Shown here: positions 1 through 64,000 of the stretch, piece after piece
Numbering within the stretch: the first letter of the stretch is position 1
Layout of the letters: the number at the start of each line of letters is the position of its first letter
Origin: Clostridia bacterium
GTDB lineage: Bacteria; Bacillota; Clostridia; Oscillospirales; Acutalibacteraceae
Direction of reading: 5' to 3'
DNA: 64,000 nucleotides
Assembly (NCBI GenBank): GCA_017624675.1
Contig: JAGAMO010000009.1
Coordinates: forward strand, 216,801 to 280,800
Translations under genes and position numbers: made by a program
The notes under the pieces: generated by a model
The model's input: the letters and a program-made list of their open reading frames with translations, nothing else
Told to the model about the DNA's origin: nothing
Databases searched by the model: none

Positions 1-2
1 TA

Positions 3-872
3 CAGTATGTAAAGGTGGGAATAAAATATAGTTTTATAGGAATAAAACGAGGGTTTTATTTCATTGGAAGAAACGGGTATACAGACTATTGTAATTTTAT
101 ATATAAAGATTTTAACGAAAAGGCAGCAGAAACGATTTTTAGAGAGGTTTCAAAAAAGTTTAAAACAAACTTTTTTGGCTTGGAATTGGTACCGGAAAAC
201 ACATCTTTAAGCAAGTATATACAAGAAGAATATACTCGGCATTTTACCATTACTGGTGCTGCAAATTTGGAATTTCCAGATACATTTGATGAATATCACA
301 AAAATCTGTCTAAAAATATGCGACAGAATATCAGAACTTCTTTTAATAGACAAAATAGGGATGGTATACAATTTAAATATGAAATGAAATATGAGCCTCT
401 AAGCATTGAAGCGCGAAAGATATTAATGGAAATTCGTTCTGGCAGGGTAGCCGCCAAAAGAGAAAATTTTAGAAAAAATGCGTCCTTAAAAAGTAAAATA
501 ACTAATACATATAGCAATATTGTAAAAAGTATATTTGACGTTTCACATGATATAATTTTCGAGAATTTAAACACATGGACATTCTTGGTAACAAAGGACG
601 ATGAGATTGCAAGTTTCCTTTGGGGAATCAAAGATTTAACTTCAAAAAAGCATTATGTAATATATGCGGGTGTTGATAAAAAGTATGAGTGGTATTCGCC
701 AAATAATGCATATTTTTATAAATATATTGAGGATTTATATAATAATGGTTCTGTTGAAAATGGTGTGATTTTTGATTTCACACGTGGAAATGAAAAGTAT
801 AAATTTGATTTAGGATGTAAGGAAAGAAAATGCTTGAACTACAATTTTCGCTATACCCACCAAAAACAATAA
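3..872 (+). CDS. BioF2/FemAB-like GNAT-fold acyltransferase, 5' end cut by the window
   Basis: The reading frame is open to the left edge of the window, so the gene is probably partial. A GTG at base 15 is only a formal start: the four codons before it are also open and no ribosome site is visible. The stretch LSKNMRQNIR followed by basic residues, in the first half, resembles the core of the BioF2-like acetyltransferase domain (Acetyltransf_6), whose members add acyl groups to sugars or peptides. The second half has the alternating hydrophobic strands expected of a GNAT fold. Its position before two glycosyltransferases, a pyruvyltransferase-family protein and a flippase suggests it modifies a surface glycan, but the substrate cannot be read. 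The sequence is AT-rich, like the rest of the cluster. Confidence 0.6.
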   Translation, partial: QYVKVGIKYSFIGIKRGFYFIGRNGYTDYCNFIYKDFNEKAAETIFREVSKKFKTNFFGLELVPENTSLSKYIQEEYTRHFTITGAANLEFPDTFDEYHKNLSKNMRQNIRTSFNRQNRDGIQFKYEMKYEPLSIEARKILMEIRSGRVAAKRENFRKNASLKSKITNTYSNIVKSIFDVSHDIIFENLNTWTFLVTKDDEIASFLWGIKDLTSKKHYVIYAGVDKKYEWYSPNNAYFYKYIEDLYNNGSVENGVIFDFTRGNEKYKFDLGCKERKCLNYNFRYTHQKQ

Positions 873-978
873 ACAGAAAGTTTTGTTCACTGTTTTTGTT
901 TAAAAATCTGTTTTGAATATAGTTTTTAATTTTCACAAAAACCGAAACTAAAACATCATAAAGGATAGAATTAATAAG

Positions 979-1995
979 ATGAATAATATAGATGGTATAA
1001 TTCCAAAAGTTAGCATTATTGTTCCGATTTATAAAGTGGAATCATATTTAAAACGCTGTGTAGATTCTTTAAGAAATCAAACACTGAAAGATATTGAGAT
1101 TATTTTGGTTGATGATGGTTCTCCTGATAATTGTCCACAAATGTGTGATGAATTTGCAAAACAAGATCACCGCATAAAGGTTGTTCATAAGCAAAACGGC
1201 GGTCTTAGTTCGGCCAGAAATGCCGGTATTGATATATCAACGGGTGAATATCTTGGTTACATTGATAGCGATGATTATGCTGAGCCTTATATGTTTGAAA
1301 AACTTTATAATTGTGCGGTTGCAAATAAAGTTGATTTTGTAATGGCTGATTATTATAGAGTGAGCAATGGTCAAAAAAAAGAAAAATCACTTGATATACG
1401 AGAGGGTTTTTACACAAAAGAAGATATAGTAAAGGAAATATATCCAATGCTTATAATGCGGGAGAGTATTGGATTTGGACCGCTTCTTTCGGTTTGGAAT
1501 TGTCTTTATAAAGCAGATTTTATTAAAAATAACAATTTATATTTTGATGAGGAAGTAAAGTGGTCGGAGGATTGTATTTATAGTGCGATTTTAGGTTATT
1601 TGGCAAATAGTTTTTATTATTTAAAGGGAGAATGCGTTTACAATTATATTCAAAATAGCGGCTCAATAAGCACGACATATCAACATCGTGCGTGGGCTGT
1701 GTACTGTTTAATGAATCACAAGTTGCGAGATTTTTTTGAAGGCAAAAATGATTTTGATTTTTCACGACAACTGGATTTGCATATTTTGTATTTTGCTTGT
1801 AGTTTATGCGGAGAATTAGAATATACAAATTTTTCTTTTTGGCAAAAATACAAGGTGAAAAAATCGGTTCTCAACACCCCTTGTTTTAAAAATGTGATGA
1901 AAGGTTTTAAACTTCCAAATGTTAATATAAAATTTAAAATCGTTTTGTGGCTTATGAAGAAAAAACAAGCCTTTTTACTAACGTTATTGAAATAG
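979..1995 (+). CDS. Family 2 glycosyltransferase
   Basis: A 338-residue cytoplasmic protein with an N-terminal GT-A fold. The start VSIIVPIYK is typical of GT2, followed by the nucleotide-binding DDGS at residues 45-48, the NGGLSSARNAG segment around 73-83, and the metal-binding DSDD at 96-99. The part beyond about residue 220 is a variable region that would set acceptor specificity. It should transfer a sugar from a nucleotide-sugar donor to a growing surface polysaccharide. An AAGGAT ribosome site lies about 13 bases before the ATG. The next gene begins 13 bases after the stop, so they are probably cotranscribed. The sugar cannot be predicted. Confidence 0.88.
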   Translation: MNNIDGIIPKVSIIVPIYKVESYLKRCVDSLRNQTLKDIEIILVDDGSPDNCPQMCDEFAKQDHRIKVVHKQNGGLSSARNAGIDISTGEYLGYIDSDDYAEPYMFEKLYNCAVANKVDFVMADYYRVSNGQKKEKSLDIREGFYTKEDIVKEIYPMLIMRESIGFGPLLSVWNCLYKADFIKNNNLYFDEEVKWSEDCIYSAILGYLANSFYYLKGECVYNYIQNSGSISTTYQHRAWAVYCLMNHKLRDFFEGKNDFDFSRQLDLHILYFACSLCGELEYTNFSFWQKYKVKKSVLNTPCFKNVMKGFKLPNVNIKFKIVLWLMKKKQAFLLTLLK

Positions 1996-2008
1996 AGGTA
2001 AAATAAAA

Positions 2009-2941
2009 ATGAAAACACCTAAATTAACCATTCATACACATACATATAACCGTGCGCACACATTACCTGCTGTGTATGAATCATTGAAAAATCAAACTTG
2101 TTTCGATTTCGATTGGTTTATAACCGATAACGGCTCTACCGACAATACGGAAGAATTATTTGAAAAATGGTGTAAAGAAGAAAACCCATTCAAAATCACC
2201 TACCGAAAAATAGAAGAACGCGGTATACCAAGGGCCCTTAATTACGGTATAAACCACATAGAGGGTGATTATTTCTTTATGTTGGATTCTGACGATAAAC
2301 TTCTGCCTAATGCGGTTGAGGTTATTTTAAGAAGTATTAAAACAATAGATGATAACGATGAAATTGTTGCCGCAGGTTTTGTTAGAATCAAAGAAAATGG
2401 ACAACCAATAAAGGGAATATGGCCTAAAGTCAATGAAAAAGGCTATGTTGATTGTATAAACCTTGATAGATATAAGTATGATTTAGACGCCGATATGTGC
2501 GAAGCGTATAAGGTTGATATTATTAAAAACTATCCTTTCCCTGTTTGGCAGGACGAAATATATGCACCCGAACAATTATGCTTTGACGCAATGGCTTTAG
2601 ACGGCTATAAAGTCAGATGGTTTAGAGACCCTGTTTATATATGCGAATACTTAGAAGACGGACAAACCCAAGGAAACTGGAATCTGCTTCGCAAAAATAA
2701 AATGGGTTACGCCATGCTTAGTAATCAGCGCTTGTTATATGTTAAAAATTTCAAAGAAAAATTCAAGTCTGCCGGTCAGCATATTGCCCTTTCGATAGTG
2801 GCAGGTTACCCATCGTACATATTAAAAAGCAATAAAAAATGGTTAACATTGTTAGCTTTACCGTATGGTCTTTTGTTAAGCATTAGGAGAAGAAATCAGT
2901 TTAAATGGGATGACCCTGTAAATAGGAGGAACTTTGAATGA
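2009..2941 (+). CDS. Family 2 glycosyltransferase
   Basis: A second GT2 enzyme, 310 residues. It has the strand LTIHTHTYNR near the N-terminus, DNGS at residues 40-43, and the metal-binding LDSDD at 92-96. It is clearly different from the upstream GT2 and not a recent duplicate. A basic, hydrophobic C-terminal stretch (roughly 275-300) may contact the membrane. Its stop overlaps the start of the next gene by 4 bases (ATGA), which indicates translational coupling. Role: addition of one sugar of the repeat unit; donor and acceptor are unknown. Confidence 0.87.
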   Translation: MKTPKLTIHTHTYNRAHTLPAVYESLKNQTCFDFDWFITDNGSTDNTEELFEKWCKEENPFKITYRKIEERGIPRALNYGINHIEGDYFFMLDSDDKLLPNAVEVILRSIKTIDDNDEIVAAGFVRIKENGQPIKGIWPKVNEKGYVDCINLDRYKYDLDADMCEAYKVDIIKNYPFPVWQDEIYAPEQLCFDAMALDGYKVRWFRDPVYICEYLEDGQTQGNWNLLRKNKMGYAMLSNQRLLYVKNFKEKFKSAGQHIALSIVAGYPSYILKSNKKWLTLLALPYGLLLSIRRRNQFKWDDPVNRRNFE

Positions 2942-4017
2942 AAGCAGGTATATTAACCTGGCACGATGTATTGAACTACGGTTCTGCATTTCAAGCCTAT
3001 GCTTTGCAAGAGGTGTTGAAAGAAAATGGTGCCGATGCAGAAATACTTTCTCACGACAGAAAACTCCCCGATTATTATAGCAATAAACTGCCAATAAAAA
3101 GCATAAAAGGTGTTTTGTGTTGGCTACGCAATCAAACTCCTGCCAGAGTAAAATACCGCAAAGAAACAAAAACGAAATCCGAGAGTTTTATTAAATTTCA
3201 AAGCGAGTATTTAAATGTTAAAAATCATTACTCAAATACAGATGCGGATGTTGTTTATATCGGCAGTGACCAAATCTTTGATATTAACGGTTTGTATTAT
3301 CCTTTCCAATTTGGCGGAGATATAAGTTGTGATAAAATCAATACCTATGCGCCGTCTTTTGGTGAAACAACTTATGAAAAATTAGAGCAGTCCCCTTATT
3401 TTGCTGAGATTTCAGAAAACATTAAGAAATTAAATGTTGTAAACGCAAGAGATGAAAATACAAAAAATATTCTCGAGAAAATTTTGAAAAGGGATATTGA
3501 TATAGTTTTAGACCCCACTTTGCTTTATTCTTTTGAAAAAGAAAAAGCTATGTGGAATAAGCGATTAGTAAAAGAAAAATATTGTCTTATCTACTCCTGG
3601 GGTGGACTAACGGTGACGCCCGAATTTGCTGAATGTTGCAAGAAATTTGCAAAGCAAAACAACTTAAAATTGGTTTCGGTTGGTGAAAGACGCCCTTGGT
3701 GCGATATTCAGTTTGCGTCGGCTTCGCCGATAGAGTTTTTCGAACTTTTTATGCATGCAGATATGGTGCTTACAAATATGTTCCACGGAACCTGTTTTTC
3801 TATTCTTATGGGACGACCCTTCTATTCCTTTGTTATGCCTCATAACGAAAACAAATTGGGCGGTCTGCTTAAGTTTTTAGGTTTAGAAAGTCAAATTGTG
3901 AAGGGTTGCGAAAATTTAAAAATGGAAATCCCAAATATAGATTATGCTGTTGTTAATCCCACCTTGCAAGAAAAAAGAGAAATATCAAAAGCAAATTTGA
4001 TTATAGGGCTTAATTAA
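2938..4017 (+). CDS. Polysaccharide pyruvyl transferase family protein
   Basis: A 359-residue protein of the CsaB/WcaK-like family, which transfers pyruvate from phosphoenolpyruvate to sugars of cell-wall or capsule polymers. The N-terminus ILTWHDVLNYGS and the following QAYAL are typical, as are YIGSDQIF near 107-114, LDPT near 191-194, and TNMFHGT at 279-285, which carries the conserved His. Family members also include proteins of unproven activity, so pyruvylation is an inference. It overlaps the upstream glycosyltransferase by 4 bases and precedes a flippase by 19 bases, consistent with one operon for an acidic surface glycan. Confidence 0.85.
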   Translation: MKAGILTWHDVLNYGSAFQAYALQEVLKENGADAEILSHDRKLPDYYSNKLPIKSIKGVLCWLRNQTPARVKYRKETKTKSESFIKFQSEYLNVKNHYSNTDADVVYIGSDQIFDINGLYYPFQFGGDISCDKINTYAPSFGETTYEKLEQSPYFAEISENIKKLNVVNARDENTKNILEKILKRDIDIVLDPTLLYSFEKEKAMWNKRLVKEKYCLIYSWGGLTVTPEFAECCKKFAKQNNLKLVSVGERRPWCDIQFASASPIEFFELFMHADMVLTNMFHGTCFSILMGRPFYSFVMPHNENKLGGLLKFLGLESQIVKGCENLKMEIPNIDYAVVNPTLQEKREISKANLIIGLN

Positions 4018-4036
4018 ATTTTAGGAAGGATATAAT

Positions 4037-5542
4037 ATGCAAAGTAAAGGCATTAAAAATGTCGTATTTGGTTTGTTTAACCAGTTCATAACCATTGCTT
4101 TCGGCTTGGTTTTGCCAAGAATGTTTATAATGAGCTATGGTTCAGAAGTTAACGGATTAATTTCCTCTATCAACCAACTGTTTGTATATGTTGCTTTGTT
4201 AGAAGCAGGTATTGGAACCGCTTCATTACAAGCCCTTTATAAAACTATTGCCGAAAATGACAAAGATGCAACTAATGGAATTTTGTCTGCAACACATTAT
4301 TTTTATAAGCAAACAGGTTTTTGGTATTTTATAGCCGTAGTTGTTCTATCTTTAGGCTACCCTTTACTTGTTCCTTCTGAAATACCCTTTTGGACTGTAT
4401 TTTTAGTAATATTTTTCAATGGTCTTGGCGGTGTTGTTAACTACCTTTTCCAAGGGGTATTTAGAATTTTTCTACGTGCAGAGGGAAAAAATTATCTGCT
4501 TTCAAATATAAGTACCTTCACATATTTGGCTACAAGTATTTCAAAAATTTTATTCATTTCTTTAGGCTTTAATATCGTAACTATTCAGATAGCATACTTT
4601 ATAATTACACTTTCTCAAATGCTGTTCATAGTTTTCTATATTAAAAAGAACTATAAATGGATTGATTTGACTGTAACGCCAAATAAAAAAGCATTAAGCA
4701 CAAAAAATTCAGTTATTATACATCAGATTTCTAATTTGGTATTCAGCAATACCGATGTTCTTATATTAACTTTCTTTTCGGGATTAAAAACGGTTAGTGT
4801 ATATACTTTATATAATTCATTTTTTACAATGCTCAAATCCGTTTTATTTAGTTTCTTGGACGGATTGCAATATGCGTTGGGACAAACATTTAATTCTGAC
4901 TTTAAAAAATTCAAGAAAATGCAGGATTTATTCGAGGTTAACTATATTACTTTAACCTTCTTACTGTACACAATTTTATATGTTTTAATATCTCCTTTTA
5001 TCTATTTATACACAAACGATATTAAGGACATAAATTATATCAGTTTTTGGATACCATTATTGTTTACGCTTATTTATTTACTACAGGGTGCAAGAGGCCC
5101 TATGCAGCTTGTAAGCGAATATGCCCGTCATTTCAAACAAACTAGAGGTCAGGCAATAATCGAAATGATTATAAACTTGAGTGTATCAGTAGTGGGCGTA
5201 TATCTTTGGGGAATTTACGGTGTTTTATTCGGCACAATTGCAGCACTGATTTACAGAGCAAATGCAATTATAATATATGTTAATAAACATATTCTTGAAC
5301 GAAATCCTCTGGTTACATATAAGCGTTGGGGTTGGTGCTTCTCAATTTTTGTAATAGTTTGTTTTGTTAATTATTACATTACCTTATCCGTTCGTTCCTA
5401 TTTTGAATTAATTCTATATGCTATTCCCATTACAGTGATTATAACCATTTTGTATATTGGCGGAATGTATATATTTGAAAGAGATTCATTTAAATATTTA
5501 ATATCATTATTAAAAGCAAAAATTCCTTTTTTAAAATCATAA
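4037..5542 (+). CDS. Oligosaccharide flippase (Wzx-like, MATE/MOP superfamily)
   Basis: A 501-residue integral membrane protein with about 12-14 hydrophobic segments across its whole length. It has the N-terminal pattern of polysaccharide-repeat exporters (a basic start, then NQFITIAFGLVLPR and SYGSEVNGL). It would flip lipid-linked repeat units across the cytoplasmic membrane. An AAGGATA ribosome site precedes the ATG. It is the last gene of the cluster: a strong two-way terminator follows 11 bases after the stop. The transported unit cannot be deduced. Confidence 0.88.
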   Translation: MQSKGIKNVVFGLFNQFITIAFGLVLPRMFIMSYGSEVNGLISSINQLFVYVALLEAGIGTASLQALYKTIAENDKDATNGILSATHYFYKQTGFWYFIAVVVLSLGYPLLVPSEIPFWTVFLVIFFNGLGGVVNYLFQGVFRIFLRAEGKNYLLSNISTFTYLATSISKILFISLGFNIVTIQIAYFIITLSQMLFIVFYIKKNYKWIDLTVTPNKKALSTKNSVIIHQISNLVFSNTDVLILTFFSGLKTVSVYTLYNSFFTMLKSVLFSFLDGLQYALGQTFNSDFKKFKKMQDLFEVNYITLTFLLYTILYVLISPFIYLYTNDIKDINYISFWIPLLFTLIYLLQGARGPMQLVSEYARHFKQTRGQAIIEMIINLSVSVVGVYLWGIYGVLFGTIAALIYRANAIIIYVNKHILERNPLVTYKRWGWCFSIFVIVCFVNYYITLSVRSYFELILYAIPITVIITILYIGGMYIFERDSFKYLISLLKAKIPFLKS

Positions 5543-5553
5543 TAAAAAAACAA

Positions 5554-5589
5554 AACCGCCGACTAATAGTCGGCGGTTAATTTTATTTT
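5554..5589. terminator. Bidirectional rho-independent terminator
   Basis: A 12-base perfect inverted repeat (AACCGCCGACTA at 5554-5565 and its complement at 5567-5578) lies between two converging genes. An A-run lies on the left and TTTTATTTT on the right, so it can stop the flippase transcript on + and the mnmE transcript on -. Confidence 0.9.
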
Positions 5590-6944
5590 CCAACACAGAA
5601 GCTTCTGAAAATTTCGTCGGCAACCTCGTTTGTAACCCGTCTGCCCGTAAGTTCAAAGAGTGATGCGAGTGCATCGTCAACACAAATGCCAACGGCATCA
5701 AGGGTCTGACCCGAAAGAATTGCATTGTATGCCTCGTCAATTGCATCGAGTGCTCTTTTTGCACAGGCTCTCTGACGCTCGTTTATAAGGTTTGCGCTGT
5801 CAGGACAAATGTTGTTTACACCGCTGATTTCGGCAATTTTGTCCTTAAGGCTTTCGAGCCCGTTGTTTTCCTTTGCGGAAATTTCCACAAGGTTAAAATC
5901 TTTAAATACTTCTCTATCAAGCCGACTGTCAAGGTCGGTTTTGTTTATTATTATAAGTGCATTTCTACCTTTCAAATTTTCAAGCAGTCGCAAATCGTCA
6001 CTGTCTAAAGCTTGAGAGCCGTCAAAAACCGCCAAAATAAGCTGTGCAGTTTCCATACGCTTGATGGCAAGTTCCACACCGATACTCTCGATTTTGTCGC
6101 CCGTGTCACGAATACCCGCTGTGTCAGCAAGGCGGAGGATAATATCACCAAGTCTCACCGTTTCTTCAATAACATCACGGGTTGTTCCCGCAATATCGGT
6201 AACAATCGAGCGGTCGGCACGGCTTAGCATATTCATTAAAGAGGATTTTCCAACATTGGGTTTGCCCACAATGGCGGTTTCAATGCCCTCACGCAAAATT
6301 TTACCCGCATCATAATCTTTAAGCATAATTTCAAGGTCTGTTTTCGCGTTTTCGAGCATTTTTGAAAAGCTTTCGCGGTCAAGACCCTCAATATCTTCGT
6401 CGGGATAATCCGAGAAAACCGAAATTGCGGCGTCCGCCTTTGTTAAAGCGGTAATTATGCCCTCAATTTTCTCGGCAGTTTTGCCAAGGTGCGCCGCGCG
6501 GGAGAGCTTGAGCTGCGCCTCGCTTTCGGCAGAAATCAGACCCATTATGCTTTCAGCCCTTGTTAAATCGGTTTTGCCGTTTAAAAAGGCTCGTTTGGTA
6601 AATTCACCCGCCTCGGCAGGGAAAGCGCCATTTTCTAAAATGAGTCTCAAAGTGTCACGCAAAATAATTGCGCCGCCGTGGAGAGTGATTTCAACCGTAT
6701 CCTCACCCGTAAAGCTGTTGGGAGCTTTGAAAACCAATGCAACGCCGTCGTCAATAACACTGTCGCCATCCTTAACCTGTCCGTATGCGGCGGTGTAGCC
6801 CTTAAAATCGGCTAATTTCTTTCCGCTAAAGGGGAAAAACACCTTGTCCGCAACCTCTAAAGCCTTATCGCCCGAAATTCTGATTACACCCAAAGCCGAC
6901 TGACCCTGAGCCGTGGCAATAGCGGCAACTGTGCGCTCTGACAT
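5583..6944 (-). CDS. mnmE: tRNA uridine-5-carboxymethylaminomethyl modification GTPase MnmE
   Basis: With MnmG, MnmE makes the cmnm5 modification at the wobble uridine of several tRNAs. An N-terminal folate-binding domain (about 1-115) is followed by a helical domain split by the G domain: P-loop GKPNVGKSS near 227-235, DTAG near 275, NKTD further on. The last residues are FCVGK, the C-terminal Cys motif of the family. I place the start at the ATG at 6944 (453 residues), because AGGGGAG lies 9 bases upstream. A GTG at 6953 in the same frame is too close to that site. It is the last gene of its operon, unlike the common Firmicute position next to rpmH-rnpA. Confidence 0.96.
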   Translation of the reverse strand: MSERTVAAIATAQGQSALGVIRISGDKALEVADKVFFPFSGKKLADFKGYTAAYGQVKDGDSVIDDGVALVFKAPNSFTGEDTVEITLHGGAIILRDTLRLILENGAFPAEAGEFTKRAFLNGKTDLTRAESIMGLISAESEAQLKLSRAAHLGKTAEKIEGIITALTKADAAISVFSDYPDEDIEGLDRESFSKMLENAKTDLEIMLKDYDAGKILREGIETAIVGKPNVGKSSLMNMLSRADRSIVTDIAGTTRDVIEETVRLGDIILRLADTAGIRDTGDKIESIGVELAIKRMETAQLILAVFDGSQALDSDDLRLLENLKGRNALIIINKTDLDSRLDREVFKDFNLVEISAKENNGLESLKDKIAEISGVNNICPDSANLINERQRACAKRALDAIDEAYNAILSGQTLDAVGICVDDALASLFELTGRRVTNEVADEIFRSFCVGK

Positions 6945-6949
6945 TGTTT

Positions 6950-7162
6950 TCACTCCCCTATAAATTCAAATCTCTTGAATATTTTGCCGTCTCTCTCGAC
7001 GGTCTCGTTCCACATAACAGCAGGTCTTACCCAAACCTTGCCGTCGTTTTTCAAATCCTTATACACAACCATTTCTTCAAGGGTTTCGGAGTGTTTGGCA
7101 ATAGCCACAACCTCATACTCGTTGCCCTTGAAATGGCGGTATTTTCCAAGTTTTATATCCAT
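6950..7162 (-). CDS. DUF1653 domain protein
   Basis: A 70-residue protein matching the DUF1653 pattern: GKYRHFKGNEYEV at the N-terminus, a middle segment with LEEMVVYKDL, then VWVRPAVMW and KRFEFIGE at the end. The family is small, soluble and of unknown biochemical function, often beside housekeeping genes. The start overlaps the stop of the upstream aminopeptidase gene by one base (TAATG), so translation is probably coupled. The mnmE start follows five bases after the stop. Confidence 0.85.
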   Translation of the reverse strand: MDIKLGKYRHFKGNEYEVVAIAKHSETLEEMVVYKDLKNDGKVWVRPAVMWNETVERDGKIFKRFEFIGE

Positions 7163-8556
7163 TATTTCATAAATTCATACATTGCCTTATAGCACATGTA
7201 GATGTCAAGCTTAGATGTAGTCTCAAAGGGTGCGTGCATTGAAAGAACGGGAACACCCAAGTCAACAACATCAATTCCTAAATTGGCGATAAACTGAGCC
7301 ACAGTTCCGCCGCCGCCTAAATCAACCCGTCCTAGTTCTCCGCTTTGCCAGAAGATGTTATTATCGTCTAACAATTTGCGGATATATGCCATATACTCGG
7401 CAGAAGCGTCGGATGTGCCGGATTTTCCTCTGGCACCTGTATATTTTGTAACCACAACACCGTAATTCAAGCGACTTGCATTTCTTCTTTCCATAACATC
7501 CTGGAAAGTGGGGTCAAGACCTGCATTAACATCGGCAGAAAGGCATTTTGAGTTTCTGATAGCTATTGTGCCGTCGCCATTTTGCATTTTTGCAAGGTCG
7601 CCGATTACATATCTTAGGAAATCGGAGTCTAGACCCGTATTACCCATTGAGCCTACCTCTTCCTTATCAGCAAGGATGGCAACAGCAGTCTTTTCGGGGG
7701 CTTCAACATCTAAAATCGCCTTGAGTGCGGGGTATGCGCAAACACGGTCATCTTGACCGTATGCGCCAACGAGGGAGCGGTCAAAACCAATGTCACACGC
7801 CTTGAAAGCGGGGACAATTTCAAGCTCAGCAGAGAGGAAATCCTCTTCAACAATGCCATATTTCTCGTTTAAAATCTTTAAGATATTTAGTTTAACAAGG
7901 TTACTGCCCTTGTCATCCTTAAAGGGATGAGAACCGATTAAAACATTAAGCTCCTCGCCCTTAATACCCTCGTTTAGAGTGCGTTTGCTTTGCTCCTGAG
8001 CCAAGTGGGGAAGCAAATCGTTTATAACAAACTTGGGCTCGTTTTCGTTTTCGCCGATGGAAACCTCTTTAACAGTTCCGTCCTTAAGGGCAAAAACGCC
8101 GTGGAGCGCCAAAGGAATTGCGGTCCATTGATATTTCTTAATTCCGCCGTAGTAGTGAGTTTTGAAAAGCGCCAACTCAATTTCCTCATAAAGGGGGTTG
8201 GGTTTTAAATCAAGACGGGGAGAATCAATGTGTGCGGCGCTGATATTAACGCCCTTTTCCACAGCCTCTTTACCGATAACGCAAAGGGCAATGCTTTTGC
8301 CACGGTTGTTAATGTAAACCTTGTCACCAGCATTATAAACCTTGCCGTATTCGAACTCCTTAAATCCCTTTTCCTCTGCTGCTTTAATAGTTTCCTTTAC
8401 AGCCTCACGCTCGGTTTTTGCATTATCCAAAAAAGCCTTGTAACCCTCGGCAAAGTCCAATGCCTTAGAAAGTGTGTCGTCGTCTGCCTTTAAAAGAGCG
8501 TTTTTAGGCTCCATTGTAAGCTCCTTTGCTAAACGCTCTGCTTGTGTTTCTGCCAT
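7162..8556 (-). CDS. M18 family aminopeptidase
   Basis: A 464-residue cytosolic zinc aminopeptidase of the aspartyl aminopeptidase family (ApeB-like), which removes N-terminal residues from peptides. Metal and catalytic segments are visible: AAHIDSPR (His109), DKEEVGSMG with the catalytic Glu pair, SADVNAG with a metal Asp, and the C-terminal SMHAPFE His. Length is as expected for the family. AGGAGAGG precedes the ATG. It sits between coaE (2-base gap) and the DUF1653 gene (1-base overlap). Substrate preference for acidic residues is a family property and not shown here. Confidence 0.92.
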   Translation of the reverse strand: MAETQAERLAKELTMEPKNALLKADDDTLSKALDFAEGYKAFLDNAKTEREAVKETIKAAEEKGFKEFEYGKVYNAGDKVYINNRGKSIALCVIGKEAVEKGVNISAAHIDSPRLDLKPNPLYEEIELALFKTHYYGGIKKYQWTAIPLALHGVFALKDGTVKEVSIGENENEPKFVINDLLPHLAQEQSKRTLNEGIKGEELNVLIGSHPFKDDKGSNLVKLNILKILNEKYGIVEEDFLSAELEIVPAFKACDIGFDRSLVGAYGQDDRVCAYPALKAILDVEAPEKTAVAILADKEEVGSMGNTGLDSDFLRYVIGDLAKMQNGDGTIAIRNSKCLSADVNAGLDPTFQDVMERRNASRLNYGVVVTKYTGARGKSGTSDASAEYMAYIRKLLDDNNIFWQSGELGRVDLGGGGTVAQFIANLGIDVVDLGVPVLSMHAPFETTSKLDIYMCYKAMYEFMK

Positions 8557-8558
8557 AA

Positions 8559-9137
8559 TTACCTCTCCTTTATCTCGGTTAGTATTTCCGCAAATTTCTT
8601 TGTTATTTCGGTCTCGTCGCCGTTATTGTAAATTAAAACATTGCAATTTTCTTTAAAAAACTCGTCGGGTTTTCCCGCATTCATTCTAAGAATTGCATAC
8701 TCTCGGCTTATATTGTCTCGTTTGCAAATTCTCTCAAGGCGTTTTCCTCTGTCCGCCAAAACACCGATTACAGCGTCGCACTTTTTATTTAGTCCGCTCT
8801 CAATAAGTGTTGGCGCATCAAGTAAAACATATTCACTGTCGCACTCTTTTTCCACCAAAGCGGTAATATGGGGCAACAAGGTTTTGTTTAAAAGCTCGGT
8901 GTTTTCGGGGGTTGAAAAGGCCTTTCTTGCCAAGGCTTTGCGGTCAAGCTCACCATTTTCTGAAAGTATTTCACTTGAAAAAACCTTAACTAGTGCTTTT
9001 AAACCCTCACTGTCTTTAACAACCGCTTGTCTTGCAACCTTGTCGCAATCAATAACTTTAAAACCTAAGCTTTGGGCGGTGGCGGTCAAGATACTTTTAC
9101 CCGCACCCGTGGGACCCGTTAAACCTATGATTTTCAT
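8559..9137 (-). CDS. coaE: Dephospho-CoA kinase
   Basis: The 192-residue enzyme catalyses the last step of coenzyme A synthesis, phosphorylating the 3'-hydroxyl of dephospho-CoA with ATP. It opens with MKIIGLTGPTGAGKS, a P-loop at residues 8-15, followed by the DCDK segment (about 30-33) of the CoA-binding region. Length is normal. The start overlaps the end of the sua5 gene by 4 bases, and AGGTGA precedes it. In many Firmicutes coaE follows polA; here polA is about 20 kb away on the other strand. Confidence 0.94.
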   Translation of the reverse strand: MKIIGLTGPTGAGKSILTATAQSLGFKVIDCDKVARQAVVKDSEGLKALVKVFSSEILSENGELDRKALARKAFSTPENTELLNKTLLPHITALVEKECDSEYVLLDAPTLIESGLNKKCDAVIGVLADRGKRLERICKRDNISREYAILRMNAGKPDEFFKENCNVLIYNNGDETEITKKFAEILTEIKER

Positions 9138-10144
9138 AAAGTAATCACCTTAAATCCTGAGGCTCTAAGCAGTCGGTTATAAACCGCAAGTCCTATGCCC
9201 GTTTTTGTGGGAGCGTGAATATAAACCTCTTTAGCGCCCATTTCGTCGACCTCTCGCAAAGCCGCAAAAACGCTGTGCGCCAAGGTTTCCTCACTTTTTG
9301 CTTCACCGTAGCAAAGGGTGGGAATTTTAATTTTCTCTAAATCTTCCTTAAAGCAAATTGCAACACTGTCACTTTTCGAGTTTACAAACTCTGAGAAAGC
9401 GTCACTCTCACCCTCAACCAAAAAGCTTTCGGTCTTGGGGGCATAGTGCTTATATTTCATACCAGGAGATGCCACCTGTTTGCCCTTTTCAGGCTCTGCA
9501 AGTACTGCCTTGTCAAGCACAATATCGGGTATAACTCCCCTTAACTGCTCGGGGGTGATGCCGCCCGGTCTTAAAAGCCTCGGTGGTTGTTCGCAAAAGG
9601 TAACCACTGTCGATTCAACACCGACACTGCATTCATCTGAATAAACAACAGCGTCAATTCTACCCTCTAAATCCGCCCAGACGTGTTCGGGGGTTGTGGG
9701 GCTTGGGCTTCCCGACCTGTTTGCCGAGGGTGCCGCAAGGGGCAGACCACTTTGTCTTATTATCTCTGCCGTGATTTCATTATCGGGCAGTCTTATGGCA
9801 ACTGTATCTAAATTCGGGGATATGCAGTCGCCGATTTTCTCGGTTTTAGGTAAAATCATTGTAAAAGGACCGGGCCAAAATTTCTCGGCGCATTTAAGGG
9901 CAATTTCGGGGATTTCTCTTGCTATATCCTTTAACATTTCCATATCACAAATGTGGACAATAAGGGGGTTATCCTGCGGTCTGCCCTTGGCTTTAAAAAT
10001 CTTTTTAACCGCGTCCTCATCATAGCAATTAGCCGCAAGACCATAAACCGTTTCGGTGGGAACGGCTACAATTCCGCCATTTTTTAAAATTTCACAGGCG
10101 GTTTTTATTCCATTTTTATCGTCTTTCAGCTTTTTGGTTTCCAT
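9134..10144 (-). CDS. L-threonylcarbamoyladenylate synthase (Sua5 type)
   Basis: It makes threonylcarbamoyl-AMP from threonine, bicarbonate and ATP, the first step of the t6A modification at position 37 of ANN-decoding tRNAs. Residues 1-200 are the YrdC/TsaC-like catalytic domain (GGIVAVPTETVYGL near 24-37, SANRSGSPSPT later). The C-terminal third (about 225-336) is the Sua5 domain, so this is the long form rather than the short TsaC. tsaD, the transfer subunit, is at 33154 in this window; tsaB and tsaE are not. It lies 3 bases downstream of prfA, a common neighbourhood for this gene. Confidence 0.93.
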   Translation of the reverse strand: METKKLKDDKNGIKTACEILKNGGIVAVPTETVYGLAANCYDEDAVKKIFKAKGRPQDNPLIVHICDMEMLKDIAREIPEIALKCAEKFWPGPFTMILPKTEKIGDCISPNLDTVAIRLPDNEITAEIIRQSGLPLAAPSANRSGSPSPTTPEHVWADLEGRIDAVVYSDECSVGVESTVVTFCEQPPRLLRPGGITPEQLRGVIPDIVLDKAVLAEPEKGKQVASPGMKYKHYAPKTESFLVEGESDAFSEFVNSKSDSVAICFKEDLEKIKIPTLCYGEAKSEETLAHSVFAALREVDEMGAKEVYIHAPTKTGIGLAVYNRLLRASGFKVITL

Positions 10145-10147
10145 TTT

Positions 10148-11224
10148 TTACTGTTCCTGTTCTTGCTTTAATGCCTCGGCGCGATAGTGGGTGATAAGTG
10201 CATCTACTACCTCGTCAATATCTCCGTTTAAAATTTGGTCTAACTTATAAAGGGTAAGACCGATTCTGTGGTCAGTAACTCTGCCTTGGGGATAGTTATA
10301 GGTTCTGATACGCTCACTGCGGTCGCCCGTTCCAACCTGAGATTTACGGTCGGAAGCAATAGCGGCATCGTGCTCACGCTGAGCCTCGTCCAAAAGACGA
10401 GAACGCAAAATTTTAAGAGCCTTATCCTTGTTTTTAAACTGGCTTCGCTCGTCCTGACACTCAACAACTGTGCCTGTGGGTATGTGAGTCACACGAATAG
10501 CCGAGGAAGTCTTGTTAATGTGCTGACCGCCGGCACCTGATGAACGGAAGGTGTCAATTTTGAGGTCGGCAGGGTTGATTTCAAGCTCAACATCCTCAGC
10601 CTCGGGAAGAACTGCAACCGTTACAGTCGAGGTGTGAATTCTGCCCTGAGTTTCGGTATCGGGCACACGCTGAACACGGTGAACACCGCTTTCAAACTTA
10701 AGACGGGAATATGCACCTGCACCCTCTATCATAAAGCTTATTTCCTTGTAACCGCCAAGCTCGGTTTCGTTGGCATTTACAACCTCGGTGCTCCAGCGTC
10801 TCGACTCGGCATACATTGTATACATTCTGTAAAGGCTACCCGCAAACAAAGCGGCTTCCTCGCCACCTGCACCACCGCGGATTTCCACAATAACATTCTT
10901 CTCATCATTGGGGTCTTTTGGAAGTAGCAGAATTTTAAGCTCGTCGGCAAAAATTTCAATGTTTTCCTTTGCCATTTTAAGCTCTTCTTCGGCGAGTTCT
11001 TTAAGTTCCCTGTCAAGTCCAGACTCGGCTAAAATTTCAAGGGCGCCCTTTTCGGCGTTTTTAGCGTCGGTATACTCTTTATATTTTTCAACAATAGGGG
11101 TAAGCTCACTGTGTTCCTTCATGAGTTTTCTAAAAAGCTCGTTATTTGAAGCAACATCGGGTCGGGTTAGCTCAATTCCAATTTGGTCGTAACGGTTTAC
11201 AACCGCGTCTAATTTATTAAACAT
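10148..11224 (-). CDS. prfA: Peptide chain release factor 1
   Basis: RF1 ends translation at UAA and UAG. The 358-residue protein has the GGQ loop ([12 protein letters not shown]), which enters the peptidyl transferase centre, and an upstream GGAGGEEA segment typical of the family. GGAGAG lies before the ATG. The usual partner prmC, which methylates the GGQ glutamine, is not between prfA and sua5 here as it often is. The upstream neighbour is the DUF951 gene, 2 bases away, so the two are cotranscribed. Confidence 0.96.
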
Positions 11225-11226
11225 AT

Positions 11227-11415
11227 TTACTCTCCGTCGGTTTCCAAGATTTTTTTAATGTTTTTTTCAGCCTTACTTCTGGGTATCAATATTTCGTGGC
11301 CGCAACCCTCACAAACGAGTTTAAAATCCATTCCAATTCTCGTTACTTTAAAGATATTGCTACCGCAAGGATGACTTTTTTTCATAACCAGTCGGTCGTT
11401 TACATTAATTTCCAT
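11227..11415 (-). CDS. DUF951 domain protein
   Basis: A 62-residue protein of the DUF951 family, small basic proteins of unknown function common in Firmicutes, often beside ychF or other translation-linked genes. Features visible are [14 protein letters not shown] at the N-terminus and [14 protein letters not shown] in the middle. The Cys residues at HPCG and CEGCGH could bind zinc, but that is inference. It is the first gene of the seven-gene minus-strand operon, with a good promoter at 11441-11469. Confidence 0.85.
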
Positions 11416-11440
11416 AACACACCGCCTATTCTAACACCTT

Positions 11441-11469
11441 ATTATATAATATATTACATCTAAAAGCAA
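11441..11469 (-). promoter_or_regulatory. Sigma-A promoter for the DUF951-prfA-mnmE operon
   Basis: Read on the minus strand: TTGCTT (complement of 11464-11469), a 17-base spacer, then TATAAT (complement of 11441-11446), about 26 bases upstream of the DUF951 start codon. It is divergent from the his promoter, with 23 bases between the two -35 boxes. Confidence 0.75.
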
Positions 11470-11492
11470 GTGGGAAACCATTGAAAAAAGGC

Positions 11493-11521
11493 TTGACTTT
11501 AGTGCACTAATGTGGTACTAT
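11493..11521 (+). promoter_or_regulatory. Sigma-A promoter of the yerC/his operon
   Basis: TTGACT (11493-11498), a 17-base spacer and TACTAT (11516-11521), followed by the GGAGGAG ribosome site at 11541-11547. The spacer and -10 box are largely covered by an imperfect palindrome (separate entry), so repressor binding would block polymerase. Confidence 0.8.
11500..11520. promoter_or_regulatory. Candidate operator for the TrpR-family regulator (HisR/YerC)
   Basis: A 21-base imperfect palindrome beginning TAGTGC and ending GGTACTA sits inside the promoter spacer and -10 box. Its left part contains the perfect 10-base palindrome TAGTGCACTA (11500-11509). The TAGT/ACTA half-sites resemble the ACTAGT core of E. 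coli Trp operators, which is suggestive because the first gene downstream encodes a TrpR-fold regulator. Binding and the effector (histidine or histidyl-tRNA supply) are inferred. Confidence 0.55.
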
Positions 11522-11553
11522 GGTAAAGTATTATTTTTTTGGAGGAGTTTATC

Positions 11554-11844
11554 TTGAAAAAGAACCCCAATTTACAAGATTTTTTCAAAGCAGTTTTAAG
11601 CCTTAAAACTCTTGAAGAATGCAATATGTTTTTTGACGATATTTGCACAATTCAGGAAATAGAAGCCCTTTCTCAGCGTTTTGAGGTGGCAATGCTTTTA
11701 TGCGAAGGAAAAAGCTATAACGACATTAACCGTTTGACAGGTGCTTCTACTACCACCATCGGTAGGGTTAGCAAGTGCTTAAATTACGGTGACGGCGGTT
11801 ACAAAACCGCTATCAAGCGCGTAAAGGAGAGCCAAGATGATTAA
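11554..11844 (+). CDS. YerC/TrpR-family transcriptional regulator, probable histidine repressor
   Basis: A 96-residue, all-helical protein of the YerC/YecD (TrpR superfamily) type. The helix-turn-helix spans roughly residues 40-70: SQRFEVAMLLCEGKSYNDI, then TGASTTTIGRVSKCL. I choose the TTG at 11554 as start because GGAGGAG lies 7 bases before it; a TTG at 11539 in frame would put the ribosome site inside the gene. Family members in Firmicutes have been proposed as regulators of histidine biosynthesis (HisR). Being the first gene of a full his operon, with a palindrome in its own promoter, supports that and suggests autoregulation. It overlaps the next gene by 8 bases. Confidence 0.85.
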   Translation: MKKNPNLQDFFKAVLSLKTLEECNMFFDDICTIQEIEALSQRFEVAMLLCEGKSYNDINRLTGASTTTIGRVSKCLNYGDGGYKTAIKRVKESQDD

Positions 11845-13375
11845 CGAACAGATTTTAAGAAATGACGAAAAGGCGATTTTAAGTCTCCGTCAGCTTTACC
11901 GTGACAACGGCTATAAATATTACAAAATGAGCAAGTTTGAGGAATATGACCTATACTCAAAAAACAAGGATTTTTTGGTGGGCGAGGGTGTTATCACCTT
12001 CAACGATACCGACGGTTCTCTCTTAGCCTTAAAGCCTGACGTTACACTCTCAATTATTAAAAATTCCCGTGAGGACACAAAGCCTCAGCGTTATTATTAC
12101 AACGAAAATGTTTACCGCATTAGTGAGACAAGCCACACCTACAAAGAAATTATGCAAACAGGTCTTGAGTGCATTGGCGCTGTGGGTGAAACGGAGGTTT
12201 GCGAGGTTGTAACCTTAGCCTTAAAGAGTTTAGAAACCTTGAGCAGTTCTTTTGTTTTGGATATTTCACACCAAGGCTTTGTTGATGCGGTGTTATCAGG
12301 TTATGAAATCGCCGATAAAAAGGCAGTTTTGACCGCAATTAACGAGAAAAATGCCGACGCTTTAAAGGTTTTGGGAAATGAGGATTTAATTCCTCTCACT
12401 TTTACTTTTAGCCACACCGAGGAAGCACTTGAAACCGCCGAAAAGCTTGTTAAAAACGAGCGGGCAGAAAACGCTCTTGCCGAGCTTAAAGCAATTTGTG
12501 ATTATGCTAAAGATTTAGGCTATGGTGAACGAATTAATATTGACTTTTCTCTCTCTAATTCCACAGGATATTACAGCGGCGTTATTATGCGCGGCTATAT
12601 TGAGTCGGTTGCCGAGCGTGTCCTTTCGGGCGGTCAGTATGACGCTTTAGTTAAAAAAATGAACCGCAATGCAGGTGCTGTGGGTTTTGCGGTTTATCTT
12701 GACACACTGGAAAGATTTGAAGAAACAAACCCCACCGAGCGTGAGTTTATAAATGTTGCTTTACCAAAGGGCAGACTCGGTGAAAAGGTTTATAATATGT
12801 TTGAAAAAGCAGGTTTTCCTTGCCCCTCAATAAAGGAAGAAAACCGAAAGCTTATCTTTGAAAACAAAGAGGCGGGGGTTAGATATTTCTGGGTTAAGCC
12901 CTCGGATGTTGCAATTTATGTTGAGCGAGGAGCTGCTGACATCGGCGTTGCAGGAAAGGACATTTTGCTTGAATACGAGCCAAAGGTTTACGAGCTTTTA
13001 GACCTTAATATGGGAAAATGCCGCATGGCGGTTGCCGCAAAAAAGGACTTTGAGGACGACACTTCCTCGACACTTAGAGTGGCTACCAAATTTTCAAACA
13101 TTGCCAAGAAATATTACGCTGAAAAGTGCCGTGATATTGACATTATCCATCTTAACGGCTCTATCGAAATTGCCCCCATTTTGGGACTTTCAGATGTTAT
13201 TGTGGACATTGTTGAAACAGGTAAAACCTTACTTGAAAACAACCTTGCGCCCTTTGAGACCATCGTTCCCATCAGCGCAAGACTAATTTCCAACAAATCA
13301 AGCTTTAAGTTTAAAACCCAAAAGATTTTAGAAATTAAAAAAGGCTTGGAAGCACAGGTGAAAAAAGATGATTAA
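11837..13375 (+). CDS. hisZG: Fused HisZ-HisG: ATP phosphoribosyltransferase regulatory and catalytic subunits
   Basis: One 512-residue ORF joins two proteins that are normally separate. Residues 1-295 are HisZ-like, a histidyl-tRNA-synthetase paralogue without ligase function (LLALKPDVTLSI near 62-73, YYNENVYRI near 87-95, SGGQYDAL near 264-271). Residues about 304-505 are a short-form HisG: VALPKGRLGEKVYN near 307-320 and the PRPP-binding DIVETGKTL near 457-465. The enzyme joins ATP and PRPP in the first committed histidine step; HisZ is needed for activity and feedback by histidine in short-form systems. There is no stop or frameshift at the junction (about 295-305). AAAGGAG precedes the ATG. 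Confidence 0.9.
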   Translation: MINEQILRNDEKAILSLRQLYRDNGYKYYKMSKFEEYDLYSKNKDFLVGEGVITFNDTDGSLLALKPDVTLSIIKNSREDTKPQRYYYNENVYRISETSHTYKEIMQTGLECIGAVGETEVCEVVTLALKSLETLSSSFVLDISHQGFVDAVLSGYEIADKKAVLTAINEKNADALKVLGNEDLIPLTFTFSHTEEALETAEKLVKNERAENALAELKAICDYAKDLGYGERINIDFSLSNSTGYYSGVIMRGYIESVAERVLSGGQYDALVKKMNRNAGAVGFAVYLDTLERFEETNPTEREFINVALPKGRLGEKVYNMFEKAGFPCPSIKEENRKLIFENKEAGVRYFWVKPSDVAIYVERGAADIGVAGKDILLEYEPKVYELLDLNMGKCRMAVAAKKDFEDDTSSTLRVATKFSNIAKKYYAEKCRDIDIIHLNGSIEIAPILGLSDVIVDIVETGKTLLENNLAPFETIVPISARLISNKSSFKFKTQKILEIKKGLEAQVKKDD

Positions 13376-14645
13376 AATTTTAAAATACGGTGAGGTTAGT
13401 GCAGACGAGCTTTTTGCCCGTAGTGAGCCAACCTTTGATGTTACCGACATTGTATCTGATATAATAGAAAATGTTGCAAAAAACGGAGACAAGGCGCTTT
13501 TTGAATATTCAAAAAAGTTTGATAAGGCCTCGCTCGACTCTCTTGTGGTAAGCGAGGAGGAAATTGAGGAAGCTTTCAGCCTTGTTGAGCCGAAATTTAT
13601 TGAAATTCTAAAGGAAGCTGCCAAAAATATTGAAAACTTCCACAAAAAACAGGTTAGAAGCGGTTTTGAGATAAACCAAAAGGGCGAGATTATAACAGGT
13701 CAAAAGGTAACCCCCATTGAGCGTGTGGGTCTTTATGTGCCGGGTGGCACTGCGGCTTACCCGTCCACCGTGCTTATGGATAGTATTCCCGCAAAAATTG
13801 CAGGGTGCGATTATATCTGCATCACAACTCCGCCAATGGCAAACGGCAAGGTTAACCCCGTTATTCTTGCCGCCGCAAAAATTGCGGGTGTTGATAAAAT
13901 CTTTAAAATCGGCGGCGCTCAGGCTGTTGCCGCCTTGTCTTACGGCACCGAGAGTGTCTTAAAGGTTGACAAGATTGTGGGCCCTGGCAACGCCTTTGTT
14001 GCCGAGGCAAAGCGTCAGGTTTTCGGCAGGGTTTCTATTGATATGATAGCGGGTCCCAGTGAAATTTTGGTTATTGCCGACTCGGGAAGCGACCCCACTT
14101 TCGTTGCGGCAGACCTTTTATCCCAAGCCGAGCACGACAAAAATGCCAGTGCCGTTTTGGTTACCGACAGTGAGGATTTGGCAAAGGCTGTGGCAGAGGA
14201 AATCGAAAATCAGCTTAAAACCCTTTCCCGTGAGGAAATTGCAAGGGTTTCCATTGATAACAACGGTAAAATTATTGTTGCCGACAATTTAGAAGATGTT
14301 TTCGCCGTTGCAAACGAAATTGCCCCCGAACACCTTGAGCTTTGTGTTGATAACCCCTTTGATTATCTTGATAAAATCAAAAATGCGGGTAGCATTTTTA
14401 TGGGAAGATACTGCCCCGAAGCCTTGGGCGACTATTTTGCAGGTCCCAACCACACCTTACCCACATCGGGGACTGCCAGATTTTCAAGTCCCTTGTCGGT
14501 AGATGATTTTGTTAAGAAAAGTCAGTTTGTGTATTACAGCAAAAATGCGCTGGATAAAGTGGCAGAAAAGGTGGCTTTCTTTGCCGAGAAAGAGGGTCTT
14601 GACGCCCACGCCAAGAGCGCAAGTATAAGAAGTGAGAAAAAATGA
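13368..14645 (+). CDS. hisD: Histidinol dehydrogenase
   Basis: It performs the last two oxidations, L-histidinol to L-histidine with two NAD+. 425 residues, normal length. Visible signatures: GPGNAFVAEAKRQVFG, AGPSEILVIAD, the SQAEHD segment with zinc Gln and His, PEHLEL, and the C-terminal GPNHTLPTSGTARF with the SVDDF stretch. It overlaps hisZG by 8 bases and hisC by 4, so the genes are translated as a coupled set. Confidence 0.97.
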   Translation: MIKILKYGEVSADELFARSEPTFDVTDIVSDIIENVAKNGDKALFEYSKKFDKASLDSLVVSEEEIEEAFSLVEPKFIEILKEAAKNIENFHKKQVRSGFEINQKGEIITGQKVTPIERVGLYVPGGTAAYPSTVLMDSIPAKIAGCDYICITTPPMANGKVNPVILAAAKIAGVDKIFKIGGAQAVAALSYGTESVLKVDKIVGPGNAFVAEAKRQVFGRVSIDMIAGPSEILVIADSGSDPTFVAADLLSQAEHDKNASAVLVTDSEDLAKAVAEEIENQLKTLSREEIARVSIDNNGKIIVADNLEDVFAVANEIAPEHLELCVDNPFDYLDKIKNAGSIFMGRYCPEALGDYFAGPNHTLPTSGTARFSSPLSVDDFVKKSQFVYYSKNALDKVAEKVAFFAEKEGLDAHAKSASIRSEKK

Positions 14646-15691
14646 GCAAATTTATAAACGAAAAATTCACAAGTCTTGAGGAATACACCCCAGGTGAACA
14701 GCCACAAGACAAAAAGTATATCAAGCTTAACACAAATGAGTCGCCCTATCCCCCCTCAAAGGCGGTTGTAAAAGCAGTAAGCAAAGCCGAAATTAAAGAT
14801 TTGCGACTTTACTGCGACCCCGAGTGCAAAAAGCTGAAACTTGCTATGGCTAAACTTTTTGGTGTGAACGGGGAAAACATTTTCCTTTCAAACGGCTCAG
14901 ACGATATTTTAAACTTTGCCTTTATGGCATACGGTCAAAAGGGTGCCGCTTACCCCGATATTACATACGGTTTTTACAGCGTTTTTGCTGAACTTCACGG
15001 AGTCGAGAGTGAGGTTATCCCCCTTAGAGACGATTTTACCATTGATATTTGCGAATACAAAAATAAAAATAAGCTTATTGTAATTGCAAACCCCAATGCA
15101 CCCACGGGAATTGCCCTCTCGCTAGAAGAAATCGAAGAAATTGTAAAGGCTAATCCCGACAGTGTTGTGCTTATAGACGAGGCTTATGTTGATTTTGGCG
15201 GTGAAAGCTGTTACAAACTCACCGCAAAATACGACAATTTGCTTTGTGTCGGCACATTTTCAAAGTCTAGAAGCCTTGCAGGTGGCAGACTTGGGTTTGC
15301 AATAGCCAACGAGCGACTTATTGCTGACCTTGAAAAGATAAAATATTCCACCAACCCTTACAACATAAACCGCTTGACTCAGGTGGTTGGTACTGCTACA
15401 ATAAATGACAATGACTATTACCTTAAAAACTGCGAAAAGATTATCAAAACACGCGAGTGGGTGACAAAAGAACTGGAAAGCTTGAGGTTTTTTGTTCTGC
15501 CCTCTAAGGCTAACTTTATTTTCGCAAAGAGTGACAAAATTTCGGGTCTTAAGCTTTATGAAGAACTTAAAGAAAAGGGCGTTTTAGTCCGCCACTTTGA
15601 AAAGGACAGAATAAAAGACTTTAACCGAATTACCATTGGAACCGACAAGGAAATGAAAACTCTGATAGAAAAAATTAAGGAGATTTTATGA
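14642..15691 (+). CDS. hisC: Histidinol-phosphate aminotransferase
   Basis: A fold-type I PLP enzyme that converts imidazole acetol-phosphate and glutamate to histidinol-phosphate. 349 residues. LNTNESPYPP (about 29-38), NPNAPTG (150-156), DEAYVDF (179-185), and the PLP lysine K208 in GTFSKSRSLAGGRLGF are all present. It overlaps hisD and hisB by 4 bases each (ATGA). Some relatives also act on aromatic substrates, but the his-operon context makes this role firm. Confidence 0.95.
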   Translation: MSKFINEKFTSLEEYTPGEQPQDKKYIKLNTNESPYPPSKAVVKAVSKAEIKDLRLYCDPECKKLKLAMAKLFGVNGENIFLSNGSDDILNFAFMAYGQKGAAYPDITYGFYSVFAELHGVESEVIPLRDDFTIDICEYKNKNKLIVIANPNAPTGIALSLEEIEEIVKANPDSVVLIDEAYVDFGGESCYKLTAKYDNLLCVGTFSKSRSLAGGRLGFAIANERLIADLEKIKYSTNPYNINRLTQVVGTATINDNDYYLKNCEKIIKTREWVTKELESLRFFVLPSKANFIFAKSDKISGLKLYEELKEKGVLVRHFEKDRIKDFNRITIGTDKEMKTLIEKIKEIL

Positions 15692-16275
15692 GAACGAGCG
15701 AAATTAACCGCAAAACTAATGAAACCGACATTAAACTGAAGCTGAATATCGACGGCGAGGGTAAAAACTCTATTGACACAGGCTGTGGTTTTTTAGACCA
15801 CATGCTGACCCTTTTTTCCCGCCACGCAAGGTTTGATTTAGAGGTTAAATGCGTTGGCGACACTTTTGTTGACTATCATCACACAGTTGAAGATATCGGC
15901 ATTGTTTTAGGCAAAGCTATGGCAGAGTGTTTGGGCGAAATGCGAGGAATTAAGCGTTACGGCAGTTTTATTTTGCCTATGGACGAAAGCCTTATTTTAA
16001 CCGCTGTTGACATTTCGGGCAGAAGTTATCTGGGCTTTAGATTAGATATTCCCACTGGGCGTGTTGGCGATTTTGACACCGAGCTTGTCAGAGAATTTTT
16101 TGAGGCATTTGTGCGAAATTCCAACATTACACTTCACATTAATCAGCTTGAGGGTTATAATTCCCACCATATAATTGAGGGTGCTTTCAAATCGGTTGCC
16201 CGTTCTTTAAAAGAGGCGGTAAGCATTGACGAAAAATTTAAAAATGAAATTCCCTCCACCAAAGGAGTACTTTAA
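15688..16275 (+). CDS. hisB: Imidazoleglycerol-phosphate dehydratase
   Basis: It dehydrates IGP to imidazole acetol-phosphate. At 195 residues it is the single-domain form, without the histidinol-phosphatase domain fused in enterobacteria; no separate histidinol phosphatase is in this operon, so that gene must lie elsewhere. The manganese-binding repeats are visible: DHMLTLFSRHARFD, then DYHHTVEDIGI, and later NSHHIIEGAFK. A short ribosome site, AAGGAG, lies just before the start, inside hisC. Confidence 0.96.
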   Translation: MRTSEINRKTNETDIKLKLNIDGEGKNSIDTGCGFLDHMLTLFSRHARFDLEVKCVGDTFVDYHHTVEDIGIVLGKAMAECLGEMRGIKRYGSFILPMDESLILTAVDISGRSYLGFRLDIPTGRVGDFDTELVREFFEAFVRNSNITLHINQLEGYNSHHIIEGAFKSVARSLKEAVSIDEKFKNEIPSTKGVL

Positions 16276-16883
16276 TGTTAGCGATTATTGATTACGGCGT
16301 GGGAAATTTGTTTTCCCTCGTTTCCTCTCTTTCGGCTATTGGGGTTGATGCGGTGGTAACCAGCGACCCCGAGATCATTAAAAAAGCCGACCGACTCATT
16401 CTCCCAGGCGTTGGCGCTTTTGGAGACGCCTCAAAGAAGCTTTTTGAGAGCGGTCTTTGTGAAATTATCAAAGAAAAGGTGGCAAAGGGCACACCCTTGA
16501 TGGGTATCTGCCTTGGTATGCAGTTGCTTTTTGAAAAAAGCTATGAATACGGCGAATATGAGGGCTTAGGTCTTTTAAAGGGCAAGGTTATAGGTATGGA
16601 AGGCACTATCCCCGAAAACCTTAAAATTCCCCATATTGGTTGGAACGAGCTTAAAATTGTTCGCAAGAGTCCCATTTTCAAATATTTAAACGAGGGCGAC
16701 TGCGTTTATTTCGTCCACTCCTTTTATGCAGTGGACTGCGAGGAGTCTTTACTCGCCACCGCCGAATACGGCAAGGATTTAACCGCCGCCGTGGGCAAGG
16801 GTAACATCTACGGTTGCCAGTTCCATCCCGAAAAGAGCGGCAATGTGGGTCTTAAAATTTTAAAAGCATTCAGCGAGGTATAA
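16275..16883 (+). CDS. hisH: Imidazole glycerol phosphate synthase, glutaminase subunit
   Basis: A class I glutamine amidotransferase that feeds ammonia to HisF. 202 residues; the nucleophile C79 lies in GICLGMQLL, and H184/E186 in QFHPEKSG complete the triad. It overlaps hisB by one base (TAATG) and is followed after a single base by hisA. HisF, its cyclase partner, is two genes downstream. Confidence 0.96.
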   Translation: MLAIIDYGVGNLFSLVSSLSAIGVDAVVTSDPEIIKKADRLILPGVGAFGDASKKLFESGLCEIIKEKVAKGTPLMGICLGMQLLFEKSYEYGEYEGLGLLKGKVIGMEGTIPENLKIPHIGWNELKIVRKSPIFKYLNEGDCVYFVHSFYAVDCEESLLATAEYGKDLTAAVGKGNIYGCQFHPEKSGNVGLKILKAFSEV

Positions 16884-16884
16884 A

Positions 16885-17598
16885 ATGTATATTTTCCCTG
16901 CAATAGATTTGGTAAGCGGCAAGGCTGTCCGCCTTTTCAAGGGTGACTACAACCAGATGACCGTTTACAGCGAAAATCCTTTAGAGGTAGCGCAAGATTT
17001 TGAAAGCAAAGGCGCAAAATTTATTCATCTTGTAGATTTAGAGGGCGCTAAGGACGGCACAACACCCAATATTGAAACGGTAAAACAAATTGCAAATGAA
17101 ACAGAGCTTTTTACCGAAATCGGCGGAGGTATTCGTGACATTGAAACGGTTGAAAAATATCTTTCGAGCGGTGTTGACCGTGTGATTTTAGGCACTGCCG
17201 CCGTAAAGGACGAGGCTTTTTTGAAAGAGGCTTTGTCGAAATTCGGCGAAAGAATTGCCGTTGGAATTGATATTAAAGACGGCTTTGTTGCCATTAAGGG
17301 TTGGACCGAATCAAGCGGTATTGACCCCTTCCAGTTTTGCGAAAAAATGCAGAATTTAGGTGTTAAATACATAATCTGTACCGATGTTTCAAAGGACGGC
17401 GCAATGAAAGGCACCAATTTGGAGCTTTACCGCAAATTATCCGAGAAATTTAATGTGAATATCACCGCATCGGGCGGGGTTTCCACCTTAGATGACATTA
17501 AAGAACTTAAAAAAATGGATATTTACGGCGCTATAATCGGCAAGGCTTATTACCTTGGCGCAATAGATTTAAAAGAGGCTATCGAGGTATCAAAATGA
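16885..17598 (+). CDS. hisA: ProFAR isomerase (phosphoribosylformimino-AICAR-ribotide isomerase)
   Basis: A (beta/alpha)8 barrel that opens the ribose ring of ProFAR by an Amadori rearrangement. 237 residues. The catalytic Asp pair is seen as D8 in FPAIDLVSG and the Asp in GIDIKDG near residue 128-132; the phosphate sites IGGGIRD and SGGVSTLDD match the family. It overlaps hisF by 4 bases. HisA and HisF are related barrels and here lie side by side. Confidence 0.96.
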   Translation: MYIFPAIDLVSGKAVRLFKGDYNQMTVYSENPLEVAQDFESKGAKFIHLVDLEGAKDGTTPNIETVKQIANETELFTEIGGGIRDIETVEKYLSSGVDRVILGTAAVKDEAFLKEALSKFGERIAVGIDIKDGFVAIKGWTESSGIDPFQFCEKMQNLGVKYIICTDVSKDGAMKGTNLELYRKLSEKFNVNITASGGVSTLDDIKELKKMDIYGAIIGKAYYLGAIDLKEAIEVSK

Positions 17599-18356
17599 TA
17601 ACAAAAAGAATTATCCCTTGTCTTGATGTCCGCAACGGGCGTGTTGTTAAGGGTGTGAATTTCGAGAATTTAAATGATGTTTCCTCTCCCGTGGAGCTTG
17701 GAAAATATTACAGTGACTGCGGTGCAGACGAGCTTGTTTTCTACGACATTACCGCGTCGAGCGACGGCAGGAAGTTATTTACCGACATTTTAAAAGAGGT
17801 TGCAAAAAATATTTTTATTCCCCTTACTGTTGGCGGCGGAATTAACACAATTGAAGACTTTGACCGAGTTTTAAAGTGCGGAGCCGACAAGGTAAGCGTA
17901 AACTCAGGCGCAATTAAAAACCCCGATTTAATAAACGAGGCTGCCCGTAAATACGGCAACCAGTGTGTTGTAATTTCGGTTGATGCCAAACGTGTTGACG
18001 GGGAATTCCGTGTTTTCGCCAAGGGCGGACGGGAGGACACCGGCATTGAGGCTATCGGTTGGATTAAAGAGTGTGTCCAGCGAGGAGCAGGTGAGGTTGT
18101 TATAAACTCAATCGACACCGACGGCGTTAAAAAAGGCTTTGACCTTGAAATGCTAAAAGCTGTGAGACAGGCTGTAAATGTTCCCGTTATCGCCTCGGGC
18201 GGTGCAGGTTCAAGCGAGGACTTCGTAACTCTCTTTAAAGAAATTCCCGACATTGATGCGGGTCTTGCCGCTTCTATTTTCCACTTCGGTCAGGTTAAAA
18301 TTGCCGACCTTAAACAAACCTTAAAAGACAATGACATTTTAGTAAGGAGCATTTAA
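17595..18356 (+). CDS. hisF: Imidazole glycerol phosphate synthase, cyclase subunit
   Basis: A barrel enzyme that makes IGP and AICAR from PRFAR and ammonia delivered by HisH. 253 residues. D11 in PCLDVRNGR and the Asp in VISVDAKRV (about 130) are the acid-base pair; TVGGGINT and [11 protein letters not shown] are the phosphate-binding loops. One base separates it from hisIE. Confidence 0.97.
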
Positions 18357-18357
18357 A

Positions 18358-19005
18358 ATGATTGATATAAACAGCTTGAAATTTGACGAAAAGGGACTTA
18401 TCCCCGCCGTTGTGGTGGACGCGCACTCCAAAAAAGTGCTGACTGTGGCATATATGAACGCCGAAAGCCTTAAAATTTCTATTGAAAAAGAAATGACCTG
18501 TTTTTTCAGCCGTTCAAGAAACGAGCTTTGGCTTAAAGGTGAAACCAGCGGAAACTATCAGCACATTGTTTCAATAACTGCCGACTGTGACGGCGACGCA
18601 CTGGTTGTTATGGTGGAAAAAGAGGGTCCTGCTTGTCATTTAGGCACCGATTCTTGCTTCACAAATGAAATTTTCAAAAGCGAAACCAGAGAAGAATACT
18701 CCCTCGATGTTCTTTACGATATGTTGGCCGAGCGCAAACAAAAAATGCCCGAGGGCTCATACACCACCTACCTTTTCTCAAAGGGTGTTGACAAAATACT
18801 CAAAAAGGTGGGCGAGGAGTCAACCGAGGTTATAATCGGAGCTAAATCGGGCGACAAGGCAGAGACAATTTATGAAATTGCCGACCTTACATATCACGTT
18901 ATGGTGCTTATGAACGAGATGGGCATAAGTCTTGAAGAAGTAAGAAAGGAACTCGCTTCCCGTCACATTATCGACCACAAGGTAAAACAAGAAAAAATGG
19001 TATAA
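18358..19005 (+). CDS. hisIE: Bifunctional phosphoribosyl-AMP cyclohydrolase / phosphoribosyl-ATP pyrophosphohydrolase
   Basis: It performs the second and third steps of the pathway. Residues about 1-112 are HisI, with the zinc and magnesium segments [13 protein letters not shown] and [10 protein letters not shown]. Residues about 118-210 are HisE, an all-alpha pyrophosphohydrolase with [11 protein letters not shown] and [13 protein letters not shown]. The fused form is common. It is the last his gene; a two-way terminator follows at once. With hisZG, D, C, B, H, A and F, the operon lacks only a histidinol-phosphate phosphatase. Confidence 0.96.
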
Positions 19006-19008
19006 ATT

Positions 19009-19034
19009 AAACCCCCAATTATTTGGGGGTTTTG
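19009..19034. terminator. Bidirectional terminator between hisIE and the VanZ-fusion gene
   Basis: AACCCCCAA (19010-19018) pairs with TTGGGGGTT (19023-19031) around a short loop and is followed by TTTGTTTATT on the + strand; A-rich bases on the left side serve the minus strand. Confidence 0.85.
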
Positions 19035-19035
19035 T

Positions 19036-20757
19036 TTATTCAAATAATTTAAATTCGCTGTAAATATCCTTGCGGTGTTTAGCATCATTTATGGTTTTTA
19101 TGCTGTCGGCTTTGCGTTTCTTAGTTGCCACCAAGAAAAGATATTTGGCCGATGTGTAAACCACACCAAAGGGCAACAAAACGGGGTGTTCTTTAACGAA
19201 TTTTACCTCTCGTCTGGTCTTCTCTGTAAGGGTTTTAAAAACCTGTAAAATCGGGTTTTTTCGGTCAACCGAGCCGTCTTTGCGGTCGGCAATATACTTG
19301 ATTTGAGTGTAGCGGTCGGCGTCCTTTGTACCAAAATTTCCACCCGAGAAAATATCAGAAAAAACATTTTCTAAAAGACTTTTTTCGACATTTTCCACCC
19401 ACACTTTTTTCTCACAGCCAAGATATTCTACGCAAACGGCAGTTAAAATTCTTGCAAATTCCCAAAGACCCATTTCCTTTAAGGGTCCTTCAAAGGTTTC
19501 GGTCATTTCCGCTTCGGAAACCGAGTTTATAAACACCGCCCAGTCGCAAAGATGTCTAAGTCCCACGCCCTCTCTTATCAAGTGGGTGGCGGTGTGCAAA
19601 AGTAAAATAACGCCGTGGTGGAATTTGCTTGGCACCAAACACTCGCCGTTTTGGGTTTTTATCAGTTCGGCATTTTCAATTACATTTAAATATTTACTAA
19701 AAACCTCCGCCTTATTTTCGGGTATTCCGCCAACCGAGAAATGCACCTCGCATTTAGATTCGGCTTCACCTTTTTTTCTTATAAAAGCAATGTGACCGTG
19801 GTCTTTTTCCAAAGAATCTAACGCTTTATATCCAATTTTCTCTAACGCCGAATTAACCACTTTAATGTCTTTAGGGTAAACCAGAATATCGGTATCGCCC
19901 ATCGTTCTAAGTAGTGGCTCTTTATAATATTTTGCCGATGCCACACCCTTAAAAGCAACATATTTTATACCCTTTTCACTCAAGGCTCTATGTATTTCGC
20001 TGTGGTCGAAAGAGACACGCATATTTTCAGCAATTCTTTGCAAAAATTGAGGCTCAGCGGTATAATTTTCGCCCGAAACCGCCTCTAAGGCAGTGCAAAC
20101 CAAGGGGTAAACCGTTTGGCGGTTTGCCTCTTTTAAAATTTCCCCAGCTTTAAACTCTTTTGTCTGAGTTTCCTTGCCAAAAAGAGCAAAGGAACAAAGG
20201 TGTGAAAATGCAGTTTGCAAATTCTTTGAAGCTTCTTTCATTTTTGTTTCTTTTCCTTTTAAAAATCCGTATAGCAAATACCCCAAAGCGCCTGTCACAG
20301 CACCTAAGGTATTGAAAATAACATCGTCGGTTTCACATTTGCCGAGGGACAAATAAAACTGCACCCATTCGACAAAAACCGACAAAATAAACGCCGACAA
20401 TACAGTAAATAAAACATTAATTTTCTTGAAAGATTTTGATAAAACATAGGGCAAAGCGATACCGAAAGGCAGATATAACGCCCAGTTCATTAAAACCGAG
20501 CGATACATTTCAGGTTGTTTTTGAGCCTCTATAAAACTGTAAAAAGGTCTTAATTCCAACGCAATCACATTACCATTTCTTGAAAAAACAGTTAACTGCA
20601 AAATCGCCAAAACGGAAAGTACAAACAGCAAAAAATTAAATACCTTAATCCATTTCTTACTGCTGAAAATTAAATTTAAAAAAGCATAGAGAATTGTAAA
20701 AACAACCAAACTCACAAAAAACGGAAACAGCGGTCTTGCGTAAATCCAGTGAATCAT
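19036..20757 (-). CDS. VanZ-like membrane domain fused to an NTP_transf_5-type nucleotidyltransferase domain
   Basis: A 573-residue two-part protein. Residues 1-168 form a VanZ-like membrane unit with about five hydrophobic segments and the family pattern: Arg-Pro-Phe near 70-72, NWALYLPFG at 91-99, Glu130, Gln133, and DDVIFNTLG at 144-152. From about 175 to 573 the protein is soluble. It contains VAFKGVASAKYY and TMGDTDILVYP (Asp288 and Asp290, likely metal-binding), the mark of the uncharacterised nucleotidyltransferase family PF14907, often found near surface-glycan genes. The product of either half is unknown. It overlaps the upstream gtrA-like gene by 4 bases. A fusion is the simplest reading, as the frame is uninterrupted. 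Confidence 0.8.
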   Translation of the reverse strand: MIHWIYARPLFPFFVSLVVFTILYAFLNLIFSSKKWIKVFNFLLFVLSVLAILQLTVFSRNGNVIALELRPFYSFIEAQKQPEMYRSVLMNWALYLPFGIALPYVLSKSFKKINVLFTVLSAFILSVFVEWVQFYLSLGKCETDDVIFNTLGAVTGALGYLLYGFLKGKETKMKEASKNLQTAFSHLCSFALFGKETQTKEFKAGEILKEANRQTVYPLVCTALEAVSGENYTAEPQFLQRIAENMRVSFDHSEIHRALSEKGIKYVAFKGVASAKYYKEPLLRTMGDTDILVYPKDIKVVNSALEKIGYKALDSLEKDHGHIAFIRKKGEAESKCEVHFSVGGIPENKAEVFSKYLNVIENAELIKTQNGECLVPSKFHHGVILLLHTATHLIREGVGLRHLCDWAVFINSVSEAEMTETFEGPLKEMGLWEFARILTAVCVEYLGCEKKVWVENVEKSLLENVFSDIFSGGNFGTKDADRYTQIKYIADRKDGSVDRKNPILQVFKTLTEKTRREVKFVKEHPVLLPFGVVYTSAKYLFLVATKKRKADSIKTINDAKHRKDIYSEFKLFE

Positions 20758-21248
20758 AATTTACCGCCTTCTTCGGGCTTTGACTTTGACCCAAAAGCCC
20801 AAAATCTATTAAGCAAAAAGTTAATGGGTATGGTTATAAGCAAATTAAGAAAAGGTCCCAAAAGTTCGGGCAAATGGAGTATTTCCACCCACAAGACAAG
20901 CAAAACGGTGGTTAAGCCCAGACCAGTTATTCCATAGGACAAAACGGTCTTGACAAAAGACCGCAAAAGTGAGCGTTTTTCACCCAGACGGGTTTTGAAA
21001 ACATACTTGTTATTCCAATAAAAAGCATTCGTAACGCTAATCAGAAAGGCAATAAGGTTTGCCAAAACATAATTTAACCTTAAAAATACAAGCAAAGCGT
21101 AAACCGCATAATGAATCAGCGTATTTGAAACGCCAACCACGCAAAACTCAATAAACTGCACTGCTTTTTGCTGAATTTTTTTTGGAATTTTCAAAAAAGA
21201 CATAATTTTAAGGAGCAGATTTTCGAAAAACTTTATAATCTTTTCCAT
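20754..21248 (-). CDS. GtrA-like membrane protein
   Basis: A 164-residue protein with four membrane segments after a basic N-terminal stretch (about 1-28). QFIEFCVVGVSNTLIHYAV and the later NFLLNRFWAF near the C-terminus are typical of GtrA (PF04138), small proteins thought to help move lipid-linked sugars across the membrane. AGGGGAG lies before the ATG. It is coupled to the VanZ/nucleotidyltransferase fusion by a 4-base overlap, so the two may act together on a cell-surface glycan or lipid. Confidence 0.88.
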   Translation of the reverse strand: MEKIIKFFENLLLKIMSFLKIPKKIQQKAVQFIEFCVVGVSNTLIHYAVYALLVFLRLNYVLANLIAFLISVTNAFYWNNKYVFKTRLGEKRSLLRSFVKTVLSYGITGLGLTTVLLVLWVEILHLPELLGPFLNLLITIPINFLLNRFWAFGSKSKPEEGGKL

Positions 21249-21331
21249 ATCCGCTCCCCTTTCTTAAAATATTAAACTATTTATAGTTTACACGAAATTT
21301 TCTCTAAAGTCAACGAGGTTATATATTACAT

Positions 21332-21360
21332 AAAAAAACAAAGCCCCTTTCGGGGCTTTG
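21332..21360 (-). terminator. Rho-independent terminator after thrC
   Basis: On the minus strand CAAAGCCCC and GGGGCTTTG form a 9-base stem with a 4-base loop (21339-21360), followed by TGTTTTTTTA. It begins six bases after the thrC stop. Confidence 0.9.
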
Positions 21361-21365
21361 AAATC

Positions 21366-22859
21366 TTAGTTTTCTATCCTCAAATTTGCATAAACAGAAG
21401 CCAACATCTCGTCCTTATTGCGAAGCTCGTTAAATCTTACTTCGGCAGTTTCAAGCGCTTTAATCTGTTCGGGAATTTCAGTGTTTGTAACCTCAGACAA
21501 GATTTTAGCGTTTTCAAACTCGTTGTCAACAGCCTTGTCGCTTACAGCCTCAAGAACACTTCTTACAAACTTGTAAGGAGATGCGGTTGATGCTACAACC
21601 ACTGTTCTGTCATCACCTGTTTCCTTTAGATACTGATTATAAACATCCAAAGCAACAGCGGTGTGGGTATCAACAAGATAACCGTATTCACCAAAATATT
21701 TTGCTACTGTTTCAACAGTAGCCTTGTCATCACAGCAACCTGCCCAGAATAATTCGCCAAGCTTTTCTTTAACTTCGCCGTCTACAGTAAAGGTGCCGTT
21801 TTCAGCCAAGTTTGCCTGAAGTCGTGCTACAAATTTATCGTCATTATTTGAAAGTTCAAACAACATTCTTTCAAGGTTGCTTGAAATCAAGATATCCATT
21901 GAAGGAGTGATGGTGGTATAGAAATCACGGTTGCGGTCATATTTGCCTGTTCTTATAAAGTCGGTAAGAACATTGTTAGCATTAGAAGCGCAAATGAGTT
22001 TGTTTACGGGCACACCCATCTTCTTTGCATAGTAAGCCGCTAAAATGTTTCCGAAGTTACCTGTAGGAACAACAACATTAAATCCGTTTTCCTTAATCTT
22101 TTCGTCTTCTGCGAGTAAATCGCAGTAAGCAGAAATATAATATACAATCTGAGGAACAAGTCTGCCCCAGTTGATTGAGTTTGCCGATGAGAAAAGCATA
22201 CCGTTTTCAAGCAATTTTTCTTTAACTGCGTTGTCGGTAAATATCTTTTTAACGCCTGACTGCGCATCGTCGAAATTGCCCTTAATTGCGCAAACATGAA
22301 CATTGTCGCCCTTTTGGGTATCCATCTGCAATTTTTGCATTGGGCTTACACCGTCACTTGGATAGAACACCAAAATTTCGGTGTTTTCAACATCCTTAAA
22401 GCCTTCAAGTGCAGCTTTACCTGTATCGCCCGATGTAGCAACAAGAATAACTGCCTTTTTGCCGCCGTTTACCTTTTTAGCAGCGGTTGTAAGCAAATAA
22501 GGCAAAATCTGCAAAGCTAAATCTTTAAATGCGCAGGTAGGACCGTGCCACAATTCAAGTATTTTCTGATTTTCGCCAACGGCTGACATGGGAGCCGGAA
22601 GCTCGTTATCAAAGGTGCCAGTATATGCGCCGTTTACGCAATAATCAACCTCTTCCTCTGTAAAGTCGTTAAGGAAATTGCTTAAAACATACTTTGCTCT
22701 GCCTTTATAATCTAATTTTTTGAGTGCATTAAAATCGTCTTCTGTAAAAAGAGGGAAAGTATCGGGAACAAAAAGTCCTCCCTCTGCCGAAATGCCCTGA
22801 GCAATGGCTTTTGCGGCAGAAACCTTTATAGATTTATCTCTTGTGCTTATGTAATTCAT
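21366..22859 (-). CDS. thrC: Threonine synthase
   Basis: A PLP enzyme making threonine from O-phosphohomoserine. 497 residues, the long form. The N-terminal YISTRDKS and the PLP lysine K112 in LWHGPTCAFKDLALQ are diagnostic; ATSGDTGKAALEGF and VPTGNFGN hold the phosphate and cofactor. AGGAGA precedes the ATG. hom and thrB are not in the window. It is last in a run with lysR, a UPF0126 channel gene, kbl and tdh, which degrade threonine, so synthesis and breakdown genes are neighbours (see findings). Confidence 0.95.
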   Translation of the reverse strand: MNYISTRDKSIKVSAAKAIAQGISAEGGLFVPDTFPLFTEDDFNALKKLDYKGRAKYVLSNFLNDFTEEEVDYCVNGAYTGTFDNELPAPMSAVGENQKILELWHGPTCAFKDLALQILPYLLTTAAKKVNGGKKAVILVATSGDTGKAALEGFKDVENTEILVFYPSDGVSPMQKLQMDTQKGDNVHVCAIKGNFDDAQSGVKKIFTDNAVKEKLLENGMLFSSANSINWGRLVPQIVYYISAYCDLLAEDEKIKENGFNVVVPTGNFGNILAAYYAKKMGVPVNKLICASNANNVLTDFIRTGKYDRNRDFYTTITPSMDILISSNLERMLFELSNNDDKFVARLQANLAENGTFTVDGEVKEKLGELFWAGCCDDKATVETVAKYFGEYGYLVDTHTAVALDVYNQYLKETGDDRTVVVASTASPYKFVRSVLEAVSDKAVDNEFENAKILSEVTNTEIPEQIKALETAEVRFNELRNKDEMLASVYANLRIEN

Positions 22860-22893
22860 AGTTTGTCTCCTATTGTTTTTTCTTTATATTACC

Positions 22894-23808
22894 TCAATTT
22901 TTACCGTTTGTATAGTCTTTTACGGAAAAATTTAACATTTCTATAAATGTTTTTGTGAGTTTTGATGTGTTTATGTCGCTTCTTAGAATATAGCCGATTG
23001 TGTAATGGTCTTCACTTTCAAAGGGTATGCTTACTATTCTGCCCTCGTTAAGCAAGGAGGGCATAATACCCGTGCCAACAGTATAACAGTCGGTAGAAAG
23101 CAACACATTCATAAGACTTGCTCTGTCACTTATTTCTATATGCTTGTCACTATGGATTTCAACAATTTCCTCGGCGAAAAAGGAGACGCTGTGTTCCCCT
23201 TGCTCGTACGAAACGAAGGGATAATTTCCAAGCGTTTCCAAGGAAATTTCGCTCTTGTCAGCAAGCGGATGGTTTTTTCTCACAAAGATATGAGGTGAAG
23301 CTTCCAAAAAGGGTGTGAAAAGCAAATTCTTTTTCTTTAAATAACGCTGCATAATACCGATATCGCTTGATTTTATAGCAATAATTCCGATATCGCAATA
23401 GGCTGTTTCGGTTTCCCTTATAACATCATAGGTTTTCATTTCACGCAAAGAATAATCAAAAAACTCGTCTTTGGTCTGATTAACCAGATTTCCAAAAATA
23501 TCTGCCACAAAGTCATAATGCTGTGTTGAAACATATAAGCGTTTGCGGTTTTTATCACGGGAATATCGGTTGACTATAAAATCATTTTGTTCTGCAAGTT
23601 GCTTAGCATATCTTACGAACTCGGCGCCATCTTCTGTTAAAGAAATTCCATTGCCTGCTCTTTCAAAAATTTTAATGTTTAATTCCTGCTCCAAAGATTT
23701 GACGCTGACAGATAGACTTGACTGAGCCACGAAAAGCTGTTTTGCAGCTTCGTTGAGCGAACCGCATTCTGCAATTTTTAAAACATATTTACATTGCTGT
23801 ATAGTCAT
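22894..23808 (-). CDS. LysR-family transcriptional regulator
   Basis: 304 residues with an N-terminal winged helix-turn-helix (about 3-60: SLNEAAKQLFVAQSSLSVSVKSLEQEL) and a periplasmic-binding-protein-like effector domain (about 90-290). GGAGGAT precedes the ATG. It lies 18 bases after the UPF0126 gene and 34 before thrC, in the same direction, so it is probably cotranscribed rather than divergent, which is less usual for LysR regulators. Likely targets are the threonine/glycine genes around it; effector unknown. Confidence 0.88.
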   Translation of the reverse strand: MTIQQCKYVLKIAECGSLNEAAKQLFVAQSSLSVSVKSLEQELNIKIFERAGNGISLTEDGAEFVRYAKQLAEQNDFIVNRYSRDKNRKRLYVSTQHYDFVADIFGNLVNQTKDEFFDYSLREMKTYDVIRETETAYCDIGIIAIKSSDIGIMQRYLKKKNLLFTPFLEASPHIFVRKNHPLADKSEISLETLGNYPFVSYEQGEHSVSFFAEEIVEIHSDKHIEISDRASLMNVLLSTDCYTVGTGIMPSLLNEGRIVSIPFESEDHYTIGYILRSDINTSKLTKTFIEMLNFSVKDYTNGKN

Positions 23809-23826
23809 TTTCTATCCTCCGTCCTT

Positions 23827-24474
23827 TTATTCTTCAACAATAACCTTTGGCAGCTTCCAATGAAATTTCGTTGCCAGAATTCTTATTAATATTATTATAC
23901 CAACCGAAATGAAAACTGCAACAGTTTTGTTAAGATAAATTCTTGTATAGAAATATAAACAACCGCCTATTGCAGATGCTAATGCGTATATATGTTTTCT
24001 TAAAACATAGGGTGTTTTGTCAACCAAAACATCACGAATAATACCACCACCGATACCGGTTAAGACACCCGCCGATATTGCAAAGACGGGATAGTTTGAA
24101 AATTCATAAGTAATTGCACTTTCAACACCCGTGACGGTGAATGCCGCCAAACCTATCGCATCGAAGAAATTGTTAACAACCTCAAGTCTTCTTCTGAAAT
24201 CTGTGAATGATTTTCTTCTTAAATAGGAAAAAACAAATGCCAAAACACAGGTTACGGCTGCAATAGCCAAAAAGAATGTGTTAGAGAAAATGGCGGGTGG
24301 GAATCTGCCCATTAAAATATCTCTCGATATTCCTCCGCCAACAGCCGTGACACAACCGACGAAAATTACGCCGAACAAATCAAGGCTTCCTTTAACGGCA
24401 ACCAAAGAGCCCGATACCGCAAAAGCAACCGTACCTACTATTTCCATAATGAAAATTATAATTGTATCATTCAT
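23827..24474 (-). CDS. UPF0126/TRIC-family membrane protein, likely glycine transporter
   Basis: 215 residues, about seven membrane segments, built from two repeats that each contain the GxGGGxxRDxL pattern: VGGGISRDILMGR near 47-59 and GIGGGIIRDVLVDK near 132-145. This is the family called UPF0126, YicG or bacterial TRIC; it has been described as cation channels and, from mutant fitness data in other bacteria, as glycine transporters. It lies 3 bases after kbl, whose pathway yields glycine, which favours the glycine role here. Confidence 0.88.
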   Translation of the reverse strand: MNDTIIIFIMEIVGTVAFAVSGSLVAVKGSLDLFGVIFVGCVTAVGGGISRDILMGRFPPAIFSNTFFLAIAAVTCVLAFVFSYLRRKSFTDFRRRLEVVNNFFDAIGLAAFTVTGVESAITYEFSNYPVFAISAGVLTGIGGGIIRDVLVDKTPYVLRKHIYALASAIGGCLYFYTRIYLNKTVAVFISVGIIILIRILATKFHWKLPKVIVEE

Positions 24475-24477
24475 ACA

Positions 24478-25659
24478 TTATAATCCCATTTCTTCCTTAA
24501 CCTGCTTGAAGCATTCTACAATGTAATTAATATCTTCTTCGCTTAAAGCGGCAGACATCTGTGTTCTGATTCTTGCCTTACCTCTCGGAACAACGGGATA
24601 GGAGAAAGCAACCACATAAACGCCCTTTTCCATCATTCTTTTTGCCATTTCAACAGCCTTGTGCTCGTCATAAAGCATAACGGGGATAATGGGAGTTCCT
24701 GCATCGATTACATCTAAACCGATTTCCTTTATCTTGGTTGCAAACAACTTTGTGTTGTTGAACAATTTTTCTCTGATAGAAGTGTCGCTCTCCAACATTT
24801 CCAAAACTTTAATTGAACCTGCAACAACTGCGGGAGCCATGGTATTAGAGAAAAGATAGGGACGTGAACGCTGACGCAAAAGGTCGATGATTTCCTGTCT
24901 GCCCGAAGTGAAACCGCCCGAAGCGCCGCCTAAAGCCTTACCGAAGGTACCTGTGATAATATCAACTCTGCCGCTTACACCGCAGTACTCAGGAGTACCT
25001 CTGCCGGTGTCACCCATAAAACCTGCAGCGTGACTGTCGTCAACCATAACAAGTGCGTCATACTCATCAGCCAAATCGCAAATTGCTTTAAGGTTTGCAA
25101 CAATACCGTCCATTGAGAAAACACCGTCGGTAGCAATAAGCTTAATTCTGCAATTCTTTGCTTCCTCAAGCTTGGCTCGTAAATCTTCCATATTATTGTT
25201 CTTATAACGGAAACGCTTTGCCTTGCAAAGTCTTACGCCGTCAATAATACTTGCGTGGTTTAATTCGTCACTGATAATAGCGTCTTCGTCTGTAAGTAAA
25301 GTCTCAAACAAACCGCCGTTTGCATCGAAGCAAGAAGAATAAAGAATAGTATCCTCTGTACCTAAAAATGCGCTTAATTTCTTCTCTAAGTTTTTATGTA
25401 GCTCCTGTGTGCCGCAAATAAATCTAACCGAAGAAAGACCGTAACCGTAGTTATCATAGCTTTCTTTGGCGGCTTTTATAACCTCGGGGTTATTGCCAAG
25501 ACCTAAATAGTTGTTGGCGCACATATTTATAACTTCCTTACCGTCAGAAAGCTTAACCCTTGCGCCCTGAGGAGTGGTTATGATTTTTTCGTTTTTGGTA
25601 AGACCCTCTTTTTCGATAGTCTCACAAGTTTCTCTGAAATACTTTAATGCTGTTTTCAT
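24478..25659 (-). CDS. kbl: Glycine C-acetyltransferase (2-amino-3-ketobutyrate CoA ligase)
   Basis: A PLP enzyme of the alpha-oxoamine synthase family. With CoA it cleaves 2-amino-3-ketobutyrate, the product of Tdh, to glycine and acetyl-CoA. 393 residues. [11 protein letters not shown] near 50-60, [16 protein letters not shown] near 77-92, DDSHA at 207-211, and the PLP lysine K241 in [13 protein letters not shown] are present. AGGGTG precedes the ATG. It sits 9 bases downstream of tdh, the usual pairing, which excludes an 8-amino-7-oxononanoate synthase role. Confidence 0.94.
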
Positions 25660-25668
25660 TTTTTCACC

Positions 25669-26703
25669 CTATTTCAAATTAGTCCAGTCAAGAATAACCT
25701 TACCTGCTTTACCGCTGTTCATAGCCTCGAAGCCTTGCTCGTAATCTCTTACATCCAGTCTGTGAGTAATAATATCGGAAATATCAAGACCGCCTTGAAG
25801 CATTGCAGACATTTTATACCAGGTTTCGCTCATTTCTCTGCCGTAAATACCCTTTATAATAAGACCGTTGAATATAATTTTATTCCAGTCAATTTTAGCG
25901 TCGTTTTTAAGAATACCGAGAAGAGCGATTTTACCGCCGTTTACCATATTATCAATCATAGTGTTAAAGGCAATTTCACTGCCCGACATTTCAAGACCAA
26001 CATCAAAGCCTTCCTTAATCAACAATTCTTCCTTGACTCTGGAAAGGTCTTCTTTTGCTGTATTTACAGTATACTCAATACCCAATTTCTTTGCCAGTTC
26101 AAGTCTTGTATCGTTTATATCGGTAATAACAACACGTCTGGCACCTGCATATTTACAAACAACAGCCGCCATAATGCCGATAGGACCTGCACCTGTGATA
26201 AGCACATCCTCACCAACAAGGTTGAAGGAAAGTGCGGTATGTACTGCGTTGCCGAATGGGTCGAAAATAGAATACATTTCTTCAGAAATGCCCTCTTCGC
26301 ATTTGCGGACATTTTCCTGAGGAATTACAAGATATTCTGCAAAAGCACCGTCACGGTTTACACCAACGCCGACAGTCTCTTTGCAAAGATGACCTTTACC
26401 TGCAAGACAGTTTCTGCACTTACCGCAAACGATATGTCCCTCACCGGAAACCAAATCACCTATTTTCCAGTTGCGAACATTCTCGCCAACCTCAACAATT
26501 TCGCCTACATATTCGTGACCGATAACTCTTGGGGTCTTGATGGTGTTTTGTGACCACTCATCCCAGTTGTAAATGTGCAAGTCAGTACCGCAGATAGCAG
26601 TTTTGTGTATCTTGATTTTTACATCGTTGTTTCCGACTGACGGCTCGGGAACATCCTCAAACCATAAGCCTTTTTCGGGGAATTTTTTTACAAGTGCTTT
26701 CAT
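25669..26703 (-). CDS. tdh: L-threonine 3-dehydrogenase
   Basis: A zinc-dependent medium-chain dehydrogenase that oxidises threonine to 2-amino-3-ketobutyrate with NAD+. The catalytic zinc ligands are in ICGTDLH and GHEYVGE; the structural zinc site is the four-Cys segment CGKCRNC with a further Cys 8 residues on; GAGPIGI binds NAD. I use the ATG at 26703 (344 residues), since AAGGAG at 26712-26717 lies 8 bases before it; a GTG at 26712 overlaps that site. First gene of the threonine/glycine run; no convincing -35/-10 pair was found upstream. Confidence 0.94.
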
Positions 26704-26847
26704 CTGAACCACTCCTTATTATTAGTCATGTTTATTATACAAAAAAACAACCGCCAAGGGTAATATCAAAAAACTATAACTGCCGTTCAAAAACAAACAA
26801 AAAACACCTTTATATTATATAACCTCTCAGGCTTTTAAGAAAATATC

Positions 26848-26876
26848 TTGTGAAAAAAGGCGTTTTGTGATATAAT
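26848..26876 (+). promoter_or_regulatory. Sigma-A promoter of ychF
   Basis: TTGTGA (26848-26853), a 17-base spacer and TATAAT (26871-26876), 56 bases before the ychF ATG. Confidence 0.8.
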
Positions 26877-26932
26877 GTAAAGGATATTTTAAAGTTTATA
26901 AATTCCCGTAACAATAAGGAGATTAAAAAAGT

Positions 26933-28033
26933 ATGAAACTCGGTATGGTGGGACTTCCCAATGTGGGAAAATCAACCCTTTTTAACGCTATTACAAATGC
27001 GGGCGCACAGTCGGCAAACTATCCTTTCTGCACCATTGAGCCTAATGTGGGTATGGTAAGCGTTCCCGACGCAAGACTTGAAAAACTGGCAGAAATTTAC
27101 AGCCCCGACAAGTTTACCCCCGCAGTTATTGAATTTGTTGATATTGCAGGTCTTGTAAAGGGCGCTTCCAAGGGCGAGGGTCTTGGTAACAAATTCTTGG
27201 CAAATATCCGTGAGGTTGACGCAATAGTTCACGTTGTTCGTTGTTTTGAAAGTGACGATATTATTCACGTTGAGGGCAGTGTTGACCCCATTCGTGACAT
27301 TGAAACCATAAATTTAGAGCTTATTTTCTCTGATATGGAAATGGTAACCCGCCGTCTTGACAAGACAAAGAAAGCCTTAAAGGGCGACAAAACCTTGGCG
27401 GGTGAGGTAGCCTTTTTAGAGCGTCTTATGGCTCATTTGGAAAACGGTCTTCCCGCCCGTTCCATTGAAATTAACGAGGATTTCGAGCAAGATGTAATAA
27501 ACACCACCGCTTTGCTTTCTGCAAAGCCTGTTATCTATGCTTGTAATATGAGCGAGGACGATTTTTCGGGCGGTATAGAAGATAACGAAAATTATCTTAA
27601 GGTTAAAGCTTTAGCCGAGACCGAAAAGGCAGAAATATTGCCCATTTGCGCCGCTTTAGAGGCTGAAATATCAGGTCTTTCAGACGATGAAAAGGTAATG
27701 TTTTTAGAGGAACTCGGTCTTGAGCGTTCAGGTCTTGACCGTATGATTCAAAAGTGTTATTCCCTTTTAGGCTTAATCTCTTACCTCACCGCAGGTAAGC
27801 CCGAGGTTAGGGCTTGGACCATTACCGAGGGCACAAAGGCACCCCAAGCCGCAGGTAAAATTCACACCGATTTTGAGCGTGGATTTATTCGTGCAGAGGT
27901 GGTAGCTTTTGAAGACCTTATGGCTTGTGGCGGCAGTATGGTGACCGCCAAGGAAAAAGGTCTTGTTCGCAGCGAGGGCAAGGAATATGTTATGAAGGAC
28001 GGAGACATTGTTCTCTTTAGATTTAATGTTTAA
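26933..28033 (+). CDS. ychF: Ribosome-binding ATPase YchF (Obg-related)
   Basis: A 366-residue P-loop protein of the OLA1/YchF family, which binds ribosomes and prefers ATP over [12 protein letters not shown] (7-15) is the P-loop, [17 protein letters not shown] is the switch II stretch, and the C-terminal TGS domain carries the family's closing lines ([17 protein letters not shown]). NxxE replaces the GTP-specific NKxD (CNMSED region). AAGGAG precedes the start. Its exact role is unsettled, linked in other bacteria to stress and translation quality. Confidence 0.95.
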
Positions 28034-28045
28034 GGCAGGGATAAT

Positions 28046-28903
28046 ATGAAGTATTATTTTCTTTTTAACCCCCTTGCAGGTAAGGGAAAGGCAGAAAGTC
28101 TTTTTGACGCACAAACAAGCAGTGATGACGAGGTTGTCTGCCTTGATATGACCGAGATTAAGGATTATTCCGCCTTTGTTTCCTCGGTAGAAAAGGACGA
28201 TATTATCATCGTTTGCGGCGGCGACGGCACATTAAACCGCTTTGTTAACAATATTGTCGGACTCGGCGTTAAAAACGAAATTTTATACTTCCCCGCAGGC
28301 AGCGGAAACGATTTTATGAAAGACCTGAACCGAGTGCAAGAGGACGGTTCTTTCCGAGTTAATGATTACATAAAAAATCTTCCAACGGTTACAATAAAAG
28401 GCAAGGATTACCGCTTTATAAACGGTGTTGGCTTTGGTGTTGACGGTTTTGTCTGCACCGAGGGTGACCGTATGAGAGGCAGGGGCAAAAAGGTTAATTA
28501 CACCACCCTTGCGGTTAAATGCCTTTTGAAATTCAAGCCTGTTAACGCCACTTTAACGGTGGACGGTATTACTAAAAACTACAAAAATGTTTGGATGACC
28601 ACCACAATGAAGGGCCGTTATTTCGGCGGCGGAATGATGCTGACTCCCGACCAAAAAAGATATGATAAGGACGGCAAAATTTCGGTTTTGGTGGTGCACG
28701 ATATTGGCAGATTTAAGCTTTTAACCCTTTTTCCCTCTATTTTTGAGGGAAAACATATTAAATACACCAAATACATTGAACTCGTTAAGTGCGACAGTAT
28801 CGAGGTAGAGTATGACACCCCTTGTTCGCTTCAGATTGACGGCGAGCCTATGGCAGATGTTAAGGGATATTCTGCAAAATCAAACGCAAAGGTGACAGTA
28901 TAA
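28046..28903 (+). CDS. Diacylglycerol kinase catalytic-domain protein (YegS/DgkB-like lipid kinase)
   Basis: 285 residues. FLFNPLAGKGKAES starts the nucleotide-binding region, CGGDGTLNRFVN near 57-68 is the kinase signature, and PAGSGNDFMKD near 90-100 follows. The second half is the beta-rich domain of this fold. The family phosphorylates diacylglycerol or related lipids at the membrane surface; the substrate is not readable. It follows ychF by 12 bases and overlaps the next gene by one base (TAATG). A second, distinct lipid kinase of the same family is at 34182. Confidence 0.85.
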   Translation: MKYYFLFNPLAGKGKAESLFDAQTSSDDEVVCLDMTEIKDYSAFVSSVEKDDIIIVCGGDGTLNRFVNNIVGLGVKNEILYFPAGSGNDFMKDLNRVQEDGSFRVNDYIKNLPTVTIKGKDYRFINGVGFGVDGFVCTEGDRMRGRGKKVNYTTLAVKCLLKFKPVNATLTVDGITKNYKNVWMTTTMKGRYFGGGMMLTPDQKRYDKDGKISVLVVHDIGRFKLLTLFPSIFEGKHIKYTKYIELVKCDSIEVEYDTPCSLQIDGEPMADVKGYSAKSNAKVTV

Positions 28904-29661
28904 TGAAGGTTGCAATAATCACAGGAGCATCATCGGGTTTGGGTGCGGATTTTGCCCTTGAGACCGACAAAATGAGGACCGATATTGACGAGATTTGGCT
29001 TATTGCAAGGCGAAAAGACCGACTCGAAAAAATTGCAGAAAAATTAGGCAAGAAAACTAAAGTCTTAAGCCTTGATATAACCTCTGATGAGGCATTAAAA
29101 GAGCTTTCAAATGTCTTGGAAACTGAAAAGCCCGACATCAGACTTTTAATCAACAACGCAGGGTTTGGAAAGTTAGGATTTTTCGGTGATTTATCGGCTC
29201 AGGACTCTAAGGATATGATTCGCCTTAACTGTGAGGGACTGACCGTTATCACAAGGCTTTGTCTGCCCTATATGAGAGAGAAAGCAGAGATTATAAACAC
29301 CTGCTCTATTGCCTCTTTTGCCCCCAACGCCCGTATGGCGGTTTATTCCTCCACAAAGGCTTATGTTATGAGCTTTTCAAGGGCTTTGCGACTTGAATTG
29401 AAACTTAAAAAAATCAATGTTTTATCGGTCTGCCCAGGACCTATGGAGACCGAATTTTTACCTGTTGCAGGTATCGGCAAGGGGGACAGTTTTACCTTTG
29501 ACACATTGCCGAGAGTAAACCCCATTAAAATGGCAAGAGGCTCCCTTAAAGCATCGAAAAAAGGCAGAGGGGTTTACACCTGCCGTTTGTTTTACAAGTT
29601 CTATCGAATTTTAGCAAAAATCTTGCCCCACAGCCTTGTAATGTACCTTTGCAAGACATAA
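28903..29661 (+). CDS. Short-chain dehydrogenase/reductase
   Basis: A 252-residue Rossmann-fold oxidoreductase. ITGASSGLGADFA near 6-18 is the NAD(P)-binding TGxxxGxG motif, NNAGFGKLG follows, and the catalytic YSSTK (Tyr-xxx-Lys) lies near 146-150 with its Ser about 13 residues before. A run of basic residues with an extra hydrophobic stretch occupies the C-terminus, resembling DltE/YqjQ-like SDRs. Substrate unknown. The overlap with the lipid kinase suggests a lipid-related role. A terminator follows. Confidence 0.87.
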   Translation: MKVAIITGASSGLGADFALETDKMRTDIDEIWLIARRKDRLEKIAEKLGKKTKVLSLDITSDEALKELSNVLETEKPDIRLLINNAGFGKLGFFGDLSAQDSKDMIRLNCEGLTVITRLCLPYMREKAEIINTCSIASFAPNARMAVYSSTKAYVMSFSRALRLELKLKKINVLSVCPGPMETEFLPVAGIGKGDSFTFDTLPRVNPIKMARGSLKASKKGRGVYTCRLFYKFYRILAKILPHSLVMYLCKT

Positions 29662-29671
29662 AATATAACAC

Positions 29672-29706
29672 AAAAAGACACCTTTTTAAGGTGTCTTTTT
29701 TTATTT
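29672..29706 (+). terminator. Rho-independent terminator after the ychF operon
   Basis: AAAGACACCTT pairs with AAGGTGTCTTT around a short T-rich loop, followed by a T-run with one A. It closes the ychF-lipid kinase-SDR unit before the polA promoter. Confidence 0.9.
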
Positions 29707-29749
29707 GACTTGTATATATAAAATAATTTACTAAATTAATAAAAAATTA

Positions 29750-29778
29750 ATGACAAGCGACAGGGTTTGTGGTATAAT
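29750..29778 (+). promoter_or_regulatory. Sigma-A promoter of polA
   Basis: ATGACA (29750-29755), 17 bases, TATAAT (29773-29778). It lies 35 bases before the polA TTG start and may drive the whole run to mrdA. Confidence 0.78.
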
Positions 29779-29813
29779 AAATTGGATTTTAGTATTTTTT
29801 CGGGAGTGATATT

Positions 29814-32312
29814 TTGAAACTGCTTTGCATTGACGGAAACAGCATTATAAACCGTGCTTTTTACGGAATAAAACTGCTTACCACCAAGGACGGACTCTAT
29901 ACAAATGCGGTTTATGGTTTTATAAATATTTTCAACCGACTGATAGAAACCGAAAAGCCCGACGGCGTGGCGGTGGCTTTTGATTTGCGCAAACCCACCT
30001 TCCGCCATTTGAAATATGCCGAATACAAGGCAGGCAGAAAAGGTATGCCCGAGGAACTGCGTCAGCAGATGCCGATTTTAAAAGAGTGGCTGACTCTTTC
30101 GGGTTATCACTGTCTTGAGTGCGAGGGTTACGAGGCGGACGATATTTTGGGCACCTTAGCTAGACTTTGCGAGGAAAAGGGCGACACTTGTGTTATCTCA
30201 ACGGGTGACCGTGACTCTTTACAGCTAATTTCTGACAAAACAAAGGTTGTTTTGGTTACAAACAAGGAAAATATCAACTTCACAAAAGAGGCTCTTTTTG
30301 AAAAATACGGTTTAACCCCCGAGGAAATGATAGAGTTAAAGGCGCTTATGGGTGACTCGTCTGACAATATCCCAGGTGTTGCGGGTGTTGGCGAGAAAAC
30401 CGCCACCGATTTGATTACCCGTTACCACTCCATTGACTATATTTTCGAAAACCTTGACTCTCTTGAAATTAAAGAGGGTGTGAGAAATAAGTTGGCGCTC
30501 GGTAAGGACAGCGCATATCTTAGCCGTGAGCTTGGCACAATTTGCAAAACCGCTCCCATAAACGAGGAACTTTCAAGTTATAAAACAGCCGAAAGGCAAG
30601 AGGGCGACCTTGCCCGACTTATGACCAAGCTTGAATTCTTTAAGCTTATGGAAAAAATGGGACTAAAGCCCGATAATCGAGAGTCGCAAGGTGGCAACAC
30701 CGAAACCTCGAATTATAAAATACAAAAACCAACAACTTTCGACAGTGTGACCCTTTTTGTCGAAGCCGACCGCTTCGCAGGTGTTGTGGAGGACAGTGTT
30801 TTTGAACTAAGCGAAACGGAATTTAAAGAAATTTTAGAAAACGCCCAGATAAAAAAGACCTTGCACGGCGCAAAGGCAATCTGGAAAGAACACCCCAATG
30901 CCGAAAACATCGTTTTTGACCCAATGCTTGGCGCATATCTTTGCAACCCCTCGGCATCTTCCTATGATATCGACCGAATTATCGGCGAATACTGTTTATC
31001 CACAGTAGAACTTGACGACGAGTTTCTTAAAAAAGCCTGTCTTTTGAAAGAGGCTTGTGCTTCAATAAAGACCGAGCTAGAGAAAACAAATCAGTTAAAG
31101 CTTTTAGAGGAAATCGAACTGCCGTTATCGAGAGTTTTGGCAGATATGGAAAATGTGGGCTTTAAAGCAGACAAAAAGGCTTTAGAGAATATGTCCGCCG
31201 AGTTAGGCGAGAGAGTTTCACTTATTGAAAAGGAAATTTTCAGCCTTGTGGGTTATGAATTTAATCTTAATTCCCCGAAACAACTGGGAATTGCGCTTTT
31301 TGAAAAGCTAGAGCTTCCTGCAAAGAAAAAAACCAAGAGCGGATACAGCACAAATGCTGAGGTTTTGGAGGAGCTTAAAAATATCCACCCAGCAGTGGCG
31401 CTTATTTTGGAATACCGCCAACTTGCGAAACTAAAATCAACCTATACTGACGGTTTGCAGACCTGTATTGCAGAAGACGGCAGAATTCACACCACCTTTA
31501 ACCAGACCGAGGCGAGAACAGGCAGAATCAGTTCCTTGGAACCTAATTTGCAAAACATTCCCGTTCGCACCGAGGAGGGCAAAAGGCTTAGAGAGTTCTT
31601 TGTTGCTGAGGACGGCAAAATGCTCGTAGATGCCGACTATTCACAAATTGAACTTCGTGTTTTAGCCGACATTTCAGGGGATGAAACTATGCTTTCAGCA
31701 TTTGAAAGCGGTACCGATATTCACACCGTCACCGCTTCTCAGGTATTCGGGGTTCCCACCGATTTTGTGACACCCATTATGCGAAGCCGTGCAAAAGCGG
31801 TTAACTTTGGCATTGTTTACGGAATTGGCGCTTTCTCCCTTTCAAAAGACATTGGCGTTACCCGTAAGGAAGCCGACAGTTATATAAAAACCTATCTTTC
31901 AACCTATAAGGGTGTTGCCGATTATATGGAAACCACCATTAAAGAGGCAAAACTCAACGGCTTTGTTTCGACAATTTTCGGCAGAAGAAGATATCTGCCC
32001 GAGCTTCAGAACTCCAACAAAATGTTGGTGGCATTTGGCGAAAGGGTTGCAAGAAACGCACCTATACAAGGCTCCGCTGCCGATATTATCAAACTTGCTA
32101 TGATAAAAGTGTGGAAAAGGCTTAAAACCGATTTCCCCACCGCCCGTCTGATTTTACAGGTGCACGATGAACTGATAGTTGAGTGTGACTCTAAAGACGC
32201 CGAGGCTGTGAAAAAGATTTTATCAAGCGAGATGGAAAACGCCGTAAGCCTTAAGGTTAAACTTTCGGCAGACGCAAACTATGGACAGAACTGGTTGGAA
32301 GCTAAAGGATGA
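29814..32312 (+). CDS. polA: DNA polymerase I
   Basis: 832 residues with three regions. 1-290 is the 5'-3' exonuclease (DGNSIINRAFYG, YEADDILGT, GDSSDNIPGV) used for primer removal. About 300-450 is the 3'-5' exonuclease-like domain, which has lost its acidic DxE and later Asp motifs, so proofreading is probably absent, as in many Firmicute enzymes. About 450-832 is the polymerase: DADYSQIELR (motif A), RSRAKAVNFGIVYG (motif B), QVHDELIVE (motif C). The start is a TTG with GGGAGTG before it. It overlaps the next gene by 4 bases. Confidence 0.95.
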   Translation: MKLLCIDGNSIINRAFYGIKLLTTKDGLYTNAVYGFINIFNRLIETEKPDGVAVAFDLRKPTFRHLKYAEYKAGRKGMPEELRQQMPILKEWLTLSGYHCLECEGYEADDILGTLARLCEEKGDTCVISTGDRDSLQLISDKTKVVLVTNKENINFTKEALFEKYGLTPEEMIELKALMGDSSDNIPGVAGVGEKTATDLITRYHSIDYIFENLDSLEIKEGVRNKLALGKDSAYLSRELGTICKTAPINEELSSYKTAERQEGDLARLMTKLEFFKLMEKMGLKPDNRESQGGNTETSNYKIQKPTTFDSVTLFVEADRFAGVVEDSVFELSETEFKEILENAQIKKTLHGAKAIWKEHPNAENIVFDPMLGAYLCNPSASSYDIDRIIGEYCLSTVELDDEFLKKACLLKEACASIKTELEKTNQLKLLEEIELPLSRVLADMENVGFKADKKALENMSAELGERVSLIEKEIFSLVGYEFNLNSPKQLGIALFEKLELPAKKKTKSGYSTNAEVLEELKNIHPAVALILEYRQLAKLKSTYTDGLQTCIAEDGRIHTTFNQTEARTGRISSLEPNLQNIPVRTEEGKRLREFFVAEDGKMLVDADYSQIELRVLADISGDETMLSAFESGTDIHTVTASQVFGVPTDFVTPIMRSRAKAVNFGIVYGIGAFSLSKDIGVTRKEADSYIKTYLSTYKGVADYMETTIKEAKLNGFVSTIFGRRRYLPELQNSNKMLVAFGERVARNAPIQGSAADIIKLAMIKVWKRLKTDFPTARLILQVHDELIVECDSKDAEAVKKILSSEMENAVSLKVKLSADANYGQNWLEAKG

Positions 32313-33151
32313 ATATACTTTTTATTTGCACGGGAAACACCTGCCGCAGCCCCATGGCTGAGGGGTATTTGGACAGTTTGAATCTGCCTAATGTAAATAC
32401 CGAAAGCCGAGGACTTGCTTCCCAAGGCGGTCCCATCAGCGAAAACGCTATAAAGGTTATGCTTGAAAAAGGGATAGATTTGAGCGACAATGTTTCCGCT
32501 CCCCTTGTCTTAACCGACCTTTTATGGGCAGACAAAATAATTTATATGAGTGAAAGCCACCTTGCGTTTTTAAGGCTTTACGCCCCTGAGGATAAACTTT
32601 TAATGCTGGGTGGCGGAATACTAGACCCCTTTGGCGGCGACTGTGATGTTTACCGCAAATGCCGAGACGAGATATTCTCAGCTATTGACAAGCTCGTGAA
32701 AAAAGGCTTTTTTGACGAAACGGTTGTTATGAAAGCCGACAAAACAAAAGCGTCACAAATCGCCGAGCTAGAAAAAGAGTGTTTTTCGCTTCCTTGGAGC
32801 ATAAAGACAATTACCGAGGCAATGGAAAACGGCACAACATTTTTTGTAGCCCAAAAGGGTGAAAAAACGGTAGGTTACATTGGAATATCCGTGATTTTAG
32901 ACGAGGGATACATCACAAACATTGCCGTTACCAAAAAAGAACGCAAAAAAGGCGTTGGCACTGCCCTTTTAGAAAGGGTTTTTGCCGAAGCCAGAGATAA
33001 TAACCTTTCTTTCATTTCCTTGGAAGTGAGAGAAAGCAACAAAAAAGCGATTTCCCTTTATGAAAAATTCGGTTTCAAAAAAGAGGGAAAACGCAAAAAC
33101 TTTTATGATAACCCCAAAGAAGATGCTTTGATACTGACTAAGAGGTTTTAA
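32309..33151 (+). CDS. Low-molecular-weight phosphatase (arginine-phosphatase type) fused to RimI acetyltransferase
   Basis: A 280-residue fusion. Residues 1-135 are an LMW-PTP domain: CTGNTCR at 7-13 (CX5R, nucleophile C7) and ILDPFGG with the acid Asp106. Thr at position 11 is the residue that marks protein-arginine phosphatases of the YwlE type, rather than tyrosine phosphatases. Residues about 138-280 are a GNAT domain of the RimI type, which acetylates the N-terminus of ribosomal protein S18 (acetyl-CoA loop RKKGVG at 212-217; EVRESNKKAISLYEKFGF later). The frame is continuous. It is followed 2 bases later by tsaD, the usual neighbour of rimI. Confidence 0.85.
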   Translation: MNILFICTGNTCRSPMAEGYLDSLNLPNVNTESRGLASQGGPISENAIKVMLEKGIDLSDNVSAPLVLTDLLWADKIIYMSESHLAFLRLYAPEDKLLMLGGGILDPFGGDCDVYRKCRDEIFSAIDKLVKKGFFDETVVMKADKTKASQIAELEKECFSLPWSIKTITEAMENGTTFFVAQKGEKTVGYIGISVILDEGYITNIAVTKKERKKGVGTALLERVFAEARDNNLSFISLEVRESNKKAISLYEKFGFKKEGKRKNFYDNPKEDALILTKRF

Positions 33152-33153
33152 GT

Positions 33154-34164
33154 ATGATTATTTTAAGCGTTGAAAGTTCTTGTGACGAAACAAGCGTTGC
33201 TGTCTGCAAAGGCAGAGAAGTTCTTTCAAACATTGTGGCAACACAGATTGACGAACATAAAATTTACGGCGGCGTTGTGCCCGAAATTGCGTCCCGCAGA
33301 CACACCGAGTCTATCTCGGCTGTTTGTGACGAAGCGGTAAAGACAGCGGGTATCGGTTATGACGATATCGAGGCTGTTGCTGTTACCTTTGCGCCCGGAC
33401 TTATCGGCGCGTTACTCGTTGGCGTTAATTTTGCAAAGGGTCTTTCCCTCTCTTTAGGCGTTCCCCTTATCCCCGTTCATCATTTAAGAAGCCACATTGC
33501 CGCAAACTACATAGCCCACCCCGATTTAAAACCGCCTTTCTTGTGCCTTTTGGTCTCAGGGGGCAACACCGTTTTGGCAGAGGTCACAAGTTACACCGAG
33601 TTTAACATTTTGGGTGCAACCTTGGACGATGCCGCGGGTGAGTGCTTTGACAAGGCGGCAAGATTTATGGGCCTTTCTTACCCGGGCGGCGTTACCCTTG
33701 ACAAAATCGCAACCACTGCCGACACCGAGAAATACCCCTTGCCTACACCCAAAACGGGCGAAAACGATTTAGATTTCAGCTTTTCGGGACTTAAAACCGC
33801 AGTTATAAACCTTATTCACAGAACAAATCAACGAAATGAGGAGCTTGATATCCCCGTTTTGTGCGCAACACTTCGTCAAAAGGTTTGCGATATTTTAATA
33901 AACGCAACCCTTAAAGCCGCCGAGCGCGGAGGCTACACTAAAATTGCTCTTGCGGGTGGTGTTTCGGCAAATTCCGAGCTTCGCGCCCGTTTTGAAGAGG
34001 AATGTAAAAACAGAAATTTAGAGCTTTTCTACCCACCCCTTAAATATTGCGGAGACAATGCCGCAATGGTGGGTGTTCAAGCCTTTTATGAATATGAAAG
34101 CGGAAATATAGCATCAACCGATTTGAACGCTACCGCAACACTTCCTATAAATTACCGAAAGTGA
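33154..34164 (+). CDS. tsaD: tRNA N6-adenosine threonylcarbamoyltransferase
   Basis: TsaD transfers threonylcarbamoyl from TC-AMP (made by the Sua5 enzyme at 9134) to A37 of tRNAs. 336 residues, Kae1/ASKHA fold. The HxxxH metal site is H110/H114 in VHHLRSHI; LLVSGGNT and AGECFDKAAR are typical. tsaB and tsaE, its partners, are not in the window. It overlaps no gene, but the next gene's ribosome site lies just past its stop. Confidence 0.96.
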   Translation: MIILSVESSCDETSVAVCKGREVLSNIVATQIDEHKIYGGVVPEIASRRHTESISAVCDEAVKTAGIGYDDIEAVAVTFAPGLIGALLVGVNFAKGLSLSLGVPLIPVHHLRSHIAANYIAHPDLKPPFLCLLVSGGNTVLAEVTSYTEFNILGATLDDAAGECFDKAARFMGLSYPGGVTLDKIATTADTEKYPLPTPKTGENDLDFSFSGLKTAVINLIHRTNQRNEELDIPVLCATLRQKVCDILINATLKAAERGGYTKIALAGGVSANSELRARFEEECKNRNLELFYPPLKYCGDNAAMVGVQAFYEYESGNIASTDLNATATLPINYRK

Positions 34165-34181
34165 GTCGAGGAGGGACTAAA

Positions 34182-35090
34182 ATGCAAAACAAAAAACTGC
34201 TTTTAATTGTAAACCCCTGTTCGGGCAAGGCTAAAATGCGCCCCGCACTCTTGGGCGTGGTTGAGGTTTTCTCAAAAGCCGATTTTGAGGTTACGGTCTA
34301 TCCCACCAAAAAGAGGGAGGATGCCACCAAAAAGGTTGCGACCTTGAAAAACGGCGACTATGACTTAATTGTTGCCTGTGGCGGAGACGGAACACTAAAC
34401 GAGGTTATTACAGGACTTATGCACTCTGGCGCCGACATTCCCATCGGTTATATCCCCGCAGGAACCCTCAACGAATGGTCCACAGGTCTTGGAATTTCCA
34501 AAACCATAAAACAAGCCGCAAAGGATATAGTAAACGGCAAAGAAATCACCCTTGATATTGGAAAATTCGGTGATAACTATTTTACCTACACCGCATCTTT
34601 CGGTGCCTTTACCTCGGCTTCCTATTCTGCAAACCAAGATATCAAAAATGTTTTAGGTCAAACCGCTTACTTTTTCGAGGGTCTAAAGTCACTCGGTACA
34701 ATTAAGCCAATTCACCTTAAATTCGAGTGTAATGATGAAACCTTTGAGGGTGATTACCTATTCGGTGCTGTTTCAAACTCTATGAGTGTTGGCGGCATTG
34801 TTAAGTTTGACCAGTCGGTTGTAAAACTCAACGATGGTTATTTCGAGGTTTTGCTTATTAAAAACCCCGCAAATGTTTTAGGTTTTCAGTCTATTGTTGA
34901 CGGAATTGTAAAACGGGAACTTAACCGAGAAAATATGCAGTTTTTCCACACAAAGAGCATAACCGTAGAAAGCGACGGTCTGCTCGACTGGACTTTAGAC
35001 GGCGAACACGGAGTATCCGACGGAAAAATAGAAATTAAGAATATTCACAATGCGGTACGCTTTATCGTGCCCGACAAAGGAGAAAATTAA
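34182..35090 (+). CDS. Diacylglycerol kinase catalytic-domain protein (second lipid kinase)
   Basis: 302 residues from the ATG at 34182, which has GAGGAGGG 7-9 bases upstream; an in-frame GTG at 34161 would put that site inside the gene. IVNPCSGKAKMRP and CGGDGTLNEVITGLM carry the nucleotide-binding signature, and IPAGTLNEWSTGLGI is the following loop. It is more like the DgkB/YtlR group than the copy at 28046. The next gene is mreB, 0 bases away, so it belongs to the cell-shape operon. Substrate is not known; DAG recycling is plausible. Confidence 0.83.
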   Translation: MQNKKLLLIVNPCSGKAKMRPALLGVVEVFSKADFEVTVYPTKKREDATKKVATLKNGDYDLIVACGGDGTLNEVITGLMHSGADIPIGYIPAGTLNEWSTGLGISKTIKQAAKDIVNGKEITLDIGKFGDNYFTYTASFGAFTSASYSANQDIKNVLGQTAYFFEGLKSLGTIKPIHLKFECNDETFEGDYLFGAVSNSMSVGGIVKFDQSVVKLNDGYFEVLLIKNPANVLGFQSIVDGIVKRELNRENMQFFHTKSITVESDGLLDWTLDGEHGVSDGKIEIKNIHNAVRFIVPDKGEN

Positions 35091-36110
35091 ATGTTTACAA
35101 GAGATATAGGAGTTGACCTTGGCACCGCCAACACCTTGGTTTGTGTTAAAGGCAAAGGAATTATAATGCGTGAGCCTTCGGTTGTAGCTTATGATATAAG
35201 AAACGACGCTGTTCGCGCCGTGGGTCACGAGGCTAAAGAAATGATAGGCAGAACACCAGGCTCTATTGTAGCTGTTCGCCCTTTAAAGGACGGTGTTATT
35301 GCCGACTTCGACGTTACCGCCGCAATGCTTAAAAGGTTTGTAAATTTATCACTTAAAGGCTCGTTTTTCTCCAGAGTTCGAATGGTAATTTGTATTCCTA
35401 CAGGCGTTACCGAGGTTGAAAGCCGCGCGGTTATTGACGCTGCAAAAATTGCGGGTGCATCGGATATTGATTTGATAGAGGAGCCCATGGCTGCCGCTGT
35501 TGGCGCAGGACTTCCCGTTTGGGACGCCAAGGGCAATATGATAGTTGACGTTGGCGGCGGTACAAGTGAGGTTGCCGTTATCTCCTTGGGTGACATTGTA
35601 ACCGCACAGTCTATTCGTGTTGCGGGTGACGATTTGGACGAAGCGATTATCAACTACATTCGCCGCAAACACAACCTCATTATAGGTAACCGCACAGCCG
35701 AGCAGATTAAAATTGACATTGGCTCTGCAAAGCCTTACGAGGGCGAGACCAGTGTTGAAATTAAAGGCCGAAATCAGGTTGACGGTTTACCCGCAAACAT
35801 TGTTATCACCTCTAAAGAGGTTAGAAAGGCTATGGCGGACACTATCAGTCAGATTATTGACACTATAAGACTGACGCTCGAGAAAACTCCCCCCGAACTT
35901 GCCGCAGATATTATTGATACAGGCATTACTTTAACGGGCGGCGGCGCACTGCTTCGCGGTTTTGCCGAGCTTATTGCCGAAGAAACAGGCATTGCCGTTA
36001 GAGTTGCCCCCAATCCCCTTGACTGTGTTGTTTTAGGCACTGCGAAACGCCTTGAAAATGACAGTCAGTTTGAAAATTATGTTTTCCGCAAAGGAAAGAG
36101 ATACAGATAA
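35091..36110 (+). CDS. mreB: Rod shape-determining actin homologue MreB
   Basis: 339 residues. DIGVDLGTANTLV is phosphate loop 1, IVDVGGGTSEVAVISLG is loop 2, and ITLTGGGALLRG is the adenosine motif near the C-terminus. MreB forms membrane-bound filaments that direct the elongasome. Its start follows directly after the stop of the preceding lipid kinase gene. The mreC gene follows 14 bases later. Confidence 0.97.
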   Translation: MFTRDIGVDLGTANTLVCVKGKGIIMREPSVVAYDIRNDAVRAVGHEAKEMIGRTPGSIVAVRPLKDGVIADFDVTAAMLKRFVNLSLKGSFFSRVRMVICIPTGVTEVESRAVIDAAKIAGASDIDLIEEPMAAAVGAGLPVWDAKGNMIVDVGGGTSEVAVISLGDIVTAQSIRVAGDDLDEAIINYIRRKHNLIIGNRTAEQIKIDIGSAKPYEGETSVEIKGRNQVDGLPANIVITSKEVRKAMADTISQIIDTIRLTLEKTPPELAADIIDTGITLTGGGALLRGFAELIAEETGIAVRVAPNPLDCVVLGTAKRLENDSQFENYVFRKGKRYR

Positions 36111-36124
36111 ACGGAGTGTAGAAA

Positions 36125-36979
36125 ATGCGCTTTTTCTTTAGAAGCCGACAATTTAAAATTATTCTCGCCGTATTCTTGAGCTTGGTTATACTTTCTATAA
36201 CCTGTGTTATAATCGGTAGCAGAATTTCTCCCCAAGCAGATTTGTTTGGGTCGGTTTTAGCGCCCTTTAGAACGGTTTTCGTTAAAACGGCAAACGCTTT
36301 TGAGGACCTTTTCACCATTTTTACCGAGGGTGAGGAGGCAATGCTTAAAAACGCCGAGCTTGAAAGCGAAATTGCAAAACTCAGGGAAGACACAGCCGAG
36401 CTTGAAAAAATAAAGAAAGAAAACGAGTTTTATAAAAACTATCTTGAAATCAAGGACGCTCACCCCGATTTTGCTTTCCAAAAAGCCACTTTAATCTCGA
36501 AAGAGAACAAAGACCCCTTTAAAGGCTTTACCATAAACGCAGGGTCGGCTCAAGGCTTAACTCTTCACGACCCCGTTATGACCGAGGCGGGTCTTGTGGG
36601 TTATATTTCACAGGTGGGACTTACCACCTCTAAGGTTGCAACCGTTTTAGACCCCGACATTACCCTTGGCGCACTTGACAACCGCACAAGCGATTCAGGT
36701 GTTTTATACGGCAGTGTAACGACCGCTAAAAAAGGACTCACGGGACTTTATAATCTTTCCCGTTCTTGCAATGTTGCGGTTGGCGACTTTATCATAACAT
36801 CGGGCGAGGGTATTTTCCCTGAGGGTCTTCTTATCGGAACGGTTCGTTCCATTGGCAGTGAAAAATACAACACCTCTCTCTTTGCCGAGATTGAGCCCTT
36901 TGTAAACCTTGACGATGTTAGAGATGTTATGGTTATCACAAACTTTGAGGGTCAAGGCGGTTTAGACCCGAATAAATAA
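36125..36979 (+). CDS. mreC: Rod shape-determining protein MreC
   Basis: 284 residues: a short cytoplasmic start, one membrane segment (about 13-31), a coiled coil (about 65-100), then two beta domains with ITSGEGIFPEGLLIGTVRSI, typical of MreC. It is anchored in the membrane and links MreB with periplasmic-side wall enzymes. GGAGTG precedes the ATG. Order mreB-mreC-mreD-mrdA is conserved. Confidence 0.94.
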   Translation: MRFFFRSRQFKIILAVFLSLVILSITCVIIGSRISPQADLFGSVLAPFRTVFVKTANAFEDLFTIFTEGEEAMLKNAELESEIAKLREDTAELEKIKKENEFYKNYLEIKDAHPDFAFQKATLISKENKDPFKGFTINAGSAQGLTLHDPVMTEAGLVGYISQVGLTTSKVATVLDPDITLGALDNRTSDSGVLYGSVTTAKKGLTGLYNLSRSCNVAVGDFIITSGEGIFPEGLLIGTVRSIGSEKYNTSLFAEIEPFVNLDDVRDVMVITNFEGQGGLDPNK

Positions 36980-37009
36980 ACTTTAAACTTTAAGAAAGGC
37001 GGTGAAAAC

Positions 37010-37522
37010 ATGACTAAAAGCAGACATTGGGGACTGAAAATTGTTACATTTTTAATTTTTTTCCTCTCCTTGACCCTTTTTGGCGGGTCGGGTATAAGTC
37101 TTGCCATTTTAGGCGTTTCGCCCCTTTTGGTATTAAGTGTTTTAACCGCTTTTGCCTCTTATTCACGAATTTCGGTTACGGTTTTTGCCTCTCTTTTGTG
37201 CGGAATTGTTACCGATTCGGTATCGGCAAAGGGATATTGCTTTAACACCATTGCTTTTTTAATTTTCGGTGTTTTGGCAAACCTTTTAGCAGAGCATGTT
37301 TTCAACCGCAACTTAAGAGCCACCGTAACCCTATGCTTTTTGCTTACATTTGCCTATTATTTGGCATATTGGCTGTGTTATTCGGCCTTTACTTTGCGTT
37401 TTGATGACAGTATGCGTTATCTTTTGCAGTGGTGTTTGCCAAGCGCAATTTACACCGCTGTGCTTTGCATTCCCTTTTACTTTTTATTCATTAAATTCAA
37501 ACAAATCAGAGAACTTGATTAG
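37010..37522 (+). CDS. mreD: Rod shape-determining membrane protein MreD
   Basis: 170 residues with five to six membrane segments and few charged residues, the expected size and position for MreD. Sequence identity in this family is low, so the call rests on topology and on lying between mreC and mrdA. An AAGGCGGTG ribosome site is present. Confidence 0.88.
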   Translation: MTKSRHWGLKIVTFLIFFLSLTLFGGSGISLAILGVSPLLVLSVLTAFASYSRISVTVFASLLCGIVTDSVSAKGYCFNTIAFLIFGVLANLLAEHVFNRNLRATVTLCFLLTFAYYLAYWLCYSAFTLRFDDSMRYLLQWCLPSAIYTAVLCIPFYFLFIKFKQIRELD

Positions 37523-37536
37523 GAGGTGAATTCCCT

Positions 37537-39510
37537 GTGCCCTTTAAAAAGAAAAATCAAACGGCAATAACCGTTTTATCGGTTTTGCTTTGCGTTTCTA
37601 TGCTCACTTTAACCTTTAGAGGTTATTTTTTGCAAATTAAAAGTCGGGAATTCGCCGATAAAAACGACGGTGCCGCTTCGGTGCTGACCACCGTTTTGAA
37701 AGCTCCGCGCGGTGAGATTCTTGACTGCTACGGCAGACAAATTGCAATTAACCGCGACGGTTATAATATAGTTTTCAACAAGGCTTATGTTAAGGAAAAT
37801 CTTAACGATGTTATCTTAACCCTTGTGAATTTACTGGAAGAAAAGGGCGCAGAGTATGCCGACGAGCTTCCCATTTCTAAAACCGAGCCTTATACCTATA
37901 CCGAGGACGGCGACAAGGACAAGCTTCTAAAAACACTTGAACTTGCTCACTATGCAACACCCCAAAACTGTATAGACGAAATGACCGAAAAATATGAATT
38001 AAAGCATTATTCTTCAGCAGACGCCCGCAAAATTTCGGGCATTCGTTACAGTATGGATATAAACGATTTCTCAGTTTCCTACCCCTTTACCTTGGCTGAG
38101 GATATCCCCGCCGAGCTTATGCTTAAAATTTCGGAATCTGCTTTTCTTCTTTCAGGCGTTACAGTAGATGTTGTGCCTGTAAGACAGTATCTTGACACTT
38201 CCCTTGCCGTAAACCTTATAGGCACTGTGGGTCCCATTTTTAAAGAGGACTGGGAGGAATACCGCGAAAAAGGTTATTCCTATAACGATAAGGTGGGCAA
38301 AAGCGGAATTGAAGCCTGGGGTGAGGAATATTTAAGAGGTACCGACGGTGAAATGACCTACCGCCTCGATGCAGAAGGTAAAATCATTTCAAAAGAGGTA
38401 ACTGTTGAGCCTATTGCGGGTAAAACCATAATGCTGACCCTTGACAAGAATATGCAACGCGTAGCTCAGGACTCTTTGGCAGAAACAGTAAAGAATTTGC
38501 AGTCAACGGGCGGCACTGCCAGAGCAGGTGCGGCAGTTGTTGTTGATATAAAATCGGGCAATGTGCTGTGCTCTGCAAACTACCCGACCTACGATTTAGC
38601 AACCTTAGGCGAGAATTACAACGAATTGTCTTCTAACCCCGACAAACCGTTGACCGACCGCGCATTCCAAGGTGTATACCCCATCGGCTCGACCATAAAA
38701 CCCATTGTTGCTATTGCAGCTATGGATAATAACTTGTATGACACAAGCGAATATATTTTCTGCAAACAGCAATATGATTATTTCGCTGATTACAAGCCAA
38801 GCTGTATGCACTATCACAAAAGCATTGGTCTTAACACCGCACTTTCAAAGAGCTGTAACTACTTTTTCTTTGAATTAGGCCGCCGTGTTGGCGCAATAAC
38901 CCTTACCGACTATTTCAAACAGTTCGGTTTAGGTCAAAAAACGGGTGTTGAGGTAAACGACGCTTCGGGCATTATTTTAGAGCCCAAGTCAAACGGCACA
39001 GGCGGTGACACACTGCAGATTTCCATCGGTCAGCTCAACGCCTTTACCCCTTTGCAGGTTGCAAACTATATCGCAACATTGGCAAACGGCGGAACACATT
39101 ATAAAGCAGGACTTATCAAGAGTGTTGTTTCCTATGATATGTCCGAAACCTTTAAGGACTTCAAACCCGAAATTAAGAATCAAATTAACATAACAACAAA
39201 ATCACTCAACGATGTTAAAGAGGGTATGTTATCTGTGACGGTTGACGGTACTGGTCAGGCGGCGCTGGGTGATTACCCCATTCGCATTGGCGGTAAAACG
39301 GGTACCTCACAGGTGACAGGAAAGGCAGACCACAGTATTTTCGTGGTTTTCGCACCCTATGATAATCCCGAAATTGCCGTTTCGGTAGTGCTTGAGCACG
39401 GCTCATCGGGTTTTGCGGCCGGTACTGTTGTCAGAAACATTTTAGATGCCTATTTCTTCACCGAATCAGGAAGTCCCGCTGAGGACAGACCTTTTATAGT
39501 GTTAGACTAA
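37537..39510 (+). CDS. mrdA: Class B penicillin-binding protein, PBP2-type elongation transpeptidase
   Basis: 657 residues. One N-terminal membrane anchor (about 9-27), a pedestal/dimerisation domain (APRGEILDCYGRQIA near 56-70, YRLDAEGK), then the transpeptidase with the three signature motifs: S385-T-I-K388, S439-C-N441 and KTGT at 587-590. It cross-links side-wall peptidoglycan with the mre proteins. Starts at GTG 37537 with AGGAGGTGA about 12 bases upstream. rodA, the glycosyltransferase partner often nearby, is not in this run. Confidence 0.94.
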   Translation: MPFKKKNQTAITVLSVLLCVSMLTLTFRGYFLQIKSREFADKNDGAASVLTTVLKAPRGEILDCYGRQIAINRDGYNIVFNKAYVKENLNDVILTLVNLLEEKGAEYADELPISKTEPYTYTEDGDKDKLLKTLELAHYATPQNCIDEMTEKYELKHYSSADARKISGIRYSMDINDFSVSYPFTLAEDIPAELMLKISESAFLLSGVTVDVVPVRQYLDTSLAVNLIGTVGPIFKEDWEEYREKGYSYNDKVGKSGIEAWGEEYLRGTDGEMTYRLDAEGKIISKEVTVEPIAGKTIMLTLDKNMQRVAQDSLAETVKNLQSTGGTARAGAAVVVDIKSGNVLCSANYPTYDLATLGENYNELSSNPDKPLTDRAFQGVYPIGSTIKPIVAIAAMDNNLYDTSEYIFCKQQYDYFADYKPSCMHYHKSIGLNTALSKSCNYFFFELGRRVGAITLTDYFKQFGLGQKTGVEVNDASGIILEPKSNGTGGDTLQISIGQLNAFTPLQVANYIATLANGGTHYKAGLIKSVVSYDMSETFKDFKPEIKNQINITTKSLNDVKEGMLSVTVDGTGQAALGDYPIRIGGKTGTSQVTGKADHSIFVVFAPYDNPEIAVSVVLEHGSSGFAAGTVVRNILDAYFFTESGSPAEDRPFIVLD

Positions 39511-39518
39511 ATAAGGGT

Positions 39519-39547
39519 TTGACAACACTTTTGGTTTATGATAAAAT
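39519..39547 (+). promoter_or_regulatory. Sigma-A promoter of the minD-mgsA-hisS-aspS operon
   Basis: TTGACA (39519-39524), 17-base spacer, TAAAAT (39542-39547), 25 bases before the minD ATG. It separates this run from the mre operon. Confidence 0.82.
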
Positions 39548-39571
39548 TACACTTTGAAACGAGGGGAAAAT

Positions 39572-40300
39572 ATGAGTAAAATATTTGCCACCACCTCAGG
39601 CAAGGGCGGTGTGGGAAAATCAAGTGTTGCCACAGGTTTAGGCCTTGCTTTCGCGTCTTTGGGCAATCAGGTTCTCCTTGTGGATATGGACGAGGGACTA
39701 AGGTGCCTTGACCTATTACTAGGTGTAGACGGTGAGGTTGTTTTAGACCTTTCGGACGCGCTTGGCACCCCCAACGTTTCGGATATTGCATACCCTTGCA
39801 AGACTGAGGGCTTATATCTTTTGCCCTCCCCCTCAAAATACGGTCTTGTGACAAAAGAGGCACTCGAGGAATTTTGTAACAAAGCTAAAAAAATTTACGA
39901 TATTATAATTTTTGATTTCCCCGCGGGAATTGATTTTACTCTTTATGAGGCTTTGCCTAAAGAGACGGTTTTCCTTTGCGTTGCCACACCCGACCCCGTT
40001 TCTGTTAGAGACGCTTCCTTTGTTGGAGCAAAGCTTTTTGAACTAGGGCTAACAGCCCGGCTTATAATCAACCGATTTAACATTAAAACCCATTTCAAGC
40101 GCAAACAGAAAAATATTGACGGAATAATTGATGCTTCCTCTATCCGACTTTTAGGGATAGTGCCTGAGAGCGACGAAATTAATCTTTTATCCCTTCGCCA
40201 CCGCTTGAAAAAAAATAAAAAGCCATTTAAAGCCTTTGTACGCATTGCGAACAGACTTTTAGATAAAAACATACCACTACAAAAACTAAAAAAGATTTGA
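39572..40300 (+). CDS. minD: MinD-like ATPase with no visible membrane-targeting tail
   Basis: 242 residues from the ATG at 39572 (GAGGGG upstream; an in-frame TTG at 39554 is less likely). The deviant Walker A SGKGGVGKSS is at 9-18, VDMDEGLRCLD follows, and IIFDFPAGID is the Walker B region. MinD normally places the septum inhibitor MinC and binds membrane by a C-terminal amphipathic helix. Here the protein ends in PLQKLKKI, without the GFF...LF-like helix I would expect. minC and minE, the usual neighbours, are absent, so the function may have drifted. Confidence 0.82.
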   Translation: MSKIFATTSGKGGVGKSSVATGLGLAFASLGNQVLLVDMDEGLRCLDLLLGVDGEVVLDLSDALGTPNVSDIAYPCKTEGLYLLPSPSKYGLVTKEALEEFCNKAKKIYDIIIFDFPAGIDFTLYEALPKETVFLCVATPDPVSVRDASFVGAKLFELGLTARLIINRFNIKTHFKRKQKNIDGIIDASSIRLLGIVPESDEINLLSLRHRLKKNKKPFKAFVRIANRLLDKNIPLQKLKKI

Positions 40301-40310
40301 GGTTTTGAAA

Positions 40311-40715
40311 ATGACAATTGCACTTATCGCACATGACGCCAAAAAGGAACTTATGGTGCAGTTTTGCATTGCATACTGCGGCATATTGAGTAAATATAAC
40401 CTTGTTGCAACCGGCTCCACCGGAAAGGTTGTTTCCGAAGCCACAGGTCTTGAGATAACTTCCTTTTTATCAGGTTCTCAGGGCGGCGCACAACAGATTG
40501 CAAGTCGCATTGGCTGTGACGAAATTGACCTTCTCTTAATGTTCCGTGACCCCATTACCGCGAAACCCAACGAGCCTGACGAACAGGTGCTTTTGCATCT
40601 TTGCGATATTCACAATATCCCCGTTGCAACAAATATTGCTACCGCCGAAATGCTTATCCACAGCTTAGAGCGTGGAGACCTTGACTGGCGAGAAATTATG
40701 AAAGCGAATAAGTAA
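40311..40715 (+). CDS. Methylglyoxal synthase family protein lacking the catalytic aspartate
   Basis: 134 residues from the ATG at 40311. It keeps the family fold and phosphate-binding segments: IALIAHDAKK at the N-terminus, ATGSTGK, FLSGSQGG, FRDPI and PVATNIATAE. In characterised enzymes the loop reads GGDQQ and that Asp (D71 in E. coli) is the catalytic base; here it reads GGAQQ. The His of the PHxPD segment (H98 in E. coli) is Asn, while the second Asp (D101 equivalent) is kept. Activity, DHAP to methylglyoxal, is therefore doubtful. It lies between minD and hisS, the syntenic place of mgsA. Confidence 0.85.
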   Translation: MTIALIAHDAKKELMVQFCIAYCGILSKYNLVATGSTGKVVSEATGLEITSFLSGSQGGAQQIASRIGCDEIDLLLMFRDPITAKPNEPDEQVLLHLCDIHNIPVATNIATAEMLIHSLERGDLDWREIMKANK

Positions 40716-40716
40716 A

Positions 40717-42018
40717 ATGGCAGAAATTAACCGCGCAATTAAAGGAACAAACGATATTCTCCCCGAGGAGAGTCACAACTGGCAGTTTGTTGAGAGCAAA
40801 ATGCTTGAAACTGCCGCACAATTCGGTTTTAAGGAAATTCGTGTGCCCGTTTTTGAGCATACCGAGGTTTTTTTGCGTAGCGTTGGAGATACTACCGATG
40901 TTGTGCAAAAGGAAATGTATACCTTTGACGATAAGGGCGGCCGCTCAATTACACTCAGACCCGAGCTTACCGCAGGTGTTATCCGTTCAAGCATTGAAAA
41001 GGGTCTTGTAAACGGCGCTTTGCCCCAAAAATTATGTTATATCGGCGGTTGCTACCGCTATGAAAAGCCTCAGGCAGGCAGACTAAGAGAATTCCACCAG
41101 TTCGGTGTTGAATGTGTTGGCGCTGCGGCACCCAATGCCGACGCAGAGGTTATTTCTCTCGCAAAGGCAGTGCTTGAAAACATTGGAATAAACAAGATTT
41201 CTCTCGAAATCAACTCCATCGGCTGTCCCGAGTGCAGAAAAGAGTACCACAAGGCGCTTAAGGAGTATTTCTCCAAGAATGCCGAGACTCTTTGTGACAC
41301 TTGTAAGGACAGACTCGACAGAAATCCTATGCGAATTTTAGACTGCAAGAGTCCTGTATGTAAGGAAATTGCAGAAAACGCCCCCGTGGTTATAGATTAT
41401 TTGTGTGACGACTGCAAAAACCACTTTGAAAGCGTTAAAGCCCACCTTGAGGCTATGAATATTGACTTTACGGTTAACCCAAAAATCGTGCGCGGTCTTG
41501 ATTATTACACAAGAACTGTTTTTGAGTTTGTTTCAAAGGATATTGGCGCTCAGTCAACCGTTTGCGGCGGCGGCCGTTATGACGGACTTATTTCTCAGAT
41601 GGGCGGACCCCAAACCCCCTCTTTAGGCTTTGCTATGGGAATTGAACGCCTTATGATGGTGCTTAAAGCCCAAAATGCAGCTATGCCCGAAGCCCCCACC
41701 TGCGATTTGTTTATTGCAACACTTGGCGAAAAGGCAAGTATCAAAGCCAGTGCCCTTTGTAAAGAGCTTAGAGATGAGGGTTACAAGGCTCAAACCGATA
41801 TTTGCGGCAGAGGTCTTAAGGCACAAATGAAATATGCCAACAAAATCGGAGCTAAATTTACACTTGTTTTGGGCGATAACGAGGTTGAAACCGGCAAGGC
41901 TAACCTCAAAAATATGTCGAATTCTGCCGAGAGACAAATTGAACTTAACGAGTTAGTAGAAGAACTGGGCGAGGAAATCCGCAAAATTTTATTTGAAAGC
42001 ATTGCAGAAGTTTTTTAG
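40717..42018 (+). CDS. hisS: Histidyl-tRNA synthetase
   Basis: A class II synthetase, 433 residues, charging tRNA-His. The class II motif 2 region (ITLRPELTAGVIRS, then RYEKPQAGRLREFHQFG) and the histidine-binding RGLDYYTRTVFEF are present; motif 3 is LGFAMGIERL. A C-terminal anticodon-binding domain covers about 330-420. It starts one base after the preceding stop. It is the true synthetase; the HisZ domain at 11837 is its paralogue. Confidence 0.97.
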   Translation: MAEINRAIKGTNDILPEESHNWQFVESKMLETAAQFGFKEIRVPVFEHTEVFLRSVGDTTDVVQKEMYTFDDKGGRSITLRPELTAGVIRSSIEKGLVNGALPQKLCYIGGCYRYEKPQAGRLREFHQFGVECVGAAAPNADAEVISLAKAVLENIGINKISLEINSIGCPECRKEYHKALKEYFSKNAETLCDTCKDRLDRNPMRILDCKSPVCKEIAENAPVVIDYLCDDCKNHFESVKAHLEAMNIDFTVNPKIVRGLDYYTRTVFEFVSKDIGAQSTVCGGGRYDGLISQMGGPQTPSLGFAMGIERLMMVLKAQNAAMPEAPTCDLFIATLGEKASIKASALCKELRDEGYKAQTDICGRGLKAQMKYANKIGAKFTLVLGDNEVETGKANLKNMSNSAERQIELNELVEELGEEIRKILFESIAEVF

Positions 42019-42031
42019 GAGATGAAACTTT

Positions 42032-43804
42032 ATGTTAGATAGATTACAAGGTCAAAAACGCACCCATTATTGCGGTGTGTTAAGGCGTGAAAACGAGGGC
42101 GAAATTGTAACCGTTTGCGGTTGGATTCAAAGACAGCGCGATTTAGGCGGTCTTATCTTTGCCGACCTTCGCGACCGCACAGGTATTGTGCAGTTAGCCT
42201 TTGACGATAACACCGAAAAAAGCCTTTTTGAAAAGGCTTCTACTCTTCACAGCGAATATGTTGTTATGGCTGAGGGTAAGGTGCGTGTTCGTTCCTCTAT
42301 AAATAAAGAAATTCCCACAGGCGAGGTGGAAATTGAGGTTACAAGCCTTAAAATTTTGGGCGAAAGCCAGACTCCTCCCTTTGAAATTTTGGAAAATTCC
42401 AATGCAGGTGAGGATTTGCGACTTAAATACCGCTATCTTGACCTTCGCCGTCCTGATATTCAGAAAAATATTCTTCTTCGCCACAAGATCACCAAGGTGA
42501 CAAGGGATTATTTTGACGAAAACGGCTTTATCGAGATTGAAACCCCCACCCTTATTAAGTCCACACCCGAGGGTGCGAGAGACTATTTGGTGCCCTCCCG
42601 TATTCATAAAGGCAGTTTCTTTGCGCTTCCTCAGTCTCCTCAGCTTTACAAACAGCTTTTAATGCTTTCAGGATTTGACAGATATATGCAAATTGCCCGT
42701 TGCTATCGTGACGAGGACTTGAGAGCCGACCGTCAGCCCGAATTTACCCAAATTGACCTTGAAATGTCCTTTGTTGAGCCCGATGATGTTTATGCTATCG
42801 CCGAGGGTTACATTAAACGCCTCTTTAAAGAGGTTTTAGATGTGGATATTCCCACTCCCTTGCCGAGACTCAAGTTTGTTGACGCTATGAATGACTACGG
42901 CTCGGACAAGCCCGACACACGCTTTGAAATGAAAATCAAGGATTTGTCGGACATTGTCGAAAACTGCGGTTTCTCAGTGTTTAGCGATACCATTAAAAAC
43001 GGCGGAACTGTAAGAGCAATTACCGCAAAGGGTGCTGTTGACACTTATACCAGAAAAGAAATTGACAAGTTGACCGAAACCGCTAAAGGTATCGGCGCTA
43101 AGGGTCTTGCCTTTATCCGTTGGGTTGAGGATACACCTACCTGCTCCTTCTCTAAATTTATGACCGAAGATGAAATGAAGGCAATTTTGGAGAGAACAGG
43201 CGCCGAAAAGGGCGACTTGGTGCTTATTGTTGCTGACAAAAAGAGCCTCTGCTTGTCAGTATTGGGTGCGCTTCGCCTTACCGTTGCAAAGCGACTTGAT
43301 ATTATACCCGACACTTACAATTTCCTTTGGATTACCGAATTCCCCTTCTTTGAGTATAACGAAGAAACAGGCAACTGGGATGCTATGCACCATCCCTTTA
43401 CCTCGCCCTTGGACGAGTCGATTCAGTATTTGGATACAAATCCCGAAAAGGTCTTTGCAAAAGCTTATGACCTGGTACTCAACGGCGTTGAGCTTTCAAG
43501 CGGTTCTATCCGTATTACCGACCCCGTTTTACAGTCTAAAATGTTTAAGGCATTAGGCTTGTCCGACGAGGAGGCTCACGAGAAATTCGGCTTCCTTACA
43601 GATGCCTTTAAGTACGGAGCTCCCCCTCACGGCGGAATGGGTATCGGCCTTGACCGACTTGTAATGCTTATGTGCGGTTGCGACAGTTTGCGTGATGTTA
43701 TTGCCTTCCCCAAGATTTCCAACACCACTGAGCCAATGTCGGGCGCTCCCGCGCAGGTTGACGATATCCAACTTAAAGACCTTAATATTAAAACTCTAGA
43801 ATAA
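42032..43804 (+). CDS. aspS: Aspartyl-tRNA synthetase
   Basis: A class IIb enzyme, 590 residues, the bacterial long form with an N-terminal OB anticodon domain (about 1-110), catalytic core, and an inserted GAD domain (about 290-420). FEIETPTLIKSTPEGARDYLVPSR and RCYRDEDLRADRQPEFTQ are motifs 1-2, and GIGLDRLVMLM is motif 3. AGGAGATG lies before the ATG. Its 3' end overlaps a minus-strand small gene by 17 bases, and its likely terminator lies inside that gene. Confidence 0.96.
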   Translation: MLDRLQGQKRTHYCGVLRRENEGEIVTVCGWIQRQRDLGGLIFADLRDRTGIVQLAFDDNTEKSLFEKASTLHSEYVVMAEGKVRVRSSINKEIPTGEVEIEVTSLKILGESQTPPFEILENSNAGEDLRLKYRYLDLRRPDIQKNILLRHKITKVTRDYFDENGFIEIETPTLIKSTPEGARDYLVPSRIHKGSFFALPQSPQLYKQLLMLSGFDRYMQIARCYRDEDLRADRQPEFTQIDLEMSFVEPDDVYAIAEGYIKRLFKEVLDVDIPTPLPRLKFVDAMNDYGSDKPDTRFEMKIKDLSDIVENCGFSVFSDTIKNGGTVRAITAKGAVDTYTRKEIDKLTETAKGIGAKGLAFIRWVEDTPTCSFSKFMTEDEMKAILERTGAEKGDLVLIVADKKSLCLSVLGALRLTVAKRLDIIPDTYNFLWITEFPFFEYNEETGNWDAMHHPFTSPLDESIQYLDTNPEKVFAKAYDLVLNGVELSSGSIRITDPVLQSKMFKALGLSDEEAHEKFGFLTDAFKYGAPPHGGMGIGLDRLVMLMCGCDSLRDVIAFPKISNTTEPMSGAPAQVDDIQLKDLNIKTLE

Positions 43805-43982
43805 AATCAAATATTTTTATACTGCTGTCATTTATTTCTATTGCACTGCGGTATTCTCCAAAGCCTACGAGGCGTATGCCTTCGTAGGCTTTTGTTATTC
43901 CAAAAAACCCGAGCATTAAACAAAAAACCACAACTGACGAAACAAAAAAACTTCTGAAAAATAACCTTGTATTCCTTTTCAC
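43788..43982 (-). CDS. Small membrane protein, hypothetical
   Basis: 64 residues: basic start, one membrane segment or signal anchor (about 9-29), then a polar tail with YEGIRLVGFGEYRSAIEI. I cannot name a family. Support for a real gene: a GTG start with GGGGG 6 bases upstream, a normal signal-anchor layout, and location downstream of spoIIP on the same strand. Against: it is short and overlaps the aspS end and terminator. Possibly a forespore or mother-cell membrane protein, but that is only suggested by the neighbour. Confidence 0.5.
   Translation of the reverse strand: MKRNTRLFFRSFFVSSVVVFCLMLGFFGITKAYEGIRLVGFGEYRSAIEINDSSIKIFDFILEF
43861..43895 (+). terminator. Terminator of aspS, embedded in an antisense gene
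   Basis: AAGCCTACGA-GGC (43861-43873) pairs with GCC-TTCGTAGGCTT (43878-43891) with one bulged base and a GTAT loop, followed by TTGTTATT. The same bases encode KAYEGIRLVGF of the minus-strand small gene. Confidence 0.7.
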
Positions 43983-44046
43983 ATTAAACCCCCGCTTTTT
44001 TGTTATTATTCCCCGAAAATTTGTATTTAAATTATTTTTTCAAATT

Positions 44047-44081
44047 GTAGGGGAGGGGTTCCATCCCCTCCCGCAATAATT
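44047..44081. repeat. GC-rich palindrome (REP-like), possible terminator
   Basis: GGGGAGGGG (44050-44058), a 6-base loop TTCCAT, and CCCCTCCC (44065-44072), flanked by TTGTA on the left and GCAATAATTTTTTT on the right. Such hairpins look like dispersed intergenic palindromes of Clostridia genomes. It lies just after spoIIP, between two minus-strand genes; only one copy is seen in this window. Confidence 0.55.
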
Positions 44082-44084
44082 TTT

Positions 44085-45140
44085 TTAATTTAAATCCGAT
44101 AACAATTTCACAAGGCAGTCGCCAACGAGATTTGCCGAGTAATGCACCTCTTCTAATGTATTCGCGTCAGTGCCGAATTCCAAAAGCAGAGAGCCTGTAG
44201 TTAGGCTTTGGTTGTAATTTTTACTCATAAGCATTAAGGGTCTCGCCAAAGTCGGATAATTTTTCTCCATTACATTTTGAAGTTTGACAGCCAGTTTAAA
44301 ATTTTCCTCCCATTTTGGAAAATTTGTTACAGAGCCGCTTTGCGACCCCATAACTAACATTACCTGAGCCGCCTTTTTCCCGCCGATTTCGGTGACGAGC
44401 TTTACCTTATCGCCGTTTTCTTTTGTAACAGCATCTCGGTGAAGGTCAAGCACCACTTTAATTGAGGGGTATTTCTGCAAATATTCCTTTACAGTCTCGG
44501 CGCTTCTTGAATAGCTTTTTGTGTAGCTTGGGTAATCGTGCAGTGTAGCAGAGTGCAAGGTCACAATCCCCGCCGAATTTAATTTTTCTGCCACAATTTT
44601 TCCAACCGACACCATATTCTGCGCCTCGTTTAAACTGCGTGAAGAAAAATTTTCGGTAAAATAGGGTTTATCGTCGGTTTTAAAGGTTTCGGTGGCGTGG
44701 GTATGAAGAATTAAAACCTGTGGCTCGGCGTTTTTTGCGATACTAAAATTAATTTTTCCCTCTAAGTAATCCTTGATTCTAATATTCAAAGGTGTGCTGT
44801 TTTTTAGGTAGACCGCATCGTAGCTATCCTTTGCAGAATAGGGTGAATTATACTGACTTATAATATTGCCTTTTATAGCCTCGGCAGAGGTTTCTTTCAC
44901 CTCTTCTTGAGGTTTAGATTCTGTCTCTTTGTTCTCGCTCGTTTCTTGCGGTTTTTCTTCTTCTTTTTCCTCTTCTTTTTGTGGTGTTTCCGCCTTACTT
45001 GAGGCAGTGTTTTTCAAAGGCTCCTTTATATTTGTTTGAGCCTTAGAAAAAAAGGCATCTTTATTAAAAAAACCGCATAAAAAAATCAAGCAAATGCTTA
45101 AAAAATTAACCAAAACAACCCTTAAAATCGAGCTTTTCAT
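44085..45140 (-). CDS. spoIIP: Stage II sporulation protein P, cell-wall hydrolase
   Basis: SpoIIP, an amidase/endopeptidase, works with SpoIID and SpoIIM in the mother cell to remove septal peptidoglycan and drive engulfment. 351 residues from the ATG at 45140: an N-terminal anchor (about 5-24), a Lys/Glu/Pro-rich linker (about 40-90), then the catalytic domain with VLILHTHATE, VVLDLHRDAV and the Glu in LLLEFGTDA. A GTG at 45155 in frame would add five residues but has the AGGGG touching it; the ATG has that site 12 bases away, so the start is uncertain. Upstream gpr, often adjacent, is absent. Confidence 0.92.
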   Translation of the reverse strand: MKSSILRVVLVNFLSICLIFLCGFFNKDAFFSKAQTNIKEPLKNTASSKAETPQKEEEKEEEKPQETSENKETESKPQEEVKETSAEAIKGNIISQYNSPYSAKDSYDAVYLKNSTPLNIRIKDYLEGKINFSIAKNAEPQVLILHTHATETFKTDDKPYFTENFSSRSLNEAQNMVSVGKIVAEKLNSAGIVTLHSATLHDYPSYTKSYSRSAETVKEYLQKYPSIKVVLDLHRDAVTKENGDKVKLVTEIGGKKAAQVMLVMGSQSGSVTNFPKWEENFKLAVKLQNVMEKNYPTLARPLMLMSKNYNQSLTTGSLLLEFGTDANTLEEVHYSANLVGDCLVKLLSDLN

Positions 45141-45212
45141 TTTTACTCTTTTCACCCCTTAAAAACACCAAAAAAAGACGCAAAATTTATGCACTTTTTT
45201 CATTCAAAAACA

Positions 45213-45241
45213 TTGAAAAAAACTGCTGTTTATGTTATAAT
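45213..45241 (+). promoter_or_regulatory. Sigma-A promoter of dnaA
   Basis: TTGAAA (45213-45218), 17 bases, TATAAT (45236-45241), 60 bases before the dnaA start. A one-mismatch DnaA box (TTATGCACT, 45187-45195) lies just upstream, suggesting autoregulation. Confidence 0.82.
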
Positions 45242-45301
45242 TTAGTAGATTGGATTAGTATTATTTTTTGATAAAAAACTATAGAGAGGACGTTAAATTT
45301 A

Positions 45302-46651
45302 ATGGCTGTTACATCTGTAAACGACATTTGGAATTTAATCTGCGAAGAGTGTAAAAAAATCATTACAGCAGTAGCTTTTGACTGTTTTTTAGGCGACCTT
45401 ACTCCCGTTTCTTTTTCTTCGGGAATTCTCACCCTTGCTTGTAAGGAAGAATATGCAAAAGAGATTATAGAACAAAACTATTCTGAGATTTTAAGAAAAA
45501 GCGGCGAAGCTGCAATGGGATTTGAGGTTAAATACAATATTATTGTCGAAAAGAATGAAGACCGCATAAAAATGGCGGAGCAGTTTAGTTCAGGGTTATC
45601 TTTTGAAGATTTCTTCACATTCCAAAACTTTGTTGTAGGTTCTAACAACCGTTTTGCCCATGCTGCATCCCTAGCTGTTGCCGATGCACCCGCAGTTATT
45701 CCAAACTATAACCCATTAGTTATCTATGGACCATCGGGTGTTGGTAAAACCCATTTGATGTTAGCTATTAAAAACCATATAAAAAAGACCAATCCATATA
45801 AAAGAATTGAATATATTCGAAGCGAAGAATTTACAAACCAATTAATTCAGGCGTTACAAGAGGGTAAGTTAGGACTCGGCACTATTGATGACTTCAGAAA
45901 CAAGTACCGCACAGCCGATGTTTTACTAATAGATGATATTCATTTTATCGCTGGAAAAGAACAAACTCAGGAAGAGTTTTTTAACACCTTCAATACCCTT
46001 ATTCAAAACAACAAACAAATCGTGGTTACCGTTGATAAACCTCCCAAGGATATTAAAACTCTTGATGACCGTATCCGTTCCCGTTTAGAGGGTGGCCTTT
46101 TCGCCGATATTCTAGCCCCCGATTTTGAGACTAGAGTTGGTATTATCAAGAAAAAAGCAGAGCAGTACAATATTGAAATTTCCGAAAATGTAGCTTTCTA
46201 TATTGCTGAAAATATAAAGGTTAATACCCGTCAGTTAGAGGGTGTTGTGAAGAAGATTGAGGCTTACATTTCAATTCAGAAAAAAGTGCCTACAATTTCG
46301 GCAGTACAAGGAATTATTAAAGATATTATAAGCGACACAAAACCCGAGCCTATTAAGGTTGAAAAAATTATTGCCGAGGTAGCGCACACCTATAATGTTT
46401 CCGAAAGTGATATTTTATCTAACCGCAGAACAGCTGAGTTGGTTTTAGCCCGTCAGGTTGCTATGTATATAGCCCGTGAGACCACCGACCTTTCTTTTAA
46501 AGCGATTGGTGAAAGTTTTGGTAAAGACCACACCACAGTTCTTTACAATGTAAATAAAATTGAGGAATTTTTACGCGATAAGCCTTATCAAAAAGAGTTG
46601 GTAGACGACCTTATTGCAAATCTCAGAAGCCAAAGTGAGGCAGGATTTTAA
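45302..46651 (+). CDS. dnaA: Chromosomal replication initiator DnaA
   Basis: 449 residues, four domains. Domain I (1-75) for partner binding, a short linker, domain III AAA+ with GPSGVGKTH at 143-151 and LLIDDIHFIAGK, and domain IV with DHTTVLYNVNKI, the DnaA-box-recognising helix. AGAGAGGA lies 11 bases before the ATG. It is followed by the dnaA-dnaN spacer with clustered DnaA boxes, the standard Firmicute origin layout. The usual upstream neighbours rpmH/rnpA are replaced by spoIIP on the opposite strand. Confidence 0.98.
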   Translation: MAVTSVNDIWNLICEECKKIITAVAFDCFLGDLTPVSFSSGILTLACKEEYAKEIIEQNYSEILRKSGEAAMGFEVKYNIIVEKNEDRIKMAEQFSSGLSFEDFFTFQNFVVGSNNRFAHAASLAVADAPAVIPNYNPLVIYGPSGVGKTHLMLAIKNHIKKTNPYKRIEYIRSEEFTNQLIQALQEGKLGLGTIDDFRNKYRTADVLLIDDIHFIAGKEQTQEEFFNTFNTLIQNNKQIVVTVDKPPKDIKTLDDRIRSRLEGGLFADILAPDFETRVGIIKKKAEQYNIEISENVAFYIAENIKVNTRQLEGVVKKIEAYISIQKKVPTISAVQGIIKDIISDTKPEPIKVEKIIAEVAHTYNVSESDILSNRRTAELVLARQVAMYIARETTDLSFKAIGESFGKDHTTVLYNVNKIEEFLRDKPYQKELVDDLIANLRSQSEAGF

Positions 46652-46861
46652 ATTAAAAGTTTTCCACTGTTTCCCCTTTAATTAACTAAAAAGTTATAAA
46701 CACGGGTGTTGATAAAAAAAGTTATTAAAATTATCCACTTTTTATCAACTTTTTAATTCACCGCCTCTTTCCTTAAATTTAATGGGTTTCTACCCATTTT
46801 CCCCACAATTAACCTACTTTATTATTACTGTTATTTTATATTTTCTTTTAGGAGGAATTTT
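46652..46861. other. oriC: Probable replication origin (oriC) with DnaA boxes
   Basis: This 210-base AT-rich spacer holds five DnaA-box-like nonamers with one or two mismatches to TTATNCACA: TTTTCCACT (46660-46668), TTATAAACA (46694-46702), TTATCAACA on minus (46707-46715), TTATCCACT (46731-46739) and TTATCAACT (46742-46750). The T-rich stretch 46760-46860 may unwind. dnaA-dnaN spacing is a standard oriC location in Firmicutes; function is inferred. Confidence 0.75.
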
Positions 46862-47962
46862 ATGTTTTTCACTGTTGAACGAGCTTCTCTTTTAGAAGCT
46901 GTTTCAAGACTTCAAAGGGTAGTTGGCGCTAAAACCTCTATGCCGATATTAGAAGGAATTTTAATCTCTGCCGAGCAAGGCAAAATAACCTTAGTTGCAT
47001 ATAACCTTGAAATGGGTATGAAAAAAGAAATCTATGCAAACTGTAAACAAGAGGGTGACATTGTTGTTAATGCCCGTTTACTTGCTGATATTTTAAGAAG
47101 ACTTGACGGTTTGCAGGTTGAAATTGAAACCGATGAAAAATTAAACTGTCATATCAGATGCGGCGAGGCTACCTTTGATATTTTAGGTATGGCTGCAACC
47201 GATTTCCCTGAAATGCCGAATGTGGCTGACAGTGAGAGCATTAACATTGAAGCTGATATTATGGCAGAAATGATTAAAACTACAATTTTCGCTGCGGCAA
47301 CAAATGAGGGTGCAAAACCTATTTTAACAGGTATTAATTTTTGTGTTAAAGATTCTTACCTTACAATTGTCGGTATTGATGGCTACCGTTTAGCTGTTAG
47401 AACAGAAAAGGTTAAAGAAACTAAAAATATTGAATTCACCGTTTCAAACAAAGCTGTTGCAGAAGTTTTGAGACTTATTGACGAAAATAGCGAAAATATT
47501 GAAATTAAGGTTTCAAACCGCTTAATTTCCTTTGTAATTAACGGTTATTCCTTTATTTCCCGTTTGATTGAGGGCGAATTTGTAAATTACAGAAAAACAA
47601 TTCCCACCGAATTTACTCAAAGGGTTGTTGTAAATACAAGAGAACTTATAAACACTATTGAGCGTGTATCATTGCTTATAAGCGAAAGTTTTTCAACACC
47701 TGTTAGATGTTATTTTAACGAATTAAATGTTGTTTTCACATGCGCTACCTCTGTTGGCCGTGCTACCGAAACATTTAATATAAATTTAGAGGGACCTAAA
47801 TTTGAAATCGGTCTTAACAGCAGATATTTGCTTGATGCTTTAAGAGCAATAGACACCGAGGAAATTCAGATTTTATTCAACGGCTCAAATGCAGGTATTT
47901 TAATGAAAGCATTAGATGGCGACCGTTTTGAATATATGATAATGCCAATGAGGTTGAAATAA
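46862..47962 (+). CDS. dnaN: DNA polymerase III sliding clamp (beta subunit)
   Basis: 366 residues forming three repeated domains of about 120 each; the dimer encircles DNA and tethers Pol III and repair proteins. MPILEGILISAEQGKI near the start and the terminal YMIMPMRLK (clamp C-terminal motif) are typical. AGGAGG precedes the ATG. Ends one base into the next gene (TAATG). Confidence 0.97.
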   Translation: MFFTVERASLLEAVSRLQRVVGAKTSMPILEGILISAEQGKITLVAYNLEMGMKKEIYANCKQEGDIVVNARLLADILRRLDGLQVEIETDEKLNCHIRCGEATFDILGMAATDFPEMPNVADSESINIEADIMAEMIKTTIFAAATNEGAKPILTGINFCVKDSYLTIVGIDGYRLAVRTEKVKETKNIEFTVSNKAVAEVLRLIDENSENIEIKVSNRLISFVINGYSFISRLIEGEFVNYRKTIPTEFTQRVVVNTRELINTIERVSLLISESFSTPVRCYFNELNVVFTCATSVGRATETFNINLEGPKFEIGLNSRYLLDALRAIDTEEIQILFNGSNAGILMKALDGDRFEYMIMPMRLK

Positions 47963-48174
47963 TGAGTTTTATAGAATTAGAAATTAAAGAAGATTTTATA
48001 AAACTTGACTCTGCTTTGAAATTTTCTTCCCTTGTTCCAACCGGCGGAATTGCTAAAATGGTAATTTTAGACGGACTAGTTCTAGTAAACGGCGAGGTTT
48101 GCTTGATGAGAGGAAAGAAACTAAGAAGCGGTGACAAGGTCGAGTTTGACGGTAAAGGATTTATAATAAAATGA
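47962..48174 (+). CDS. S4-domain RNA-binding protein (YaaA/RlbA family)
   Basis: 70 residues with a single S4 fold: FIKLDSALKF, GIAKMVILDGLVLVNGEV and MRGKKLRSGDKVEFDG. The YaaA group is consistently between dnaN and recF in Firmicutes and is thought to bind rRNA and help ribosome assembly. It overlaps both neighbours, 1 base with dnaN and 4 with recF. Confidence 0.9.
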   Translation: MSFIELEIKEDFIKLDSALKFSSLVPTGGIAKMVILDGLVLVNGEVCLMRGKKLRSGDKVEFDGKGFIIK

Positions 48175-49250
48175 GGATTAATTCCTTAAATTTTAAGAAT
48201 TTCAGAAACCTTAAAAACATAAGTTTTGAACCTCACAGTGAAATGAATGTTATTTTCGGCGAAAATGCTCAAGGAAAAACAAACATTATTGAGGCAATTT
48301 GGTCTTTTACGGGAGCTAAAAGCTTTAGAGGAGCTAAGGATGAGGAATTGTTAAATTTTGATGCCGAAAAAAGTGAAATTTACTGTAATTTTATTTCAGA
48401 GGGTATTGAAAAAGAAATTGAAATTGAAATTACTGATAAAAGAAAAGCTTTTTTAAATGGAAAAGCTTTAAAATCCCCATCAAAGTTAGCGGGTAATTTA
48501 AACGCTATTGTTTTTTCCCCTCAGGATTTACGCCTTTTGACTGACGGACCTAAAGTGAGACGCAAATTTTTAGACACTGCAATTTGTCAGTTATATCCTA
48601 ATTACATTGAAATTTTGAGAGAATATAACCGCGCTGTAATGCAGAGAAACAAAATTATAAAAGATGTAAGGAATTATCCCGAAATTAATGATATTTTAGA
48701 TTCCTTTGAAGAAAAAATTGCAGAAAACGGCGAAAAAATTATTAAATACCGCTTAAGATACATTGAAATTTTAAAAGAATTTATACCTAAAATTTACGGC
48801 GGAATTTCAAGTGAAAAAGAATTTTTAGAAATAGAATATATTCCCTCTTTTAAAAATCTTTCTCTTTTAGAAAATTTAAAAATTAGAAGACAGGAAGATA
48901 TGTATTCTGCAAAAACCTCGGTAGGACCCCACAGAGATGATTTAGATTTTAAAATCAACGGAATTTCGGCTAAAAATTATGGCTCTCAAGGTCAAAAAAG
49001 AAGTGTTGCCCTTTGTTTAAAGCTAAGTGAAGCTGAGGTTATTAAGAAAAACACAGGCGAAACACCGATTTGTTTGCTTGATGATATTATGAGTGAGTTA
49101 GATATAAATCGCCAAAACTTTATTTTAAACCACATTAAAGGAATGCAAACATTTTTAAGCTGTTGCGACCCTAAAAGTGTTGAAAATTTAAAGGCGGGTA
49201 AAAGTTTTAGAATTGATAAAGGAGAAATTGCAGAATGTATCTCCATTTAG
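48171..49250 (+). CDS. recF: DNA replication and repair protein RecF
   Basis: 359-residue SMC-like ATPase that helps load RecA at gaps. The Walker A is FGENAQGKTN near 30-39, the signature motif YGSQGQKRSVALCLKL and Walker B CLLDDIMSELD lie in the C-terminal half. It overlaps yaaA by 4 and remB by 16 bases. This stretch of DNA is clearly AT-rich, with many AAA and ATT codons. Confidence 0.95.
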   Translation: MRINSLNFKNFRNLKNISFEPHSEMNVIFGENAQGKTNIIEAIWSFTGAKSFRGAKDEELLNFDAEKSEIYCNFISEGIEKEIEIEITDKRKAFLNGKALKSPSKLAGNLNAIVFSPQDLRLLTDGPKVRRKFLDTAICQLYPNYIEILREYNRAVMQRNKIIKDVRNYPEINDILDSFEEKIAENGEKIIKYRLRYIEILKEFIPKIYGGISSEKEFLEIEYIPSFKNLSLLENLKIRRQEDMYSAKTSVGPHRDDLDFKINGISAKNYGSQGQKRSVALCLKLSEAEVIKKNTGETPICLLDDIMSELDINRQNFILNHIKGMQTFLSCCDPKSVENLKAGKSFRIDKGEIAECISI

Positions 49251-49486
49251 GTCTTGAAACGGTAGTTAAAGAAAAAGATGTTATAGGAATTTTCGATTTA
49301 GATTCAACAACCGTTTCAAAACACACAAGAAAATTTATAAATAAAGCCGAAAAAGAGAAAAAAACAGTAAATGTTTCTTATGAACTGCCAAAATCTTTTA
49401 TTCTTGCAGGGGAAAAACAAAATTTAAAGGTTTACATTTCCCCTCTTTCTTCCCTTACTTTATATAAACGAATCGGCATACTTTAA
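49235..49486 (+). CDS. remB: Extracellular matrix regulator RemB (DUF370)
   Basis: 83 residues of the DUF370 family. YLHLGLETVVKEKDVIGIFDLDST opens the protein; in B. subtilis RemB (YaaB) sits at the same place between recF and gyrB, and the related RemA is a DNA-binding regulator of matrix genes. The function in Clostridia is not established. GGAG overlaps the end of recF. Confidence 0.88.
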   Translation: MYLHLGLETVVKEKDVIGIFDLDSTTVSKHTRKFINKAEKEKKTVNVSYELPKSFILAGEKQNLKVYISPLSSLTLYKRIGIL

Positions 49487-49518
49487 ATATTTTACTCAAA
49501 GAAAGGAATTGAATTTTA

Positions 49519-51465
49519 ATGAGTAATGAAAACTTAAATCCTATTGTAGAAGGAAATTACGACGAAAGTTCTATTCAGGTTTTAGAAGGACTTGAAGCCG
49601 TTAGAAAACGCCCAGGTATGTATATAGGCTCCACAGGCGAGAGAGGACTTCACCACTTAGTATATGAAATTGTGGATAACGCAATAGATGAAGCATTGGC
49701 AGGATTTTGCGATAAAATCACCGTTGAAATGTTAGATGACGGTGTTATTCGTGTTACCGATAACGGCAGAGGTATTCCTGTTGGTATTAACCCTCAAAAA
49801 GGAATTCCCACAGTTACTGTTGTTTTCACAATTTTACACGCAGGCGGTAAGTTTGGTGGTAATGGATATAAAGTTTCAGGCGGACTCCACGGTGTTGGTG
49901 CATCGGTTGTTAATGCATTGTCTTCTTGGCTTGAGGTTGAGGTTAAAGACGGCGAAAAAGTTTATAAAGAGCGTTATGAAAAAGGAAATGTGGCTGAGGC
50001 TTTAAATGTTATTGGAACAACAAGCGAAAAGGGTACTACTGTAACCTTTAAACCCGACCCATCAATATTTACCGATACCACAAGATATGATTACGATATT
50101 TTACTTAAAAGACTTCGTGAACAAGCATTTTTAAATGCAGGTATCAGAATTGTATTAAAGGATTTAAGAAGCGACGCTGATATTCCCGACCGCACCGATG
50201 ATTTTAAATATGAGGGCGGTATTAAGTCTTATGTTGAATATATCCTTGAGGGTATGAAAAAGGATAAAATAAATAAAGATGTTATTTATTTCAGCGATAC
50301 TGACGGTGATTCCACCGCAGAAATTGCACTTGTTTGGTCAACCTCTTATGATACAAGGGTAATGTCTTTTGCTAACACCTTGTATACTGTTGACGGCGGT
50401 ACCCATGAGCAAGGATTTAGACAAAGTTTAGCAAATGTTGTTAATAAATATGCTTTCGATTTCAAAAAATTAAAAGAAGGTAACGCAAGACTAAAGGGAG
50501 ACGATATTTTAGAGGGTGTTGTGGCTGTAGTATCAGTTAAACTTGCTGACGCTCAGTTTGAAAGCCAGACTAAAGCTAAGCTTGGTAACACCTCTATTGG
50601 TAAACTTGTCAGAGATTTAGTTAACAAGAAACTGTATCAGTATTTAGAAGAAAACCCTGATGATGCTAAAATTATTATAGATAAAGCAATTGCGGCATCT
50701 AATGCCCGTGAGGCTGCTCAAAAAGCCCGTGATTTACAAAGAAGTAAATCAGGTATAGGCGGCAAAACCCGAATGCCTGAAAAACTTAAAGACTGTATTT
50801 CGGATGACCCTACAAAAACCGAAATATTTATTGTAGAGGGAGATTCTGCAGGTGGCTCGGCTGTTGAGGGCAGAAACTCAACCTATCAAGCAATATTGCC
50901 TTTATGGGGTAAAATGCTGAACGTTGAGAAAGCAAGGGTTGACAAGGTTTACGGAAACGATAAATTAACCCCTGTTGTTGTAGCACTTGGCACCGGTATT
51001 GCCGAAAACTTTGATATAAGTAAGCTTCGTTACGATAAAATTGTTATTATGGCCGATGCCGACGTTGACGGAAGCCATATCAGAACACTTTTACTTACTT
51101 TCTTCTTCAGATATATGCCGCAGCTTATTGAAACAGGTCATATTTATTTAGCTCAACCGCCTCTCTACCGTGTGGCTAAAGGTAAACGCTATTTTGACGC
51201 CTTTACCGAGGAGGAGAGAGATAAGTTTATTGAAGAACTTGGCGGTAATGTTGATATTCAGCGTTACAAAGGTCTTGGTGAAATGAACCCCGACCAACTT
51301 TGGGAAACAACCCTTGACCCCGAGCATAGAACAATGTTAAAGGTTACAATGGCAGACGCTGAACTTGCCGACCAGACCTTTACAATGCTTATGGGTGACG
51401 AGGTTGAGCCAAGACGCCGATTTATAGAAGAAAATGCAGTATTTGCAACAGATTTGGATATTTAA
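49519..51465 (+). CDS. gyrB: DNA gyrase subunit B
   Basis: 648 residues. N-terminal GHKL ATPase (LVYEIVDNAIDEALAG; GKFGGNGYKVSGGLHGVG), a transducer domain and a C-terminal TOPRIM domain (EGDSAGGSA, DADVDGSHIR). With GyrA it introduces negative supercoils. AAAGGAATTG precedes the ATG. Length matches Firmicute gyrB without large insertions. Confidence 0.98.
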   Translation: MSNENLNPIVEGNYDESSIQVLEGLEAVRKRPGMYIGSTGERGLHHLVYEIVDNAIDEALAGFCDKITVEMLDDGVIRVTDNGRGIPVGINPQKGIPTVTVVFTILHAGGKFGGNGYKVSGGLHGVGASVVNALSSWLEVEVKDGEKVYKERYEKGNVAEALNVIGTTSEKGTTVTFKPDPSIFTDTTRYDYDILLKRLREQAFLNAGIRIVLKDLRSDADIPDRTDDFKYEGGIKSYVEYILEGMKKDKINKDVIYFSDTDGDSTAEIALVWSTSYDTRVMSFANTLYTVDGGTHEQGFRQSLANVVNKYAFDFKKLKEGNARLKGDDILEGVVAVVSVKLADAQFESQTKAKLGNTSIGKLVRDLVNKKLYQYLEENPDDAKIIIDKAIAASNAREAAQKARDLQRSKSGIGGKTRMPEKLKDCISDDPTKTEIFIVEGDSAGGSAVEGRNSTYQAILPLWGKMLNVEKARVDKVYGNDKLTPVVVALGTGIAENFDISKLRYDKIVIMADADVDGSHIRTLLLTFFFRYMPQLIETGHIYLAQPPLYRVAKGKRYFDAFTEEERDKFIEELGGNVDIQRYKGLGEMNPDQLWETTLDPEHRTMLKVTMADAELADQTFTMLMGDEVEPRRRFIEENAVFATDLDI

Positions 51466-51478
51466 GGAGGGATAGGAA

Positions 51479-54046
51479 ATGGCAAAACTTGAAAATGTAT
51501 ATTGGCCGAGTGATGAAGAAACCAACATTCAGCCGGTAGAAATTGTTGATGAAGTTAAACAGTGTATGCTTCAGTATTCAATGTCGGTTTTGGTTGGCCG
51601 TGCTATCCCCGATGTGCGTGACGGTTTAAAACCTGTTCACAGAAGAATACTTTACACTATGTATGAAAACGGGCTTTCTCCCGATAAAAAACATAGAAAA
51701 TGCGCCGACACTGTAGGTTCAGTGCTTGGTAGATACCATCCCCATGGCGACGCTTCTGTTTATGATGCAATGGTGCGTATGGCACAGGATTTCTCTTTGA
51801 GATATCCTTTAATTGACGGACAAGGAAACTTCGGTAATATTGACGGTTTCCCCGCCGCTGCATACCGTTATACTGAGTCTAGAATGAATAGACTTTCATA
51901 CAGTATGCTTGATGATATTGATAAGGAAACAGTAGATTTCACCCCTAACTATGACAACCGTTTAGAAGAGCCCACAGTTTTACCTGTTCGTTTCCCACAA
52001 TTGTTGGTTAACGGCTCAAGCGGTATTGCGGTTGGTATGGCTACTGAAATTCCTCCCCATAATTTAGGTGAGGTTATTGACGGTATGTGTTGTTTGATAG
52101 ACAACCCCGAGGCTGAGCTTTCCGACCTTTGCGAACATATTAAGGGACCTGACTTCCCAACAGGCGGTATTATTATGGGAAGAAGCGGAATCAGAGCCGC
52201 TTATGCTACAGGCAGAGGCAGAATTATTCTTCGCGGTAAAGCCGAAATTGAAGAGTTTAAAAACGGCAGATTCAGAATTGTTATAACCGAAATTCCTTAT
52301 AAGGTTAAAAAACAGGATTTAGTTAAAAATATCTATGATTTAGCCGCTGAAAAGCGAATAGAGGGTATTGACGATGTTGTTGACTATTCTTCTAAGCGTG
52401 ACGGCGGTATCAGAATTATAGTTGACCTTAAAAAAGATGCTAACCCACAGGTTGTTTTAAACAAGCTTTATAGATACACCTCTTTGCAGACAACGGTTGG
52501 CGCAATTTTACTTGCTATTGTAAACGGCAGACCGCAGGTTTTAACACTTAAAGAGATGCTTCAAAACTGCATCGACTTCCAGTATGAAATTGTTTACCGC
52601 AGAACTGCTTTTGATAAACGCAAAGCCGAGGAAAGAGCCCACATTTTAGAGGGCTTGAAGGTAGCGCTCGATTTTATTGACGAGGTAATTGCAATTATTC
52701 GTAAATCCAAGACTATCCCTGAGAGTAAAGAGGCATTATCTGAACGCTTTGGACTTGATGATATTCAAACCACCGCTATCGTTCAGATGCAACTTGGTAA
52801 ACTCTCTGGTCTTGAAAAACAAAAAATTCTTGATGAATTAAAAGAAAAACTTGAATTTATTAAAGAGTGCGAGGAAATTCTGGCATCCCGTGACAAAATT
52901 CTCGACATTGTTAAGACTGAGGCTTTAAATCTTAGAGATAAATTCTCTGACGACCGCAAGACCGAGATTACCGATGTTGCGGGTGAGGTTGATATTGAAG
53001 ACCTTATTCCCGAGGAAGACTGCGTTCTCACAAAAACTGTTAACGGATATATTAAGAGACTTCCTGCTGACACTTATAATGTTCAAAACCGCGGTGGTAG
53101 AGGTATCACAGGTATGACCACTCGTGAGGAAGACGCTGTTGAGAATATGTTTGTTTGTTCTTCTCACGATTGGATTATGCTTTTCTCCAACCTTGGAAGA
53201 ATGTATCGCATTAAGGCATACGAAATTCCCGAGGGAAGCCGTACTTCAAAGGGTATGAACTTAATTAATATTCTACCTCTTATGGCTGACGAGAAGATTA
53301 CAATTATTCTCCCTGCAAGCGAGCTTGATGAAGATAACTATATCGCAATGGTAACCAAGAAAGGTACCATTAAGAGAACTAAGGTGTCCGAGTTCAGAAA
53401 TACCCGTAAGAGTGGTATTATTGCTATTAACATTGATGAAGATGACGAGTTGGGCTTTGTTAGAATGACTAACGGCAAACAAAACATCTTTATTGCAACA
53501 AGAGACGGTTTGGCTATTCAGTTTAAGGAAGAAAATGTTCGTGCAATGGGTAGAACTGCCCGTGGTGTTCGTGCTATTAGTATGCGCGAGGGCGACTGTG
53601 TTATTGATATGGCAATTGTTGACGAGGATAGCAGAATTTTAACCGTTACCGAAACAGGTTACGGCAGAATTTCTTCTATTGCAGATTACCGTTTGCAGTC
53701 CCGTGGCGGTAAGGGTCTTACCAACTACCGTACCGAGAAATACGGCAAGGTTGCGGCAACTATTCCCGTTGGCGAGAATGACGATATTATAATGATTGCT
53801 TCAAACGGCATTGTTATCAGAATTTTCTCGGGCGACATTTCTCAGTTCAACCGTCCTGCAAAAGGTGTTAGGGTTATGAAAGTGGCTGAGGGTGAGAAAA
53901 TCCTTTCAGTAGCACTCACTGAGCACAACGAGGATGAGGTAACCGAAAAACCCGAGGCAGCTGATGCAGATGCAGGCGATGCTACCGAAACTGCAGAGGA
54001 AATTGCAAGTGCAAATGAACCTGTAGCCCAGGAAACAGAGGAGTAA
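51479..54046 (+). CDS. gyrA: DNA gyrase subunit A
   Basis: 855 residues: the winged-helix/tower cleavage core with catalytic Tyr131 in YRYTESRM, then a beta-pinwheel DNA-wrapping domain from about 510. The GyrA-box is QSRGGKG (near 740), which distinguishes it from ParC. The quinolone region reads HPHGDASVYD (87-96), with Ala92 where E. coli has Ser83. The last 35-40 residues form an acidic, Ala/Glu-rich tail after the pinwheel. AAGGAGGGATAGGA precedes the ATG. Confidence 0.97.
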   Translation: MAKLENVYWPSDEETNIQPVEIVDEVKQCMLQYSMSVLVGRAIPDVRDGLKPVHRRILYTMYENGLSPDKKHRKCADTVGSVLGRYHPHGDASVYDAMVRMAQDFSLRYPLIDGQGNFGNIDGFPAAAYRYTESRMNRLSYSMLDDIDKETVDFTPNYDNRLEEPTVLPVRFPQLLVNGSSGIAVGMATEIPPHNLGEVIDGMCCLIDNPEAELSDLCEHIKGPDFPTGGIIMGRSGIRAAYATGRGRIILRGKAEIEEFKNGRFRIVITEIPYKVKKQDLVKNIYDLAAEKRIEGIDDVVDYSSKRDGGIRIIVDLKKDANPQVVLNKLYRYTSLQTTVGAILLAIVNGRPQVLTLKEMLQNCIDFQYEIVYRRTAFDKRKAEERAHILEGLKVALDFIDEVIAIIRKSKTIPESKEALSERFGLDDIQTTAIVQMQLGKLSGLEKQKILDELKEKLEFIKECEEILASRDKILDIVKTEALNLRDKFSDDRKTEITDVAGEVDIEDLIPEEDCVLTKTVNGYIKRLPADTYNVQNRGGRGITGMTTREEDAVENMFVCSSHDWIMLFSNLGRMYRIKAYEIPEGSRTSKGMNLINILPLMADEKITIILPASELDEDNYIAMVTKKGTIKRTKVSEFRNTRKSGIIAINIDEDDELGFVRMTNGKQNIFIATRDGLAIQFKEENVRAMGRTARGVRAISMREGDCVIDMAIVDEDSRILTVTETGYGRISSIADYRLQSRGGKGLTNYRTEKYGKVAATIPVGENDDIIMIASNGIVIRIFSGDISQFNRPAKGVRVMKVAEGEKILSVALTEHNEDEVTEKPEAADADAGDATETAEEIASANEPVAQETEE

Positions 54047-54077
54047 GCGGTAATTTTTAAAGAAAGTTTTTATTACT

Positions 54078-55124
54078 ATGAATGAAAATTACAACGAACA
54101 ATTAAACAAAGAAACCTTTGGGGAGAGTGTAACCTCTACCCCAGAGGTTTTTATACCCTATTTTTCCCCCGAGGAGAAGGAAAAAAGAGAGGAAAAAAGA
54201 AAACTTAAAAAAGTGTCGAATACTGTCGGCATAAGCCTTTTAGCAGTAACCGTTTTCACTTTTTTATTAAGTTTAGGTTTAAGTTTTTTATCTATTTTGA
54301 TTCTTGCTTTAACAGGAAAAAGCGATGTTTTATCTACACCTGCTGTAAATGAAACTGTAAATATTTTGTATTCTATTGCCGTTTTCGGCGGAATTGTTAC
54401 TGCGGTTTTCAAACTGTCTCATTACAGAATAAGTGACTTAGTTTCCTTTAAAAAGACAGAAAAAGGTTTAGTTTTACCTCTTTTCTTTTTTGGAATAGCA
54501 TTTTGCGCCTTTGGAAATATTGCAGCGTCTTATATGGATGCTTTTTTTGAGGGAATTGGTATTGATTACGCTGTTCCCGAAATAGAGAAACCCGATGGAA
54601 TTTTCGGTTTTTTACTAACAATTATTGCAACAGCAATAGTACCCGCCCTTTTAGAGGAATTTGCTTTTAGAGGAATTATTTTAGGCTCACTTAGAAAGTT
54701 TGGCGACACTTTTGCCCTTATTGCCAGTTCAATTTGCTTTGGAGTATTGCACTCTAATTTCGAGCAAATTCCTTTTGCATTCTTCGTTGGTTTGTTTTTA
54801 GGTTTTGCAGTTTTAAAAACAGGCTCTTTAAGGGTTTCAATTGCAGTGCATTTTTATAACAATTTAATGTCGGTGCTTATAAACTATCTGCCCGACTCTG
54901 TACCAAACGAGGTAAAGAATATTTCTTATGTAATTATTCTTTTGATAACCTTGGTTATTGGAATTTTTATGCTTTCAAGAGTGGATAAAGATTTCTTCGC
55001 AATCGAAAAAAGCGAAACCGTTTTAACTGAAAAGGAAAAGCAAAAAACATTTTTAACAAGCGGTTTTATATTGGCATTTCTTATAATTAATTTAGTTCAA
55101 GCTTGTCTTTATATTGTAATTTAA
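54078..55124 (+). CDS. CPBP family intramembrane metalloprotease
   Basis: 348 residues with about eight membrane segments and a charged N-terminal cytoplasmic part (1-46). The catalytic EExxxR (E193-E194...R198 in EEFAFRGI), the FGVLHSNF His and the VHFYNN His-xxx-Asn complete the CAAX-protease/bacteriocin-processing signature. Substrate unknown; family members cleave membrane proteins or handle peptides. No good ribosome site is visible. It sits between gyrA and tadA. Confidence 0.87.
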   Translation: MNENYNEQLNKETFGESVTSTPEVFIPYFSPEEKEKREEKRKLKKVSNTVGISLLAVTVFTFLLSLGLSFLSILILALTGKSDVLSTPAVNETVNILYSIAVFGGIVTAVFKLSHYRISDLVSFKKTEKGLVLPLFFFGIAFCAFGNIAASYMDAFFEGIGIDYAVPEIEKPDGIFGFLLTIIATAIVPALLEEFAFRGIILGSLRKFGDTFALIASSICFGVLHSNFEQIPFAFFVGLFLGFAVLKTGSLRVSIAVHFYNNLMSVLINYLPDSVPNEVKNISYVIILLITLVIGIFMLSRVDKDFFAIEKSETVLTEKEKQKTFLTSGFILAFLIINLVQACLYIVI

Positions 55125-55133
55125 GGAAAAAGT

Positions 55134-55574
55134 ATGAATAAGAATTTTATGTTAGAGGCTCTTGCCGAGGCAAAAAAAGCTTATGGAGAGGGCGAAGTAC
55201 CTGTTGGCGCTGTTATTGTTAAAGACGGCGAGATTATAGCAACCGCCCACAATCAAAGAGAACAAAAACAAAATGCACTCTCCCATGCTGAGATAGAGTG
55301 CATTAATAAGGCTTGTAAAATTTTAAATTCATGGCGGCTTGAGGACTGTGAGCTTTATGTAACACTTGAGCCTTGCCCTATGTGTACGGGTGCTATCATC
55401 AATTCAAGAATTAAAACGGTTGTTTTCGGTGCCTTTGATTTAAGGGCAGGGAGTATGGACAGTGTTATAAATCTTTGCGACTATCCTTATAACCACAAGC
55501 CCGAAATTTACGGCGGAATTTTAGAGGACGACTGCAAGAAAATTCTTGAAGATTTTTTTAAAGATAAGCGATAA
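55134..55574 (+). CDS. tadA: tRNA-specific adenosine deaminase
   Basis: TadA makes inosine at A34 of tRNA-Arg(ACG). 146 residues; HAEIE at 51-55 gives the zinc ligand His51 and proton shuttle Glu53, and PCPMC at 80-84 gives Cys81 and Cys84. The distance pattern (about 28 residues) and the following GAIINSRIKTVVFGA are normal for the family. AAGGAAAA precedes the ATG, and a long inverted repeat follows. Confidence 0.96.
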   Translation: MNKNFMLEALAEAKKAYGEGEVPVGAVIVKDGEIIATAHNQREQKQNALSHAEIECINKACKILNSWRLEDCELYVTLEPCPMCTGAIINSRIKTVVFGAFDLRAGSMDSVINLCDYPYNHKPEIYGGILEDDCKKILEDFFKDKR

Positions 55575-55579
55575 AAACC

Positions 55580-55652
55580 CTCTTTCTCAGCCAATAGAAA
55601 TTTAAAAAGTGATACTATATACATAAAAATATTTCTATCGCTTGAGAAAGAG
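55580..55652. repeat. Long imperfect inverted repeat between converging genes
   Basis: Two 22-base arms (55580-55601 and 55631-55652) match at 19 of 22 positions when one is complemented, with a 29-base AT-rich loop. The arms begin CTCTTTCTCA and end ATAGAAAT. It could be a two-way transcription stop, a structured RNA or a small MITE-like element; no T-run follows either side, which is against a plain terminator. Confidence 0.6.
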
Positions 55653-55694
55653 TTTCGACAATATTCACACAAATTTAATACAATAAATGTAATT

Positions 55695-57221
55695 TTAACG
55701 CTTAAAAGTCTGCAAAACTTGTTTTAATTCCACAATTTTCGTAAAAGATAACAAAGACACATAAAGTCCTATTGATAAAACTGCAAAAAGAGATACAAAA
55801 AGCAAATCACTTGAAAGATTCAAAGTTTTTAATAAAGTACCCGAAACAAAACTAGAAATTAGAGAGAAAGAAATTGGGAATACAATTTCTCTAAATATCT
55901 TTAACTTTGCACCGCTGACTTTACACAAACGGCGGACATTTAAAAAACAGGTTAGAAAATTTGAAAAATACATAATGCCGATAAAACCCCTCATACCGCT
56001 TATGGGTAAGAGACAGAGAATTAAAATAATTCTCAAGGTTGAGTCAGAAATCGCGGTGCGAAAGGTAAAGGTTTGTTGGTCTAGCCCTTTCAAAATACCG
56101 TCGGACACACTGTCAAGATACATAAAAGGAACGATGGGGGAAAGGGCGACAAGAAGAAAACCCACATCGGCGGATTTATAGATTAAAACTCCAATTTTTT
56201 GTCCTGCAAAAAGGAAAATTGCACCGAAAACAAAGGATAACAAGGCGGTAAGCCTTAAAACCTGATGGGTAAGTTCTTTGACTGTTGAACGCATATTTTT
56301 TGCCACTGCTTCGCTCATTTCGGGAATAAGCAGAGTAGAAATAGCATTCAAAAGGGTGGACGGAAAGAACAAAATCGGCAAAGCCATACCTTTTATCATA
56401 CCGAACTGCGATAATGCGTTGGCACCGGAGTGTGGGTATCTTGCTAAATTCTTTGGTACCAAGACATTTTCGGCAGTTCTAAGGGCGGTATTTAAATATC
56501 TGCCCGAGGTTATGGGCAGTGAAATTCTGCCAAGCTCTTTTATTACACCGAAAGGCGGATTTTTGCGGCCGCTTAGGCGGTTTAGTGACTTTTTACTTGA
56601 TAAGTAGCAGAGATAAAGCACTAAACAAGAGAGTCCCTCGGCAATGCAGTCGCCTAAAATTACACCTGCAGAGGCGTAGGCAATACCTTTTTTAATAAAT
56701 TTCTTAACCAAAATTAAAACTGCACCAATTCTGATGCCTTGCTCGAAAATTTGGGTCAGGGCGTTGGGGGTAACCCGCCGCCTTGCAATAAAATAACCTC
56801 TGATACAGGAGGAAACACCCATAAAAGGGAGAGAAAGCGGCAAAATTTTAATTGCGGGGAGACTTCGAATGTCTCCAATGATGGTTTTTGCGATAAATTC
56901 CGCTCCAAAGTAAACCACCGCCACCGAAATCAAAGCCACAATTAAGGTAAGCTCAATCGACCTTTTAAAGATTTTAAGTGTGCTTTTTTTGGTGCCAAGG
57001 GCAATTTCTTCGGTTATAAGTCGGGTCACAGCGGTACTTATACCGCTTGTTGCAAAGGTTGATGCCAACATATAAAAGCTGAAAACAAGCTGATAAAGAC
57101 CGACGCCCTCGCTACCGATTAATTGTGTTATGTAAACCTTGAATATTATACCTGCAAACCTCAAAACGAGCGAGGATGCGGTTAAAATAACAGCATTTTT
57201 CAAAAAAACAGTCTTACGCAT
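55695..57221 (-). CDS. SpoVB-like flippase (MVF/MOP superfamily)
   Basis: 508 residues, about 14 membrane segments. It has the family start with an aromatic-rich SSLVLRFAGIIFKVYITQLIGSEGVGLYQL and the later SYLF-type segments, matching stage V sporulation protein B/MurJ-like lipid II or precursor flippases for spore cortex. The start is set at the ATG 57221 because the AGGGTG site is 6-8 bases away; a GTG at 57230 overlaps it. Clostridia can carry several such copies, and which role this one has cannot be told. Confidence 0.85.
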   Translation of the reverse strand: MRKTVFLKNAVILTASSLVLRFAGIIFKVYITQLIGSEGVGLYQLVFSFYMLASTFATSGISTAVTRLITEEIALGTKKSTLKIFKRSIELTLIVALISVAVVYFGAEFIAKTIIGDIRSLPAIKILPLSLPFMGVSSCIRGYFIARRRVTPNALTQIFEQGIRIGAVLILVKKFIKKGIAYASAGVILGDCIAEGLSCLVLYLCYLSSKKSLNRLSGRKNPPFGVIKELGRISLPITSGRYLNTALRTAENVLVPKNLARYPHSGANALSQFGMIKGMALPILFFPSTLLNAISTLLIPEMSEAVAKNMRSTVKELTHQVLRLTALLSFVFGAIFLFAGQKIGVLIYKSADVGFLLVALSPIVPFMYLDSVSDGILKGLDQQTFTFRTAISDSTLRIILILCLLPISGMRGFIGIMYFSNFLTCFLNVRRLCKVSGAKLKIFREIVFPISFSLISSFVSGTLLKTLNLSSDLLFVSLFAVLSIGLYVSLLSFTKIVELKQVLQTFKR

Positions 57222-57280
57222 ATAAAACACCCTATTTTATATATGTTTTAATGTAAAAACTAATGACAGGAGGCGAAAAA

Positions 57281-58519
57281 ATGTCCCCTTTGGCAGATAA
57301 ATTAAGACCCCAAACCATAGATGAAGTTGCGGGTCAAAAGCACCTTTTGGGTAAAGACAAGGTGCTAAGACGCATTATCGAATCAAAGCAACTTCCAAAC
57401 TTGATATTTTACGGTCCGTCGGGGGTTGGCAAAACAACAGTTGCAAATATCATTGCAAAAAACTGCGGAAAGAAGCTTCATTATCTTAACGCTACCACCG
57501 CCTCCACTGCAGATATAAAAGAAATTGTAGCCTCAATCGGCACAATTGATTCCCAAGGCGGAATTTTGCTTTATCTCGATGAAATTCAGTATTTCAACAA
57601 AAAGCAACAGCAAATTTTGCTGTCCTATATTGAGAACGGGGATATTACTCTTATAGCCTCTACCACCGAAAATCCATATTTTTATGTTTACAACGCAATA
57701 CTCAGCCGTTCAACTGTTTTTGAGTTTAAAACCCTCTCAGCCCCTGATATTTGCGAGGTTTTAAGCCGTGCGGTGTCTATTTTGAGCGAGGAAGAAACCG
57801 TAACTATAAGCGACGAAGCTATAAAAAAAATAGCCCTTGCCGCTGCGGGTGATGTAAGACGAAGTCTTAATATGCTTGAGCTTTGCAGAATGTTAGGCTC
57901 TGATATTTCCGACCAGACGGTTGAGGAAATTTTAGAGGGAAATTCTGTCAGATATGACCGTGAGGGCGACCAGCATTATGACATTGTGTCGGCTTATCAG
58001 AAATCTATGAGGGGAAGCGACCCCGATGCCGCAGTTTATTATTTAGGCAGACTTTTAGCGGCAGGGGACTTGCCCAGCGCTTGTAGAAGACTGCTTGTTT
58101 GCGCTAATGAAGATGTCGGTCTTGCCTATCCACAGATAATTCCTATTGTGAAAGCGGCGGTTGATACTGCTTTGATGGTGGGTCTGCCAGAGGCTAGAAT
58201 CCCCCTTGCAAACGCGGTAATTTTGGTGGCAAATGCGCCAAAATCAGTTTCGGCATATAATGCGATAAATTCTGCTATGGAGGATATCGAAAAGGGCCTG
58301 ATTGGTGATATTCCCCGTCAATTGCAGAATAAACACTTCGACGGCGAGGATGCCGCAGTAAAGGGTCAAAACTATAAATACCCACATTCTTACAAAGGAC
58401 ATTATGTAAACCAACAATATCTGCCCGATATTCTTAAACACAAAAAATATTATGAGTTTGGCGATAATAAATTAGAGCAATCTTACAAAGAATATTGGAA
58501 AAAAATAAAAGGCGAGTAG
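57281..58519 (+). CDS. rarA: Replication-associated recombination protein RarA (MgsA)
   Basis: 412 residues. An AAA+ ATPase that acts at stalled forks. LADKLRPQTIDEVAGQKHLLG opens the family, GPSGVGKTT is the Walker A (near 47-55), YLDEIQYFNKKQQ the Walker B, and the C-terminal clamp-loader-like part has GNSVRYDREGDQHYD. I choose the ATG at 57281 (AGGAGG upstream) rather than the ATG at 57263 that precedes the ribosome site. Confidence 0.94.
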   Translation: MSPLADKLRPQTIDEVAGQKHLLGKDKVLRRIIESKQLPNLIFYGPSGVGKTTVANIIAKNCGKKLHYLNATTASTADIKEIVASIGTIDSQGGILLYLDEIQYFNKKQQQILLSYIENGDITLIASTTENPYFYVYNAILSRSTVFEFKTLSAPDICEVLSRAVSILSEEETVTISDEAIKKIALAAAGDVRRSLNMLELCRMLGSDISDQTVEEILEGNSVRYDREGDQHYDIVSAYQKSMRGSDPDAAVYYLGRLLAAGDLPSACRRLLVCANEDVGLAYPQIIPIVKAAVDTALMVGLPEARIPLANAVILVANAPKSVSAYNAINSAMEDIEKGLIGDIPRQLQNKHFDGEDAAVKGQNYKYPHSYKGHYVNQQYLPDILKHKKYYEFGDNKLEQSYKEYWKKIKGE

Positions 58520-58527
58520 GTGAAGAA

Positions 58528-58959
58528 ATGGAAGAATTGAAACTACCAAGAAAAACCCTTTCTCTTTGGAAAATAAGGGTTACTTTTGCAGTTTTAGTGT
58601 TTTTTGGCATTTTCTCTTACTTTTTTCATTCCTTTGACTGGTTTTTGGCCGCAACCCTTATAATAATCTGTCTTTACGAGGCGGTAATTTTATGGTATTT
58701 ACCTGCTCTTTTTAAGCGATACAGTATTAAATATATTAACGGCGCTGTTATAATTGAAACGGGTGTTATTATAAAAACAACCCACATTATGCCGTTCTCG
58801 AAGATGATTTACGCCGAAAGCGTAACCTCACCTTTAGCAAAAGCTATGGGTCTTAGCGCCGTAACATTAAAAGCCGCACGAAGCCGAATGATTATCCCTG
58901 AGATGCCTTCAAAGGATACCGAGCGCTTTATTAAGGCTTTGGCGGAGGCAGAACGATGA
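58528..58959 (+). CDS. PH-domain membrane protein (YdbS-like)
   Basis: 143 residues starting at ATG 58528 (AGGTG upstream; an earlier TTG at 58495 is inside rarA). Two membrane segments (about 17-60) are followed by a bacterial PH domain type 2 with YINGAVIIETGVIIKTTH, and a helical end with SKDTERFIKALAEAER. The YdbS group is usually followed by a YdbT-like gene, as here. Function is not established. Confidence 0.82.
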   Translation: MEELKLPRKTLSLWKIRVTFAVLVFFGIFSYFFHSFDWFLAATLIIICLYEAVILWYLPALFKRYSIKYINGAVIIETGVIIKTTHIMPFSKMIYAESVTSPLAKAMGLSAVTLKAARSRMIIPEMPSKDTERFIKALAEAER

Positions 58960-60383
58960 AAAGAGTATTTAAAGCCCATCCGCTAATGATTTTAACCATC
59001 ATCAAACCCTTTTTGTTTATCTTAATAATTCCCGTTTTACGAGGAGTTGTGCAGTATTTAAAAAACGGCGAGGTTACTCAAATTTTGGGCGTGGAAATGC
59101 TCTTGTTTTCGGCGATTGTTCTTTTCGGCACTGCCAGATGGTATTTTTTTAGATTAACCTGTCAAGAAAAGTATGTAACGGTAAGGGACGGTATATTTTT
59201 TATCCGCAAGGCGGTTATTCCAATTAGCGGTCTGTCTTCGGTGCAGTCGGCACAAAATCCTCTTGATTATATTTTCGGCTGTGTGACCTTCCGTATCAAT
59301 ACCGAGGCGGGAAGCCGCACCAAGACCGATTACAGCTTTAAGCTTAGCCGAAAAGATGCAAATCAGGTTTCGAAACTGCTTTACGGCGAGAAAAGTGGCG
59401 AACCTGTTAGATTTTCCCCTGTTAAAATCGCAATTTTGGCGGCGGCAACATCCTCTGCTTTCACAGGTCTTTTGGTGGGAGTTCCTATTTTAAATTCCGT
59501 TGCCCGATTAACTGGCAGGGGTGTTAATGAGGTGTTAGACCAGATAAACAGCGTTTCAAACACCTTCCAAACCCATTTCCCACCCATAGTTAACACTGTT
59601 ACCTTTATTTTGCTTTGCAGTTTTGCAGTTTCTTTTATATATTCTTTCTTGCGTTATCTTAAATTTAGAATATATCTTAACGACGACCGCGTTGAGGTGC
59701 GTTCGGGTTTACTTGTAATGCTCAGAACATCTTTTAAAAAGAGTTCTATTAATAATGTAAAAATTGAGCAAACCCTTTTAATGAAATTCCTTAAAAGATA
59801 CGCTTTAAAGGTAAATGTCGGCGGATACGGTGAAGCCAAGAGCGAATCTCAGGTGCTTGTGCCTTGCGGTAAATACAAAGAAATTAAGGAAATGTTCGGC
59901 GACTATTTCCCCTTCCTTAAAATTGACGGCAAGAGCCTTAAATCCAGGGTCGGGGCAATTCACCTAAACCGCTATTTCTTCTGGGCGGAAGTGTTTATGG
60001 GAATTTTAATCGCCTTGGCGCTGATTTTAGGTCTTAGATTTGAAGAATTCGGTAGACTGGTTGCTTTTGTGACCTTTATATTAGGTTTTATAATCCTTTA
60101 TTACACCTATCTTTGCTATAACGAGTATAGATACTGTCAAGTGAGTTTTGGCAACACTGTTTATGCGAGAGGTAAAAAAGGTCTTAGAAAATGCCGTTTC
60201 TTCTGCCCTAAGGATAAAGTTGGAGAAATAAAACTTTATAGATATCCCTTTGACCCGCTTTATAAAACCTGTAATGTAAGAATAATAACTCGTAGCGAAA
60301 CGGCAGATAATCTCCTTGTTCGCCATGTGGTTTATGAGGATACCAAGAAAGCCATTTTTGACTGTTTTGGCATAAACGAGTAA
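58956..60383 (+). CDS. PH-domain membrane protein (YdbT-like)
   Basis: 475 residues. Membrane segments occur at about 9-26, 42-56, 150-175, 213-230 and 340-385, interspersed with two or three bPH2 repeats (RDGIFFIRKAVIPISGLSSVQ; EVRSGLLVMLRTSFKKSSINNVK; FGNTVYARGKKGL). It overlaps the 143-residue YdbS-like partner by 4 bases, so they are coupled. In other Firmicutes this pair affects envelope stress tolerance, but the mechanism is unknown. Confidence 0.82.
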   Translation: MKRVFKAHPLMILTIIKPFLFILIIPVLRGVVQYLKNGEVTQILGVEMLLFSAIVLFGTARWYFFRLTCQEKYVTVRDGIFFIRKAVIPISGLSSVQSAQNPLDYIFGCVTFRINTEAGSRTKTDYSFKLSRKDANQVSKLLYGEKSGEPVRFSPVKIAILAAATSSAFTGLLVGVPILNSVARLTGRGVNEVLDQINSVSNTFQTHFPPIVNTVTFILLCSFAVSFIYSFLRYLKFRIYLNDDRVEVRSGLLVMLRTSFKKSSINNVKIEQTLLMKFLKRYALKVNVGGYGEAKSESQVLVPCGKYKEIKEMFGDYFPFLKIDGKSLKSRVGAIHLNRYFFWAEVFMGILIALALILGLRFEEFGRLVAFVTFILGFIILYYTYLCYNEYRYCQVSFGNTVYARGKKGLRKCRFFCPKDKVGEIKLYRYPFDPLYKTCNVRIITRSETADNLLVRHVVYEDTKKAIFDCFGINE

Positions 60384-60392
60384 ATTTTACAC

Positions 60393-60432
60393 AAAATAGT
60401 AGTGTTTCACGTGAAACACTACTATTTTTATT
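60393..60432 (+). terminator. 36-base perfect palindrome: terminator containing parS1
   Basis: Bases 60393-60410 pair perfectly with 60411-60428, and TTTTATTT follows. The centre is a parS site. As RNA this gives a long hairpin with a T-run, so it can stop the upstream PH-protein transcript. Confidence 0.8.
60403..60418. other. parS: parS site 1 (Spo0J/ParB binding)
   Basis: TGTTTCACGTGAAACA, the exact 16-base consensus, about 490 bases before soj and about 14 kb from the proposed oriC. ParB nucleates here and spreads, giving the origin-domain complex that Soj and condensin use. Confidence 0.93.
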
Positions 60433-60442
60433 TGGAGTTGTT

Positions 60443-60811
60443 ATGGAAATTTTACTTAACTGTTTAAAAGCGTTTTTGGTGGGCGGTGCAATTTGCCTTG
60501 TGGGTCAGGTGCTGATAGACTATACAAAGCTCACACCCGCCCGAATACTTGTATCCTATGTGGTTGCGGGGGTTGTGCTGACCGCCATCGGTTGTTATGA
60601 GCCGATAGTTGCCTTTGCGGGTGCAGGTGCAACGGTGCCGCTTACAGGATTTGGATACAGTCTTGCAAAGGGTGTAGAGGCGGCGATTTTGGAATACGGA
60701 CTAATCGGAGCCCTTTCGGGCGGTCTTACAGCCACATCGGCGGGTATCGCCGCCGCAGTTTTCTTTGGACTTTTGATGGCGCTTCTCTTCAGACCGGGGG
60801 ACAAAACCTAA
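60443..60811 (+). CDS. spoVAE: Stage V sporulation protein AE
   Basis: 122 residues, mostly hydrophobic, with three to four membrane segments rich in Gly and Ala (FLVGGAICLVGQVLIDYT; PLTGFGYSLAKGVEA; LSGGLTATSAGIAAA). SpoVA proteins form the channel that moves dipicolinic acid into and out of spores. In most spore formers spoVAC-AD-AE are together; here AE stands alone between two parS sites. The similarity of AC and AE means assignment to AE rests on the sequence pattern at the C-terminus. TTTGGAG precedes the ATG. Confidence 0.88.
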   Translation: MEILLNCLKAFLVGGAICLVGQVLIDYTKLTPARILVSYVVAGVVLTAIGCYEPIVAFAGAGATVPLTGFGYSLAKGVEAAILEYGLIGALSGGLTATSAGIAAAVFFGLLMALLFRPGDKT

Positions 60812-60820
60812 CTTACCCAC

Positions 60821-60849
60821 TTTACAAACTCCTTTGTTGCTGATATAAT
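60821..60849 (+). promoter_or_regulatory. Sigma-A promoter of soj-spo0J
   Basis: TTTACA (60821-60826), 17 bases, TATAAT (60844-60849). The transcript would begin near 60856, so the parS site at 60878 lies in its leader. Confidence 0.78.
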
Positions 60850-60877
60850 AAAAAACATCAAGATAAATCGATAAAGA

Positions 60878-60893
60878 TGTTTCACGTGAAACA
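60878..60893. other. parS: parS site 2, in the soj leader
   Basis: A second exact TGTTTCACGTGAAACA. Its last A is the first base of the AAAGGAG ribosome site of soj (60893-60899). ParB bound here could limit transcription of soj-spo0J. Confidence 0.93.
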
Positions 60894-60905
60894 AAGGAGT
60901 AAAAA

Positions 60906-61676
60906 ATGGGTAAAATCATCTCCATAGTTAATCAAAAAGGCGGAGTTGGAAAGACAACAACCGCTGTAAACCTTGCCGCCGCAGTGGGAATGGAGGGCAA
61001 AAAGGTCCTTTTGGTGGACGCCGACCCCCAAGGAAACACCACAAGCGGATACGGAATAAATAAAAAGAAAGTTGCTTTAACCTCTTATGATTTGTTAATC
61101 GGCAAAGCCACCGCCGACAAGGCTTTGGTAAAAACCGAGTTTAAAAATGTTGATGTTGTCCCCGCATCTATTGATTTGGCGGCGGCAGAGGTCGATTTAA
61201 TTGAAATCGAGCGCCGTGAGGCACAACTTAAAATGGCTCTTTCCACCGTAAGAGAGAGCTATGACTACATATTTATTGACTGTCCGCCATCTTTGGGACT
61301 CATAACCGTAAATGCCTTGAACGCCAGTGACACTGTGATTGTTCCTATACAGTGCGAATATTTTGCCCTTGAGGGTTTGTCTCAGCTTATGGCAACCGTT
61401 CGTCAGGTAAAACGCCTTTATAATCCAACCTTGGAACTTGAGGGCATAATTCTTACCATGTTTGACGGCAGACTTAACCTCACACATCAGGTTGTAGCTG
61501 AAATCAAGAAATACTTTGCAAATAAGCTCTATAAAACACCGATACCTCGCGCAGTCCGCCTTTCTGAGGCGCCAAGCTACGGTATGCCTATTCAGTATTA
61601 TGACAAGCGCTCTAAAGGTGCCTCCGCATATACCGATTTGGCAAAAGAATTTTTGAAGAAAAACAGGAGAATGTAA
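60906..61676 (+). CDS. soj: Chromosome partitioning ATPase Soj/ParA
   Basis: 256 residues. The deviant Walker A QKGGVGKTT is at 10-18, LLVDADPQGNTTSGYG follows, and FIDCPPSLGLITVNAL is Walker B. Soj binds DNA as an ATP dimer and is stimulated by Spo0J to segregate the origin; it can also regulate DnaA. The N-terminal ~10 residues are short, as in Soj. It is followed by spo0J after one base. Confidence 0.96.
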   Translation: MGKIISIVNQKGGVGKTTTAVNLAAAVGMEGKKVLLVDADPQGNTTSGYGINKKKVALTSYDLLIGKATADKALVKTEFKNVDVVPASIDLAAAEVDLIEIERREAQLKMALSTVRESYDYIFIDCPPSLGLITVNALNASDTVIVPIQCEYFALEGLSQLMATVRQVKRLYNPTLELEGIILTMFDGRLNLTHQVVAEIKKYFANKLYKTPIPRAVRLSEAPSYGMPIQYYDKRSKGASAYTDLAKEFLKKNRRM

Positions 61677-61677
61677 A

Positions 61678-62523
61678 ATGGCTTTAAAGAACAGAGGCCT
61701 CGGCAGAGGAATTGAAAGCATTTTCGATGAGAATTCTACATACAGCGAGAAAATCGTAACACTTAATATAAATGATATAGAGCCTAACAGAAATCAGCCC
61801 CGTAAAGATTTTGATGACGAGGCGCTAAACAGCCTTGCTGAAAGTATTTCTCAACACGGACTTATTCAACCTATCGTTGTTCGTTCTACAATTGGCGGGG
61901 GATATACAATTATTGCGGGTGAACGCCGTTGGAGAGCCAGTCGTTTGGCAGGTCTTACCGAAATCCCCGTTGTTATAAAGGATACCGACGAGCAGAGCCT
62001 TATGGAAATGGCGCTTGTTGAGAATTTACAGCGCGAGGATTTAAATGCTGTTGAAGAGGCTTTGGGTTATAAATCACTAATTGACAATTTCGGTCTCACT
62101 CAAGAAGAGGTTGCAACCAAAATGGCAAAATCAAGAAGTGCTGTTGCCAACGCTTTGCGACTTTTGAACCTAAATGACGAGGAATTAGAGGCTTTGCGCT
62201 ACGGCAAAATTACCGCAGGTCACGCAAGAGCGCTCTTATCGGTAGAGGATGCCGAGACACGCACTCAGATGCTCGAAATGGCGCTTAGCGGCGCCTCTGT
62301 GCGCGGACTCGAGAAATTTGCCGCCTCTCTCAAAAAATCAAAGGCAACACCACCTGCAGCCTCTAGAAAGAATACCTTTTACAGCGAGGTTGAGCTTTCT
62401 CTTAAAAATGAACTCCACCGCAAGGTTAACATAACAACCACAGGACAGGGCAGAGGAAAATTGACAATAGAGTTTTTCTCAGATGAGGAGCTTTCCGAGT
62501 TTGCAAGAAAACTTGCTAAGTAA
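61678..62523 (+). CDS. spo0J: Chromosome partitioning protein Spo0J/ParB
   Basis: 281 residues. Basic N-terminus (LGRGIESIF, Soj-interacting), the CTP-binding ParB/Srx-like domain with GERRWRASRLAG at 81-92, a helix-turn-helix region about 139-165 (LTQEEVATKMAKSRSAVANAL) that reads parS, and a C-terminal dimer domain (about 230-281). A 281-residue length is usual. Confidence 0.96.
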   Translation: MALKNRGLGRGIESIFDENSTYSEKIVTLNINDIEPNRNQPRKDFDDEALNSLAESISQHGLIQPIVVRSTIGGGYTIIAGERRWRASRLAGLTEIPVVIKDTDEQSLMEMALVENLQREDLNAVEEALGYKSLIDNFGLTQEEVATKMAKSRSAVANALRLLNLNDEELEALRYGKITAGHARALLSVEDAETRTQMLEMALSGASVRGLEKFAASLKKSKATPPAASRKNTFYSEVELSLKNELHRKVNITTTGQGRGKLTIEFFSDEELSEFARKLAK

Positions 62524-62632
62524 TATATGACGAAAAGATTAAAAAAGATTTACCCCTGCCGCCATTTCAGGCGCAGACCGCCCCCGAATGTATCGGAGTT
62601 TTAATGAATTCTAATATTTTCGGAGGTTAAAA
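62524..62632 (+). other. Leader of the DMT gene, with a GC-rich hairpin
   Basis: 109 bases. CTGCCGCC and GGCGCAG around 62557-62577 can pair (one bulge). I see no -35/-10 pair or known riboswitch signature, so the role is not assigned. Confidence 0.3.
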
Positions 62633-63613
62633 ATGTTATATTATATTTTATCAATATTGGCCCTCCTTTGTTGGAGTGGCTCAGACCTTTTCTCAAAAAT
62701 GGGTACCCGTGAGCGTGACAAAAACAGCCACTGGAAGGTTGTTTTTGCCGTTGGTCTAATAATGGGAATACATTTCTTTATAACCCTCATCGGCGGCGCT
62801 ATAATTGACAGCACCGTGGGAGTTGAGGGCGTTCACAAGATGGTTGCAAGTCTCTTTTACACTGACTTCAAAATGATGGACTTTGTAACCTATCTCCCGA
62901 TAGCAGGACTTTACATATTCGCAATGGTTTTGGGCTATATCAGTCTCAGATATATCGAACTTTCAATTTCTTCCCCAATTTGTAATTCTTCGGGCGCCTT
63001 GGCATTCCTTTTGTGCCTTGTATTTGGCATTTTCTCCCTTGACGAGATAACCGTTACCACCGTTGTTGGTATTGTGATGATAACCGTTGGTATTGTGGCA
63101 TTAGGCTTTGTCGAGCAAAACGAGGATGAAGAGGTTAAAAAGGCAAGACAGGAGAGGGCAAACCGTAAATACACCAAGAGCATTCTGGCTTTCTTGCTTC
63201 CTATTTTGTATCTTGTAATTGATGCTTTGGGTACTGCGGGGGACGAATTCCTTTTCTCTGACAGTTTTATCGAGAAAACAGGAATTGAAATCAGCGACTA
63301 TGCCGCAAACTCTGCTTTCGAGCTTACTTTCTTTGTTTGTGCAATTTTCGCCTTTATTTGGATTAAGCTTGTTAAGAAAGATGTTCTCTTTAAAGGCAAT
63401 AAACACCTCTTCTTTGGCGGACTTTGTGAAACCATCGGTCAGGTGTTCTATATGGCAGTTATGTTCAGTGATTTCTCAGCAGGTATGGTTATCATTTCGG
63501 CTTACTGTGCAATTTCAGTTCTTTGGAGCAGAATTTTCTTAAAAGAAAAAATGTCATGGAAGCATTATGCTGTTATCGCACTCGTAATTACGGGTATAGT
63601 AATACTTGGATAA
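62633..63613 (+). CDS. DMT-superfamily (EamA-like) transporter
   Basis: 326 residues with ten membrane segments arranged as two EamA-like halves joined by a charged loop (about 162-185: EQNEDEEVKKARQE). LLCWSGSDLFSKMGTRERDKNS near the N-terminus and the glycine-rich second half are typical of drug/metabolite exporters. The substrate is unknown. CGGAGG lies 7 bases upstream of the ATG. A terminator follows at once. Confidence 0.85.
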   Translation: MLYYILSILALLCWSGSDLFSKMGTRERDKNSHWKVVFAVGLIMGIHFFITLIGGAIIDSTVGVEGVHKMVASLFYTDFKMMDFVTYLPIAGLYIFAMVLGYISLRYIELSISSPICNSSGALAFLLCLVFGIFSLDEITVTTVVGIVMITVGIVALGFVEQNEDEEVKKARQERANRKYTKSILAFLLPILYLVIDALGTAGDEFLFSDSFIEKTGIEISDYAANSAFELTFFVCAIFAFIWIKLVKKDVLFKGNKHLFFGGLCETIGQVFYMAVMFSDFSAGMVIISAYCAISVLWSRIFLKEKMSWKHYAVIALVITGIVILG

Positions 63614-63640
63614 TTAAAATAATATACACATTATATATAT

Positions 63641-63668
63641 AAGGGGGCATTTTGCTCCCTTATTTTTT
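63641..63668 (+). terminator. Rho-independent terminator after the DMT gene
   Basis: AAGGGGGCA pairs with TGCTCCCTT (one G-U pair) around TTT, followed by ATTTTTTA. Confidence 0.85.
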
Positions 63669-63761
63669 ACTGTCGAAATGTGGTCGAAAAATGGCTTAAC
63701 CCCAAGATATTGTGCCAAAAAAAGCAATAAAAAATTTTTCAAAAAAGTTTTAAAAAAAGTG

Positions 63762-63790
63762 TTGACAAAGCTGGATTGGTGTGGTATTAT
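63762..63790 (+). promoter_or_regulatory. Promoter of the ribosomal RNA operon
   Basis: TTGACA (63762-63767), a 17-base spacer, and TATTAT (63785-63790), overlapping a TATAAT three bases further on. This consensus-like sigma-A promoter is about 195 bases before the 16S gene. The sequence GGCGC just after it may be a discriminator. Confidence 0.85.
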
Positions 63791-63983
63791 AATCGGGCGC
63801 CTTAAGAAAGGGCTGCAAAACGGACCTTGAAAATTAAACAACGACAAGTAATAAGGACCCGACGATTCTTATGAGAAATCATATAAATCAAGGACAATTA
63901 TTAATGCGTCAGCATTAGTTCCGAAAAATGAGCTATAAAGCTTATCTGAAAGATTTTAACACGAAAGAGTGTTGAGATACAAT
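63791..63983 (+). other. rRNA operon leader
   Basis: Part of a 370-base region with no protein gene. It includes GGACCTTGAAAATTAAACAA at about 63822-63841, a motif common before Firmicute rRNA genes, and short hairpins (TAATGC-GTCA-GCATTA at 63901-63917; AACAC-GAAAGA-GTGTT at 63958-63973). It should carry antitermination and 16S processing signals. Confidence 0.65.
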
Positions 63984-64000
63984 TTTTTAGAGAGTTTGAT
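63984..64000 (+). rRNA. 16S ribosomal RNA, first bases only
   Basis: The last bases, ending AGAGAGTTTGAT, match the conserved 5' end of 16S rRNA (E. coli AGAGTTTGAT, positions 8-17). The mature start near 63984 is estimated by that alignment. The rest of the rRNA operon lies to the right of the window. Confidence 0.9.

Follow-up and report, generated by a model that had tools for sequence, protein, structure and literature searches.

A strongly conserved methylglyoxal synthase homologue with the catalytic aspartate replaced, located between minD and hisS in a Clostridia bacterium

The window analysed here, a stretch of 64,000 nucleotides from a Clostridia bacterium (contig JAGAMO010000009.1), carries on its plus strand the rod-shape genes mreB, mreC, mreD and mrdA (35091..39510), followed by a gene coding for a MinD-like ATPase (39572..40300), a homologue of the methylglyoxal synthase gene mgsA which lacks the codon for the catalytic Asp (40311..40715), hisS (40717..42018) and aspS (42032..43804). 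Ten bases separate minD from the mgsA-like gene, and a single spacer base lies between the stop codon of the latter and hisS. A promoter-like site with 11 of 12 matches and a TG before the second hexamer (39519..39547, plus strand) precedes minD and a terminator-like stem of 13 pairs (43860..43892, plus strand) follows aspS, so a common transcript of minD, the mgsA-like gene, hisS and aspS is likely, both sites being consensus matches of which the region holds 20 each against 14.0 and 11.9 expected, respectively. Just past the operon, a gene for stage II sporulation protein P (SpoIIP, TIGR02867) is located on the minus strand (44085-45155), which hints that the organism is a spore former.

The mgsA-like ORF begins with ATG at 40311, ends with a stop codon at 40713-40715 and codes for a protein of 134 aa, which belongs to the MgsA family by sequence, exceeding the curated cut-offs over most of its length: 150.4 bits against NCBIfam TIGR00160 MGSA (cut-off 146.9), 145.6 against NF003559 (cut-off 84) and 35 bits against Pfam MGS (cut-off 24.1). 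The best PDB chain is 6f2c, an MgsA enzyme, with an E value of 5e-40 and homology over the whole length. The residue numbering coincides with that of the active C. difficile enzyme (cdMGS), with the motifs AHD at 7-9, QGGAQQ at 57-62 and KPNEPD at 85-90. In cdMGS, D60 (E. coli D71) serves as the base and the substrate is contacted by H8 and H87, the PHEPD His (E. coli H98) being described as accessory; the phosphate is held by K12, S54, T34-G38 and the G55 backbone (PMC7843640). The first-pass annotation, made from the letters alone, had reported that the GGDQQ loop reads GGAQQ and that the His of the PHxPD segment is Asn, and both substitutions were borne out. The base is replaced by A60, encoded by GCA within the codons GGC GGC GCA CAA CAG of residues 58-62 (40482..40496, plus strand) at the position of E. 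coli D71, and the His by N87 within the PNEPD codons of residues 86-90 (40566..40580, plus strand) at the position of E. coli H98. D90, the equivalent of E. coli D101, the second catalytic Asp of MgsA, is kept in this protein and is gone in many other rows of the alignment. The substrate and phosphate contacts H19, K23, TGTTG, S65 and G66 are present as H8, K12, TGSTG at 34-38 (including T34 and T37, with S for one T), S54 and G55, and D9 is also retained.

A homologue is present in 66 of the 70 genomes of the genus, including all 39 of good quality. The base position is occupied by A, S or T in all 65 orthologues read (that of G048 was left out of the 66) and by D in none, with ten different codons encoding these residues across the assemblies, and a sequencing error as the source of A60 was rejected as unlikely on these grounds. 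Whether the Ala form is kept in relatives, a check proposed by the first-pass annotation, is thus answered by a genus-wide loss of the Asp. Among 63 distinct genus rows D9, K12, T34, T37 and G55 are invariant, while D90 is found in 61, H8 in 58 and H87 in only 13. The same annotation had also noted that substrate-contacting Thr/Ser/Gly residues remain, and several phosphate contacts are indeed present in the window protein. In the genus the S54 column consists of 23 G, 21 S, 18 A and one P, and T36 is T in 29 of the 63 rows.

Beyond the genus, homologues of any kind were detected in 293 of 300 genomes of the family search (133 of 135 genera), 282 of 295 of the order search and 124 of 196 of the class search, with the loci read (L073-L316) representing a part of the genomes with a homologue. 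L269 (partial, 88 aa) was dropped before counting and identical proteins were merged, reducing 315 to 280 rows, of which 19 were set aside as second-copy type (L033-L037, L243-L246, L300-L302, L304, L306-L310, L312; all with H8, D60, H87 and D90), leaving 261; L301 and L302 adjoin mrdA and minD, so setting them aside was too broad. Among 189 distinct rows from the family and named relatives, 185 lack D60, D90 or both and the other four keep the pair; the 57 named rows in this set may include neighbouring families. The corresponding numbers are 34 of 42 rows for the rest of the order and 14 of 30 for other orders. The sample is non-random, since the query's best matches make up most of the family and named rows; in the tail of the family search, namely 30 genomes chosen for low scores, both Asp are kept in none of 29 distinct rows. 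Over the 280 rows 15 different residues occur at position 60, and positions 87 and 90 are also variable. Many members with D60 have D90 changed to Asn (PHEPN), therefore different lineages lost different catalytic residues. The loss is thus larger than one genome, being genus-wide and shared by many wider relatives, and the gene, which belongs to the mre-min-hisS cluster, probably codes for an MgsA-derived pseudoenzyme that is conserved and under selection.

The copy linked to mre, mrdA and min is often canonical in other clostridial families (e.g. L278, L279, L281-L283, L286, L290, L315), with minC and minE at such loci being confirmed by profile only where the searches overlap, such as in L290 and L291, and rodA assigned from its size. 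A tree of 123 columns, in which 67 of the 119 inner branches are open, places the majority of the canonical rows outside the degenerate ones, with the degenerate L293, L313 and L314 falling among canonical rows. From this placement and the frequency of canonical copies at the same locus in other orders, the change was most likely a loss of catalysis and not a gain. By parsimony, at least 18 changes at D60 are required on 122 rows and 24 on 280. AU tests were performed on 106 rows, 16 having been left out mostly for long branches. A single clade of the rows lacking either Asp was not rejected (66 of 106 rows, p 0.40), and the test for D60 alone, the trait of the original finding, came after that outcome and rejected a single clade of D60-less rows (49 of 106 rows, p 0.0026). 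This rejection supports repeated loss of the base Asp but falls short of proving that catalysis itself was lost more than once; a test for linkage between the losses of D60 and D90 yielded too few supported pairs.

The mgsA-like gene is under purifying selection, with a median dN/dS of 0.050 (Nei-Gojobori, 68 genus pairs) as compared to 0.091 in 33 pairs of hisS and 0.130 in 8 pairs of minD; the three genes were compared over different sets of pairs, and dS is near 1 in each. In terms of identity to the window over shared genus loci, the mgsA-like protein exceeds the hisS product in 62 of 62 loci (medians 85 and 74%), the minD product in 63 of 63 (85 and 53%) and the mrdA product in 33 of 33 (82 and 65%), and is about equal to the aspS product, being higher in 18 of 31 (82 and 81%); mreB was covered by no shared locus, and just 13 loci included mreC and mreD. 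The suggestion that it is the best conserved gene of the operon was rejected on account of the aspS result. Two marks of a pseudoenzyme are found together, the loss of essential catalytic residues and purifying selection. The majority residue has a mean frequency of 0.786 in 105 thinned non-canonical rows, close to the value of 0.781 obtained from 27 canonical rows. Few columns held by canonical enzymes are lost in the non-canonical rows (36, 60, 82, 86-90 and 94). The comparison is not like for like, with the non-canonical rows coming mostly from one family and the canonical ones from the whole class. The non-canonical set was chosen for the absence of D60 or D90 and the canonical set for the presence of H8, D60, H87 and D90, so part of the contrast at these positions follows from the choice of rows, which does not apply to positions 36, 86, 88 and 89 or to the variability of 87. 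When the 131 columns of the 105 non-canonical rows are ranked by variability (entropy), position 87 is 2, 60 is 7, 86 is 12 and 90 is 15, followed by T36 (22), S54 (27), G55 (74), T37 (90), K12 (100) and T34 (105), and the ATN motif occupies ranks 128-130. Such a pattern of conservation is, at the sequence level, that of a pseudoenzyme in which the fold is probably kept along with part of the ligand site. Since the catalytic residue is lost and the protein is nevertheless strongly conserved, its function is probably something other than methylglyoxal synthesis.

In search of a second, normal mgsA, as the first-pass annotation had advised, no other MgsA was found in the assembly of the organism itself (96.7% complete), where the sole other PF02142 match lies within a 1063-codon frame, presumably CarB. 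Five of the 70 genus genomes possess a canonical second copy away from the mre-min locus (L033-L037; all five were read). The idea that a normal copy covers for the degenerate one was rejected for the organism studied, its own assembly holding none. In the family search 40 of the 300 rows contain two or more matches (including one split gene and one near-identical pair), and few of these second copies were read. In G543, a genome of the same order, there are two non-canonical MgsA homologues (L225 and L226), of which one adjoins minD and the other a pyrroline-5-carboxylate reductase gene. PF02142 matches in the organism's own assembly are limited to the CarB-like frame and the mgsA-like protein, with no match to the MGS domain of PurH, which is expected in purine makers, and purH may therefore be missing, diverged or in a gap there.

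With regard to the neighbourhood, minD is one of the two nearest upstream ORFs at all 66 loci of the genus, at 46 of 67 in the family, 61 of 76 among the named relatives, 38 of 46 in the rest of the order and 16 of 30 in the rest of the class. For hisS, as one of the two nearest downstream ORFs, the counts are 64 of 66, 59 of 71, 68 of 77, 24 of 46 and 0 of 30, respectively. These are counts of loci with 700 bases of flank and not of distinct genomes, some of which were counted twice. In several lineages the gene stands instead behind gyrA (L118, L099, L259 and L262, from the family; with hisS) or an FGGY kinase gene (L147), the neighbours being named by Pfam. All 32 order genomes tested lack MinE and have no MinC over the cut-off, with three weak sub-cut-off MinC matches (G171, G432, G467), whereas outside the order each of the two proteins occurs in 10 of 11 genomes. 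The possibility that the mgsA-like protein replaces MinE or MinC was considered in view of their absence in the order and is weakened by L294, L295, L297 and L311, where MinC, MinD and MinE coexist with a degenerate copy, as well as by the non-obligatory adjacency of minD. The MinD-like ATPase itself looks like an orphan: it scores 133.6 bits against the MinD equivalog model TIGR01968 (cut-off 212.9), diverges fast within the genus, and is accompanied by no MinE or over-cut-off MinC in those 32 genomes. MinD was matched at E 1e-30 or better in 15 of 16 genomes with the mgsA-like gene (the exception being G226), and among eight genomes at least 90% complete without the gene, four yield nothing better than 1e-6 (G074, G135, G391, G566), three have MinD (G154, G390, G513) and one has a partial match (G528). 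A partnership with MinD is possible, with the co-occurrence leaning weakly towards it.

The first-pass annotation had suggested that the protein may be inactive or changed in role, such as a DHAP or phosphate sensor, and this is partly supported; the genus-wide extent of the change, the loss of the D101 equivalent in other relatives and the strong conservation were beyond what the letters alone could reveal. In our opinion, the mgsA-like protein is probably an MgsA-derived pseudoenzyme that may still bind a phosphorylated ligand or phosphate and would act as a regulator through protein contact. With the base Asp and mostly also the PHEPD His gone under strong purifying selection, it would no longer synthesize methylglyoxal at a useful rate. 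It would still bind phosphate or a small phosphorylated compound, with DHAP and phosphate as the likeliest ligands, because K12, T34, T37 and G55, which hold the DHAP phosphate in active enzymes, are nearly invariant, and the ligand state would be passed on by contact with another protein, the candidate targets being MinD and the neighbouring shape and division machinery, or HPr. Several observations do not fit this smoothly. D90, H8 and D9 remain, so weak or different catalysis is conceivable; the phosphate cradle is incompletely kept, with S54 and T36 variable and G55 only of middle rank; four of the 189 rows keep both Asp; and MinD is far less conserved than the mgsA-like protein and not always adjacent.

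Should the phosphate cradle residues merely serve the fold, the protein could be a pure scaffold or structural partner of a shape or division protein, most likely MinD, and bind no ligand. The constant proximity of minD in the genus and its frequency beyond, the persistence of MinD in the order where MinE and MinC are absent, and the co-occurrence among genomes with and without the gene all speak for it; we nevertheless regard it as unlikely, as MinD diverges fast while its supposed partner does not, the gene stands behind gyrA or the FGGY kinase gene in several lineages, the complete Min set of four loci accompanies an equally degenerate copy, and K12, T34 and T37 are better kept than the average column. 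Still less credit is given to a protein that remains catalytic, either synthesizing methylglyoxal slowly with D90 or D9 as the base or performing another reaction on a phosphorylated substrate. The near-constancy of H8, D9, K12 (the latter two in 63 of 63) and D90 in the genus rows and the limitation of position 60 to small residues there are what one would expect of such an enzyme, whereas the wide range of residues at position 60 in the 280 rows, the variation at 87 and 90 and the existence of relatives which lack D90 instead are not, since a new chemistry common to these proteins would be expected to hold residues constant and not to release them.

Another rival is that an ancestral contact of MgsA with HPr or a Crh-type protein was kept for a role in carbon-flux signalling. 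HPr was found in 33 of the 34 genomes searched, and the organism's own genome has one copy with both the His (His15) and the Ser (Ser46) motif. A Crh-like copy devoid of the His occurs in two genomes of family f51 (L339 and L340), whereas the HPr copies read in the genus retain it. In B. subtilis Crh binds and inhibits MgsA (PMC12291648, PMC10714963). Since HPr is widespread its presence proves little, and this explanation is considered improbable. The two f51 genomes (G767 and G659) carry HPr-like proteins without the usual His and with the Ser motif kept, reading GLDSKAA and GLNSKAA, and the min-linked MgsA copy there is degenerate. A decaying gene, be it a pseudogene-like relic or an artefact, would account for the loss of catalytic residues, but a median dN/dS of 0.05 and the absence of any stop inside the match in all 66 genus genomes with the gene, including 39 of 39 good assemblies, leave it next to no credibility.

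Returning to the favoured ligand-binding regulator, a broader and distinctly tentative proposal is that the mre-min copy of MgsA in Clostridia had a second, ancestral and non-catalytic role as a sensor of triose phosphate or phosphate coupling glycolysis to shape, division or growth, and that catalysis was later dropped in the order of the window and several families with this role kept, so that a widely annotated gut protein would make no methylglyoxal. Non-catalytic binding has a precedent, as the MGS fold serves in carbamoyl phosphate synthase (CarB) as a non-catalytic, ligand-binding regulatory domain; that domain belongs to the same Pfam family (PF02142), while the mgsA-like protein differs from it in being stand-alone and scoring as MgsA. 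With the MgsA enzymes (EC 4.2.3.3) of E. coli, B. subtilis and C. difficile it shares homology over the whole length, the cdMGS numbering and several phosphate contacts, and with canonical copies of other Clostridia the mre-min locus, differing in the Ala and Asn substitutions at two positions which also vary in relatives. In common with pseudoenzymes in general, catalytic residues are lost under purifying selection and the ligand-site residues are partly kept. Among the open-access papers searched, we recognised none on inactive MgsA homologues, on an MgsA-family pseudoenzyme or on mgsA-minD linkage.

Should the interpretation hold, the current name is wrong for a strongly conserved protein that occurs in common gut bacteria, including Ruminococcus bromii, and it becomes a testable question why mgsA lies in the clostridial shape and division cluster and whether the role kept there is chemistry or sensing. 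In a gut metagenome study EC 4.2.3.3 was counted as a source of the 1,2-propanediol for propionate (PMC9855101), and inferences of this kind could be misled by degenerate MgsA homologues. Both NCBIfam methylglyoxal synthase models are matched at E 1e-24 or better by each of the 46 members tested, whether or not the base Asp is present, the comparison of bit scores with cut-offs given above applying to the window protein only. The R. bromii copy (L180) reads GGSQQ and PNEPN.
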